From NCBI RefSeq assembly GCF_024125425.1, contig NZ_JAMXWN010000019.1, positions 1-41,775 on the forward strand: a DNA stretch of 41,775 nucleotides, read 5' to 3'. Positions 1 to 41,775 of the stretch are shown here, piece by piece. Made by a program: the position numbers and the translations under genes. Source of the DNA: Sporolactobacillus kofuensis (lineage in GTDB: Bacteria; Bacillota; Bacilli; Bacillales; Sporolactobacillaceae). Every line of letters starts with the position of its first letter. Positions within the stretch are counted from its first letter, which is position 1. The notes below the pieces were generated by a model. That model ran no database searches. It had not been told where the DNA came from and worked only from the letters and a program-made list of their open reading frames with translations.

Positions 1-45
1 GGCCTTCTAAGCCGTGGGTCATGGGTTCGAATCCCTTCTGGGACA
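1..45 (+). tRNA. tRNA-Arg(TCT), 3' part only; likely attachment gene
   Basis: The window opens inside a tRNA. The 7-nt anticodon loop is 4-10 with anticodon TCT (6-8), flanked by GGC/GCC; the T loop TTCGAAT is 26-32 and the acceptor 3' strand is 38-44 with discriminator A45. No CCA is encoded, as in many Bacilli tRNAs. The 5' half lies outside the window. The T stem has a T22/T36 mismatch. Position just outside the phage arm repeats suggests this gene is the integration site; that is inference, since the matching second core copy was not found at the right end. Confidence 0.85.
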
Positions 46-50
46 TACAG

Positions 51-82
51 AAAAGCCTTGATATTAAAGGCTTTTTTCTTTT
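51..82 (+). terminator. Intrinsic terminator of the tRNA transcript
   Basis: AAGCCTT (53-59) pairs with AAGGCTT (67-73) around a short AT loop and is followed by a T-rich run. It sits 6 nt after the tRNA 3' end, so it most simply ends the tRNA transcript. It may be part of the sequence duplicated on integration. Confidence 0.75.
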
Positions 83-115
83 GCGTAAAATAATAATTAT
101 TATAAATAAGACCTC

Positions 116-135
116 TTTGGGGCAGGTTTGGGGCA
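116..135 (+). repeat. Left attachment arm: paired TTTGGGGCA repeats
   Basis: Two direct copies of TTTGGGGCA lie at 116-124 and 127-135, 11 bp apart. The same 9-mer occurs twice, in the same orientation, immediately after the integrase stop at 41640-41660. Paired repeats on both sides of attP are typical arm-type binding sites of tyrosine integrases, so this is probably the left half of the attP arm region (attL side). Confidence 0.7.
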
Positions 136-170
136 ATATTTTATTTTTTAAGCAAAATTTAGGTCATATC

Positions 171-214
171 ACACCTCCTACATCAGTATATTGATGTCAA
201 GGAGGTGTTTTTTA
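171..214 (+). promoter_or_regulatory. Hairpin that buries the SD of the first RHH gene; terminator-like
   Basis: ACACCTCC (171-178) pairs with GGAGGTGT (201-208), and an inner ACATCA/TGATGT stem (180-185/192-197) continues it. Six Ts follow. The 3' arm is the only ribosome binding site of the gene starting at 215, so the same structure can act as terminator and SD block. The inner palindrome could also be an operator for an RHH protein. Both roles are inference. Confidence 0.6.
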
Positions 215-397
215 TTGGTGAAGATAAAGCACAATCTTAATACGACGATCGATATGAAGATCTACACATCATTTAGGAAGAAGTGCGATGAAGATGGAAA
301 TTCCATGAATGAGGTCTTGGAAGTTTTGATGAATGATTACGTAGAAAATGATTATCAGATTGAAGTAGAGAAAAAAATATCTCTTAAGAAAAATTGA
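215..397 (+). CDS. Small RHH (Arc/CopG-like) DNA-binding protein
   Basis: About 60 aa. I chose TTG at 215 (GTG at 218 is equally possible) because AAGGAGGTG at 199-207 lies at the right distance; the longer open frame would start inside the hairpin. The sequence fits a ribbon-helix-helix fold: a short strand (LNTTIDMKIY), helix A (TSFRKKCDEDG) and helix B after NSMNEVLEVLMNDYV. Such proteins dimerise and bind operators or centromere-like repeats. It is the first of three RHH-type proteins around the actin gene. It may repress itself through the hairpin/palindrome at 171-208. RHH call fairly secure, target unknown. Confidence 0.65.
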   Translation: MVKIKHNLNTTIDMKIYTSFRKKCDEDGNSMNEVLEVLMNDYVENDYQIEVEKKISLKKN

Positions 398-435
398 AAG
401 GCAATCCGATCCCCTACCACAGATCACGGATTGCC
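385..435 (-). terminator. Inverted repeat, candidate - strand terminator
   Basis: GGCAATCCG (400-408) and CGGATTGCC (427-435) form a perfect 9-bp stem with an 18-nt loop. On the - strand it is followed by TTTCAATTTTTCTT, so it could stop transcripts running left out of the prophage toward the tRNA. On the + strand no T run follows. Confidence 0.5.
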
Positions 436-593
436 TACCCGTCAGCACAAGGGCCAACGTATGTATTATAACCGATCAGAAACCATCTGACCAATAAACC
501 ATACGGCCCGCTGACCCAAAAACCCTGACTTTTTGTTTCGTCTCGCGCACGCGTACGCGCGAACAGGGTAGAGAGAGGAGTGGACTTTTTATT
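436..593 (+). promoter_or_regulatory. Gene-free leader of the actin cassette; candidate centromere/operator
   Basis: About 160 bp without a gene between two RHH genes. It holds an imperfect GC-rich palindrome at 544-559 (CGCG, then ACGCGT, then CGCG, with one mismatched pair), scattered CTGACC-like words (487-492, 511-516, 525-529) and a repeated AAACCAT (480-486, 496-502). ParMRC/Alp systems carry a centromere upstream of the actin gene, so this is the first place to look for one. I see no regular iterons, so the assignment is weak. Confidence 0.35.
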
Positions 594-926
594 TTGAAAA
601 AACACGACATCAAATTTGCTGTGAACATTGACGACAAACGAAAATTGTTGCTTATGGCTTATGATGCTGATCTATCGTTGACTCAATTTTGTTCAAAGCT
701 TGTCCGGGAAGAACTCGTTCGATATCGTATGTATTCAAAAATAGCCTACCCGAAAAACGGTGAGCTTATACACGTCAAATTAGAAGACGATTATTTTAAG
801 ATGCTGCAGACGTTGTCAGTACAGTGGCTCCTTCCCTATCGTCATGTCGTGCATCGATTAGTCACAAATTACCTGAAAGAACCTAATCCAATTGACGCAA
901 TGGTGATCTCATACACGGATTTATAA
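594..926 (+). CDS. Putative tandem RHH protein upstream of the actin gene
   Basis: 110 aa from TTG at 594, preceded by GAGAGGAG. The sequence looks like two RHH units in one chain: residues 5-42 (strand FAVNID, then two helices ending LVREELVRY) and 55-95 (strand LIHVKLED, helices ending LVTNYLKE). A covalently linked pair of RHH units would make a one-chain dimer that binds DNA repeats. It is followed after 40 bp by the actin gene and preceded by the presumptive centromere. A role as DNA-binding adaptor or regulator of the cassette, like AlpA/AlpR-type partners, is inference. I do not recognise a named family. Confidence 0.55.
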   Translation: MKKHDIKFAVNIDDKRKLLLMAYDADLSLTQFCSKLVREELVRYRMYSKIAYPKNGELIHVKLEDDYFKMLQTLSVQWLLPYRHVVHRLVTNYLKEPNPIDAMVISYTDL

Positions 927-930
927 ATTC

Positions 931-949
931 TGTGGTCCAATGTACCACA
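931..949 (+). promoter_or_regulatory. Small inverted repeat before the actin gene
   Basis: TGTGGT (931-936) and ACCACA (944-949) are separated by 7 bp and end just before the actin SD (TTGGAGGA, 953-960). It may be an operator controlling actin expression. No other copy was noticed. Confidence 0.35.
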
Positions 950-966
950 AAATTGGAGGAATCAGC

Positions 967-1935
967 ATGAACAGCTTGTCTTATATTGATTTAGGTTACG
1001 GTTGGACTAAAGGTATTGGATCCGGAAAACAATTTTTTGAACCGTCGGTCGTTGGCGATGCACGGCCGCTGATGGATGAGCAAACTAAAGACGGAGATCT
1101 GATTTACCACGATGACGACAAATCGCTCTTTGTTGGTGGTCTTGCATTGCGACAGAGCAAGATAAGATACAACAGCACGGGAGAAAACAAAGCAGAAACC
1201 TGGACAACTGAAATACTTCTTAAATCTGGTCTTGCCACATTATCCCCTACTGGTCCTACAAATCTTCTCACAGGACTTCCAGTTGATTATTATATGAAGC
1301 AAAAAAAATCAATGGCAATGTTAATCGATGGATTTAATACATCAGGACCGTACCAATTGGAGATGGTCGGAAACAGATATAAAGTCCGGGCGAATCCATT
1401 GATCGCAAATTATAAAATCGTGCCGCAACCATTTGGCAGCGCGATGGATTATCTATTAGACGACCGAGGAAACGTAAAAAAAATGAGCGATGCAAAGAAG
1501 TCTATTCTTGTGATCGACATCGGTTACTATACTTTGGATCTTCTTGAACTGATCGGAATGGAAATCGGCAAAAACAGCCGATCACCTCATGGTTTGGGCG
1601 TGGATACAGCTTACAATATTCTACGTGGTTATCTCATTGATCAGCTTGGCCGCGCACCTGAACGATTTGAAATGGATCGATACGTGTTATCAGGTGAATA
1701 TGCCGGATATGACATTCGTCCTCTCGTTGAGCAGGCTTTCCAAGCACTAGCACAGCAGATTTTATTGGAGATTGATAGCCTATCAACCTACTACGATCTG
1801 TATCTGCTAACCGGTGGCTGTGCCCCACTAATTAAGGATTTCATCAATCTCCCAAATTTAGTTGTACTCGAAAATTCACAGTTTGCTAATGTTCGTGGTT
1901 ATGGGAAAATTGGTGCTCGGCTATGGTTGAAGTGA
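967..1935 (+). CDS. ParM/Alp-like bacterial actin
   Basis: 322 aa from ATG 967, which has GGAGGA at 955-960; an in-frame ATG at 940 lacks this. Actin-family signatures are visible: phosphate-1 loop near the N terminus (YIDLGYGWTKG), phosphate-2 loop (VIDIGYYTLDLL, about residue 180) and adenosine loop (LLTGGCAPLIKDF, about residue 290). Length matches ParM, AlfA and Alp proteins, which hydrolyse ATP and form filaments that move plasmid or phage DNA. The partner is probably the RHH protein encoded by the overlapping next gene. In Corynebacterium prophage CGP3, AlpC/AlpA moves excised phage DNA; a similar role here is inference. Confidence 0.85.
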   Translation: MNSLSYIDLGYGWTKGIGSGKQFFEPSVVGDARPLMDEQTKDGDLIYHDDDKSLFVGGLALRQSKIRYNSTGENKAETWTTEILLKSGLATLSPTGPTNLLTGLPVDYYMKQKKSMAMLIDGFNTSGPYQLEMVGNRYKVRANPLIANYKIVPQPFGSAMDYLLDDRGNVKKMSDAKKSILVIDIGYYTLDLLELIGMEIGKNSRSPHGLGVDTAYNILRGYLIDQLGRAPERFEMDRYVLSGEYAGYDIRPLVEQAFQALAQQILLEIDSLSTYYDLYLLTGGCAPLIKDFINLPNLVVLENSQFANVRGYGKIGARLWLK

Positions 1936-2165
1936 TTCGCATCCGATTACGCAAGAAAAAAGATGATGATTTACGTGTAGCATTTGAGAATATAAATGAA
2001 GACAAAAGTGATTTGATTCGGGCAGCACTAAGAGCATATTTGTTTGACCGTGCAGAGCGTCCGTCCATGCTTGTTTCGCGTAAGCCTGTCCTTAAACTGG
2101 AGAAGAAAGAAAAACCAGACTATGCCGTCACTGATGGACTTGATGATCTTTTAAATAATTTCTAG
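1923..2165 (+). CDS. ParR-like RHH adaptor protein
   Basis: 80 aa; its ATG overlaps the last 13 nt of the actin gene, implying coupled translation. Residues 1-42 fit an RHH fold: basic strand VEVIRIRLRKK followed by two helices ending RAALRAYLF. The remainder is charged and linker-like, ending in an acidic-hydrophobic tail (GLDDLLNNF). ParR proteins bind centromere repeats through an RHH dimer and touch the actin filament end with the C-terminal tail; size, order and architecture fit that. Sequence identity to a named ParR was not tested. Confidence 0.65.
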   Translation: MVEVIRIRLRKKKDDDLRVAFENINEDKSDLIRAALRAYLFDRAERPSMLVSRKPVLKLEKKEKPDYAVTDGLDDLLNNF

Positions 2166-2324
2166 TAAAACAGCAAAAATTTCGCCGTTATCTCCACAGT
2201 TTGAAACAAAATAGACACTTTTGAATATGTTTAATCGCTTACATTTGCATAAGTTTGATTTGCACAAATTATTAATTCAAGAGATAATAACGTTGTTGGG
2301 AAGGATCGAAGAGGAATCCTATAT

Positions 2325-2363
2325 AAAAAATACCTGTCCTTGGGTGAAGGATGGGTATTTTTA
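2325..2363 (+). terminator. Bidirectional terminator between convergent operons
   Basis: AAAATACC pairs with GGTATTTT (outer) and TCCTT with AAGGA (inner) around loop GGGTG; T runs occur on both strands. It ends the actin cassette from the left and the LexA-like/WYL-like operon from the right. Confidence 0.8.
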
Positions 2364-2543
2364 TGCGCTCTTTACTAAACGACTGGCAAGGATACCCTCT
2401 TTTTGAAAGATCCGGAGTTGTTTTTTTGAGTAGCAATATGCTTTAACATACGTCTCCCCTACTTGGATCACACGAATATGTCGCTGTGAGAAATTGCCGT
2501 TTTTCGCCTGATAAATGATCTCCAAGATATCGCCGATCTTCAT
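2361..2543 (-). CDS. Small WYL-like domain protein
   Basis: 60 aa from ATG 2543 (MKIGDILEI), preceded by GAGGG at suitable distance; it overlaps the upstream gene by 4 nt. The core reads as a beta-rich segment with QRHIRVIQVGE, then VKAYCYSKKQLRIF, which resembles the small stand-alone WYL-type proteins of Bacilli, where residues of this sort sense ligands or nucleic acid. It is cotranscribed with a LexA-like DNA-binding protein under SOS boxes. WYL assignment is from memory of pattern; function unknown. Confidence 0.5.
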   Translation of the reverse strand: MKIGDILEIIYQAKNGNFSQRHIRVIQVGETYVKAYCYSKKQLRIFQKEGILASRLVKSA

Positions 2544-2740
2544 GGCACGACCCTCAGTGTTCGCGGACATCCGTGTTCAAACTCGACACGCCCATCCTTT
2601 TTCAATCGTTCTAAATGTCCCTGAACCGTGCTTGTAGATTTGAGATTGACTTCATCAGCTAACTCGCGAACAGATGGTGGATAGCCTTGTTCTTTTGTTA
2701 ATTTTTTGATTGCATCTATAATCATTTCACGTCTTTTCAA
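2540..2740 (-). CDS. LexA-type winged-helix domain without peptidase
   Basis: 66 aa from TTG 2740 with GAGGTGA upstream; longer open frame rejected because it runs through the SOS-box promoter. The sequence is the LexA N-terminal domain: helix KRREMIIDAIKKLTKEQG, then PPSVRELADEVNLKSTSTVQ as the helix-turn-helix, then a wing (DGRVEFEHGCPRTLRVV). The whole S24 self-cleaving domain is absent, so the protein cannot be inactivated like LexA. It may compete with host LexA at the two SOS boxes in its own promoter and modulate the divergent YolD operon. That is inference; the domain is clear. Confidence 0.85.
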   Translation of the reverse strand: MKRREMIIDAIKKLTKEQGYPPSVRELADEVNLKSTSTVQGHLERLKKDGRVEFEHGCPRTLRVVP

Positions 2741-2758
2741 AACAATCACCTCATAATT

Positions 2759-2817
2759 ATTATAACGAACATTTGTTTCCTTTTCCAGTATTAAAAGAAC
2801 ATTTGTTCGTGTATAAT
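2759..2817. promoter_or_regulatory. Divergent promoters with two SOS (LexA/DinR) boxes
   Basis: Box 1 is CGAACATTTGTTTC (2766-2779), box 2 AGAACATTTGTTCG (2796-2809); the Bacillus consensus is CGAACNNNNGTTCG. A -10 TATAAT for the right operon is at 2812-2817, directly next to box 2, and a - strand TATAAT (2759-2764) abuts box 1. Each operon therefore has a box placed to block its own -10 region. Confidence 0.85.
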
Positions 2818-2837
2818 ATAACAAAAGGAGTGATTTT

Positions 2838-3017
2838 ATGATATTGAGTGACTTCGAGCGCAAAGTAAAGCAGATACTTTTAAATGATCGTTCATATGAT
2901 CGTTCACCTAATATGGATGCCTTGGAGCAGCGAACAGGTCATGATAAAAAGGAAATCGAGGAAACGATTAAAAAACTTAGAGAAATACCAAGATCTCAAG
3001 GTGGTCTAGGATTATGA
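2838..3017 (+). CDS. Small SOS-controlled protein of unknown function
   Basis: 59 aa from ATG 2838 after AAAAGGAGTG. The protein is charged and helical (LSDFERKVKQILLND, then KKEIEETIKKLREI). It ends with TGA overlapping the ATG of the YolD gene (ATGA at 3014), so the two are one translational unit. In Bacillus, YolD-type genes sit with the error-prone UvrX/YqjW polymerase; no polymerase is present here, and this small ORF occupies that neighbourhood. I recognise no family. Confidence 0.7.
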   Translation: MILSDFERKVKQILLNDRSYDRSPNMDALEQRTGHDKKEIEETIKKLREIPRSQGGLGL

Positions 3018-3373
3018 ACAAATTGACGCCAGGAAGCAATATGAGATGGGAAAGCATGCGTATGATGTTACCGGAACACATAGCGCGGATTCATGAAGAC
3101 CTTGAAAATGAGAAAAAGATTGCTCGACCCATTTTAGCTGAGGATGAGTTGGACCAGATCGGGCGCACACTGCAGGAAGCTATTGAGAAACATTCACTCA
3201 TTGAATTAAGCCACTACAAAGATGGGTTCATTAAACAGGCTATTTGTTATCCAGTTCGACTTGATCCAATCACTAAACAATTGATTGTCCATGATTCTTT
3301 CGGAATTAAGTGGAGGTATGATTTTCAGGATGTTATTGATGTTCATTTAGGCAGTAAACAATCTGAATTGTAA
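3014..3373 (+). CDS. YolD-like family protein
   Basis: 119 aa. The N terminus (NKLTPGSNMRWESMRMMLPE) is the hallmark of the YolD family, which in Bacillus phages and chromosomes accompanies Y-family DNA polymerases and is under LexA control. A middle beta segment (LIELSHYKDGFIKQ) and a C-terminal VDPITKQLIV-like region complete the domain. Here an SOS box controls it, matching the family's usual regulation, but the partner polymerase is missing. It may act on a host polymerase, or with the 59-aa product. Family call secure, role not. Confidence 0.85.
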   Translation: MNKLTPGSNMRWESMRMMLPEHIARIHEDLENEKKIARPILAEDELDQIGRTLQEAIEKHSLIELSHYKDGFIKQAICYPVRLDPITKQLIVHDSFGIKWRYDFQDVIDVHLGSKQSEL

Positions 3374-3424
3374 TCGTTTGATAACAACTAAACTTGACGA
3401 TACTTAATATATCCCTCTATTCCT

Positions 3425-3452
3425 TCCCTGTGCATCTGCATGGGGATTTTTT
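3425..3452 (+). terminator. Intrinsic terminator after YolD gene
   Basis: TCCCTGTGCA and TGCATGGGGA form a stem with two G-U pairs, followed by TTTTTT. Confidence 0.75.
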
Positions 3453-3534
3453 ATGCAAATATTTTTTATTTACCTCACCATTTTTTGAAGTTATCTCTAC
3501 TTAACATATGAACAAAACAATGGAAAGTAGGGAT

Positions 3535-3768
3535 ATGATGAAACACACTGAAATCGAATATCGACTTTTGCACGCTGTAAGGTTGGAACTTGAGAAAAGA
3601 ATGCTCAATGAGCAACAATCAAAAGCAGGATATCTGTCTACAAAATTCTTACTGGAATACGAAGATATTATACTTTGGCATTTTGGATTAAATGATCGCG
3701 TGAAGCTTAACGATGTTGTTGATCTAGTGCTGAATGGCTGGGAACAGGACCAAGATAGCATATTATAA
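3535..3768 (+). CDS. Hypothetical protein
   Basis: 77 aa if started at ATG 3535 (AAAGTAGGG just upstream); the open frame begins at 3508. The sequence is mainly helical and charged (EYRLLHAVRLELEKRMLNEQ), with an aromatic stretch (EDIILWHFGLNDRVKL) and no recognisable motif. It lies alone between two terminators in the left-end accessory region, so it is probably a lysogenic-conversion type gene. Function unknown. Confidence 0.5.
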   Translation: MMKHTEIEYRLLHAVRLELEKRMLNEQQSKAGYLSTKFLLEYEDIILWHFGLNDRVKLNDVVDLVLNGWEQDQDSIL

Positions 3769-3856
3769 GAGAATGATTTGATACACAAAAAAATTAAGGT
3801 TCATTAAAAGGGTTGAGATATAGCTTGTCGAATTAAAAGTAAGGGAGATGATGTAT

Positions 3857-4093
3857 ATGTCAAAAGATAACTCAATTAAGCAGAAGTATGCGTATGAGTG
3901 GACGGAAATCGATTATATTTTAAAAAAGCTTGAAAACGAAACAATTTACGATCATAACGGAAATATAGATCGAGCTGCTGGATCATTGCATACTAATGGA
4001 GTGAATTTAAGAAAACAAATTGATTCATTGCTATTTAAAATCGATAATGACATTCCAGGTGACCTCGAAGGATTCAAGTTCCCTAACATTTGA
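3857..4093 (+). CDS. Hypothetical protein
   Basis: 78 aa from ATG 3857, nine bases after AAGGGAG (3841-3847). Helical, acidic-basic mixed composition; includes WTEIDYILKKLENETI and a C-terminal DLEGFKF segment. No membrane segment or cysteine motif. A short hairpin with CCCC/GGGG follows at 4106. I do not recognise a family; the gene is the last + strand gene before the ncRNA/late region. Confidence 0.5.
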   Translation: MSKDNSIKQKYAYEWTEIDYILKKLENETIYDHNGNIDRAAGSLHTNGVNLRKQIDSLLFKIDNDIPGDLEGFKFPNI

Positions 4094-4105
4094 ATAAATA
4101 TATAT

Positions 4106-4131
4106 CCCCGGTCAATAGCTGGGGGTTTGTT
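4106..4131 (+). terminator. Weak terminator after 3857-4093 gene
   Basis: CCCCGG and CTGGGG (one G-U) pair around TCAATAG, followed by a broken T run (TTTGTTAT). Confidence 0.5.
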
Positions 4132-4133
4132 AT

Positions 4134-4171
4134 GTAAAAAGGTGCCCGCGCATTCGCAGTCACCCTTTTTT
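4134..4171 (-). terminator. Terminator of the structured ncRNA
   Basis: On the - strand AAAAAGGGTG pairs with CACCTTTTT (one bulge) and ends in a U run. The stem is AT-symmetric, so it can also work on the + strand. Confidence 0.75.
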
Positions 4172-4608
4172 GTAATGAAGTATATAAAGTTAAACACATC
4201 TGGTAAATGCCCCAAGATGGGTACTGCCCCCATCATGCCATGGATCACTCCGATGACACCCACGTGAAAGGTGGGCTGCTTTCTGTTTGCATATTGGAAC
4301 ACACATTCAAACGGCTATCCGTCTGAATGATCACCAACCATTGTCACGCGCCGTCGGTCGTAGCGCGGTACGGTTTACGCTGTGATCAGCTGATCTTTGG
4401 CGCCCTTGCGATTTCAGGTCGCAGGTTTCCGCTAGCACAATTAACAAACCAGGCAAGGATTTGCACCCTGCATAGAAACCATCCATAAATGGTAAGCCTA
4501 GAAAGAATCGTTTGCTGCTGCTACGCTTACCTCGGCTCAGTTTCAATTCTTGCACCTAGCGTCTACCTATTCCACCACTGGTTCGCAGCTGTTTAAGTCA
4601 GCCCTGTT
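4135..4608 (-). ncRNA. Candidate large structured RNA with a tRNA-like 5' domain
   Basis: No convincing gene lies here, yet the block has its own extended -10 promoter (4615-4623) and a terminator (4134-4171), giving about 470 nt. Near the 5' end GAACCAG (4578-4584) pairs with CTGGTTT (4446-4452) as a 7-bp acceptor-like stem; a tRNA-Leu-like D arm (4559-4575) and a T arm with loop TGCAAAT (4453-4471) lie inside, but the anticodon region is replaced by an H-type pseudoknot (4544-4551 with 4503-4510; 4525-4531 with 4491-4497). Downstream: a 5-bp/7-nt anticodon-arm-like hairpin (4407-4423), an 11-bp hairpin (4304-4329), and hairpins at 4259-4275 and 4216-4234. Context (prophage, after the lysis genes) recalls phage ornate RNAs such as GOLLD and ROOL; identity untested. 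Confidence 0.7.
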
Positions 4609-4614
4609 ACTTAT

Positions 4615-4623
4615 ATTATACCA
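4615..4623 (-). promoter_or_regulatory. Extended -10 promoter of the ncRNA
   Basis: On the - strand the sequence reads TGGTATAAT, a perfect extended -10 (TGnTATAAT). No good -35 is present at 17 bp, which extended -10 promoters tolerate. Expected start about 4608. Confidence 0.65.
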
Positions 4624-4678
4624 CAATATGTATGGGCCCGGAGCAATCCGGGCTTATGATATATTGATGATCGTTATG

Positions 4679-5122
4679 TCAAGATTTAGGTGTTTGCTGT
4701 GCTTTGGCGTTCTCTAAGGCGTTCTGGATGCCTTTCTGAAGATCAGCTACATTGTACGTGTTAGATTGTGGAGCAGCTGCCGTAACAGTTGCTTGAATTT
4801 GTTTCTTAGCTTGATCTACAGCCACACCAAGAGCAGCGTGTAAATCAGTTACAGCAGCCTGAATGTAAGTTTTAACGCGCTCTGCATCCAATTTAATGTG
4901 GAATTTTGCCGCAAAAGCAACCAGAGCATCGGCAACAAACTGATACTTTGCAACGCCTAGACCTTTGCCATTGTAGATGCTCTCGGCAGCCTTAACAAGG
5001 GTCAAAGCATGTGACTTTAGAATTAAGTCAACCGCAAAAGAAAAGCCGTATTTGACGGTCGTACCGATCAATGCGGCAATAACTGCAAAGATTGCTGTAT
5101 CGAGATAATTTGAAATGTCCAT
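4679..5122 (-). CDS. Holin, LLH family
   Basis: 147 aa. One N-terminal hydrophobic segment (about residues 8-35, TAIFAVIAALIGTTV onward) is followed by a long, Ala/Lys/Gln-rich helical tail. This matches the phage LL-H type holin family (single N-terminal membrane helix, about 140-150 aa). Holins open or depolarise the membrane to time lysis. It is the last gene of the late operon, downstream of the endolysin and separated from it by a terminator (5212-5252). A palindrome at 4633-4655 follows the stop but has no T run. Confidence 0.8.
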   Translation of the reverse strand: MDISNYLDTAIFAVIAALIGTTVKYGFSFAVDLILKSHALTLVKAAESIYNGKGLGVAKYQFVADALVAFAAKFHIKLDAERVKTYIQAAVTDLHAALGVAVDQAKKQIQATVTAAAPQSNTYNVADLQKGIQNALENAKAQQTPKS

Positions 5123-5211
5123 GAGATCACTCCTTCAAATAATAATGGTGTGTGCCTTGCCCTTCCGGTCTGCACAGCTGCATTCGCCCCTAATTATGGC
5201 TTCAGTCCCCA

Positions 5212-5252
5212 TTAAAAAAATCGTCCGATTATCGTACGAAAATCAGACGATT
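5212..5252 (-). terminator. Terminator between endolysin and holin genes
   Basis: AATCGTC/GACGATT plus five further pairs form a 12-bp stem overlapping the endolysin stop; a run of T follows on the - strand. The holin gene lies beyond it, so holin expression needs read-through or an unseen promoter. Confidence 0.75.
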
Positions 5253-6552
5253 AGTATTTTAGTTTCTGTCCCGGATGAATCAGGTCAGAGCGCAAATGAT
5301 TAATAGATTTGATATGTGCAACGGTTGTCTTGTGAGTACGTGAGATCGACCACAGTGAATCACCTGATCGAACATTATAAACATGTGTCGATGGCTTAAC
5401 AGTTTGCTTAGATGCTGTTTTTGTCAGCCTCAGGTGCTGTCCTGGATAAATAACAGTTGAATGTAATCCATTGAGCGACATGATCGTGCGATAGCTTACG
5501 CCATGTGCTTTGCCAATACCGCTCAGTGTGTCGCCTGGTTTAACTGTGTATGTTGATGTCACAGTTTTCTTAACAGGCACTTTTGTAACCTGTTTGATTA
5601 CTTTTGCAGGTGCAGGCTTAACTCCGGATTTCAGTTTAGAGAGCAAGGCAAGGTTCTGTGCAGCCGTACCACTGTAATTTGCAATACCGTAAGACTTGGC
5701 CAGTGTCGCACGTGCTGAATAACTCCATGCCTTTTTATGCTGCTTGAGCCAATTAACAAGGCTTATGCTGCCAATCTTTTTAACGACCTTTGTAGGTGTA
5801 GAATTTGGAGCGATATTGGTGTCGCTATACTTGCCGGCGTAGTCCTGCGACACGTCAAAATAGCCACTCATACCTTTAAACTTGTAGCTTGAGGACCATT
5901 GCCAAGAACCCTTGATACCTTTGTACCACTGTGGTTCTTTAGTGCCGCCGTTGTATCTTGCCAACCACGGATCAGAGACTGAGAGTTTGCTAGGATCAAG
6001 GTTACTGTTATAAAAGCTAGATCCGGAGTAAAGGTCCACGATCGGATATCCAAGCTGGTGCATCTGGCTGATAAACGCATTAACAGCGACAGTCATTTGG
6101 TCGCGATTCGACTTCTTGATTTCAACATCCACTACGACGATGCCATCTTTTAGCTTGTCAAAACCGACATACTTTAATTGCTGATTAAAATAGTCAGCTT
6201 CTGCTTTTGCTCCCGAAGTTGTACCCGATCTAAAAAAATGATATGCATTGACCGACATGCCTGCTTGTGATGCATTGGCAATATTGACACTGGCAGCTTG
6301 GTCAATAAAGTTGGTACCATCACTAACCTTTACGACAACCCCATCTACTCCACTCGCCTTTAGTGTTTGATAAAACGACAAAGGTAAGCCGCTTTTGGAG
6401 TTGTGATGAGACACATCAATAAAATCTACTTTTGGTGCTGCGTGTACCGGCGCAATAAAAGAGAGCACCAACGCAATCGTTAGTGCTCCGGAAACAAATC
6501 CATTTAGTAATCTTTTCAAAGCTAATCGCTTCCTTTTATGATATTTTCCCAT
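5251..6552 (-). CDS. Secreted endolysin: GH25 muramidase with two LysM repeats
   Basis: 433 aa from ATG 6552, which follows AAAGGAGG; the upstream extension is rejected. Residues 1-38 form a Sec signal peptide (KRKR, hydrophobic core, then APVHAAP as cleavage region). Residues 40-235 are a GH25 N-acetylmuramidase: DFIDVSHHN at the start, VVVDVEIKK with catalytic acids, and WQWSS near the end. Residues about 345-388 and 390-433 are LysM peptidoglycan-binding repeats (YTVKPGDTLSGIGKAHGVS; YNVRSGDSLWSISRTHKT). It cleaves cell-wall glycan. A signal peptide means export need not depend on the holin. Confidence 0.92.
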   Translation of the reverse strand: MGKYHKRKRLALKRLLNGFVSGALTIALVLSFIAPVHAAPKVDFIDVSHHNSKSGLPLSFYQTLKASGVDGVVVKVSDGTNFIDQAASVNIANASQAGMSVNAYHFFRSGTTSGAKAEADYFNQQLKYVGFDKLKDGIVVVDVEIKKSNRDQMTVAVNAFISQMHQLGYPIVDLYSGSSFYNSNLDPSKLSVSDPWLARYNGGTKEPQWYKGIKGSWQWSSSYKFKGMSGYFDVSQDYAGKYSDTNIAPNSTPTKVVKKIGSISLVNWLKQHKKAWSYSARATLAKSYGIANYSGTAAQNLALLSKLKSGVKPAPAKVIKQVTKVPVKKTVTSTYTVKPGDTLSGIGKAHGVSYRTIMSLNGLHSTVIYPGQHLRLTKTASKQTVKPSTHVYNVRSGDSLWSISRTHKTTVAHIKSINHLRSDLIHPGQKLKY

Positions 6553-6604
6553 TTTTGAATTCGCCTCCTTTCGGTATATGTAAAAATAGCGCCCATTTGG
6601 ACGC

Positions 6605-6913
6605 TTACTTGTTAAAGAAATAATTGACGATAATGCTGATAACACTGGCAACACCGCCGACCGTTACAGCGATTTTACCGATTGCCTTCCATGTCCAGAT
6701 ATGGGCTTCTTGCTTCTTCTGCTGAATACCCCCAAGCATGGTCAGCATCTTCGAATTCTGCTCACGTAGAAACTTGTTTGATTCATCATTACGGGCATTG
6801 CCATCCAAAATTTGATCAGAAAGTTTCTGTATTTTCGCATCGAGTTTTTCCTGACCACCCTCCAATTGCTCAATTCGTTTCTCATGATTCTCCAGTCTCT
6901 CTGTTGTATCCAC
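6605..6913 (-). CDS. XhlA-like small membrane protein of the lysis module
   Basis: 102 aa from GTG 6913, which has AAGGGGG upstream; the ATG at 6973 would run through terminator 6935-6960. Residues 1-65 are a coiled coil (ERLENHEKRIEQLEGG, then KIQKLSDQIL), residues 75-100 one membrane helix (IAVTVGGVASVISIIVNYFF). Coiled coil plus C-terminal membrane helix next to the endolysin is the XhlA pattern; in PBSX XhlA assists holin XhlB. Sequence-level identity with XhlA not checked. Confidence 0.7.
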   Translation of the reverse strand: MDTTERLENHEKRIEQLEGGQEKLDAKIQKLSDQILDGNARNDESNKFLREQNSKMLTMLGGIQQKKQEAHIWTWKAIGKIAVTVGGVASVISIIVNYFFNK

Positions 6914-6934
6914 CCTGTCATCCCCCTTTTTATG

Positions 6935-6960
6935 CAAAATAAAAAGACCGTTTCCGGTCT
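6935..6960 (-). terminator. Late-operon terminator, GAAA tetraloop
   Basis: AGACCG-GAAA-CGGTCT on the - strand, followed by TTTTATTTTG. It lies between the SGNH region and the XhlA-like gene and shares the CAAAATAAAAAG (+ strand) tail with three other late terminators. Confidence 0.85.
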
Positions 6961-7007
6961 GAAAATGGATCATCTCCTTTTGTGGGATAAGTTACCAACT
7001 AAAAACG

Positions 7008-7034
7008 ACAAAATAAAAAGAGCCCGAAGGCTCT
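7008..7034 (-). terminator. Late-operon terminator, TTCG tetraloop
   Basis: AGAGCC-TTCG-GGCTCT on the - strand, then TTTTATTTTG. Only 50 bp before the next terminator (6935-6960), so transcription into the lysis genes meets two in a row. Confidence 0.85.
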
Positions 7035-7044
7035 CAGTTACTGC

Positions 7045-7394
7045 TTATTTTCTTCTTGTTTGAACAGGTTTACCGTTTTCGATATCACGTTTAGATCTTA
7101 TGAGGTACGCTCTTAAATTAAAGTAAAAACTATGTCCTGAAAACGGTCTTATATCATTTGCTCCGGCATCCAAAAACGAGTACAAATAGTTTACCTTTTC
7201 TTCGAAATTGGTCGATTTATTATTTTGCAACTGCAAAATGTAGGCATATATTTTACTTGCTGGTTCTTTGTTCCATTTCCAGCGCTATATCCATTGGTAT
7301 AACTTAGCGTTGAAGGAGATTTTGCCCACCTTTTTAAACACCAAAACATTTTTCTAAATTCTTTTTCACGGTCAAACAAGAGATCATCCCCCAT
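7045..7394 (-). pseudogene. Possibly frameshifted small gene
   Basis: Two overlapping open frames lie head to tail: 7191-7394 (67 aa, from ATG 7394) and 7045-7236 (63 aa, no SD). The second is well coding-like (FEEKVNYLYSFLDAGANDI) but has neither a good start nor an SD, and its frame opens only after a TAG near 7285. Joining them by a 1-nt shift near 7260-7280 gives one protein of about 110 aa. The simplest view is a decayed accessory gene; two real small genes cannot be excluded. No family recognised. Confidence 0.35.
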
Positions 7395-7464
7395 CCTGAT
7401 AACCCGATTTTAAATCCATATTGTTAGGATGGAAAGATATTTTGAGTTGCTGCGCAGTTGCGTC

Positions 7465-8163
7465 CTACTGGTTAACATAATTAATTATTGCTTTCTTCCA
7501 CAAAAGATATCCTTCACCAGCTAAATGAATTCCATCTTTTGTCAAATATGGTTTGAGCTGATTTTTATTGTCAGCAAAAACCTTATAAAGATTTATATAC
7601 TTATATCCGAAACCACCAGCAATTTTTTGCAACTGGCTATTCACGTTTTTAATATCATTGTTCGTGAATATAAATGATGTATTTGTATCCGTGTTGACTG
7701 GTAGAATGCTTTGAACAAATACTTTTGTATTTGGGGATTTGTCTTTTATTATAGAGAGTATATATTTATAGTTTGATAAAAGTTTGTCTTTTGATACCCC
7801 TCTCTGCAAATCATTTATCCCTGCCATAATGAAAATTTTTTCTGGTTTACCTTTAGTTATTTCACCAATTCTAGACAGTATATTTCCAGTTGTATCATAA
7901 TCAATGCCACGATTTCTAATACTGCTATTGTTAAATAATTCATCCCATTCGCATCGCTGAGTAATACTGTCTCCAACAAACACTATATTGTCTTTTTTGA
8001 TTGGGAGAAGTTTAAATAAAGAAGTCCTGTGATAATGTGTTGCATAAATTACATCAATCTTACTTGTCGTATTAAATTTTTTTATTGCATATGCAGTGCC
8101 ACCAAGTACAAATATTAAATTAAAAATTAATGACAAAATAAGTAAGACTTTTAATTTTTTCAC
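7465..8163 (-). CDS. Exported SGNH/GDSL hydrolase
   Basis: 232 aa from GTG 8163. Residues 1-25 form a signal peptide or N-terminal anchor (LLILSLIFNLIFVLGG). SGNH blocks are intact: block I FVGDSITQR (Ser, about residue 67), the GIND block (MAGINDLQRG) and block V KDGIHLAGEGY with catalytic Asp and His. The family removes acyl or acetyl groups from sugars and lipids; an exported one may act on cell-wall or capsule O-acetyl groups. The gene is AT-rich compared with neighbours and sits between tail and lysis modules, suggesting a later acquisition. Substrate unknown. Confidence 0.8.
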   Translation of the reverse strand: MKKLKVLLILSLIFNLIFVLGGTAYAIKKFNTTSKIDVIYATHYHRTSLFKLLPIKKDNIVFVGDSITQRCEWDELFNNSSIRNRGIDYDTTGNILSRIGEITKGKPEKIFIMAGINDLQRGVSKDKLLSNYKYILSIIKDKSPNTKVFVQSILPVNTDTNTSFIFTNNDIKNVNSQLQKIAGGFGYKYINLYKVFADNKNQLKPYLTKDGIHLAGEGYLLWKKAIINYVNQ

Positions 8164-8234
8164 AGTTCAGCCCCATTTTTTAATGTTTTCCCTTATTTTA
8201 CCACGTTTTATTTTCAATAAATTATAAATTTTGT

Positions 8235-8525
8235 TTATGCAGCTTGTCCTTCTTCCAATATATCAATCGCATCACTGTAATCATCAACCGTTTTCAAATA
8301 TTCATACCCTTGTTTATAAAAATTAGCAGATTGATCCGATATGCTAGGTACAAAAGAATATGTTTTCTGCTTAATAAAATTTTCTTTCATTGAATCGCTG
8401 TAGACAAAAACAACAATATTCAGGGTTTCTTTGTTTCCGTTTATGGAGTCAATTTGATGATAGGCTTGTTCAAATGTAATATCTTGTCCGTAAACATTTA
8501 AGCTCACAGATTTCTTTAATGCCAT
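8235..8525 (-). CDS. Hypothetical protein downstream of baseplate gene
   Basis: 96 aa from ATG 8525 with AAGGGTG upstream. The N terminus is beta-like (KKSVSLNVYGQDITFEQAY), followed by NIVVFVYSDSMKENF and an acidic C terminus. Small proteins of this shape commonly follow the receptor-binding gene in Bacilli siphophages, but I cannot name a family. No membrane segment. Confidence 0.6.
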   Translation of the reverse strand: MALKKSVSLNVYGQDITFEQAYHQIDSINGNKETLNIVVFVYSDSMKENFIKQKTYSFVPSISDQSANFYKQGYEYLKTVDDYSDAIDILEEGQAA

Positions 8526-8549
8526 TTTTATCACCCTTTTTCTAATAGA

Positions 8550-10511
8550 TTATTGCACACTAAAGTAGATTCCATTTAACGTTGCATACGTATTCTTGAC
8601 GTTTTTGTAAATGCTCACGTCTCCATTAATATCAATTTTTAAAAACCCAGAAACAGGCAAGGAATTAGTTATGTCAAATGAGACAATAGGGCATAGTAAT
8701 GGGCTTAAAGGTCTCATACCTTGAGGTAAGTTTGTTATGACAGTTCCCTCGGCTGATGTCCCATTTGCAATTAAACCCGCTAAATATACCACGCCATTTT
8801 TTTTAAAGCATTTTGCTGAATCAAACAATCCAGATGGATTACTTACCCACGAATTTTGCAGACTTAATGTTTGAGGACTTTTATCAACCGTTTCTCCCGA
8901 AATAGTCTTAGCTATTTTAATTCCACTCACATAGTATATTTTCCCAGCATCCACTTTTGCTGCACTAAATTCTATGAAATATAATCCAATACCTGGAAGA
9001 GTTAAGGTTTCAATGACATCTCTAGTATTTCCCGTTGTACCGCTTATAGTTGCTAAATCCACACCAAAATTTTGTATAGTAATATTGCCATAAGTAGTTC
9101 CTTCCATACCAAATATGTTGAGAACTGTACCTACTTTGTCATTGAAAAATAAAAAGGCTATTTTTTCCGCTGGTTTTGAATTATCTAGGTTATAATAGGT
9201 TCTTAAAAGTGCATTGCTCGTAAAGTCTGTTTTAGTTGATGCACTGTTAAACACATAAGGAGCGGTGAATGAAATAAAATCTTTGTCATTAAAATCTGCT
9301 TTATAAAGAAATGCGAGTGCGTCTTTAATAATAATATCTGCAAGTATAGAATAATCAACAAGGTGAACGGTACCATCATAAAAGGAATTATTAATTGTGT
9401 TATTTTTCCATAACCGTATTAACTCTTCTTGCATATCGACATACTCATGTCCTTGCTCTTTTGCGATAAATTCACATGCCTTTGCATAATTTCGGTTAAC
9501 AAGATCATAGTTTCTTGTTGCATCGTTCGCATGATCTATACTTGCGGTAGGTGACATTAAAATGGCTTCAATTCCTGATGCTTTAGCTTTCCTAGCCATT
9601 GATCGCAAGTTACTTACGTAGGTGTCATAATCAATATCATTGACACCGTTGTGATCATTTAGCCCCCACATAATGATAACTAAATCTGGCGATTGACTAG
9701 TTACATTTGCATCAAAATTAGCCAAGCCATAACTTGAAGTTTGACCTGGATATCCTTTATTTACAACGGTAATACCACTATATCCATAAATATATTGAAG
9801 TTTCGTTTGCAAAACCGCAGGATAATTATTTGCAGTTTGTATTGCTCCTGTACGATAGCCCCAAGTCACGCTATCGCCAAAGCAAACAATTACAACAGGC
9901 TCTTTATTTAATAATTTTCTACGTGTTTTGTTAATCGTATGAGACGCAATATCCGCCAACTGCGCAGCAACTGAATCGTTATTTGCGTTGTAATCAACCA
10001 CTTTGACGAAGTTATCGAGATTGAGCGTATCGTAATCTGTTTTGAGCTGATTAATCTGCTGAATAAGAGTAGTCACGTCGCTCATGTAGTCCTGTGCCGC
10101 TGTTGTCCCTGTTAGCGCATCTGCAATCACATTAAACGTAAAGTTACCTGTAGACACTCGATTTGTTGGGTTCTGTAGGTCGGCATTCTGCTCTTCAAAG
10201 GCAAAGTAAGCCACATCGATTTGACCAAGAACAGCAAAAATTTCATTGACGAGTGTATATTCCAATTTACCTTGTTCAGCATCAATAACATTGATCGTGC
10301 CAAACTGTGTGCCATCGTCACGGATGTAATGCCCGTCCGGTGTCAGACATTCAAAGATCGGATTCATCCCCGTAAAATCAAAAGGCAGGCCGTTTTGCGT
10401 GACCTGCACCGAGAAAACATTCGAATCATAGTCGTTCCGGCGAATCTCTATGTGAGGAACAATCCCTCTACCCGATAAATCTAATACAAGATTAAAAAGT
10501 TTATTTGTCAT
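8550..10511 (-). CDS. Baseplate BppU-type protein carrying an SGNH hydrolase domain
   Basis: 653 aa from ATG 10511 after GGAGG. Residues 1-135 resemble the BppU N-terminal domain (DLSGRGIVPHIEIRRNDYD; later GNFTFNVIAD), which attaches to the siphophage baseplate. A helical linker (150-195) leads to an SGNH domain, about 205-400: VVIVCFGDSVTWG (Ser), MWGLNDHNG (Asn) and FYDGTVHLVD (Asp-His). Residues 420-653 are beta-rich, likely carbohydrate or receptor binding. The protein probably sits on the tail tip and de-esterifies surface polysaccharide during adsorption. Start at 6 nt after the Tal gene. Confidence 0.85.
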   Translation of the reverse strand: MTNKLFNLVLDLSGRGIVPHIEIRRNDYDSNVFSVQVTQNGLPFDFTGMNPIFECLTPDGHYIRDDGTQFGTINVIDAEQGKLEYTLVNEIFAVLGQIDVAYFAFEEQNADLQNPTNRVSTGNFTFNVIADALTGTTAAQDYMSDVTTLIQQINQLKTDYDTLNLDNFVKVVDYNANNDSVAAQLADIASHTINKTRRKLLNKEPVVIVCFGDSVTWGYRTGAIQTANNYPAVLQTKLQYIYGYSGITVVNKGYPGQTSSYGLANFDANVTSQSPDLVIIMWGLNDHNGVNDIDYDTYVSNLRSMARKAKASGIEAILMSPTASIDHANDATRNYDLVNRNYAKACEFIAKEQGHEYVDMQEELIRLWKNNTINNSFYDGTVHLVDYSILADIIIKDALAFLYKADFNDKDFISFTAPYVFNSASTKTDFTSNALLRTYYNLDNSKPAEKIAFLFFNDKVGTVLNIFGMEGTTYGNITIQNFGVDLATISGTTGNTRDVIETLTLPGIGLYFIEFSAAKVDAGKIYYVSGIKIAKTISGETVDKSPQTLSLQNSWVSNPSGLFDSAKCFKKNGVVYLAGLIANGTSAEGTVITNLPQGMRPLSPLLCPIVSFDITNSLPVSGFLKIDINGDVSIYKNVKNTYATLNGIYFSVQ

Positions 10512-10516
10512 GCTGA

Positions 10517-12136
10517 TCAGCCTCCAAGCCCTGTGATACGTTGCTCGAAATTAGATAAAACATTATTTAACGCCTGAGTTGATCCGGGATTAGCCGGATC
10601 GGTTACGGTTGGGTTGTATATATTGTCCAAACCATTACTGCTCAACCAGTTTCTTAAAATTGCAGTGGTTTCATCGTCTTTTTTAAGTTGCCAAATATCG
10701 GAGCGTATGGCCTGAAGGATTGCGTCTAATAATTCAACCGTGTTTTCAGATAATGTTCCATCAGACGCATAGACCGGATTTAGAACGGCCGGATTGAAAT
10801 AAATAGCATCTGGTCCGCCTGATTGCTCCGTGTGGTCATCTGGTCCGCCTCCAGAATTTTGCCCCCATAACCATGTGCGCAGCGTCTGTAATCCTGTTTT
10901 TGATAGATTGGTCAGTATTTGGGTTGGATCATAACCGCTTGAAAATGCCGTATTCGGTCCCACGCTGCACTGACTATCAGGCAAACGTCCTTCGGATTTG
11001 GCCAGATCTAGTTTTCCACTCGCAGTCGTGACCTGGTTGAGCAGATCCAATCCAGCAGAAGATGTCTGAACGACATTATTAATTTGTTGAGTAGTTGTTT
11101 GGGATTGGCTTGTCAATTGATCCGTCAGACTGTACAATGCCGTCGACAACTGTACAGTGGACAGCCATGGTTGAAGCACATTGTACGTCCTCTGTGCAAG
11201 CCGTGACGCCAAAGTGACCTTAAGTTTCGGATCATACACCCGAACAACATCACCAATCAGTGGTATCCCGTCTTTCTTATCCAATATCACTTGCATGATG
11301 TAGGTAATTCTCGGCATCGAAAGCACGGATAAAACACTTACGGCCCACAGTTTCAATGCTGTTGGATCACTGATTTGATCATTAGTCTGCTCATAGCACT
11401 TCACTTTGCGAGATTTTCCAGTAGCATCATACCACTGATAGTTCTCTATGAAGTCAGATCCACCATTTGCAGTGGATATTGTGATTGGATTACCGTCAGC
11501 GTCATTGGCTCCATATGCCCTCATACGAGTATAGAGGTACCGACTGTCTACCGTCCGTTGATTGCTCTGCAGATTCTTACTGTAGGCATATAAAAGACCG
11601 TTGTCCTCCCCAACTTGTGTGAGGAGTGAAACGGTCTTTTCTACCGTGTCGAACTGCAATTCGCCACTGAATATCGACGGTAATGACATAATAGCAGCCA
11701 GTGGATTTGTTACTTCTGTAAGAACAAACTCCACAGTATTGTTTATTTGTACTGTTCCGACCGTCCAATCAGATGTGGCAAGTAAAGTCTCTAATACCGA
11801 TTGAGCGGTCGCACCAGTCATTGTAACAGGCTGAATAGGGTCATACTCAGCTAGATCATACCAAAGCGCTTCAGCATAAATCTGAGCCTTCAGTGTGCCT
11901 TGACTGTCCCAACCATTTTGCATCGTGCGTATGACAAAGACCATACCGGCGACTTGTACCTGATCTTCAACATCGAAAAGGTCGAGCTTTGGATCGTCAT
12001 ACGGGAGATTAAACGTCAGAGTCGACTGTCCATTTGTATCAGTAATGATCTGATCAGTGATGATGACATCTGTCGCTTGATTGAGTATGGCTAGACGCTT
12101 GCCTGTGCTGTCATAGATTTGTGGGTAATCAAGCAT
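10517..12136 (-). CDS. Tail-associated protein (Tal / prophage tail endopeptidase-type)
   Basis: 539 aa from ATG 12136, whose A overlaps the Dit stop. Residues 1-340 follow the gp27-like Tal/tail-spike fold of Gram-positive siphophages (ITDTNGQSTLTFNLPYDD; IYAEALWYDLAEYD), forming the hub below Dit. The C-terminal part is linker-like, and no peptidase or lytic motif is visible, so it is probably a structural hub. Order tape measure-Dit-Tal-BppU is the canonical adhesion module. Confidence 0.85.
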   Translation of the reverse strand: MLDYPQIYDSTGKRLAILNQATDVIITDQIITDTNGQSTLTFNLPYDDPKLDLFDVEDQVQVAGMVFVIRTMQNGWDSQGTLKAQIYAEALWYDLAEYDPIQPVTMTGATAQSVLETLLATSDWTVGTVQINNTVEFVLTEVTNPLAAIMSLPSIFSGELQFDTVEKTVSLLTQVGEDNGLLYAYSKNLQSNQRTVDSRYLYTRMRAYGANDADGNPITISTANGGSDFIENYQWYDATGKSRKVKCYEQTNDQISDPTALKLWAVSVLSVLSMPRITYIMQVILDKKDGIPLIGDVVRVYDPKLKVTLASRLAQRTYNVLQPWLSTVQLSTALYSLTDQLTSQSQTTTQQINNVVQTSSAGLDLLNQVTTASGKLDLAKSEGRLPDSQCSVGPNTAFSSGYDPTQILTNLSKTGLQTLRTWLWGQNSGGGPDDHTEQSGGPDAIYFNPAVLNPVYASDGTLSENTVELLDAILQAIRSDIWQLKKDDETTAILRNWLSSNGLDNIYNPTVTDPANPGSTQALNNVLSNFEQRITGLGG

Positions 12137-12894
12137 TATAACCACCTCTCCCGATAAGCAACAGACAGATTTAAAGCTTCACTGGACGATAACGTGTTAA
12201 TACCCGGTTGCAGCTTAGGAAAATCTCCATCCCAATATTGGATGGCATTCTCGTCATTCAATTTGTAGGTCATTTCTCCAGTATCGATGACTAATGTATC
12301 ACCATCGTCGAGTGTTCCTGTAAAAGCCATGTCAATACCGTTTAAAGACAGCGTAAAATCTGATACTTCACTATCGGCAGTAACAGTTAAAATAATCGGT
12401 GTCTCATAAGTTCCGTAGTTTAGCAGTGATGTACTACTTTCCCCATCAGAAACCCACTCTACTGTTTTTTCTTGGACCGCATAAATAAACGGATCATCGC
12501 ACTTAAATCCGAGTGGAAAATCCGCTGTTGTTGGTGTGAATTTTATTTGTGACTCGGTTACGGCTGATGTGTATTTTGCCATGTAGAATCGTCCTGGATC
12601 ATCATCAAAAACGAGACGTTGATAGCCTTCAACCGGATTAAACAAAGAAGCAAAAGCTAGAATATTATTAATTAAGTCTCTTCGATCTGATCCTTCCATC
12701 GTCAGGTTAATTGTTAGAGGGCGCATGTCCAAATCAGTACCAAAGTCTTTTATTCCCGGCATTCCGTAAATAGCCATTTCGTAATCGCGGGTTTTTGGGA
12801 GCCAGTCCGGTTGTTTGCTAGACAAATAAACACCATAATCGTTGGAATGTATGCCCCCATATGAGAATCCTGGTATGCCCTTAGGTGTTTTCAT
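12136..12894 (-). CDS. Distal tail protein (Dit)
   Basis: 252 aa, ATG overlapping the tape-measure stop (ATGA). The N terminus (GIHSNDYGVYLSSKQPDW) and the beta-sandwich C-terminal half (GTYETPIILTVTADSEVSDF) match siphovirus Dit proteins, whose hexamer forms the baseplate core and connects tail tube to Tal. Length is typical (about 250 aa). Confidence 0.88.
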   Translation of the reverse strand: MKTPKGIPGFSYGGIHSNDYGVYLSSKQPDWLPKTRDYEMAIYGMPGIKDFGTDLDMRPLTINLTMEGSDRRDLINNILAFASLFNPVEGYQRLVFDDDPGRFYMAKYTSAVTESQIKFTPTTADFPLGFKCDDPFIYAVQEKTVEWVSDGESSTSLLNYGTYETPIILTVTADSEVSDFTLSLNGIDMAFTGTLDDGDTLVIDTGEMTYKLNDENAIQYWDGDFPKLQPGINTLSSSEALNLSVAYRERWL

Positions 12895-15260
12895 ATGCCC
12901 TTCACACCCTTCGCACGTCGGGCGCTCGCCTGAGAATTGTAAATTGCTTGTTGAATCTTTTGTATGTCTTGATCGTTTCGCACGATGACTTGTCCGATCA
13001 GCGGACCGTTATATTGCGTACTATTATCAGCAGTGGATGTTGAAATTGGCGCCCCATTTGTCACCGGAATACCATTGACTAACCGGCTAATATTCGGGCT
13101 TTTAACAGCTGTTGGTGGTGTAATTGCTTTACTCAGTGCGCCTTGCAACGCTGGCGTACCTTCCACAATGCCATGCGTAAACATCTTCATGAGGTTAGGC
13201 GCCCAGACATCGGCGTCCGCGCCAGGACCCTCCTCAGCAGGTGAGTGAAATCCCAAGAATTTCTTCACAGAGTTGACGGCACTCTTAGCAGCGTTTGCCA
13301 CGCCACCAATAGCACTCCGGATACCATTGCCAAACATCTTGATTAGATTCGCACCCCAACTAAATGCAGAACCTCCGATGCTACGCAGAATCGATCCAAC
13401 CCTGCTAATGCCACTCCTAACAACACCAGTAATGCCATTCCACGCACTAGATGCCCCTGATCGGATTGCATTCCAAGCGGCAGACATCACGGATCGCACA
13501 GCCGAAGCGCCTGATCTAATGACACTTTTTACTCTGCTAAATGCCGAGGAGACAACGCTTGAAATAGCATGCCAAGCAGATGTTGCAGCCGACCTAACCG
13601 CACTCCACGCTCCACTAAGTACGGATTTCACAGTAGAAGCGCCCGATCGGATAACCGAACGAATCGCATTCCATGCACTACTAATTGCGCTTTTAATTCC
13701 ATTCCATACCGAACTGGTCACACTCCGAATGCCATTCCACACAGAACTGATAACAGAGCGAATGGAGTTAAAAATGCTTGATGCGCCTGATTTAATCCCA
13801 TTCCAAATGGATGATAAAGTACTTTTAATTCCATTCCAAATAGATTGTGCCGCTGATGAAATTGCATGCCATGTGGAATTTAGGAATGAACTAACCTGTT
13901 TCCAGTGCATCGTGATTAGTAATGTCGCTCCAACAATAGCAGCAACGATGATTGTGATGATCGCTATTACCGGATTCCCCATCAGGGCCACAAAAAAGGC
14001 TCTTAGAGCCACGATCCCACCGGAAGAAAACGCCATCACAGCACCACGAAGAACTGTAAACCCAATGCCAATCGCAGAGAGAATAGGGGATACTAGACGT
14101 GCCACGCCAATCCCTGCGACTACAGACGCGATCAATTGGACAATGGCAGGATGTGCTTTTGAAAATGACGCAATCCATTGCGTGACAGCTTGGACAACTC
14201 TTAGCATGGCAGCACCCATCGGAGCGAGCGCGACAAGAATATGACCAACAGCGCTTACAACGTTTCCGATAATCGAAATTACTACTGGCCCATTCTCACG
14301 AACGTACTGGATAAACTGCTGGAACCCTTTCGATGAACCAATGCGAGATGACCATTGAGCGAATCTTTGCGACATTTTGAGAAGTCCGTTGACCATCTGT
14401 GTAGACAATGGACCAAATTCTCTTAATAGATTCATGACCCCGAGCATAACATTTCCAGTAATACGACCAAACGCGGTAATCATGGGTCCTGCCATTTTTC
14501 CGAGATAATCAAAAAAAGCTTTGACTGGAGGTGAGCCTAATGAGCGATTCAAGTCTTTTAGCAGACCAGAAAATGCGTTTGCTGCTCCCTGAATTGCAGG
14601 CCTGAGACCCGTCAAAATCATTTGCAATGCCTTTAGCCCACCGGTAAACATATTCAGTACCGGACTTTGAAAAGAAGCAGTAAATGATTTCCAAAAAGAC
14701 TGAAAGGAGCGTAATGATCCAACAGCTGCTCGTTGTTCGCTATCTAATCCTTTCATCGCATCTTTGCCACCACTAGCCGCTTTAATCACAGTTGACAGTG
14801 TTGGAACTGCAACAGCGCCAAATCCTACTGCACCGGCTCCTGCTGCGGCTAGTCCCGAAGACAATGCCATTGCTCCACCTGCTGCCGCCGCAAGCATTGG
14901 AGAAAGCATTGGCAAACCGGTCATAATGGAAGCTGGCAATAGCCCAATACCTTCGCCAGAATGAGATGAACCCATATCGTGATTGGAAAGTGAATCAAGT
15001 TTGGCTTTAAGAGCGTCAATTTTTGCATTTGCTGCAGCTGTATCAGCGTCCACATCGATGTTCTTATCATCCATATGCTTGGCGTTCATCTCATCCAACT
15101 TAGCTGAAGCAGCTGCTGTGTCTGCATCGACGTTGACTGTTTTGTCATCCAACTTCTTTGCATCGAATTCATCTAATCGCGCTTGTTCGGCACTCAATTC
15201 CGATGCAAATTCTGCTGCATTTAAAATCATCCTAATGACAAGATCCATGTTTTCGCCCAT
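12891..15260 (-). CDS. Tail tape measure protein
   Basis: 789 aa from ATG 15260 (GGGGGTG upstream). Residues 5-95 hold two related helical repeats with VDADTAAA and VDADTAAAN; hydrophobic Gly/Ala-rich segments lie around 115-165. Residues about 440-640 carry a long series of roughly 11-residue repeats with a regular Trp or Phe (SIWNGIKSTLS, SVWNGIRSVTS, SAWNAIRSVIR), a classic tape-measure feature. It sets tail length (about 120 nm by the usual 0.15 nm per residue) and helps DNA entry. It follows the frameshifted chaperone pair. Confidence 0.92.
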   Translation of the reverse strand: MGENMDLVIRMILNAAEFASELSAEQARLDEFDAKKLDDKTVNVDADTAAASAKLDEMNAKHMDDKNIDVDADTAAANAKIDALKAKLDSLSNHDMGSSHSGEGIGLLPASIMTGLPMLSPMLAAAAGGAMALSSGLAAAGAGAVGFGAVAVPTLSTVIKAASGGKDAMKGLDSEQRAAVGSLRSFQSFWKSFTASFQSPVLNMFTGGLKALQMILTGLRPAIQGAANAFSGLLKDLNRSLGSPPVKAFFDYLGKMAGPMITAFGRITGNVMLGVMNLLREFGPLSTQMVNGLLKMSQRFAQWSSRIGSSKGFQQFIQYVRENGPVVISIIGNVVSAVGHILVALAPMGAAMLRVVQAVTQWIASFSKAHPAIVQLIASVVAGIGVARLVSPILSAIGIGFTVLRGAVMAFSSGGIVALRAFFVALMGNPVIAIITIIVAAIVGATLLITMHWKQVSSFLNSTWHAISSAAQSIWNGIKSTLSSIWNGIKSGASSIFNSIRSVISSVWNGIRSVTSSVWNGIKSAISSAWNAIRSVIRSGASTVKSVLSGAWSAVRSAATSAWHAISSVVSSAFSRVKSVIRSGASAVRSVMSAAWNAIRSGASSAWNGITGVVRSGISRVGSILRSIGGSAFSWGANLIKMFGNGIRSAIGGVANAAKSAVNSVKKFLGFHSPAEEGPGADADVWAPNLMKMFTHGIVEGTPALQGALSKAITPPTAVKSPNISRLVNGIPVTNGAPISTSTADNSTQYNGPLIGQVIVRNDQDIQKIQQAIYNSQASARRAKGVKGI

Positions 15261-15263
15261 TGA

Positions 15264-15841
15264 TTACACCCCCAATCCCCATTGATGGTCCCCGATTTGG
15301 TTCAGCATGTCGCCTTGCTCACCGTTGCTTTCTTCCTGCTCTTTCTGCTTCTCCATTCGCCGAGAACGTGCGTCTAATAAATACATAACAGACGCCCAAG
15401 AACTGACATCAAGCCAATACTCAGGCGTCTCTCCATACGTTTCCACGCAAAATTCGATTATTTCGTCGATTGGAGTGCTTTCTGTGCTGCCTGAGGAAGG
15501 CCCAGGCTTTTCGTAAAATTTAGCAAGCTGTCCAACCGATTCACCTTTGAAATCACGCTGAAGGCGTCCACCAATTCGGGAATGGTCGCTCCATTCTCGT
15601 CATCATCCATAACGCCCTCAGGCAAAGTCGGAGCAAAGGTCCTGAGAAACGTCTCAACCGTAGAACCGAACTGTGTTGCCAATATGGTAATCGCATCGTC
15701 GATCTTTTTCGGATCAGTCTTAGATAGTTCTTTGATCGTTTCACTCATGCCCTTAAACATCTTTGTAATTTTTCCAACCGGGACAGCCTTCACGATGTAC
15801 TCTTTGCCGCCGATGGTAATGACATCATTCTGATTACTCAT
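15264..15841 (-). CDS. Tail assembly chaperone gpGT (-1 frameshift product)
   Basis: Ribosomes that slip at 15515-15521 leave the gpG frame after residue 109 (LLNF) and continue in the -1 frame (YEKPGPSSGSTE, then IIEFCVETYGETPEYWLDVS) to the stop at 15264, giving about 192 aa. The -1 frame has no stop across the junction and no good start of its own. A G/GT pair directly before the tape measure is nearly universal in siphophages; GT recruits the tail tube to the tape measure and is absent from virions. Confidence 0.85.
15458..15841 (-). CDS. Tail assembly chaperone gpG
   Basis: 127 aa. It has the usual form of the first tail chaperone: beta N terminus (DVITIGGKEYIVKAVPVGKI) and helical remainder (ITILATQFGSTVETFLRTFA). 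It ends with TAA at 15458-15460, 57 nt after a slippery site. Its ATG overlaps the tail-tube stop (ATGA). The protein coats the tape measure during tail assembly. Confidence 0.85.
   Translation of the reverse strand: MSNQNDVITIGGKEYIVKAVPVGKITKMFKGMSETIKELSKTDPKKIDDAITILATQFGSTVETFLRTFAPTLPEGVMDDDENGATIPELVDAFSVISKVNRLDSLLNFTKSLGLPQAAQKALQSTK
15493..15521 (-). promoter_or_regulatory. -1 frameshift signal, gpG to gpGT
   Basis: The heptamer A AAT TTT (15515-15521, - strand) is in the gpG frame as X XXY YYZ. Seven bases further a small hairpin starts: GCCTG pairs with CAGGC, and inner GG with CC, around CCTT. Both elements match known siphophage tail frameshift signals. Confidence 0.85.
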
Positions 15842-16353
15842 ACTCCGTCACTCTCCACAATCGTTCCGTATTCTTGGCCTGCCGTTTTAGACATATCAGG
15901 TAGACAATCGAAAGTCACCTGAACCACAGATTCTTGGTCTTTGCGAATCTGGTAATTTCCACTTGCATAGCCGATTGCTCTATTCACATTAAAGGTTCTG
16001 GTAAATCCATCTGGACCAGGGCCAACAAATTGCAGTGTATGTTCAGTCGTGGATGTGTCTACCCCGATGCCGAGTGTTTTGTCACCAGATGTTCCATCAG
16101 TGGTGATTGTAGAATTTAAGTTAAATGCCAGTTTCAAATTTTCCAGTGTGGATTCCTTCATGGTTGTCACAATCTGAACGACACGGTTCGTACGTGTTTT
16201 CTTAACAACTCCAATGATCTGATCGACTTGAATGTCTTTGAAGGTATCACGTGGGTTAATCGATACGCCACCATCAGTACCGCCAACATCTGTCGTGTCA
16301 CACTTGAAACTTGAGCAAGCCCCAATTATGATGTTTTGAATATTTACAGGCAT
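15838..16353 (-). CDS. Major tail (tube) protein
   Basis: 171 aa from ATG 16353, eight bases after AAGGAG. Beta-rich (NIQNIIIGACSSFKCDTTDV; TRTNRVVQIVTTMKESTLEN; YQIRKDQESVVQVTFDCLP), of the size and position expected for the tail tube subunit: after the head-tail connectors and before gpG/GT. It forms the hexameric tube rings. Terminator 16371-16401 lies right before its SD. Confidence 0.82.
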   Translation of the reverse strand: MPVNIQNIIIGACSSFKCDTTDVGGTDGGVSINPRDTFKDIQVDQIIGVVKKTRTNRVVQIVTTMKESTLENLKLAFNLNSTITTDGTSGDKTLGIGVDTSTTEHTLQFVGPGPDGFTRTFNVNRAIGYASGNYQIRKDQESVVQVTFDCLPDMSKTAGQEYGTIVESDGV

Positions 16354-16370
16354 GTCTTTCACTCCTTTTA

Positions 16371-16401
16371 GTCAAAATAAAAAGTCGCCCAGTAGACGAC
16401 T
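16371..16401 (-). terminator. Late-operon terminator before the tail-tube gene
   Basis: On the - strand AGTCGTC pairs with GGGCGACT (one T-G), followed by TTTTTATTTTG. It shares the CAAAATAAAAAG (+ strand) tail with three other late terminators and immediately precedes the tail-tube SD. Confidence 0.75.
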
Positions 16402-16416
16402 AGATAGATTCATAGA

Positions 16417-16656
16417 TTATTTTGTAGATGCTACAGCATTGCTCTGAGCGGCGTTCGATGGTGAAGATGGATTTGTGTTAGGAGAAACAGAAGCGCTCTG
16501 AGAAGGCCCCTGAATGTCCTTCGCTTCTTTTACAACGCCTACTCTTAAAGCCCCCTTGACCGTTTCAGGTTCTGCTTCAAATTCTTCTCCGTAGGGGTAC
16601 TTCTTGCCCGAAACAACAACTTCATTTCCGGGCTTAATCACCTTGTAAGTACTCAA
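16417..16656 (-). CDS. Small tail-region protein, low-complexity C terminus
   Basis: 79 aa from TTG 16656, after GGAGGTG; overlaps the previous stop. The first half is beta-like (YKVIKPGNEVVVSGKKYPYG), the second a Ser/Asn/Pro/Ala-rich tail. It sits where siphophages often encode a small connector or decoration protein. No named family. Confidence 0.65.
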   Translation of the reverse strand: MSTYKVIKPGNEVVVSGKKYPYGEEFEAEPETVKGALRVGVVKEAKDIQGPSQSASVSPNTNPSSPSNAAQSNAVASTK

Positions 16657-17078
16657 CTTTCTGGCACCTCCCCGGCTACGACTTTTTCAATAGCTTGTAT
16701 CGTCAAAATGAGTGCCACATAAGTGGTATTTGCGTACTCCATCTGTCCATAGCGATATCCCGTTAGCCCACTATTAAAAGCTGTTTTTCCAAGCTGTGAA
16801 TCTTTATCGATTGCTGCTCGCATCGGCTCAATCCATCTTTTTGCTTCGGCATCAGATGACGGTAAATCCATACGACTGAATAAGATTCTTGCCTCTATGT
16901 TGTGAGTAACATTATAGGTCACGTCACGATCACCAAAAGGAATCGTTCCGTTGGACAAATAATGCAAAACAACGGGTAGGCTTCCGACCGATTCCGGAAG
17001 ATTTTCATAGACAGTTGCACCAGGCATGACACTCTTTTCAATTTGTGCAAGTTGATGAATGATATTAGTTACCGGCAT
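16653..17078 (-). CDS. Tail terminator / minor structural protein
   Basis: 141 aa, ATG within the overlap with the gp10-like gene. Contains a beta-alpha core (YENLPESVGSLPVVLHYLSN; RDVTYNVTHNIEARILFSRM; YGQMEYANTTYVALILTIQA) resembling tail-terminator (lambda gpU / SPP1 gp17-like) proteins, which cap the tail. Its place between the HK97 gp10-like protein and the tail tube supports this. Assignment from order and size rather than a motif. Confidence 0.65.
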   Translation of the reverse strand: MPVTNIIHQLAQIEKSVMPGATVYENLPESVGSLPVVLHYLSNGTIPFGDRDVTYNVTHNIEARILFSRMDLPSSDAEAKRWIEPMRAAIDKDSQLGKTAFNSGLTGYRYGQMEYANTTYVALILTIQAIEKVVAGEVPES

Positions 17079-17574
17079 AGTCAGAGATTTCCCCCTTTAC
17101 TTTTTCGGCAACTTTCATCTGTGCTTCATTGCCTTTTTCCTCATAGGCATGTTTCATGAAATGAATACCTTTGGTTCCTTTTGTCTTAACTGCTATCCAG
17201 CCTGCTTTTGCTAAGCTTGAATGAGCGACGCTCCCTCGAACGAAAGAGCGTCCGGTTGATCGGAATCCTTTCACAGTGGCCCATCCATTGAATGCGCCTA
17301 TAGGGGCTATGTGTGGCCGGGTGTCATATTCGACAAATGGTGCATACGGTGCTTCAGCACCCATAACGCCCATGATATTATCTCCATCTGGAGGTAGTAC
17401 TTCAGAATGAAGCGACTGTGCCAATTGTCCAGTTGCAAATCGTTTGGTGCGAATGGTCTCTGCCGCATCCCTCTGCAGGATATTCAATCCTTGGCGAACG
17501 CCTTTCACACCGCCTTCTATGGCTGCCCGAGCCAGTCCATTAAAATCCGGCTTGTTAACGATTCTGAAACTCAC
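17065..17574 (-). CDS. HK97 gp10-like head-tail protein
   Basis: 169 aa from GTG 17574. The helical N terminus (FNGLARAAIEGGVKGVRQGL) and the central APYAPFVEYDTRPHIAP motif are characteristic of the HK97 gp10 family, a head-tail joining or tail completion component; C-terminal charged helix. It overlaps both neighbours, consistent with tight coupling in the connector module. Confidence 0.85.
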   Translation of the reverse strand: MSFRIVNKPDFNGLARAAIEGGVKGVRQGLNILQRDAAETIRTKRFATGQLAQSLHSEVLPPDGDNIMGVMGAEAPYAPFVEYDTRPHIAPIGAFNGWATVKGFRSTGRSFVRGSVAHSSLAKAGWIAVKTKGTKGIHFMKHAYEEKGNEAQMKVAEKVKGEISDYAGN

Positions 17575-18365
17575 AGGCTCACCCTCTTATGCCGTTGAAG
17601 CATGGCAAGAACGTCCTTAGGCGCAGCCTGAGTATATTGCAGAATACCAAAGTCTGTATTTCCGATCACATCCGAATAACCCGAATCCTTTTCTTTCCAC
17701 AGCCGAGCTGCGAGCATTGCCGTGGATCGTTTGATATCCGCTGGCATCGTATCTGGCGTGTAACCTCCGGTATAAGTCACCGTTACTTTTGCCATTGTTA
17801 GTGGCAGAGATGGAACATCACGGCCTGTAAACACGTGGATGATATAGCTTCCATCATCAAACCAGGCACGTTCAGGGGCAATATTATACACATCATCGAA
17901 GGGCATACCCTGATAGGAAATTGCCTGGATCGCATTGACCGGTGTTTTGTTGAGTGAAAAGGTAAGGTCTCCATTTTTATCCGCCTTGACCTTGTGTGTT
18001 TCTGCAGATACACTTTCATACGTCCATCCTTCAGCCGGTGTCAACGTCAAGTCGTCTACCAATCGGCTTGCTGCCTCCACAACATCAGGAAATAACGTCG
18101 CATCTAACAGGATCGTACCGGCCCCATGCGCTGCCGACAGCGGATCCTGCAGGGTGATGTATTGTTGAGACGCGATTTTTACTGTAGCAAGTTCACTTCC
18201 CTGCCCTTTATAACCGACGATAATCAATGCATTTGCAGGCAAACTAACCGGTCTATCCACATACAGTTGTATATCACCCGCATTTGCTGACTGAGTGACG
18301 GTTGCTGTTGGGGTTAAGTTTAATGCTGATGCTACATCTTGCACGCTTGCATATGATGCTCCCAT
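17571..18365 (-). CDS. Head-tail adaptor (gp6-like connector)
   Basis: 264 aa, longer than the usual 100-aa connector. Residues 1-25 are helical (YASVQDVASALNLTP); residues 30-90 form an inserted beta segment; the helical part VVEAASRLVDDL and C-terminal IKRSTAMLAARLWKEKDS resemble gp6/gp15-type adaptors that extend the portal ring. The extra beta domain is unusual. Position right after capsid supports the role. Confidence 0.7.
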   Translation of the reverse strand: MGASYASVQDVASALNLTPTATVTQSANAGDIQLYVDRPVSLPANALIIVGYKGQGSELATVKIASQQYITLQDPLSAAHGAGTILLDATLFPDVVEAASRLVDDLTLTPAEGWTYESVSAETHKVKADKNGDLTFSLNKTPVNAIQAISYQGMPFDDVYNIAPERAWFDDGSYIIHVFTGRDVPSLPLTMAKVTVTYTGGYTPDTMPADIKRSTAMLAARLWKEKDSGYSDVIGNTDFGILQYTQAAPKDVLAMLQRHKRVSL

Positions 18366-18368
18366 ACA

Positions 18369-18584
18369 TCACGCCTTCTTTCGTTGGTAATTCCTTCTTT
18401 TTACATTTTTATCATCCGGCAAATAATGTGACAGTGGGTGCTGAGCCACGTTGAAGTGCGGAAACGCGGTTAGTGCACGTCCGATGTGTTCCGGAACTTC
18501 AAACACTCCCGGGGCTTTCGCGTCGTACGTATCAGCACCCACTGCCAAGGTCTTTGCCGTATTGTCTTGCGTTGTGATCAACAT
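18369..18584 (-). CDS. Small protein after the major capsid gene
   Basis: 71 aa; its ATG shares one base with the capsid stop. Ends in a very basic tail (KNVKRRNYQRKKA). Comparable small ORFs follow capsid genes in Bacilli phages and may be a head decoration or connector factor, but I recognise no family. Confidence 0.6.
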   Translation of the reverse strand: MLITTQDNTAKTLAVGADTYDAKAPGVFEVPEHIGRALTAFPHFNVAQHPLSHYLPDDKNVKRRNYQRKKA

Positions 18585-20128
18585 CAGGAAATGATTGGTT
18601 CGCCTGAAGCAATATTTTGAATAACAGCCATCGAAGCCGGGAAATAGTTCTTGAATGTTTCGATAGCGCGCACTTCAAAGTCATATCGAGGGCCACCGTT
18701 ATTACCACTCTGACGGCTCATCGCATATTCAAGCTGTTGGTATTCCTGCTGCGTTTCAACTTCAAGGACGTTAGCCACTTGGTTGTTCGGGTAAGGCAGG
18801 ACTTCAGTCAGAATGATAATCGTACCTGGTTGCAGGTGTGGCATCGTTTCGATTGCGATCGGTTGGCTTGGGAAGATCGGGTTCGTATAATCGATAACCG
18901 CATAACCAGCGTGCAGAGAACGTGCTTCGGCTGGGTCGTTACCGATGAACTTGTATGTTCCACCGCCACCTTGACCGGACTTAACGATACCTGCAGTGAG
19001 ATCAAGCATTTGTTCACCAGATACGAGAATGCGAGTTGGTGACAACTGAACGTTATCCCAAATCTGACGGATGGCATTGTCAATTTCCACGATGCGGCCG
19101 GCACTTGCATGAAGCTTGCTACCATTAAGAGATTGGAAGAGCGCTCCTGACGGTTTAGATCCCGGTGTTCCTGGAGATACGAACGTTCCGTTTAGGTAAG
19201 CACCTGACAGTGTACCAAGCAGACCGTTGAACGTGTTAGGATCTGCGCTGGTATCTGCCTGAGCGTTTGCCCATGTGTCAGGGTCAGCCAGTTCCGGAAG
19301 TCTTGGAGCCGGATTATCAGACGATGGGATATCCGTAACCGTGATTGAGTTAACGGTTGTTGTCCCATAGTAGAAATAATCAGTACCGTTGCTTGATACA
19401 TACCAGTCATACGCCACAACACCGGCGAGCGCAGGATTGAAATTGCCATATTGGTCAACAACAGGAACAGATGCTGACACCGAGTTGGTCGGGTCTGTTC
19501 CTGCGGTTACCGCACTGATGTCTGCAGAAGGAAGTGAACCACCACCAAAATAGTAGTTTTCATGGTTACGAGCCCGAACACGCACATGTACCGTTGTCGT
19601 ATTTGGGATGGAACCACCCGTAGCTGATGCAGCCAGTACCGGAGCTGGTGGTTGCGGTGTTGCAAAGTTCTGAGCACCGAGTAAGAAACGATCCTCTTCG
19701 ATCATCTGAGCATACAGCAAGTTGATACCGGCTGTTGCACGCAGATCTTCAAATCCACGAGCGAGCATCTGAGCGTCCATTTGTACGCTGTCACCAAGTG
19801 CGATCGGGTAATAGTTCGATTGGAAGTCCAGTTCTTCGGTTGACACGAGTGGGCCTGCTGCACCGAAGGCAACGGATGGACGTTGACGCGTCGCGTTAAT
19901 CCGGGAGATTGCTTTCCAATGCGCTGCCGCACTACCTTGTCCTGCGTGTACGCGCGGAATTCGGTTACGGAATGGGCTCCATACCGGGAATAGTTTTTTC
20001 GATGGTTCTTCAAGTTCATACCCCGTCAATCCTGTACCCACAGTAAATCCTTGTGTGAGGGCCTTCTTGACGGCTGGTTTCATCATCGACAGCGTTTCTG
20101 CTGTGATGGAATTAATAGCATCTGGCAT
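18584..20128 (-). CDS. Major capsid protein with inserted beta domain
   Basis: 514 aa from ATG 20128 (AAGGAGTG upstream). An N-terminal arm and E-loop-like region (residues 1-165) and the C-terminal part (ILVSGEQMLDLTAGIVKSG; VLEVETQQEYQQLEYAMSRQ) look like the HK97 fold. Residues about 170-300 (PVLAASATGGSIPN; VAYDWYVSSNGTDYFYYG; NSITVTDI) look like a fibronectin/Ig-like beta insertion, which would be exposed on the capsid surface. The scaffold-type protein lies upstream and connectors downstream. Confidence 0.85.
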   Translation of the reverse strand: MPDAINSITAETLSMMKPAVKKALTQGFTVGTGLTGYELEEPSKKLFPVWSPFRNRIPRVHAGQGSAAAHWKAISRINATRQRPSVAFGAAGPLVSTEELDFQSNYYPIALGDSVQMDAQMLARGFEDLRATAGINLLYAQMIEEDRFLLGAQNFATPQPPAPVLAASATGGSIPNTTTVHVRVRARNHENYYFGGGSLPSADISAVTAGTDPTNSVSASVPVVDQYGNFNPALAGVVAYDWYVSSNGTDYFYYGTTTVNSITVTDIPSSDNPAPRLPELADPDTWANAQADTSADPNTFNGLLGTLSGAYLNGTFVSPGTPGSKPSGALFQSLNGSKLHASAGRIVEIDNAIRQIWDNVQLSPTRILVSGEQMLDLTAGIVKSGQGGGGTYKFIGNDPAEARSLHAGYAVIDYTNPIFPSQPIAIETMPHLQPGTIIILTEVLPYPNNQVANVLEVETQQEYQQLEYAMSRQSGNNGGPRYDFEVRAIETFKNYFPASMAVIQNIASGEPIIS

Positions 20129-20141
20129 TGATTGTCACTCC

Positions 20142-21647
20142 TTATTGGTTGTTTTGCATTGCAGGATGTATTGATTTAGCGACTTCACGTTGCAGGACAT
20201 TACGAATATATGGATCCTGTACCTGCTGTGCAGCTTGTGATAGGACGTCAGGATTGTTCAGATCAGGTCCTTGTCCTTTTCTCACGACATAATAATCATT
20301 GTTCTGAGCAGCACCTCTAAGCATTGGTCCGCCTGGCATCGGTTGGTCTTCAATCTTCTTGAGCCGCTCCTCTAACGAGCCAACAGACTTCGTTACTTTA
20401 AGCAACTCCCCGAGTTTGTCACCCAACTGGTCCAGACCAGCCGCTTTTAGTGCCTTCTGAACAGATTCAGCCACCAGAGTCTCACTGGTGGCTGATTTCT
20501 TAACTTCTTCAGTTTCTTCACTGTCTACCGACTTTTTGGTTTCGGCTTTTGGTGCATCTTGCTTCGTTTGTGGCTTGTCTCCGTTCGGCACAACGTTTTC
20601 CTTAGGCTTTGTCTTGTCCGTATCCGGTAAGTCTCCCTCGGCTTTCTCTGTCGGCTTCTTGGACTCTTCAACGTCTTTTGCTTCAGGAGCCACTTCGTCG
20701 TCCGGATCATCAGGATCACAGCACCCCATCGACTTGCACGCTTTATGGAATTCGTCTAAATTTCCATACCCTGCTGTCTTGCACAGATTCATCATCGTGT
20801 CGTGGGCTTTCTTCATTTCTTCTTTGGTCATTTTGCATTTGGCTTTTTCTACGGTTTCCGTTTGTTCGGTTGCTGTCACTGCTGCTACCTCCTTTAGTGC
20901 ATTTGCAATGCCATCTAGTGCATTCATAAGACCATAAACCTGTTCGTTGTCATCACCATGACCGGCAGCTACTTCAGCTTGTTCTCGGTTCATAATCTCT
21001 TTGATTAGTCCTTTCAAGGCTACAAGTCCGGCTGTTGCTTGTTGCATCAATCCAGCATCGTGTTGCTCCCATTCCTGAGATCCAGGCACGATTACTTGGT
21101 CATTGGTTTGCTCTCCGTCCACCTCATCCACCCCCTTCTTGATTTCACCTTTGTTATTTGGTGTTTCAATCTTGCCGTTTTGGTAAGAATAGCCATCACC
21201 TGCAGCAGATGCGATGCGCTTGCCAATCTTCTCCCACTCTTCTGAGGTGTAGCCTCCTGCTTCTCGCTGTCCGTCGTGGTTAAAGTAGCTGACGGCCGCT
21301 TGAATGTGTTCCGAATCAATCGGATACGCATAGTTGACCGGATCTGCGTACTGATCCGGATCGGTTGGTTTTCCCTTTGGTGGGTCTAGATGTCCTTTTC
21401 CATCCTTAAACGAAATCCCGTACTTTTTCGCACGGGATTCTGCCTGTTCATGAAGTTGGTCATTCTCTTTTGACTTGGCAACTTTGGCTGCATCAAGTAA
21501 CTCATTAAGTGATGGGCCGTTTTCACCGTCTTCTGACTTAATAACAAGAAACTTTCGCCCGGATGCTGGCTGTGTTACGGCGTCAACATGATTCACGTTA
21601 AGGTCGTACATCTCATTGACCTTTTCTTCTTCCAGTTCATCATCCAT
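20142..21647 (-). CDS. Large acidic scaffold-like protein
   Basis: 501 aa from ATG 21647, 8 bases after GGGGGTG (ATG 21653 also possible). Residues 80-165 contain a conserved-looking module (PKGKPTDPDQYADPVNYAYP; GYTSEEWEKIGKRIA). The rest is acidic and Lys/Glu-rich with a Cys patch (MTKEEMKKAHDTMMNLCK; SMGCCDPDDPDDE) and a C-terminal coiled coil before the capsid gene. Placed between the XkdF-like protease and the capsid, it is probably the scaffold. In PBSX the XkdF protein carries both parts; here they are two genes. Confidence 0.7.
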   Translation of the reverse strand: MDDELEEEKVNEMYDLNVNHVDAVTQPASGRKFLVIKSEDGENGPSLNELLDAAKVAKSKENDQLHEQAESRAKKYGISFKDGKGHLDPPKGKPTDPDQYADPVNYAYPIDSEHIQAAVSYFNHDGQREAGGYTSEEWEKIGKRIASAAGDGYSYQNGKIETPNNKGEIKKGVDEVDGEQTNDQVIVPGSQEWEQHDAGLMQQATAGLVALKGLIKEIMNREQAEVAAGHGDDNEQVYGLMNALDGIANALKEVAAVTATEQTETVEKAKCKMTKEEMKKAHDTMMNLCKTAGYGNLDEFHKACKSMGCCDPDDPDDEVAPEAKDVEESKKPTEKAEGDLPDTDKTKPKENVVPNGDKPQTKQDAPKAETKKSVDSEETEEVKKSATSETLVAESVQKALKAAGLDQLGDKLGELLKVTKSVGSLEERLKKIEDQPMPGGPMLRGAAQNNDYYVVRKGQGPDLNNPDVLSQAAQQVQDPYIRNVLQREVAKSIHPAMQNNQ

Positions 21648-21649
21648 GT

Positions 21650-22051
21650 TCATTCACCCCCTTTCTCACTTGGTGGAGCCGTCTGTTTTCGGTATGCTTC
21701 ACCGTCAATCGAGTAACCAGTGAGAATGCCACCCTTGATCAGAGTCCACGCTGCATCATCCCATACAACGCCGAGCATCCAATCACCAGCTTTAATGACT
21801 TGGTCGCCGATTTCCCAATCAGGACCGCGATAGATGTAAGACTCCACTGGTTTGCCATGTCCTAGCGTCCCATCTTGATGCTGTAAACCGATACCACCAT
21901 GGTTCGCCATGTACTGCCACGCTGTTTTTTCCAGTTCCTCTGGTGTCGTATATTCGCCATGTGCGTCCACTTCGTTCGCCGGATAAGCAACGCCGAGCGT
22001 GTAGTGCTGTTCCTCAGCTGCTTTCGTGACGCTGTATTTTGCTGTCTGCAT
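21650..22051 (-). CDS. XkdF-like prohead protease domain
   Basis: 133 aa from ATG 22051 (GAGGTGAGAAT upstream). The longer frame was rejected because it contains terminator 22071-22099. The sequence (YTLGVAYPANEVDAHGEYTT; GIGLQHQDGTLGHGKPVESY; WTLIKGGILTGYSIDGEAYR) is typical of XkdF, a phage prohead serine protease; the GLQH and GYSIDGEA segments probably carry the catalytic residues. It processes or helps remove scaffold in the prohead. It overlaps the scaffold-like gene. Confidence 0.82.
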   Translation of the reverse strand: MQTAKYSVTKAAEEQHYTLGVAYPANEVDAHGEYTTPEELEKTAWQYMANHGGIGLQHQDGTLGHGKPVESYIYRGPDWEIGDQVIKAGDWMLGVVWDDAAWTLIKGGILTGYSIDGEAYRKQTAPPSEKGGE

Positions 22052-22070
22052 ATTCTCACCTCGATTTTTG

Positions 22071-22099
22071 GGTATAAAAAAGAGCCTTAACGTTGGCTC
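22071..22099 (-). terminator. Late-operon terminator before the protease gene
   Basis: On the - strand GAGCC pairs with GGCTC around AACGTTAA, followed by TTTTTTATA. Genes on both sides belong to the late operon. Confidence 0.75.
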
Positions 22100-22127
22100 C
22101 GGACGAGATATAAAACGGATCACTTCC

Positions 22128-22382
22128 TTATGCAAGTTTGTCTTGTAAAAGGTATCCTTCAAGTTCCCATATCTTATTTTTGATTCGCTCAATGCAAATC
22201 TCTTTCCCTATTTCCTCGCTGTAGTTCGCAGGATCCACACACCCTGTCGATTCGACAATGACAAACCCATTCGGCAGTTTTGCTGAAACAACCGTCGTTT
22301 TATCAAAAACCGTTTGAACTTTTATTTCAGAATGTTTGAATATATCATCGATGTGTTCTTGAGTCACGATGTTTGTGCTCAT
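22128..22382 (-). CDS. Phage gp49-like family protein
   Basis: 84 aa from ATG 22382 (AAGGTGG upstream). The core DKTTVVSAKLPNGFVIVEST followed by GCVDPANYSEEIGKEICIER and IWELEGYLL is characteristic of the phage gp49-like family, found in many Bacilli, staphylococcal and proteobacterial phages, often near the capsid genes. Its function is not known. Confidence 0.82.
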   Translation of the reverse strand: MSTNIVTQEHIDDIFKHSEIKVQTVFDKTTVVSAKLPNGFVIVESTGCVDPANYSEEIGKEICIERIKNKIWELEGYLLQDKLA

Positions 22383-22421
22383 TTAACCACCTTCTCATAC
22401 GTTTTCTCGAAAATATCTGGC

Positions 22422-22676
22422 TTAAAATAGGCCTGCAAACTCAGCTAGGAAGTGGGCTGGTTTTGCATCTGCGATGTATATGCCTTTTGCATATTTGTGA
22501 TTAAGTTCATCATCGTAGGTTGCAAGATAATAGTTCAGTTTTGAATCGAAGTTTTCTTGTTTGTTTACGATCAACTCATTTTCCGGATAACCGTCCATAT
22601 GAATCTGTACACCAACATAATCAAATCGTTGTTTCTTAGCCCGTTTAAATACTTCGATAAGTTCATTTTTAGTCAT
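22422..22676 (-). CDS. Hypothetical protein
   Basis: 84 aa from ATG 22676 after GAGGTG. Alternating helix and strand: NELIEVFKRAKKQRFDYVGV then QIHMDGYPENELIVNK and YYLATYDDELNHKY. It looks like a compact alpha-beta domain seen in several Bacilli phages, but I cannot name it. It lies between the MuF head gene and the gp49-like gene. Confidence 0.65.
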   Translation of the reverse strand: MTKNELIEVFKRAKKQRFDYVGVQIHMDGYPENELIVNKQENFDSKLNYYLATYDDELNHKYAKGIYIADAKPAHFLAEFAGLF

Positions 22677-22687
22677 GTTTTTTCACC

Positions 22688-23728
22688 TCACTCAATCACA
22701 AATAAGAATTGCCTACTGCAATTCGGATGACCGACCGGATTTGATTCTGCTTCTTCCAATGTCCATATCTCATGATTTACTGGAGCACATATTTCATCTT
22801 GTGTTCCATCCAAGACTTCTACTTTTGTCACATCAGCGTCTCTCGCGCTTGCAATCTGCCCTCTGCTATACGACATAGATGCTTCTGTCCGAGCAATCCG
22901 ACGTGCTCGCCAGTCGCTCATGAACGGGAAACCAATCTCACCGGATTGATTGTACAAATCATCAGCAATGTTCACCCAATCTTTCCCTGATTCCAGCTCA
23001 TTTTTGAGCCACTCTTGAAGGTTCCTTCGGGTGTCTTCGTCAATTCGCATCTTCGGATGTTTTGACATTATCAGTTTTCCTTCATCGTCAACACTCATCC
23101 CAACCAGTTCAGCTGATCTCTCCATGCCGTATTTCCTTGCATAAGAGGATACCGTACCCCAAGAAAGGTTAATTCCCTTCTGCCTGAGCACTTGCCATAC
23201 GTCCTGCGCACCTTGTTCAAAAGCATCTTCAACCTGTCTCATGACTTGAGGCCTTAGAACCTCTCTCCAAGGAGTCCAGTCATATTCCTGCATCGCCTTG
23301 TGAATGGCTTTTTCCCAATCGTCGTCTTTCGGCTCCGGCTGTTTCAGAAAGATACCTCTCAACTTCTGAAGTTGTTGGCGAAAAAATGACTGGATTGCAT
23401 AAAAAATGCCATCGCTTGCCTGTTTCAAAGACTGATTATGCACGTCCGGTGTCACCCATGCTCGATTGTCCGGCTGTTTTCCTTTCAGACGGTTCGTGTC
23501 AGCTATATCCAAGTCCTCTTCTGTCCAGTTTAAAGACGGTGGTCCTGGTTTTGCTGAAGAAACTGATTGAGTAATAATCATTCCGGTAGCCAAGTCTGCT
23601 GCCGCATCATTTCCACCGTCATTGCCGCCCGTATTCGCTTTTTGAACCGGACGGCTTACCAGAAAAAAGGGCCCCGGAAAGCCCGATCCACCTCCTCGGT
23701 GTTCGTAGCGCTTTGGAGTCGCTCCCAC
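22688..23728 (-). CDS. MuF/SPP1 gp7-type minor head protein
   Basis: The open frame runs from GTG 23728 (346 aa) but has no SD for that start, and the frame-specific part only becomes distinct after the portal stop. The C-terminal 130 residues carry the gp7/MuF signature (WRARRIARTEASMSYSRGQI; VEVLDGTQDEICAPVNHE; HPNCSRQ), a minor head protein packaged with DNA. The central region is helical (QSFFRQQLQKLRGIFLKQPE). It most likely is translated as a -1 extension of the portal protein (see 23624-23671), or by coupling. Confidence 0.82.
   Translation of the reverse strand: MGATPKRYEHRGGGSGFPGPFFLVSRPVQKANTGGNDGGNDAAADLATGMIITQSVSSAKPGPPSLNWTEEDLDIADTNRLKGKQPDNRAWVTPDVHNQSLKQASDGIFYAIQSFFRQQLQKLRGIFLKQPEPKDDDWEKAIHKAMQEYDWTPWREVLRPQVMRQVEDAFEQGAQDVWQVLRQKGINLSWGTVSSYARKYGMERSAELVGMSVDDEGKLIMSKHPKMRIDEDTRRNLQEWLKNELESGKDWVNIADDLYNQSGEIGFPFMSDWRARRIARTEASMSYSRGQIASARDADVTKVEVLDGTQDEICAPVNHEIWTLEEAESNPVGHPNCSRQFLFVIE
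23624..23671 (-). promoter_or_regulatory. Candidate -1 frameshift signal, portal to MuF
   Basis: The heptamer C CCT TTT (23665-23671, - strand) lies in the portal frame as X XXY YYZ, and MuF is in the -1 frame. Nine bases later a 7-bp stem begins: GCCGTCC (23649-23655) with GGGCGGC (23624-23630), one G-U pair, 18-nt loop. The portal TAA falls in the spacer. GAGGAGGTGG lies about 19 nt 5' of the slip site and could stimulate slipping as an internal SD. All parts are read directly; function is inference. Confidence 0.6.
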
Positions 23729-25479
23729 ACTTGATCATGTATGCCGTCAGGCAAAATGTCAGATTCAAACTGACGTGTTGCCCGACCCTTCTTCACTCGG
23801 CGCTTACTATTTTGTTTCCAACGCTTTAGTTCAGTTAGCACATCATCATCTGACGGTGCTATAGCCTTTTCAACACCGTCATTTTCCACTTGCTCATCGT
23901 TTCGGTTTGCTTCATCAACCGCTCTCTGAGCCTCCTGAGTGGCTCTCTGGGCAAATGGCTCATCTGGTCCTTGTGGTGGTTGCACACTCACGCTAGTGGT
24001 CGGCATCAACGGCGTTCCACGTTTCTGATAAATACCAGCATCTTGAGATGGGATCCACATATACGGAATCATCTTGCCAATCTGGTCAATCGGAAGAGGT
24101 CCATAGTTTGTTTGAATGAATCTTCCTACCGGCATGTTGGGATCCGGATCCAGTCCGAGAATGTTCTTCCGGATTTCGTCTGCTGATTCAGCACCGATTT
24201 GCGTGTAGATTTGATGTGTCTGTGCTTCAATCAGCTTGTCTGACTTCTCGCCAACATTGAAGTGAAATTTCAGTGGTACACCGAAATATTTCTTAATGAT
24301 TCGTGTGTAAATGCCGGCAAGATACTTCGTCAAAGGAAGTAAGCTTGCTCGATACATGATGTTTTCCTGAAGTTCACCAGATGCTCGGTTCGAATCCTCA
24401 GTAAATCCGATTTCTTCCGGAGTTACCTTGAACGCTGCACACGTCTTTTTAAGCAGAAACTCAGGGAATTTGGTATCAAAGCTGGTGTCTTTTGCAGGAA
24501 TCGGCTTTGCTCCATTAGGCACCCATTTGACTTTATGCTTCATGGCTTGATCGCCAGCCATTGTAGCGTCCCACAGGTCCTGAAATTCCTGAATCTGCTT
24601 TGCATCCTTAAAGTCTGGAGGTGCTTCCATGAACGTATCCGGTACAGTTCCTTCAGTGAAATATTGCAAGAAACTCCATTGCCAACGTATGTCCGTATTC
24701 ATGGTCATCACGAGCCATTCTACTGGTGGTGTGCCATAAGGAGACCGTGCATTTGAACGGAACGGATTATAAATCAGTTCGTCGCGCGTCAGCCACACAC
24801 TCGGAATACCCTGAACATACTGAGAAAAAGCCGGCGCAGGAGGATCCGGAGCATGACCCCAAAAGTCAATCAGTGGTGCAATCGTTGTGCCGTCTACGAC
24901 TTCCAGTGCTCCTATTTTTCCGGCGCGCGTCTTGCGTACATAAATGGCACCAGCGTCGAACGATAGTACGTCGTCCAAAAAAGCATTCTGCCACTGGTCA
25001 AAAGGCGTCTGACCATCAGGACACATAAAGAAGTCCGTCACCATTTTGATCTGTGACGTCAAATCTTCCTTATCATTGACTGTCTCATCTGGAATGATTG
25101 ACCACTCAAGCCCTCTGATTTCGTCCTCACGGCGTTCAATGCACAGTCGGGCTACATCATAAGACTGAAGCAACTCTCTCATTGTATCGAACGACATGCC
25201 GCTTTCTACGGCACGTGGACGTGTTGCAATGTTATAGCCGGTTGTATAATCCCATTGCCTTGGCTTCTCGCCTTGTGGGAAGAACTGATCCAGTGGACGA
25301 CCCGGTGCAAATGGTCCACCCGTTTCCATCCCCTGACGGTCAAGTGCCTGTTCTACATCTGAAGTAGGTGGATTGCTCCCGACATTCATACTTCCTGGCG
25401 CTTTCGGATCATATTCGGTTGGTGCCACTCTATTCGCTGCTTTCAGAAGCGCTTGACTCATCCGTTCTCTAAATCCCAT
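23656..25479 (-). CDS. Portal protein
   Basis: 607 aa. Residues 75-480 show portal features: MRELLQSYDVARLCIERRED, GLEWSIIP, VLSFDAGAIYVRKTRAGKIG, DELIYNPFRSNA and FKVTPEEIGFTEDSNRASGE. The C-terminal 110 residues are charged and Gln-rich. The dodecameric portal forms the capsid vertex through which terminase pumps DNA. Gene order terminase-portal-MuF is canonical. It ends in RGPFFW just after a slippery site, so a longer portal-MuF product may also exist. Confidence 0.88.
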   Translation of the reverse strand: MGFRERMSQALLKAANRVAPTEYDPKAPGSMNVGSNPPTSDVEQALDRQGMETGGPFAPGRPLDQFFPQGEKPRQWDYTTGYNIATRPRAVESGMSFDTMRELLQSYDVARLCIERREDEIRGLEWSIIPDETVNDKEDLTSQIKMVTDFFMCPDGQTPFDQWQNAFLDDVLSFDAGAIYVRKTRAGKIGALEVVDGTTIAPLIDFWGHAPDPPAPAFSQYVQGIPSVWLTRDELIYNPFRSNARSPYGTPPVEWLVMTMNTDIRWQWSFLQYFTEGTVPDTFMEAPPDFKDAKQIQEFQDLWDATMAGDQAMKHKVKWVPNGAKPIPAKDTSFDTKFPEFLLKKTCAAFKVTPEEIGFTEDSNRASGELQENIMYRASLLPLTKYLAGIYTRIIKKYFGVPLKFHFNVGEKSDKLIEAQTHQIYTQIGAESADEIRKNILGLDPDPNMPVGRFIQTNYGPLPIDQIGKMIPYMWIPSQDAGIYQKRGTPLMPTTSVSVQPPQGPDEPFAQRATQEAQRAVDEANRNDEQVENDGVEKAIAPSDDDVLTELKRWKQNSKRRVKKGRATRQFESDILPDGIHDQVWERLQSATNTEEVDRAFRGPFFW

Positions 25480-25482
25480 CGG

Positions 25483-26919
25483 TTAACCTCCTTCCTCGGC
25501 TTTTTTCTTAGCTGCTTCTGCTTTCATGTATTCTATCCATGCTAGGCCTTGACCTCGCTTGTTCATTTGATTAATGGCTTGCGTCATTGCATCGACTTGG
25601 TCATCATGAAGACCATTCGGAAATACAGTGGCTTCCTCCACAAAATCATTGATCCATGGTGCAATAGATGGATCCGGCAAGTAAACATTACCGGCTTCCA
25701 CGTCCGGACTCACAGCGGATGCCCGGGCAACCTTACCACCTTCTGGATTCACAGCGATGATGCCGCTGATTTCCGACTGTAACGTCTGAATAACCGCTGA
25801 TCCATTGGCTTTGTCTTCAATGTACTTGGCGTGTGCCTCTGGATACTTAGCTGTTAAGTTCCTTATTGCTTGAACTGTTGCTGGAAATCCCATTTTGTCA
25901 CGGACTTGATCGATCAGGTATTTATTTGCTCCAGAACGTCCCCAAACATGGCCAACAACATAGTCATTGTCTGCATTGTCTTTGAATGTACAGTCCCAAG
26001 ACTCTACAATCTCTTCAAAACTCCCAGGTAGTGACTTATAATAATTCCACCATTTACGATTAAAGATATTGCCACTTTCGGGTGAAGGGCGCTGTTGAAA
26101 AAGGGCTGCCCACGTACGCGAGCCAACTTCGACTTTTTTGTTTTTTGCCCATTCCTCGTCGTATCCGAGTTCCGGACACAGAGCCTCTCCCGGCTTACGA
26201 TTCAACAAATCATCGTTATCCTCTGCAATAGCTGGTAGACGCAGCCTAATCCACTTTCTAGGGCTGTTATTGAGCAGACGACCAATAATGTCATCTTCAT
26301 GCCAACGTGTCATAATGACGATGACAGATGCCCCTTTGTGCAGACGGGTTGACAAGGTGCTTTCCCATTCGTCCCACACCTTGTCACGAATCGTCTTGCT
26401 GTTAGCTTCTTCAGCGTTTTTAAACGGGTCGTCAATAATCATCAGGTCGGCACCTTCACCGGTGATGGATCCTCCAATACCAGTCGACAACATGCCTCCA
26501 CGATGTTCGGATAGTGACCAGTTATTGCTCGCTGCATTGGCTTGAGATAGTTCCACGCCAAACAGGTCATTGCCAAACTCTACAACCTTCTCACGGTTTC
26601 GCCGTCCGAACTTTCGAGCCAACGAATCCGAATACGATGCCACAATCACATGCTTATCTGGATTTTTGGAAACAAAAAAAGACGGAAACGATTCAGTTAC
26701 CGTCATCGATTTACCATGCCGAGGAGGCATTTCAATCATAATGTACCTTTGTTTGCCGTCTGATATGGGTTGCAACTCTTTACAAATGAGTTCTGTATGC
26801 CTGTAGTGCTGATAGTGCCCTCTATGGACAAATTCCACATAGTCTCGATAGGAGCGCCGGCAAAGCTCTTTCTTAGCTAAAGCAGCAATAGCATAGCGCT
26901 GATCACTCGTTATCTTCAT
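25483..26919 (-). CDS. Terminase large subunit
   Basis: 478 aa. N-terminal ATPase: MIEMPPRHGKSMTVTE (Walker A, about residue 62), ADLMIIDDPFKNAEEA (Walker B, about 160) and VIVIMTRWHEDD (coupling motif). C-terminal nuclease domain: VESWDCTFKDNADNDYVVG and VDAMTQAINQM with acidic metal ligands. It packages and cuts phage DNA. Overlaps the small-subunit gene by 17 nt. Confidence 0.93.
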   Translation of the reverse strand: MKITSDQRYAIAALAKKELCRRSYRDYVEFVHRGHYQHYRHTELICKELQPISDGKQRYIMIEMPPRHGKSMTVTESFPSFFVSKNPDKHVIVASYSDSLARKFGRRNREKVVEFGNDLFGVELSQANAASNNWSLSEHRGGMLSTGIGGSITGEGADLMIIDDPFKNAEEANSKTIRDKVWDEWESTLSTRLHKGASVIVIMTRWHEDDIIGRLLNNSPRKWIRLRLPAIAEDNDDLLNRKPGEALCPELGYDEEWAKNKKVEVGSRTWAALFQQRPSPESGNIFNRKWWNYYKSLPGSFEEIVESWDCTFKDNADNDYVVGHVWGRSGANKYLIDQVRDKMGFPATVQAIRNLTAKYPEAHAKYIEDKANGSAVIQTLQSEISGIIAVNPEGGKVARASAVSPDVEAGNVYLPDPSIAPWINDFVEEATVFPNGLHDDQVDAMTQAINQMNKRGQGLAWIEYMKAEAAKKKAEEGG

Positions 26920-27361
26920 GGGCGAGTCGCCTCAGTTCATCAATAGATAAGCCAGACAAATCGATGTGGTTGTTCATGCTACCACTATGTTCAACCTCTT
27001 GCTTATCCTTCCAAACATCACGCTTTCTATTTTTCAGCCAGAATATTTGCGCGGTGACGTTTGGTTTCTCATACTTTTCAACTTCAACAACATCGCCCTT
27101 ATTTGTAACAGCATCTTCCATGTAACGAAACCCTAATGCCGATTTAAGCAATGCATTTTCAACCTCTCGGTCAACAACCTCTTTACCTTTTTTTAAGGCC
27201 TCCGATAACTCCGAATGTTTCTTCTTCCATTCATACAAAGTGGATGGCACGATGCCCATGTTATGTGCAATTTGTTCATCAGACAGACCGTCACGTGCCC
27301 ACCCCTGAATTTTTATTAACCCTTCTTCAGTTATCCACTCCTGATATTTTCCTTTAGCCAT
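26903..27361 (-). CDS. Terminase small subunit
   Basis: 152 aa from ATG 27361. The N-terminal helix-turn-helix (IKIQGWARDGLSDEQIAHNM, then TLYEWKKKHSELSEALKKGK) is typical of phage small terminases, which recognise pac/cos DNA and feed it to the large subunit. Directly precedes the large subunit in transcription. Confidence 0.85.
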   Translation of the reverse strand: MAKGKYQEWITEEGLIKIQGWARDGLSDEQIAHNMGIVPSTLYEWKKKHSELSEALKKGKEVVDREVENALLKSALGFRYMEDAVTNKGDVVEVEKYEKPNVTAQIFWLKNRKRDVWKDKQEVEHSGSMNNHIDLSGLSIDELRRLAHEDNE

Positions 27362-27400
27362 TTCACGTCACCCACCTCCGGATAACCTTCGTTTGTTTAA

Positions 27401-27643
27401 TCAGAATTCGTAAGCATCCTCAATCAATTTGTCTTTGCCCATCTCCATCAAGCCAACAGCACGAGGATATGGCATCGTATTATTGACATAATGTATCTGG
27501 TTGTCGTCGTTCTCCATTACAGCAATGATATTTTTCACTTCACCGCTTTTAACTGCATCCATAATGTTTTGAGCAATCATCAATGGTGTTATCTTATCAG
27601 CCTGTGACTTGTCTATGAGCAACTCAGAAAATTTCTTTGCCAC
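27401..27643 (-). CDS. Hypothetical protein before terminase
   Basis: 80 aa from GTG 27643 after GAGGAG. Contains DKITPLMIAQNIMDAVKSGE and KNIIAVMENDDNQIHYVNNT, an alpha-beta layout seen in small phage proteins of the terminase region. No named family. Confidence 0.6.
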   Translation of the reverse strand: MAKKFSELLIDKSQADKITPLMIAQNIMDAVKSGEVKNIIAVMENDDNQIHYVNNTMPYPRAVGLMEMGKDKLIEDAYEF

Positions 27644-27671
27644 GCTACCATCTCCTCAAATAAAGAACGGT

Positions 27672-27785
27672 TTAGTGTTCTGCCTTCCACCCATTTTTCT
27701 TTATGCACCTCAGGAACGGGCACAGCCCTTCCCGATCCAACCACAAACAGCCTTTACATCCATGTTCCGGATCTTTAATCTTCAT
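27672..27785 (-). CDS. Tiny Cys-rich protein, first gene of the late operon
   Basis: 37 aa from ATG 27785, seven bases after the strong SD AAGGAGG. Four cysteines occur in a CxxC, C, C pattern (HGCKGCLWLDREG, then LCPFLRC), suggesting a small zinc-binding knuckle. It sits between late terminator 27803-27830 and the next gene. Such tiny Cys-rich ORFs start many Firmicutes late operons; role unknown. Confidence 0.65.
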   Translation of the reverse strand: MKIKDPEHGCKGCLWLDREGLCPFLRCIKKNGWKAEH

Positions 27786-27802
27786 GCCATGCCCTCCTTT
27801 GT

Positions 27803-27830
27803 GCAAAATAAAAAGGACGCCTAAGCGTCC
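27803..27830 (-). terminator. Leader terminator of the late operon
   Basis: GGACGC-TTAG-GCGTCC on the - strand, then TTTTTATTTTG. The predicted start from the -10 at 27854-27859 is only about 17-20 bases upstream of the stem, so late transcription must pass it at once. Shares the CAAAATAAAAAG (+ strand) tail. Confidence 0.8.
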
Positions 27831-27853
27831 CAGTCCGTACTTCGTCTACTATC

Positions 27854-27908
27854 ATCATAACAGGATTTTCTTACCACTAGAGCTCAATATTGGTTCATAA
27901 ATGGTTCA
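27854..27908 (-). promoter_or_regulatory. Candidate late promoter with two activator-like repeats
   Basis: A TATGAT -10 lies at 27854-27859 on the - strand without a good -35. Two copies of TGAACCA (TGGTTCA on +) at 27891-27897 and 27902-27908 are 11 bp apart, one helical turn, centred about 50 bp upstream of the start. Weak -35 plus phased repeats suggests activation by a phage protein, with ArpU (28288-28746) the natural candidate. Confidence 0.5.
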
Positions 27909-27916
27909 AAAAAGTG

Positions 27917-28291
27917 TCATTTTCCTTCATATTTTGCTTTCAGCCGTTCATACTGCATACGTTCTTGCTTTTCTTTATCAATTTCTAATTTCTTCATACG
28001 TTCATCGCGAAGTTTTTTCTCTCGTTCTTCAAATTCTCGAAGATCAAACCCCTCCTTTTTCATTCGTTCGACCAATCGGCTATTAGTGCTTCTACTCAAT
28101 CTTTGCAAAACGTTGTACTTGTTCAATACATGAATTGTAGGATCTTCATCTTCTAATTCATCATAATCAAACTCTGCCATCATTATGTGACCATCGTCAG
28201 TTGCGATTGTTATTTGATCTGCATACTTGCCTGCATCGATGAAAGTAATTGTTCTTCCGACCATGTTGAATGGATCATTTTCTATTTTCAT
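27917..28291 (-). CDS. Hypothetical protein with coiled coil, cotranscribed with ArpU
   Basis: 124 aa, ATG overlapping the ArpU stop (ATGA). Residues 1-55 are a beta-rich domain (NMVGRTITFIDAGKYADQIT; TIATDDGHIMMAEFDYDE); residues 80-124 a Lys/Glu-rich coiled coil (EFEEREKKLRDERMKKLEID). No family recognised. Its place right after the late regulator and before the late promoter suggests a regulatory role; an antiterminator is possible but only inference. Confidence 0.6.
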   Translation of the reverse strand: MKIENDPFNMVGRTITFIDAGKYADQITIATDDGHIMMAEFDYDELEDEDPTIHVLNKYNVLQRLSRSTNSRLVERMKKEGFDLREFEEREKKLRDERMKKLEIDKEKQERMQYERLKAKYEGK

Positions 28292-28746
28292 GCATACTCC
28301 CTCACTTCCTGATATTCTTCCATCTTCAGTGACACAGCCATCTTCACAAGAATGATTTTCTTCTTTCTCTTGTACGTCGATGCGCTCATGCCCATATTGA
28401 TGTAGGTCATCTTATCGTTCCAGTCCGTAGGTGCCATGTACCGTGCGATAATCAATTCTTGTTCTTCCGGAAACAGCTGACTCTTTGCATATTCTACTTT
28501 TTCGATGATTTCCTTCCTACGCGCTCTCTCATCCACATTATGAGTGGCGCATGTTTCCGTATCAGAATGAAATCCATTCGTGTAGGACGGCGGTGTGAGA
28601 CTCCAGGACACGGTAATTTTTGGCTGTCTGATATTTGGTTCCCTTAATCGCATCCATTGGTACTTTTCGAGCAAGGATTCCATTTTGTTCTTTGTCTTTT
28701 TTATATCTATCTCTGGAAATAGTTCATAAGCTGTTATCAGTTTCAC
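28288..28746 (-). CDS. ArpU-family late transcription regulator
   Basis: 152 aa from GTG 28746 after AGGAGG. Layout matches ArpU proteins: an N-terminal helix with KYQWMRLREPNIRQPKIT, a middle helical part (EIIEKVEYAKSQLFPEEQEL) and a sigma-like C-terminal helix-turn-helix (YINMGMSASTYKRKKKIILV). ArpU-like proteins close the early operon in Firmicutes phages and switch on late genes. Here it lies just before the terminase region, as expected. Confidence 0.85.
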   Translation of the reverse strand: MKLITAYELFPEIDIKKTKNKMESLLEKYQWMRLREPNIRQPKITVSWSLTPPSYTNGFHSDTETCATHNVDERARRKEIIEKVEYAKSQLFPEEQELIIARYMAPTDWNDKMTYINMGMSASTYKRKKKIILVKMAVSLKMEEYQEVREYA

Positions 28747-28766
28747 GGTTATCCCTCCTAATGTGG

Positions 28767-28810
28767 TAAAATTAGGTATCAGCTACGGTCGGAGGGATCC
28801 GATCTTTTTT
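28767..28810 (+). promoter_or_regulatory. Short + strand promoter-terminator unit upstream of ArpU
   Basis: TGGTAAAAT (28764-28772) is an extended -10 on the + strand. A perfect-looking + strand terminator follows: GGTCGGA (28787-28793), loop GGGA, TCCGATC (28798-28804), then TTTTTT. Any transcript would be about 30 nt. All genes here are on the - strand, so this opposes the operon. Function unclear; it may block antisense read-through. Confidence 0.45.
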
Positions 28811-28979
28811 ATTTTCTGTCTGAATCAAAGTAAAACGTTGGTCTATATCCTTTGAAAAATGGTTCTTCACATTCTTCTAAAACTTCGCCATCTGCCATGT
28901 AGCCACATGAGGGACATTCATATATTCCTTGATTCCAATGTTCCATTTCTTCACCACAATTAGGACAAATATGATCCAT
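28809..28979 (-). CDS. Small zinc-ribbon protein
   Basis: 56 aa from ATG 28979 after AAGGAGAG. Two CxxC knuckles (HICPNCGEE and YECPSCGYM) 17 residues apart define a zinc ribbon; the C terminus is acidic and aromatic. Zinc ribbons of this size bind nucleic acid or proteins. Unknown role in the early operon. Confidence 0.75.
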   Translation of the reverse strand: MDHICPNCGEEMEHWNQGIYECPSCGYMADGEVLEECEEPFFKGYRPTFYFDSDRK

Positions 28980-29015
28980 TCTTATCTCTCCTTCGCAATA
29001 GTGTCGAATTGCGAA

Positions 29016-29153
29016 TTAATTATTTTTTTCTTTGATATAGAGAATGGTAAAACCATCTTCTTCAAGGTCTTTCTTGACACTTTCCACCGTTCCTATTTCA
29101 ATCTCTAATCCTCTTGGAATGTCGTTCTTATCAATACCAAAAACACTAATCAA
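29016..29153 (-). CDS. Small hypothetical protein
   Basis: 45 aa from TTG 29153, nine bases after AAGGAG. Reads MISVFGIDKNDIPRGLEIEI then VESVKKDLEEDG and FTILYIKEK. Compact alpha-beta, no family. Supported by SD, open frame and tight spacing to neighbours. Confidence 0.55.
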   Translation of the reverse strand: MISVFGIDKNDIPRGLEIEIGTVESVKKDLEEDGFTILYIKEKNN

Positions 29154-29184
29154 TTCCTGTTCACTCCTTTTTTCACATTAGCTG

Positions 29185-29346
29185 TCAACCGCGCCACTCG
29201 TACCCATCACCACTGGATATCAGCACCCCATGCCGCTTACTGTACGGCACCAGTTGCCGTGCTGTCTGCTTGTTTATGCCATCTTCAAATACTGTGATCA
29301 CTGTCAATAACTCGTTCTCTGACGTCCTGCTGAGGTGTTCAACCAC
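29185..29346 (-). CDS. Small hypothetical protein overlapping rusA
   Basis: 53 aa if started at GTG 29346, inside the last codons of the RusA gene (overlap 8 nt). Sequence SRTSENELLTVITVFEDGIN, then QTARQLVPYSKRHGVL and SSGDGYEWRG looks like a small winged-helix-like domain. The start is uncertain because the SD GGAGA is too close; coupling to RusA translation is likely. Confidence 0.5.
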   Translation of the reverse strand: MVEHLSRTSENELLTVITVFEDGINKQTARQLVPYSKRHGVLISSGDGYEWRG

Positions 29347-29782
29347 TCTCCGGCTCACAGGTAATCACCTCGTCCAATTCAAAGATTTTCGCTTCAATTC
29401 GTGGATCGTCGCTGTAATATTCCTTGGCATTCAGTTCCACAATCTGATTGTCATCTTCCCAAATGATTCCGTTCATGGCGTCGAGTATTAGCTTTATTTT
29501 GTTGTCGATATCTGGCTTAACCGTCGGACGAATCATTCCCTTTGATTTGGCTTCTCTCTCCTTCTTGCTAAGGCTCTTTTGCATCTTTCGATAGATTGTA
29601 AGATTAACACTGATCGCCCCTGATAACGGCTCCTGATGCGTTAGAAATCGAATGAGTTTTTGCATGTCTTTCTTTTCTTTGGCATTTGGGTTGTAGGTCG
29701 TTGTCTTATGTGTAAATTTATTTGTAACAGTTCGTGGACGCCCTTGCCCGTGATAGTCACCGGGGATGGTTAATTCAATCAC
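29339..29782 (-). CDS. rusA: RusA-family Holliday junction resolvase
   Basis: 147 aa from GTG 29782, 8 bases after AAGGAG. RusA signatures are clear: N-terminal IPGDYHGQGRPRT and the catalytic region KPDIDNKIKLILDAMNGIIW followed by EDDNQIVEL, with the conserved acidic residues. The enzyme resolves recombination and replication junctions before packaging. Position near the end of the early operon is standard. Confidence 0.92.
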   Translation of the reverse strand: MIELTIPGDYHGQGRPRTVTNKFTHKTTTYNPNAKEKKDMQKLIRFLTHQEPLSGAISVNLTIYRKMQKSLSKKEREAKSKGMIRPTVKPDIDNKIKLILDAMNGIIWEDDNQIVELNAKEYYSDDPRIEAKIFELDEVITCEPESG

Positions 29783-30093
29783 TGAATCCACTCCTTTTGG
29801 CGTAGACGTTCGGGATACATTACCTTTCCGGGTGGTCCATATTTCTTATGGCATTCGTCCAGATCCATAAAGTAAGTTTTAACCTCGCCATTTGCCTTGC
29901 TCAGATGCCGTTCAAACGGTCGTTTATTTGTTCTTCTGCCTTCCCCTTTAGGTGTGCTTACTGCTTCTTCTAGTGTCCAGTGCTGCACGATTACACGGTT
30001 GCTCACGTTGCTTTGGTTCAGATGATTCTGCTCCATTTGTTTGAGTAGTTCACCGTCTACTAATTTGCCGCGAACATGGAATGGTTTAGGCAT
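29779..30093 (-). CDS. Hypothetical early protein
   Basis: 104 aa from ATG 30093, whose ATG overlaps the dUTPase stop (TGATG) and follows GGGAGGCG. Basic middle part (TPKGEGRRTNKRPFERHL) and C-terminal FMDLDECHKKYGPPGKVMYP. Looks like a small DNA-metabolism protein of Firmicutes phages; no name can be given. Confidence 0.6.
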   Translation of the reverse strand: MPKPFHVRGKLVDGELLKQMEQNHLNQSNVSNRVIVQHWTLEEAVSTPKGEGRRTNKRPFERHLSKANGEVKTYFMDLDECHKKYGPPGKVMYPERLRQKEWIQ

Positions 30094-30584
30094 CAGTAAT
30101 TCGCCTCCCACCGTTTGTGGTTCTTCTCATGTTTTGCAAAGTAAGCAACTTCAATTTGATTGTCCGTTATGCCGAGCATGTGACCGAGCTTGATAAACTC
30201 TGTAAACAGCGTGATGTATGATGAATAATCTTGGGTGTATGTAAACGCTCCGACTGATTGAAATACCGCGTTCAGCTGCTGCATGATGGTTCGTTCGGTC
30301 AATTCGTCCGGATAGACTTCGGTTAAGTGATAGCCGAGCACATTGCCTAAACTCAGGATGAAGTGAATCCCGTCTGAATGTTCCTCAACCATTTTGCTTC
30401 GATCAATTAATGAATGTTCTTTCCAGTACTTCCAATGTGGTTGAACCTCTTGAGCAAGCTCACCGACTTCGACAAACAAAGCAAGAATCTGATTTTGTAT
30501 GATGTCTTCGTGCTTGATGCCTTTCTTCGCAAAGAGGTAACTGTCCAGTTCCTCTTGCTCTTTAAACAAGTTTGTTAGATTCAT
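30093..30584 (-). CDS. Dimeric (MazG-like) dUTPase
   Basis: 163 aa. All-alpha dUTPase motifs: ILALFVEVGELAQEVQPHWK (ExxE metal motif), WKEHSLIDRSKMVEEHSDGI with ExxD-type second metal motif, and FILSLGNVLGY. These enzymes convert dUTP to dUMP, keeping uracil out of phage DNA and supplying thymidylate precursor. Overlaps both neighbours by 1-4 nt. Confidence 0.85.
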   Translation of the reverse strand: MNLTNLFKEQEELDSYLFAKKGIKHEDIIQNQILALFVEVGELAQEVQPHWKYWKEHSLIDRSKMVEEHSDGIHFILSLGNVLGYHLTEVYPDELTERTIMQQLNAVFQSVGAFTYTQDYSSYITLFTEFIKLGHMLGITDNQIEVAYFAKHEKNHKRWEANY

Positions 30585-30955
30585 TGTTTATCACTCTCCT
30601 TGAGCCAATCCGCAACGTCAGGATACTCTTTGGCGATTATTTCAATAGCTAATAGAATGCCAGTACGAGTTGCAACGCCAACATCTGACTTAGTTCCGAA
30701 TGATTTATACGCCTTTTCCATTTCTTCCCTCGGCGACATCGGATTGACGATCTTCTTGCCACTTTGCAGTGCGGCGATCCAATTCTCAATTTGATCAATC
30801 GTAATCCGTTCACCGTCACTTGTATCAATGGCGCGATACAAGTTATCTACCATGTCAACTTTGGCATCTATGTCCGTCCATTTATCACGGTCATTCAGTT
30901 CTGCCAATGCATCACATGACACTTTATTTTTCAGTCGATACACATCTTCACTCAT
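30581..30955 (-). CDS. Hypothetical early protein
   Basis: 124 aa from ATG 30955 (GGGAGCAAG upstream). Helical and acidic; contains IDQIENWIAALQSGKKIVNP and GVATRTGILLAIEIIAKEYP. No recognised domain. Coupled to the dUTPase by an ATGA overlap. Confidence 0.6.
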   Translation of the reverse strand: MSEDVYRLKNKVSCDALAELNDRDKWTDIDAKVDMVDNLYRAIDTSDGERITIDQIENWIAALQSGKKIVNPMSPREEMEKAYKSFGTKSDVGVATRTGILLAIEIIAKEYPDVADWLKESDKQ

Positions 30956-31223
30956 CGCTCTTGCTCCCTTCCGCGTTCGGATGCATCAAATCTTGTTCCC
31001 ATGGCAACTGGTCATATTTAACAATTGTTTGCCGCTGTGCCTCCTCAATCTTCTGTTTGATCTCGTCATAGGATTCAGAGCAGTAGATACAGCGTTGATC
31101 AAAAGTATGGACTGTGCTTTGAGTATCTGTTTCCTCCAATTCATCTGCTCGAACACTGCAAATCTGATTGATATTTATTAATCTTGTTTGCTTGTCAAGA
31201 TGTATTTCAATAAATCCCTTCAT
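30948..31223 (-). CDS. Hypothetical early protein
   Basis: 91 aa from ATG 31223, which overlaps the previous stop (ATGA) and follows AAAGGGG by 8 bases. N-terminal beta segment (FIEIHLDKQTRLININQICS) recalls small FlbD-like domains; a single CIYC-type motif (RCIYCSES) sits in the middle. No confident family. Confidence 0.55.
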   Translation of the reverse strand: MKGFIEIHLDKQTRLININQICSVRADELEETDTQSTVHTFDQRCIYCSESYDEIKQKIEEAQRQTIVKYDQLPWEQDLMHPNAEGSKSDE

Positions 31224-31501
31224 CCCCATAGCCCCTTTTCTCGTGGCTCTATACGCCGTTTTAAACTCAAATCCATAATGAGTATTCCTAAATCCTTCTG
31301 TGGCCTGTGAAAGTGCCCTGATAGACGCATAATGGATGCTCCATCATTCCACATTTTGATAAATTCATTCACCTCTGACTTAGACCATTGAAAATTAATG
31401 ATTCCGTCATCCAACGCGGTGTAGGTTTCATCACGCTTATTCTTTAACCACGCTGCTTCAATCCTTTTCTTAGCTAGTTCGTCTGATTCGACCATCGCCA
31501 T
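31220..31501 (-). CDS. Hypothetical helical early protein
   Basis: 93 aa from ATG 31501; GAGGAG lies 10 bases upstream within the preceding gene. The central part (WSKSEVNEFIKMWNDGASIM) followed by SGHFHRPQKDLGILIMDLSL looks like a helix-turn-helix DNA-binding region, a pattern common in small Bacillus phage proteins. Function unknown. Confidence 0.6.
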   Translation of the reverse strand: MAMVESDELAKKRIEAAWLKNKRDETYTALDDGIINFQWSKSEVNEFIKMWNDGASIMRLSGHFHRPQKDLGILIMDLSLKRRIEPREKGLWG

Positions 31502-31625
31502 GAGCAACACACTCCTCTATTTCCTGCTTTAGATCAGCAAGCCATTTTGCATCGTCACATTCAACTATTGGTCCGTTTCCTGTAACCTGAATGACACCAG
31601 GCATTAGGTAGTGGGCTTGGTTCAT
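31470..31625 (-). CDS. Small hypothetical protein
   Basis: 51 aa from ATG 31625 after AAAGGGTG. Reads NQAHYLMPGVIQVTGNGPIV then ECDDAKWLADLKQEIEECVA. Overlaps the next gene by 32 nt. No family recognised. Confidence 0.55.
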   Translation of the reverse strand: MNQAHYLMPGVIQVTGNGPIVECDDAKWLADLKQEIEECVAHGDGRIRRTS

Positions 31626-31647
31626 TGGATCACCCTTTCCTCAACCA

Positions 31648-32511
31648 TCAAAATTCCAACGTACTTGATCTATGGTCTTTCGTATTTTTGAACACAATTT
31701 GAACAATGTTCCTACTGAACCTGCTGATTACTTTTCCGTCATACATTTTCTGTAGCTGATCACTTGTTAAATTAGTTGTGATGATCGTTGTCTTATCCTG
31801 TCTTGCTGTTGATATTGCTCGGAGAATACGATGCACAAAGTCTGATGCTTGCTTATCTGTGCCAATAGCACCTGTTTCCGCTCCTAAGTCGTCAATCACT
31901 AGATAGTCAACATTAGAAAGCAGATCAACGTACTTTTGCTCTGCATCACCTTTATTGATATCTCGATAACTGCCACGGATTTCACGAAGCATGTCATCAA
32001 AATCAATGAATAAGCACTGATATCCGGCATGTTCTGGATCGTTACTTTCGTCTACTGCGCGCATCAACCGTGATTTTCCTTTTTCGTTCATGTTACGAAG
32101 AATACTCATGGCTAAATGACTTTTTCCTGCTCCGGGTACGCCTGCTAACCATAAGTTCATGGTCTCACCCTGCATTAGTCGCTGAAAACACTTGATTGCT
32201 AGGTTTTTGTTATCTTCTTGCTCCTCTTGAGTGGATTCGTAGTTTCCAAATGTGGCATCAAGCAGCGTTTGATCAGGAATCAAACTTCTTTCTTCAAGTA
32301 CCCCGTATGTTTTTCTTAGGCGCTGCATACGATAGGCATTAAGGGACAACTCGTTGTTCTCTTTTTCTATGATTGCCCGTGCACATTCTGGACAAAATTC
32401 TCCGGCAGGTGTGTGCATCATGATGACTGGATGAGGATGTTTGTGGCATACGTTTTGGCTTTTAGAAATCGAAGATTGTATTTTTTCTGGCAAAGTTTCG
32501 GTTAGGTCCAT
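31648..32511 (-). CDS. DnaC-like helicase loader (AAA+ ATPase)
   Basis: 287 aa from ATG 32511 (GAGGGAG nine bases upstream), overlapping the replisome organizer gene by 50 nt. N-terminal Cys/His cluster (CHKHPHPVIMMHTPAGEFCP, then EC) suggests a zinc site. AAA+ motifs: Walker A LAGVPGAGKSHLA (about residue 125), Walker B DYLVIDDLGAETG and sensor-like TIITTNLTSDQL. It loads the host replicative helicase at the phage origin together with the organizer. Confidence 0.92.
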   Translation of the reverse strand: MDLTETLPEKIQSSISKSQNVCHKHPHPVIMMHTPAGEFCPECARAIIEKENNELSLNAYRMQRLRKTYGVLEERSLIPDQTLLDATFGNYESTQEEQEDNKNLAIKCFQRLMQGETMNLWLAGVPGAGKSHLAMSILRNMNEKGKSRLMRAVDESNDPEHAGYQCLFIDFDDMLREIRGSYRDINKGDAEQKYVDLLSNVDYLVIDDLGAETGAIGTDKQASDFVHRILRAISTARQDKTTIITTNLTSDQLQKMYDGKVISRFSRNIVQIVFKNTKDHRSSTLEF

Positions 32512-33334
32512 CGGTCATCGCTCCCTCATTTAAATAATTCTCAAAGTGGCGATCAGCAAATAACGTTTCAGGCTTCAAATTGTGCTTCATTTTATTATCT
32601 TTGAACCACTGAGCCTTTTTTAGATCAATGACATTCTTACAATCAGTAACCGTATAGCCTTCTTTTAATCTTTCAGCTATCTTTCGTTCACGATACTTGC
32701 AGCCTTTTGTTTCTGCTGCTATTGGAAGTTTTGAATTTGTTTGTTCGTTAAAATAAGTGATTATTTCTCTAACTTCCTGCATATATTTTTCAGAGAAAGA
32801 TATTTTATCTTTTCTTTTTTTCTCTTTATCTCTTTCTTTATCTCTTTCTTTATCTCTTTCTTTATCTATATCTATATCTATATCTCTTTCTATATCTGTA
32901 TCGTCACTCAACGTCACAGTGACGTCACTTTTTGTTTTATCGATCTGCTTTTTCCTTTCCCTATAGGCTTTTTGCCGTTTTCGATGAAGCAATTTTGCTC
33001 GTTCCATACCCTCGATATTCTGATAAATGTCCCAATTTTTAATATGAATTGCTCCATCTTCCATAACTTCGATCATTTGGTATCGTTTGAACGTTTCAAG
33101 AGCCAACCGAACCGTATTCAAAGGGCGATTGAAGATTGTTGCCATTTCTTCTGTTGTCATTGGAACATTTTCAGTCAGCATAATGAATCCACCGGCATTT
33201 GCTCTTCCTGCATAGGCAAGCAATTTCACCCAGACAACTATGATTGTGTCTGCATCTGGCAATGATTCAATCAATCGGATCTTTTCATTGTCAAACATGT
33301 CTGTTTTTAATTTGATCCAGGTTATTTCGGACAT
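32462..33334 (-). CDS. Phage replisome organizer (DnaD-like initiator)
   Basis: 290 aa from ATG 33334 (GAGGGGG nine bases upstream; longer frame rejected). Residues 1-120 are the phage replisome-organizer N-terminal winged helix (MSEITWIKLKTDMFDNEKIR; LLAYAGRANAGGFIMLTENV). Residues 150-190 are very low complexity, repeating Asp-Lys-Glu-Arg, encoded by tandem DNA repeats. The C-terminal DnaD-like part includes YMQEVREIITYFNEQTNSKL. It opens the origin and recruits the loader encoded next. Confidence 0.9.
   Translation of the reverse strand: MSEITWIKLKTDMFDNEKIRLIESLPDADTIIVVWVKLLAYAGRANAGGFIMLTENVPMTTEEMATIFNRPLNTVRLALETFKRYQMIEVMEDGAIHIKNWDIYQNIEGMERAKLLHRKRQKAYRERKKQIDKTKSDVTVTLSDDTDIERDIDIDIDKERDKERDKERDKEKKRKDKISFSEKYMQEVREIITYFNEQTNSKLPIAAETKGCKYRERKIAERLKEGYTVTDCKNVIDLKKAQWFKDNKMKHNLKPETLFADRHFENYLNEGAMTDGPNRNFARKNTIFDF
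32825..32934. repeat. Tandem repeats inside the initiator gene; candidate phage origin
   Basis: Three perfect 12-bp copies of TTTATCTCTTTC (32825-32860) are followed by TTTATC and several TATATC copies to about 32896. Next comes a dyad: GTCAC occurs repeatedly, and ACGTCAC-A-GTGACGT (32911-32925) is a perfect 7-bp inverted repeat. Many Firmicutes phages place the origin within the initiator gene. Confidence 0.55.
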
Positions 33335-33338
33335 GAAA

Positions 33339-33668
33339 TCATGCCCCCTCATCCCATTGATCTTTGTAGTAGTTAGCACCGTACCGTTCTTCAAACTTCC
33401 GTTGCCATTCATTGATCAATCTTTGGTGCGTCTGCACGTTTTGATGACATATCCAACAGAGCAGCACTCCGTTGGTATACACTCCTCGTCCACCTTGTCC
33501 ACGTCCTTTCACGTGGTGGATCTGCAAGCCTACATGACTTCCACACATTTGGCATTCATCATTGTCTCGTTCTCTTATTTGATTCCGTACACGGTTGCTG
33601 AACTCTGATCTAGCACCCCATGTTGGCTTTAATCTCTTATGCTTCGGTTTTGGCACGGATATCCCCAT
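33339..33668 (-). CDS. HNH endonuclease
   Basis: 109 aa from ATG 33668, 8 bases after GAGGGAG. The HNH core is clear: RDNDECQMCGSHVGLQIHHV and VLLCWICHQNVQTH, with two zinc CxxC knuckles and the His-His pair. Many phages carry an HNH protein beside the terminase for packaging; here it lies in the replication module instead, so it may serve in recombination or be a mobile endonuclease. Confidence 0.87.
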   Translation of the reverse strand: MGISVPKPKHKRLKPTWGARSEFSNRVRNQIRERDNDECQMCGSHVGLQIHHVKGRGQGGRGVYTNGVLLCWICHQNVQTHQRLINEWQRKFEERYGANYYKDQWDEGA

Positions 33669-33673
33669 TGGTT

Positions 33674-33829
33674 TCACTCCCTCTTTTCACATACAATCCA
33701 GTAAGGACGATGTATTCTGATTGGTTTTAAGTCCGGGTCCATCTTTCTGATATAGTTTGCAACTACTTCTTTGAATTGGTCACTTGGTAATGACCAAAAG
33801 TTATAAGGAATGCTGATGTGGTATTCCAT
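33674..33829 (-). CDS. Small hypothetical protein
   Basis: 51 aa from ATG 33829, overlapping the upstream stop by one base (TGATG). Reads MEYHISIPYNFWSLPSDQFK and PIRIHRPYWIVCEKRE. Ordered alpha-beta appearance, no family. Its stop abuts the HNH gene's SD. Confidence 0.6.
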   Translation of the reverse strand: MEYHISIPYNFWSLPSDQFKEVVANYIRKMDPDLKPIRIHRPYWIVCEKRE

Positions 33830-34767
33830 CAGAATGGAAGATCATCGTCGCTAATATCAATTGGCTTACCATCATTAGCGAATGGATCTTTGCTTTCTGC
33901 AGATGGCTGTGTTTCCACTGGTTTTGGATCTTCTTTTTTCTGCTCTGTTTGTGTGCGATTGCTTTCAGCAGTTTTCTTAGAAGCATCGAAAATGATATTG
34001 ATTGCCTTTTTGATAATCGGATCAGTTCGATCAGTCCCTGCTAACCATTCAAGATAGCTTCTTTCAGAACGGAACAAATCTTTCAAACTTTTACCTTTGT
34101 GCTTTCCAAATTTAAGCTGAATATTTCCAGCATCTTCAACCGTCATGTTCTCTGTATGTTCAGCTTGTGCAAACTGTTTCATGTCCTCAATATCTTGAGT
34201 GAAGATTTCTGACAGGCTAGCTACGGTCAATGTTGCATCAATCTGAGCACGTTTCTTCGCCATTTTTAGAATCGTGTTGGCAAGGCTATAGGTGTCGTCA
34301 TTTTCGATACGGTACTTCTTTTGGCCATAATTATTTGTGCGTGACTTTAGTGTTGAAAGGTCTATTCCTGACGGAACATCTTCTTCTTTAACCAGTCGCC
34401 AACGGTACTTATCCTCTTTAGAGTTGCAACTTCCTAATCCTTCTGTGATCTTTTGACCACTTTTTAACAGCGTGCACTTGAACGTGAAAGCAAAAATGCC
34501 TTTTTCATAGTCCTCAATCTTTTCCACAAGGTCATATTCACTTGTGATGCCAAACAACATGAGGACCTTTTCTGCTCCTGGTTTGAGAAGCGTTGGCTTG
34601 CCTGTCCCAGGTATAACGTCATAATCATGACCAGACTTCAATGTGCTTTGGATAACCGTTTGGAGACGCGCAATCTTACTTAATGTTCCTTGGACGGAAC
34701 CAACGTCAATTTCATCTATGAGTGACAGTGGATTTGCTTGTGGCTGTAATTCTGTTTCTGACATCAT
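33829..34767 (-). CDS. Putative ssDNA-binding/annealing recombination protein with SSB-like tip
   Basis: 312 aa from ATG 34767 (AAGGGGAG ten bases upstream; ATG 34788 overlaps the preceding stop). The N-terminal two thirds (QSTLKSGHDYDVIPGTGKPT; LKPGAEKVLMLFGI; LANTILKMAKKRAQIDATLT) belongs to a Firmicutes phage family found with Gp157 and replication genes. Residues about 215-265 (LKFGKHKGKSLKDLF; YLEWLAGTD) resemble the exonuclease-X C-terminal module. The protein ends DISDDDLPF, the acidic tip by which SSB binds replication partners. No separate SSB gene is seen, so it may fill that role; that is inference. Confidence 0.7.
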   Translation of the reverse strand: MMSETELQPQANPLSLIDEIDVGSVQGTLSKIARLQTVIQSTLKSGHDYDVIPGTGKPTLLKPGAEKVLMLFGITSEYDLVEKIEDYEKGIFAFTFKCTLLKSGQKITEGLGSCNSKEDKYRWRLVKEEDVPSGIDLSTLKSRTNNYGQKKYRIENDDTYSLANTILKMAKKRAQIDATLTVASLSEIFTQDIEDMKQFAQAEHTENMTVEDAGNIQLKFGKHKGKSLKDLFRSERSYLEWLAGTDRTDPIIKKAINIIFDASKKTAESNRTQTEQKKEDPKPVETQPSAESKDPFANDGKPIDISDDDLPF

Positions 34768-34784
34768 ACTAATCAATCTCCCCT

Positions 34785-35270
34785 TCATCTGATTTGTAAT
34801 GACTTAGTTTTTTGGAGATAAGCACCCTTGACGTTCTTTCCTTCAGACGTTTTTAAAAGTGCCGTCAAACCGCTCTTATCAATCGTTTCCACAGTTTTGA
34901 TAAATTGTACTGGTATCATATTTTCATCTGTTATAACAGCGTGCGGAGCGTTAAATCGTGTGCTTACCGTGAATTTATGGCCCTTAACTTTTTGAATGTT
35001 TGCTTTTTCAAGTGACTCAAGAAGATGTTGTTTTAATCTCTTCACATTGTTTTCATAGGCTTGTTTTCGTTTGGTTAACCGATCAATTTCTGACTTCAAT
35101 CCGGTCACATCTTTCTCGATTTCCTTTATGACAGCCGCTGTTGATTCTGCTTTAACTTCAATCGCATCATGGATACTTTCTAAAGTGTCGGATAAAAGAT
35201 CGCTATCAACGTCTTCAGCAATGTCTAGAAGCTGTCTGTATTTGTCAGTCAAATCGTACATCGTAGGCAA
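34785..35270 (-). CDS. Siphovirus Gp157 family protein
   Basis: 161 aa, TTG 35270 preferred because AAAGGGG lies nine bases upstream (ATG 35261 would lack an SD). Layout matches Gp157: helical N terminus (MYDLTDKYRQLLDIAEDVDS), long coiled coil (EIEKDVTGLKSEIDRLTKRK) and a C-terminal beta part (KGHKFTVSTRFNAPHAVITD). First described in Streptococcus phage Sfi, where overexpression gives phage resistance. Partners the recombination protein next door. Confidence 0.88.
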   Translation of the reverse strand: MPTMYDLTDKYRQLLDIAEDVDSDLLSDTLESIHDAIEVKAESTAAVIKEIEKDVTGLKSEIDRLTKRKQAYENNVKRLKQHLLESLEKANIQKVKGHKFTVSTRFNAPHAVITDENMIPVQFIKTVETIDKSGLTALLKTSEGKNVKGAYLQKTKSLQIR

Positions 35271-35271
35271 T

Positions 35272-35359
35272 TTGATTAACCCCTTTCGCCCATGCTATAA
35301 TGGGAACATAGTTTAATTTGATTTGTACAAGACCTCCACCCTCACGCGGTGGTCTTTTT
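35272..35359 (+). ncRNA. Candidate short antisense RNA with own promoter and terminator
   Basis: A + strand promoter reads TTGATT (35272-35277), 18 bp, TATAAT (35296-35301) with TG one base upstream. A + strand terminator follows: CCACC (35336-35340), loop CTCACGC, GGTGG (35348-35352), TCTTTTT. The product, about 35308-35359, would be 50 nt and antisense to the junction of the 56-aa gene (35342-35512) and the Gp157 leader. Read from motifs only. Confidence 0.45.
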
Positions 35360-35512
35360 GCTTTCCTGAAATGCTTCAATGAATGTTTCATAGCTTCTTG
35401 AATCCCGAAACTTGAATACCGGTCGTCCTCTACCGTCATAGCCAATACTTCCACCGTGTTCGACCAATAATCTCTGTGCTGTCATGTCTTGCATGAATGG
35501 ATAGTTACGCAT
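35342..35512 (-). CDS. Small hypothetical protein
   Basis: 56 aa from ATG 35512 with the strong SD GAGGAGG. Reads NYPFMQDMTAQRLLVEHGGS then VFKFRDSRSYETFIEAFQES. Looks like a folded alpha-beta domain. No family. Its 3' end is covered by the candidate antisense RNA. Confidence 0.6.
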   Translation of the reverse strand: MRNYPFMQDMTAQRLLVEHGGSIGYDGRGRPVFKFRDSRSYETFIEAFQESKKTTA

Positions 35513-35524
35513 CTTGTTTCCTCC

Positions 35525-35683
35525 TCACGTGTGATTGATTTCATCCTGCATTTCTTCCAACACCGCGTCCATCTCGTTCAGCTTGTCCTGCAACAAATCA
35601 CGTTCTGCACGCTTGTTCTCAAACTCTTCAACCAAACATGATTTGCTCTTTGGCTCAGGATCTCTAAATCTGCTTAGTAGCAT
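35525..35683 (-). CDS. Small coiled-coil protein
   Basis: 52 aa from ATG 35683 after GGAAGGAGG; the longer open frame runs through the hairpin at 35706-35761 and is rejected. Residues 18-50 form an acidic coiled coil (VEEFENKRAERDLLQDKLNE). No family recognised. Confidence 0.6.
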   Translation of the reverse strand: MLLSRFRDPEPKSKSCLVEEFENKRAERDLLQDKLNEMDAVLEEMQDEINHT

Positions 35684-35705
35684 ATCTATCCTCCTTCCTG
35701 GTGTC

Positions 35706-35761
35706 CTCATACCCACCGCCAGACGTACCGGGGAGTTAGCACGCCTGGCGCTAGGTATGAG
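35706..35761. repeat. Long interrupted inverted repeat, 56 bp
   Basis: Outer arms CTCATACC/GGTATGAG (8 bp), middle CGCCAG/CTGGCG (6 bp), inner CGT/ACG, with a 14-nt loop. No T run, so not a terminator. It lies in the leader of the 52-aa gene, in a stretch (35684-35911) without a convincing gene. It could be an RNA element or protein-binding site. Confidence 0.6.
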
Positions 35762-35911
35762 TGAGTAAAACCGATACCTGCGCATAAACAAATATGTGAT
35801 TGGCGAAATAGCGATTAAGAAGAAAGGAGACTGTTCACCTCTTTTCATTTTTTATTTGACTTTCACGCCTATCAGGAAGATGTAGGGGGTTATTCCACTC
35901 CTTCTATTGAT

Positions 35912-36136
35912 TTAGCGTGTGGCTGCCATCTTCAGTACCGTGACACCACTCACGGTAGACACCGGATGAACCGGTGTTTCGGCTTGTCGAGGAGGAAGTA
36001 ACCTCAACGATCTGACCTTGCTGTTTGTTTTTGTTGGTGGTATCTGAAAACGGAACACGCCATATGTGTGACTTTCGAGAAAAAGTACATGTTTGAATTT
36101 TTCATAGCTTTTCAGCCAATCATCATAATCAATCAA
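35912..36136 (-). CDS. Hypothetical protein with uncertain boundaries
   Basis: 74 aa if started at TTG 36136, seven bases after AAGGGAGG. N-terminal part looks coding (DYDDWLKSYEKFKHVLFLES; TYGVFRFQIPP). The last third is encoded by two strong hairpins (35937-35977), so either the end is low-quality coding or the structures are superimposed. No family. Confidence 0.45.
   Translation of the reverse strand: MIDYDDWLKSYEKFKHVLFLESHTYGVFRFQIPPTKTNSKVRSLRLLPPRQAETPVHPVSTVSGVTVLKMAATR
35937..35977. repeat. Two adjacent perfect hairpins
   Basis: ACCGTG/CACGGT (35937-35942/35951-35956) and ACACCGG/CCGGTGT (35959-35965/35971-35977) lie two bases apart. Neither has a T run on either strand. They sit over the 3' part of a weakly supported gene. 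Confidence 0.6.
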
Positions 36137-36218
36137 TCGATGACCTCCCTTGTCCATTCCATCTCCATGCGGTAAAATAGACGTATATTCTAATGATTGA
36201 TAAGCATTTAACAGATCC

Positions 36219-36329
36219 TCATTGCCGTGAGGATTTTCTTTTTTCCCACCATTCATCTGCGAACGCGTAAATCGTAAGTACAACCATCGCTCCGACAATC
36301 GCCATCCATGCTCCTACGGTCAGCCCCAT
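36219..36329 (-). CDS. 36-aa single-pass membrane protein
   Basis: From ATG 36329, nine bases after AGAGG, overlapping the previous gene by 10 nt. Almost the whole chain is one membrane helix (GAWMAIVGAMVVLTIYAFA) followed by DEWWEKRKSSRQ. Such tiny membrane proteins are common in phage early operons; a role in host interference is possible but unproven. Confidence 0.6.
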   Translation of the reverse strand: MGLTVGAWMAIVGAMVVLTIYAFADEWWEKRKSSRQ

Positions 36330-36625
36330 GGGAACGTACCTCTGAACTCAACAACCTTCACCGACTTTAGCCGTTGCAAAAGCTCTACATACTGTTTAGT
36401 AGTCATGACTACATCATCAAGTTCCTTGTTGTAAGCCATTTGCTTGATTGATTTAAGGCTTTTCAGCATGTCACTTTCATGCTCAATTGCGTCATCAATA
36501 TTTCCAAGAGCAAGGTCTAATTCAATTCGATGCTGCAGGATAGCGATGCAATCTAATTCTTTTTTCAACATCTGTTGATCGTTCAGACGGACCTTTGCTT
36601 TGGCTTGCTCAGTGAATGTGTTCAT
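36320..36625 (-). CDS. Hypothetical helical protein
   Basis: 101 aa, ATG overlapping the upstream stop (ATGA). Mostly helices: QMLKKELDCIAILQHRIELD and DVVMTTKQYVELLQRLKSVK. Coiled-coil-like; no family. Likely coexpressed with the XRE-type regulator upstream. Confidence 0.6.
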   Translation of the reverse strand: MNTFTEQAKAKVRLNDQQMLKKELDCIAILQHRIELDLALGNIDDAIEHESDMLKSLKSIKQMAYNKELDDVVMTTKQYVELLQRLKSVKVVEFRGTFPWG

Positions 36626-37116
36626 TCGCTTTCCTCCTCACGCTGGTTTTTTGATTCATGTTCCTTTGCCATCCGTTTCCCATCTAGGCCAAAAGTTTCT
36701 TCGATCTTCCCTTGATTGACTAAAAGCCACTCCAGAGCATCACGATTTTCATGCCATAGCCGAACACCGACTTCTTTTTTGACTTTTTTACCGAACATTG
36801 GGACTTTTGAGAAGAAATCCATAAGTTCTGATGTCTCCTTCATCACGCGTTCTTTTATTGCTGCAGGGTCTAAGCTGAATCGTGGTCCATCATTCAGTAC
36901 ATTAGGAACAAAACCAGCTGTCCGTTCTTCTCCGACTTCCAAGGCTAGTGTCCAATCTAGATTAGAAATATTGGCATCGTAGGAAGCTGGAAACTCATAC
37001 AATCCTCTTTCTGCCTTTGAAATTAACGCCCGATCAACAGGAATTTGTTCAGCTATTTGGCGTTGACTAAGATTTGATTTAAGCCGGTAGTCAAGCATCT
37101 TTTCACCAATCGACAT
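36622..37116 (-). CDS. XRE-type helix-turn-helix regulator
   Basis: 164 aa from ATG 37116, eight bases after AGGGAGG. Residues 4-50 are an XRE HTH (GEKMLDYRLKSNLSQRQIAE, then RALISKAERGLYEFP). The C-terminal part (FSKVPMFGKKVKKEVGVRLW) has no known domain. A perfect 8-bp palindrome sits just upstream (37134-37160), a likely operator for it. Probably an early-phase regulator. Confidence 0.75.
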   Translation of the reverse strand: MSIGEKMLDYRLKSNLSQRQIAEQIPVDRALISKAERGLYEFPASYDANISNLDWTLALEVGEERTAGFVPNVLNDGPRFSLDPAAIKERVMKETSELMDFFSKVPMFGKKVKKEVGVRLWHENRDALEWLLVNQGKIEETFGLDGKRMAKEHESKNQREEESE

Positions 37117-37133
37117 TTGATCCACCTCCCTTC

Positions 37134-37160
37134 TTCACAACACACATATTTAGTTGTGAA
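37134..37160. promoter_or_regulatory. Operator-like palindrome before the XRE gene
   Basis: TTCACAAC (37134-37141) and GTTGTGAA (37153-37160) are perfect 8-bp arms with an 11-bp spacer, adjacent to the SD of the XRE gene. Fits a dimeric HTH protein. Confidence 0.6.
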
Positions 37161-37253
37161 TCGGTTTCATGGTTTAATAGAATAGTAGTCAGATAAGGCT
37201 ACACGGTTATCGGTTATCCCTTACTTGCCGGATCTGGTAAATCCGGCTTTTTT
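37154..37253 (+). ncRNA. Candidate + strand short RNA between early genes
   Basis: A weak + strand promoter (TTGTGA 37154-37159, 18 bp, TAGAAT 37178-37183) is followed by a strong + strand terminator: GCCGGAT (37227-37233), ATCCGGC (37241-37247), TTTTTT. The RNA (about 37190-37253) would oppose the early operon. The terminator clearly points along + although genes on both sides are on -. Confidence 0.4.
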
Positions 37254-37437
37254 AAATAACACTTTGCAATTCCTGATGTTCTTTCCATTCATCAAGTGAA
37301 GATTTAGAAAAACGGACATTGCGACCGATACGCCAGTGTGGTATTTCTCCTCGTCGTGCCATGCGGTAAATTGTTTCTTTGTGGCACCCGATATAATCAG
37401 CAGCTTCTTGGGCTGTCATTCGTTCTGAATCATGCAT
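37252..37437 (-). CDS. Excisionase-type HTH_17 DNA-binding protein
   Basis: 61 aa from ATG 37437 (GAAGGTG six bases upstream). MTAQEAADYIGCHKETIYRM followed by EIPHWRIGRNVRFSKSSLDE is the classic MerR/excisionase-like HTH_17 module. Such proteins bend DNA as excisionases or regulate early genes. Given an integrase at the far end, an excisionase role is plausible; not proven. Confidence 0.82.
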   Translation of the reverse strand: MHDSERMTAQEAADYIGCHKETIYRMARRGEIPHWRIGRNVRFSKSSLDEWKEHQELQSVI

Positions 37438-37618
37438 TTTGATCACCTTCAAACGTCATAAGTCCATTTTTCAATGCGTATTCAGTTGGTTGGCCCTGCT
37501 CGTTTATCATGTTGTATTCAACCATTTTTTCGAATACTTCATCTTTGTTCATTTCAATGCCTGATTTTTTAAGATTGGAAATGAATTGATCTATATTTTC
37601 CGGATAGTTTCTCGTCAT
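37430..37618 (-). CDS. Hypothetical early protein
   Basis: 62 aa, ATG overlapping the antirepressor stop. Reads NIDQFISNLKKSGIEMNKDE and VFEKMVEYNMINEQGQPTEY, helical. No family. Tightly packed between antirepressor and HTH_17 genes. Confidence 0.6.
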   Translation of the reverse strand: MTRNYPENIDQFISNLKKSGIEMNKDEVFEKMVEYNMINEQGQPTEYALKNGLMTFEGDQNA

Positions 37619-38415
37619 TTTGCCATCTCCTTCGGCACCGATACACCAAACTTAATGGCGAATTCCTTGACGACAGCTACATAAATTTCAATAAGGCGTT
37701 TGTCATCGGCAATAACATCAAGTTTGCTGAGATTGTCTCTTTTCGACTTATTGACACCTTCATCAGCCATACGACGACGTTTGTTTGTGAGCCGAGTTTC
37801 AAGGTTGAATCCACCACGACGTTCAACTTCTTTGTAAATGTCATGACGAACTGTTTGATGAGCTTCAAAGCCTCCAAGATTGCGAGCCATTCGGTTTATT
37901 AGATTAGTAGAGTCCTTTCGCCATTGAATTGAATTGAGAGCGACGACATTCTTGATTCCATCAACCTTTATAGCAAGTTCATTTGTTCGGAGTTCGTTAT
38001 TTGCAACGGCTTTAAAAAGGTTTCCGAACATCTGCATTTCTGGACTTAAATTTTTAAAGTTGTTTTTAACAATCTCTGATTTTCCTGTTCTAAGATTTTC
38101 AAGAAGTTCATAAACCCAGTCGTAAAATTCATCAGCTTTTGGTTGACGACTCCAACGGCAAATTTCATAAATACCTTTAGCGGAATAAACCGTTGTTTCA
38201 TATGCTTTCCCATCAGTTCCCCTCAGAACGAGGGTATCTGAAAACTTGTCTAATCTGTTTTGATGTTTGGAATGGATGTTATCAATTGCTTTTTGTGGTT
38301 CTGAATATTCAAGTGCTTCACCAATTTGTTTTCTTGTCATTACAAAATCTCTTTCAGTTTCGTAAATGTCGCAAGTAATAGCTCCAAACTTTGTTGACTT
38401 AATGAGATCAGCCAT
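37615..38415 (-). CDS. Phage antirepressor (Bro-N plus ORF6C)
   Basis: 266 aa. N-terminal Bro-N-like domain, residues 10-110 (GEALEYSEPQKAIDNIHSKH; YSAKGIYEICRWSRQPKADE, FYDWVYELLENLR). C-terminal region (ARNLGGFEAHQTVRHDIYKE; ETRLTNKRRRMADEGVNKSK) matches ORF6C. Proteins of this build bind phage repressors or DNA and promote lytic growth. Second gene of the early operon; overlaps the Cro-like stop by one base. Confidence 0.88.
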   Translation of the reverse strand: MADLIKSTKFGAITCDIYETERDFVMTRKQIGEALEYSEPQKAIDNIHSKHQNRLDKFSDTLVLRGTDGKAYETTVYSAKGIYEICRWSRQPKADEFYDWVYELLENLRTGKSEIVKNNFKNLSPEMQMFGNLFKAVANNELRTNELAIKVDGIKNVVALNSIQWRKDSTNLINRMARNLGGFEAHQTVRHDIYKEVERRGGFNLETRLTNKRRRMADEGVNKSKRDNLSKLDVIADDKRLIEIYVAVVKEFAIKFGVSVPKEMAK

Positions 38416-38648
38416 TATATCGCCTCCTGTTTATAATTCTTTGTATCTAAGAACTTTTCATCAAAAAAATATGCCGTTGGTACTTTAAGCGCCTGACAAA
38501 TCTTTTCGTATTCATCAATTTTTATAGCCTGTTGGTTGGTCATCATTCTTGAAAACTTAGAATCATCAATATTTGAACGATCAGCGACGAATCCAAATTT
38601 CAAACCGTTTTCTTCGATGAATTGGCGAATACGATTATTGATTTTCAT
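38415..38648 (-). CDS. Cro-like XRE regulator
   Basis: 77 aa from ATG 38648 with GGAGGTG. HTH spans IRQFIEENGLKFGFVADRSN to SKFSRMMTNQQAIK. First gene of the early operon behind a consensus promoter (TTGACA 38716-38721, 17 bp, TATATT 38693-38698 on -). An extra operator-like TCTAAGAA lies in its 3' end near 38447. Expected to repress the repressor gene. Confidence 0.85.
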   Translation of the reverse strand: MKINNRIRQFIEENGLKFGFVADRSNIDDSKFSRMMTNQQAIKIDEYEKICQALKVPTAYFFDEKFLDTKNYKQEAI

Positions 38649-38671
38649 TGTATCACCTCCGTGTTCTTAAT

Positions 38672-38785
38672 TTCTAAGAACTCTATATACATAATATAAT
38701 TCTTATTATCTAAGATGTCAACATTATATTCTAATTTTCTAGGAATATTTTCTTTAATGCTAGGAAAATGGATATAATCTAAGAA
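38672..38785. promoter_or_regulatory. Immunity operator region with divergent promoters
   Basis: Five related sites: TTCTAAGAA 38672-38680, ATCTAAGA 38708-38715, TTCTAGGAA 38737-38745, TGCTAGGAA 38758-38766, ATCTAAGAA 38777-38785. The early promoter (- strand: TTGACA, 17 bp, TATATT) contains site 2 in its spacer and site 1 downstream of its -10. The repressor -10 TATAAT (38773-38778) overlaps site 5. Layout mirrors a lambda-type switch. Confidence 0.85.
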
Positions 38786-38799
38786 ATGAGGTGAGACAA

Positions 38800-39228
38800 A
38801 TGTCTGTTCTATCTGATAGATTAAAAGAATCAAGGGAAAGAAAGAATTTAAAACAAACACAGGTTAAAGAAAGAACAAATATCAACAATAAAACGCTGAG
38901 TGGATATGAAAATGGCGTTAGCATTCCTGATCCAGATACATTGATGAAACTTGCAGATTTATATGATGTTTCCGTTGATTATTTATATGGAAGGACAGAC
39001 AAACGTCATTATTATGATCTCACCAAAAAAGACGAAAAAGACATCGCCAAAGACATGGAAAATCTGGTTAATGAATTAAACAGCGATAGTGCCCTTGCCT
39101 TCGATGGTGAACCAATGGATGAAGAAACAAAGCGCCTTGTCGCACAAGCCATTGAATCTAATCTTCGAATGGCAAAACAAATAGCAAAAAAGAAATTCAC
39201 CCCTAAAAAGTATCGTAACGAGGAGTGA
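38800..39228 (+). CDS. CI-like XRE repressor (ImmR type)
   Basis: 142 aa from ATG 38800 (AGGTGA upstream). HTH: LSDRLKESRERKNLKQTQVK, TLSGYENGVSIPDPDTLMKL, VSVDYLYGRTDK. C-terminal 70 residues are helical and charged with no S24 peptidase, so RecA-stimulated self-cleavage is not expected. The next gene encodes an ImmA protease, as in ICEBs1 and phi105-type switches, where ImmA cleaves the repressor. Maintains lysogeny. Confidence 0.9.
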   Translation: MSVLSDRLKESRERKNLKQTQVKERTNINNKTLSGYENGVSIPDPDTLMKLADLYDVSVDYLYGRTDKRHYYDLTKKDEKDIAKDMENLVNELNSDSALAFDGEPMDEETKRLVAQAIESNLRMAKQIAKKKFTPKKYRNEE

Positions 39229-39233
39229 TCTTC

Positions 39234-39647
39234 TTGGATTATGTCTCTCGATGTGTAAAGGATACTGTCACAACGTACAAAACTAGCAATCCGTTTGAGA
39301 TTGCTAGTCAAAAAGGAATTATCATTACCGAGTCACCACTTGGTGAAACACTCGGATTTTACATGATGAGACGAAGAACGCAATTTATCACTCTCAACTC
39401 AGATATGAACCACCACATTAAACGCTTCGTCTGCGCCCATGAGCTCGGGCATGCAATTGAATACCCCTTATGCAATACATCATTTCTTAGAAAAACTACA
39501 CTTACATCAATCAATAAAATTGAAGTACAAGCAAATAAGTTCGCAACCCTATTATTGGCTTTTAATCACAACTTTGAACCATGGATGACAAAACGCCATT
39601 TTTTACAATTATGTGGTATCCCAATTGAAATGGAACGGTTTATTTGA
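39234..39647 (+). CDS. ImmA/IrrE-type metalloprotease
   Basis: 137 aa from TTG 39234, eight bases after GAGGAG. Zinc protease motif FVCAHELGHAIEYP (HEXXH) and a downstream EVQANKFATLLL that supplies the third ligand. ImmA proteins cleave their cognate repressor to allow induction. The gene follows the repressor with a short gap and overlapping alternative start, so they are cotranscribed. Confidence 0.92.
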   Translation: MDYVSRCVKDTVTTYKTSNPFEIASQKGIIITESPLGETLGFYMMRRRTQFITLNSDMNHHIKRFVCAHELGHAIEYPLCNTSFLRKTTLTSINKIEVQANKFATLLLAFNHNFEPWMTKRHFLQLCGIPIEMERFI

Positions 39648-39736
39648 AGTTGATTAAAAAAGTGATTATGAAATAAACGTTTGTTTCTCCAACAATGGAG
39701 TTACATATATAAAATGTTTTAAGGGGAGAAGTTATA

Positions 39737-40375
39737 ATGGCAAAAGAAAAAGTAAAGAAACCAATTTTTAAACGTTGGTGGTTTTGGGTACTAGTTGTTA
39801 TCATTGTTATATCAATTGGTGCAAATATGGGTGGAAATGACGAATCATCAAAGGGAACTAGTCAAAAAACATCGGCCGACAATGCCAAAAAAGACACTCC
39901 AAAAAAGGAAACTTCTAAAAAGGAATCAAAGCCAGCAAAGAAAGAGAAAAAATCATATGGCATTGGTGACAAAATAAAAGTCGGAGATATGGAATATACC
40001 ATTTTGAGCAAAAAGACAGCAACACAAGTTGGACCTTCTGCTCTTCCTGATAAAGCTAACGGTAAATTTATAGTAATTGAATTATCACTAAAAAATAATG
40101 GTAATGAGAAAGTAACTGTTGATTCAAGTTTCTTCAAATTGAAACGTGGATCAAAGACATATGAAGCCGCTGCTGATGCTAGTATGTCAGCAAATCAGGG
40201 TGAAGACGGAAATATTGATAATAGTTTTTTCATGCAGGATCTTAACCCAGATTCTGAAATGAAAGGAAAAGTTGTGTTTGATGTTGCTCCAGAAGTTGCT
40301 AATGCAAAAGACCTTGTTCTCCAAGTACAGACTGGATCATGGGGAACACAAACTGGAAACGTTAATTTGAAATAA
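39737..40375 (+). CDS. Membrane-anchored DUF4352 protein (lysogenic conversion)
   Basis: 212 aa from ATG 39737 (AAGGGGAG upstream). One N-terminal membrane helix (WWFWVLVVIIVISIGANMGG), a Lys/Ser-rich linker (residues 38-75) and an extracellular DUF4352 beta-sandwich (YTILSKKTATQVG; FIVIELSLKNNGNEKVTVDS; FFKLKRGSKTYEAAAD). Expressed from the lysogeny side, between immunity and integrase, a common spot for superinfection-exclusion or surface genes. Role here unproven. Confidence 0.82.
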   Translation: MAKEKVKKPIFKRWWFWVLVVIIVISIGANMGGNDESSKGTSQKTSADNAKKDTPKKETSKKESKPAKKEKKSYGIGDKIKVGDMEYTILSKKTATQVGPSALPDKANGKFIVIELSLKNNGNEKVTVDSSFFKLKRGSKTYEAAADASMSANQGEDGNIDNSFFMQDLNPDSEMKGKVVFDVAPEVANAKDLVLQVQTGSWGTQTGNVNLK

Positions 40376-40392
40376 TAAACAAAAATTTTATT

Positions 40393-40415
40393 AGCCGCTC
40401 ATGCGGCTTTTCTTT
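40393..40415 (+). terminator. Terminator of the lysogeny operon
   Basis: AGCCGC, loop TCAT, GCGGCT, then TTTTCTTT. Confidence 0.85.
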
Positions 40416-40426
40416 CACACTTTAAA

Positions 40427-40440
40427 AGAACATATATTCG
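40427..40440 (+). promoter_or_regulatory. SOS-box-like site before the integrase
   Basis: AGAACATATATTCG resembles box 2 of the YolD promoter (AGAACATTTGTTCG) but has A instead of G in the second half (ATTC). It lies 7 bp before the integrase SD. LexA binding is possible but weak. Confidence 0.35.
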
Positions 40441-40460
40441 TAAAACAGGAGGTACTATTT

Positions 40461-41636
40461 ATGTCCTACGTTGAACCTCGTGGTAAAGGAAAATTTAGAT
40501 TAAACGTCACGATTGGTACAGATGAAAAAGGCTATGCCATCCGTGAACGAAAAACAGTAACAGCCAAGAACATAACAGAAGCACGAAAAATTCTTTCTGA
40601 TTTTGAAGCAGAAGTCAATTCAGGACATTATCTCAAGCCAACAGACATCACGTTAAAACAATTCCATCCTAAATGGAAAGAATATATTGAAGGCGCTCAA
40701 ACTCCGGCAACACGGGCAAGTAATGAACAAATTATGGACAACCGTATTCTTCCTAAATACGGTCATATGAAGTTGTCTACAATTAAACCGATGCATATTT
40801 TCAACTTCGTGAATGAATTGAAAAAAGATGGCCGACGCATGGATAAGAAAAAAGGAAAACTCAGTGCTTCTACAGTGCGCAACTGCTACAAAACATTTCA
40901 TAGCATTTTGCAATGTGCTGTTAACCTGGGAGTGATTAAGGAAAACCCTGCTGATGGCGTTAAACCTCCGAAACTTGGCAAGAGCCAAACGGACGTGTAT
41001 TCAAAAGAAGAAATTATCGCTATGATTGAAGCGCTTGAACACGTACAGCAAAGATGGAAACTATTAATCATGATCGCCTTCACAGTCGGTGCACGTGAGG
41101 GTGAAATTTCTGCGCTTGAGTGGAAACATATTGACACAAAAAATCACACGATCCGTATTGAGCAATCACTATCTGATGAGTTTGGATTGTCCCTTAAAAA
41201 TACAACAAAGACAGATCGTGATCGAATAGTTAAGATGCCAACAGCCCTCTCTGATCTGTTCGACGAATATCATAAACGCAAAACTAAAGTAAAGAACATC
41301 GTCCCCTATGACATTGGCGACGGAAAAGTGCATCTGTTTATCTTCTCTGATCTATATGGAAAACCGATAAGACCAGACAGTATTTCACAATGGTGGCGTC
41401 GTTTTACCAAAAAATATAAATTGCGCCATATACGGTTCCATGATCTGCGCCATACATCAGCAACCTTCCTGATTAACGAAAATGTTCAATCAAAAATTAT
41501 CAGCAGCCGTTTGGGGCATTCAAACATTCAAACAACCATGAATGTATATGGTCACTTTCTTGAAGAAGCAGATGAAGGCGCAGTCGAGCATTTTGATCAG
41601 TTCCTTCAAGAGAAAAAAGCAAAAGGAAAGCAATAA
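40461..41636 (+). CDS. int: Tyrosine integrase
   Basis: 391 aa from ATG 40461 with AGGAGG; the longer frame was rejected. N-terminal arm-binding domain (SYVEPRGKGKFRLNVTIG), core-binding SAM-like domain (residues 60-160, QFHPKWKEYIEGAQTPATRA), catalytic domain with Arg (VGAREGEISALEWK), HDLRHTSATFLI (His-x-x-Arg) and LGHSNIQTTMNVYGHF with the nucleophile Tyr. It integrates and excises the prophage, presumably with the HTH_17 protein. Arm-type repeats start four bases after its stop. Confidence 0.95.
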   Translation: MSYVEPRGKGKFRLNVTIGTDEKGYAIRERKTVTAKNITEARKILSDFEAEVNSGHYLKPTDITLKQFHPKWKEYIEGAQTPATRASNEQIMDNRILPKYGHMKLSTIKPMHIFNFVNELKKDGRRMDKKKGKLSASTVRNCYKTFHSILQCAVNLGVIKENPADGVKPPKLGKSQTDVYSKEEIIAMIEALEHVQQRWKLLIMIAFTVGAREGEISALEWKHIDTKNHTIRIEQSLSDEFGLSLKNTTKTDRDRIVKMPTALSDLFDEYHKRKTKVKNIVPYDIGDGKVHLFIFSDLYGKPIRPDSISQWWRRFTKKYKLRHIRFHDLRHTSATFLINENVQSKIISSRLGHSNIQTTMNVYGHFLEEADEGAVEHFDQFLQEKKAKGKQ

Positions 41637-41639
41637 TGG

Positions 41640-41660
41640 TTTGGGGCAATTTTTGGGGCA
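41640..41660 (+). repeat. Right attachment arm: paired TTTGGGGCA repeats
   Basis: Two direct copies, 41640-41648 and 41652-41660, 12 bp apart, same sequence and orientation as the pair at 116-135. With the left pair they would flank the attP core in the circular phage. Confidence 0.7.
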
Positions 41661-41775
41661 GAATTTGAGTATTGTTTAATTTTTATAGTGTTACATGAGT
41701 ATTTCCATAAATAAAAAGAGTGCTTAAAAATATAGTCTGTGTGTCACGTGTTGTCATGGATATTTACAGTTTTCA
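41661..41775. other. Right-end flank without gene
   Basis: 115 bp of AT-rich sequence. I looked for a copy of the tRNA 3' end (positions 20-45) and found only a short chance-like GTCATGG near 41753, so the attR core is probably just beyond the window. Confidence 0.5.

Follow-up and report, generated by a model that had tools for sequence, protein, structure and literature searches.

The window, that is, the whole stretch of 41,775 nucleotides from Sporolactobacillus kofuensis analysed here, most probably (with a probability of roughly 0.9) encodes a non-decoding tRNA mimic of a prophage, belonging to a family of pseudoknotted tRNA-like RNAs of phages. The domain keeps the upper half of tRNA-Leu: the acceptor, the T stem, the D loop, the T loop, and the U before the T stem, which in tRNA is the partner of A15. 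Interleaved helices replace the anticodon arm, and CCA is not encoded. The family is large and strongly conserved, is present in many phages and prophages, and is apparently unnamed. No description of such a family was found among the titles and the beginnings of abstracts in the open PMC literature, and an earlier description is still possible. An earlier note on this DNA had suggested a new class of RNA built on a tRNA scaffold with a pseudoknot, and this suggestion is supported by the covariation of the acceptor and T stems, the match to the covariance model R1, and the crossing helix S2 recognized in two sets of sequences.

The window is one whole contig and a prophage with genes for integrase, terminase, portal, endolysin, and holin. 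The RNA block is located on the minus strand, with the holin gene at 4679-5122 on one side and a small convergent gene at 3848-4093 on the other. The block follows the lysis genes, carries a terminator of its own, and has no late genes downstream. At the contig start (1-45, plus strand), the 3' part of a tRNA was found with 30 bits, and the integrase gene (40401-41636) lies at the opposite end; the two are likely to mark the attachment site. The same prophage contains a Type II hammerhead ribozyme (35917-35984, minus strand, 60.7 bits). It also includes an actin-like (ALP/ParM-type) gene at 940-1935 on the plus strand, a possible sign of a phage-plasmid life style.

All elements of the RNA described below are on the minus strand. 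The tRNA-like domain, which is the whole conserved unit, occupies 4445-4585 and is matched by R1 at 4441-4587 with 72.3 bits and the E-value 1.4e-21. The acceptor-like stem is composed of the 5' strand CGAACCAG (4578-4585) and the 3' strand CTGGTTTG (4445-4452), which pair at all eight positions, including one G-U pair; the 3' strand is followed by TTAAT, not CCA. The tRNA-Leu-type D arm TGGTGGAATAGGTAGACGC (4559-4577) has a D stem of three pairs, one of them G-U (4575-4573 with 4561-4559), and together with the preceding base it is identical to the host tRNA-Leu(CAA) at 17 of 20 letters. The T arm (4453-4471) contains a 6-bp stem (4471-4466 with 4458-4453) and the 7-nt loop UGCAAAU, in which G, not U, is at tRNA position 55. 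Stacked on each other, the acceptor and T stems would give 13 bp in the family and 14 bp in the window, compared with 12 bp in an ordinary tRNA.

The spacer from the D arm to the T arm is 91 nt and contains three helices of seven pairs each. The 5' strand of S1 (4545-4551) pairs with its 3' strand at 4503-4509. In S2, GAAACTG (4538-4544) pairs with TGGTTTC (4475-4481) with two G-U pairs. In S3, GGTAAGC (4525-4531) pairs with 4491-4497 through Watson-Crick pairs only. S3 is an extra helix in the window, and with S1 it makes the pseudoknot named in the earlier note. The D arm, the T arm with a 7-nt loop, and the central interleaved helices described there are all present, and the acceptor-like stem reported as 7 bp is extended to 8 bp in the window.

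Upstream of the domain, an extended -10-like motif TGGTATAAT is recognizable in the sequence at 4615-4623. The motif claimed as a promoter exists, but the promoter scan did not pick it up. Relatives show no enrichment of extended -10 sites in their upstream flanks, and the idea of a sigma-type promoter ahead of them was rejected as unsupported. Downstream, a 3' extension with several predicted hairpins (4171-4444) has no relative found, and the claimed terminator corresponds to an intrinsic-terminator-like hairpin at 4136-4170, for which the same scan lists a shorter stem. The absence of a credible gene also agrees with the present analysis, as the 74-aa frame at 4331-4555 matches nothing in Pfam or PHROGs. 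The 486 nt including the terminator showed a folding z of -2.82, and 1 of 100 shuffles was as good. This value indicates RNA structure beyond chance, and the membership of the tRNA-like part in a covarying family is far stronger evidence.

BLAST with the whole RNA against phages, plasmids, and 147 + 299 genomes revealed only the terminator region, in two genomes of the same genus. A search with a near-exact D-arm pattern gave no relative, and synteny via the holin gene gave no copy at L010, L011, and L012, with the holin loci L008 and L009 left out. Since BLAST found no relatives, the architecture was used as a search pattern instead, in which a spacer of 72-102 nt separates the tRNA-Leu D arm from a T arm with two free loop bases. 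This pattern was found in at least 120 viral stretches of IMG/VR, 57 of the window's subtype among the matches listed. The 7-bp acceptor is not required by the pattern; nevertheless, a perfect one was present at the expected place in 95 of the 120 listed matches, against 5.9 in flank swaps (maximum 10 in 50 trials). Two subtypes were distinguished. In subtype B, to which the window belongs, the T loop is UGCAAAU or near it, the D loop is AUAGG in all 57 listed matches and in the window, and all seven acceptor pairs are formed in 45 of the 57 listed matches (swaps 2.3, maximum 5). In subtype A, most of the T loops contain UUC, and AUUGG is seen in 58 of 63 among the matches listed. Several subtype A matches are probably neighbouring ordinary tRNAs.

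Covariation across homologues, which had been proposed as a check of the RNA, was analyzed with the alignment A2 of 52 non-redundant subtype B domains, from which the window was left out. Its structure consists of a 7-bp acceptor, a 3-bp D stem, and a 6-bp T stem. In A2, 97.4% of cells are paired; shuffles reach 74.9%, and slid controls are paired at 37-48%. The covariation score of 0.626 compares with 0.166, and two-sided changes number 201 versus 51 in shuffles. Two-sided changes are distributed over all seven acceptor pairs and the outer four of the six T-stem pairs, so that both stems do covary. No variation is seen in A2 at the D stem, which is thus uninformative, or at the two inner T pairs; most of this is owed to the pattern, which fixes most of the D arm and the T loop, so that their invariance is partly built in. 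The letters of the D and T arms are not independent evidence, because the window itself had inspired the pattern by which the training set was collected. Independent of the pattern are the acceptor, the outer T pairs, and the A and U preceding the T stem, which the pattern does not fix and which are conserved in 49 and 52 of the 52 domains, respectively.

The covariance model R1 was built from the A2 relatives and therefore represents subtype B only, with the window outside the training set. R1 gave 72.3 bits to the window versus 21.3-29.4 bits to the five tRNA-Leu genes of the host. Among 397 genomes of the order, scanned with strict filters and with eight candidates scored per genome, seven reached at least 59 bits, and the other listed matches were at most 39.6 bits. 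Thus, about 2% of these species carry the domain.

A decayed or intron-bearing tRNA-Leu gene would account for the D arm that matches the host tRNA-Leu so closely, and ARAGORN calls a tRNA in 52 of the 120 listed pattern matches, in many of which the enlarged spacer is taken as an intron. The compensatory changes that keep the acceptor and T stems speak against this origin, as do the recurrence of the design across dozens of dissimilar phages, the 6-bp T stem, and the missing CCA and anticodon arm; moreover, the window has no match to a group I intron. At the expected place, CCA is absent in all 55 genome copies obtained by the pattern scan described below and in 50 of 52 viral ones. A tRNA-Leu gene of this kind is consequently a very improbable explanation. 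The domain resembles tRNA-Leu (RF00005) in the sequence of the D arm, the 7-nt T loop, the acceptor closing both arms, and the U before the T stem, and differs from it in the crossing helices that occupy the place of the anticodon arm, the 6-bp T stem, the lack of CCA, the G for U at position 55, and the 91-nt spacer. Charging with leucine was considered and dropped, as the base following the acceptor is not conserved.

The helices that replace the anticodon arm were characterized in the family. S2 was defined as a helix across the spacer whose 3' strand ends 6 nt before the GG of the T arm, with an energy of at most -8 kcal/mol. In a set of 57 sequences (52 viral, four genome loci, and the window), S2 was found in 35, versus a mean of 6.9 and a maximum of 13 in 100 trials of partner swaps; the other 22 have no S2 at this threshold. 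Apart from the offset 6, only 7 and, weakly, 8 surpass the swaps. Among 35 further genome loci, dissimilar to the first set, 19 have S2 at an energy of at most -7.5, versus 4.0 in swaps with a maximum of 10 (200 trials). In subtype A, S2 is seen at the offset 5 in 14 of 44 sequences (swaps 5.0, maximum 10). S1, which crosses S2, surpasses all 100 swaps at four thresholds, by one each time (24 of 38, with a maximum of 23 in swaps).

The S2 of the window is at the offset 7, one base off the family position, and none is formed at the offset 6. An unconstrained pseudoknot search, noisy in its comparison with shuffles, gave p <= 0.05 in 8 of 59 sequences of subtype A and 14 of 56 of subtype B. A tighter search gave 4 of 59 and 16 of 56, and a shuffle test with fixed anchors gave 10 of 59 and 14 of 56, where 3 are expected. 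For the window alone, the pseudoknot or S2 had p values of 0.05, 0.31, and 0.18 in the three shuffle tests. As these are not clearly significant, the case for the pseudoknot and S2 rests on the family.

The earlier note had also considered one of the large ornate phage RNAs, GOLLD or ROOL, and recommended a search with their models and that of tRNA. At the gathering score, Rfam gave no match in the RNA block. With the E-value relaxed to 10, only five plus-strand matches at chance level (E 0.31-8.9) were found in 3900-4800, and none of them is tRNA, tmRNA, GOLLD, ROOL, or group I intron (RF00028). Neither a tRNA nor a tmRNA was recognized in the block by ARAGORN. A distant form of the GOLLD or ROOL cage RNAs, whole or in part, would fit the size near 470 nt and the phage origin, and PMC12286853 describes GOLLD and ROOL as phage-borne structured RNAs often located near tRNA arrays, with linkers of GOLLD that can hold tRNAs. 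ROOL is indeed present in 5 of the 41 subtype B loci scanned with Rfam (L119, L080, L231, L238, and L223), three of which are near-copies; these 41 loci were pooled from three sets contributing 8 (of 20), 15, and 18. But wherever either RNA is matched in the 41 loci, it lies outside the domain; 36 of the loci have neither in the DNA scanned, and the conserved unit is smaller than these RNAs. The probability that the RNA of the window is such a cage RNA is close to negligible. In L080 (667-1389), ROOL is followed by the domain with a gap of about 10-11 nt. The viral contig L119 (599-3767) contains ROOL, a tmRNA match, many tRNAs, and the domain, and L231 and L238 look alike.

Another known RNA, rliG (RF02415) from Listeria prophages, overlaps the 5' part of the domain in L102, L199, and L201, whereas the window has no rliG match. 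The Listeria phage A118 (L264) has rliG at 7655-8026, but no domain was found in 32000-40834 of A118. The presence of rliG without the domain in A118 and its running into the domain in L199 and L201 look like modular exchange. According to PMC3556495, rliG is an RNA of prophage A118 among those raised in macrophages. As the A118 region is without the domain, the induction of rliG is no direct evidence for expression of the domain.

The earlier note regarded the RNA as a unit of about 470 nt. The conserved unit is in fact only about 140 nt, and the tail of about 270 nt downstream of it is regarded as lineage-specific. No relative of 4440-4185 was found by BLAST in phages, plasmids, and 147 + 299 genomes or by a further search, and the 3' part gave at E = 10 only two 24-base chance matches, to coliphages. 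The 256 nt of 4185-4440 alone have a folding z of -1.92, slightly better than shuffles. The anticodon-arm-like hairpin (4423-4407) and the perfect 6-bp match (4561-4556 with 4435-4430) pointed out in the earlier note do exist. The hairpin and one arm of the match lie inside the 3' extension, and the switch proposed from them is unsupported, since both depend on a 3' part for which no relative was found.

A pattern scan of genome contigs from 84,980 species revealed 55 loci. The titles of 49 name Bacillota groups, including Paenibacillus, Listeria, Lactobacillaceae, Clostridia, and others, and six do not. At least six of the seven acceptor pairs are formed in 50 of the 55, and all 55 show R1 scores of at least 58.6 bits. 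In the annotated Listeria phages L199 and L200, the terminase genes lie on one side of the domain and a gene for a sigma factor or an endonuclease on the other, and in the third, L201, a hypothetical gene is annotated across part of the domain. The domain is also found within tRNA arrays in L206 (with 40 tRNA genes), L231, L238, and L223. Some copies are multiple: L060 (12082-12391) has two domains in tandem, 11 nt apart, at the end of a tRNA array, and L128 has four R1 matches, two of them above 59 bits. In L248 (5495-5751) and L127 (5315-5571), a second domain is seen about 190 nt past the first, and a tRNA (33.3 bits) is nested in the middle of this second domain. L099 (1522-1951) has a group I intron (72 bits) with a subtype A domain inserted after the P7 5' strand.

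The neighbourhood of the copies bears on two cis-acting explanations. The domain could be a processing signal, a tRNA-like punctuation cut by RNase P and RNase Z that separates or stabilises neighbouring messages. A ribosome-binding-site-plus-start pattern within 60 nt of the downstream flank was counted in 21 of 86 flanks (a count without control), and in 24 of 52 domains the base before the 7-bp acceptor is U. As raw counts with no background rate, a transcriptional activator family is matched by 10 of the 95 proteins encoded upstream, and of the 103 encoded downstream, 2-4 each match terminase and HNH families; these neighbours suggest an early-to-late junction in part of the phages. The location of the copy in the window, behind the lysis genes, is a different one. 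For such a signal, a bare cloverleaf top would be enough and the conserved crossing helix is unneeded; furthermore, the window has no credible gene between the domain and the terminator. A processing signal is therefore a possible but rather unlikely account of the domain. A cis-acting transcription element is an improbable one; it would be, for example, an antitermination RNA that acts on RNA polymerase at downstream terminators, as the put sites of phage HK022 do. Terminator-like sites are present within 300 nt downstream of 30 of 86 copies, versus 0-2 in five shuffles, and L199 and L200 have the domain before terminase genes. An element of this type leaves the tRNA elbow geometry unexplained, and the copy in the window, with its own terminator behind the lysis genes, has no late genes to act on.

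Other RNAs that imitate tRNA resemble the domain only in part. In tmRNA (RF00023), a tRNA-like top half is joined to pseudoknots; the domain of the window is without an ARAGORN or Rfam match to it, lacks CCA, and contains a full tRNA-Leu D arm. The bacterial Y RNAs of the YrlA type are noncoding tRNA mimics that keep the elbow, but the window has no match to them in Rfam, whose library includes YrlA, and the acceptor ends are open here. The tRNA-like structures of plant viruses belong to RNA genomes. They represent virus-borne tRNA mimicry (PMC5723415), as does the element here, which is a DNA phage element without CCA.

The explanation preferred here combines the tRNA mimic with recognition by host enzymes and an action in trans, and taken as a whole it stands at about even odds. 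The domain would be transcribed and fold into an L-shaped elbow. Host enzymes that recognize the elbow and the acceptor of tRNAs, foremost RNase P and RNase Z, would process or bind it. While the phage develops, the domain would act in trans, serving as a decoy or scaffold of tRNA shape whose specific function resides in the variable pseudoknot end. The lineage-specific tail follows the domain in this phage. The conserved crossing helix suggests more than a cleavage mark, and the terminator in the window, with no credible gene before it, favours a trans-acting RNA; the position of the domain close before genes in other loci keeps the cis reading alive. The trans-acting mechanism itself is tentative, its chance being somewhat below even. 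A more specific version is speculative and unlikely: that the anticodon-less phage mimics are trans decoys for host proteins gripping the elbow or the acceptor, including defence nucleases that cut tRNA, that the fast-evolving pseudoknot tunes the target, and that the mimic is fused here to a private domain of about 270 nt.

Few designs of tRNA mimicry by RNA are known. The present family adds one with strong covariation and no CCA, which no Rfam family covers in the scans made here. R1 makes the annotation of the family and the choice of a copy for deletion easy, and the family provides a handle on the late development of phages, on tRNA-processing enzymes, and on tRNA-directed defence.
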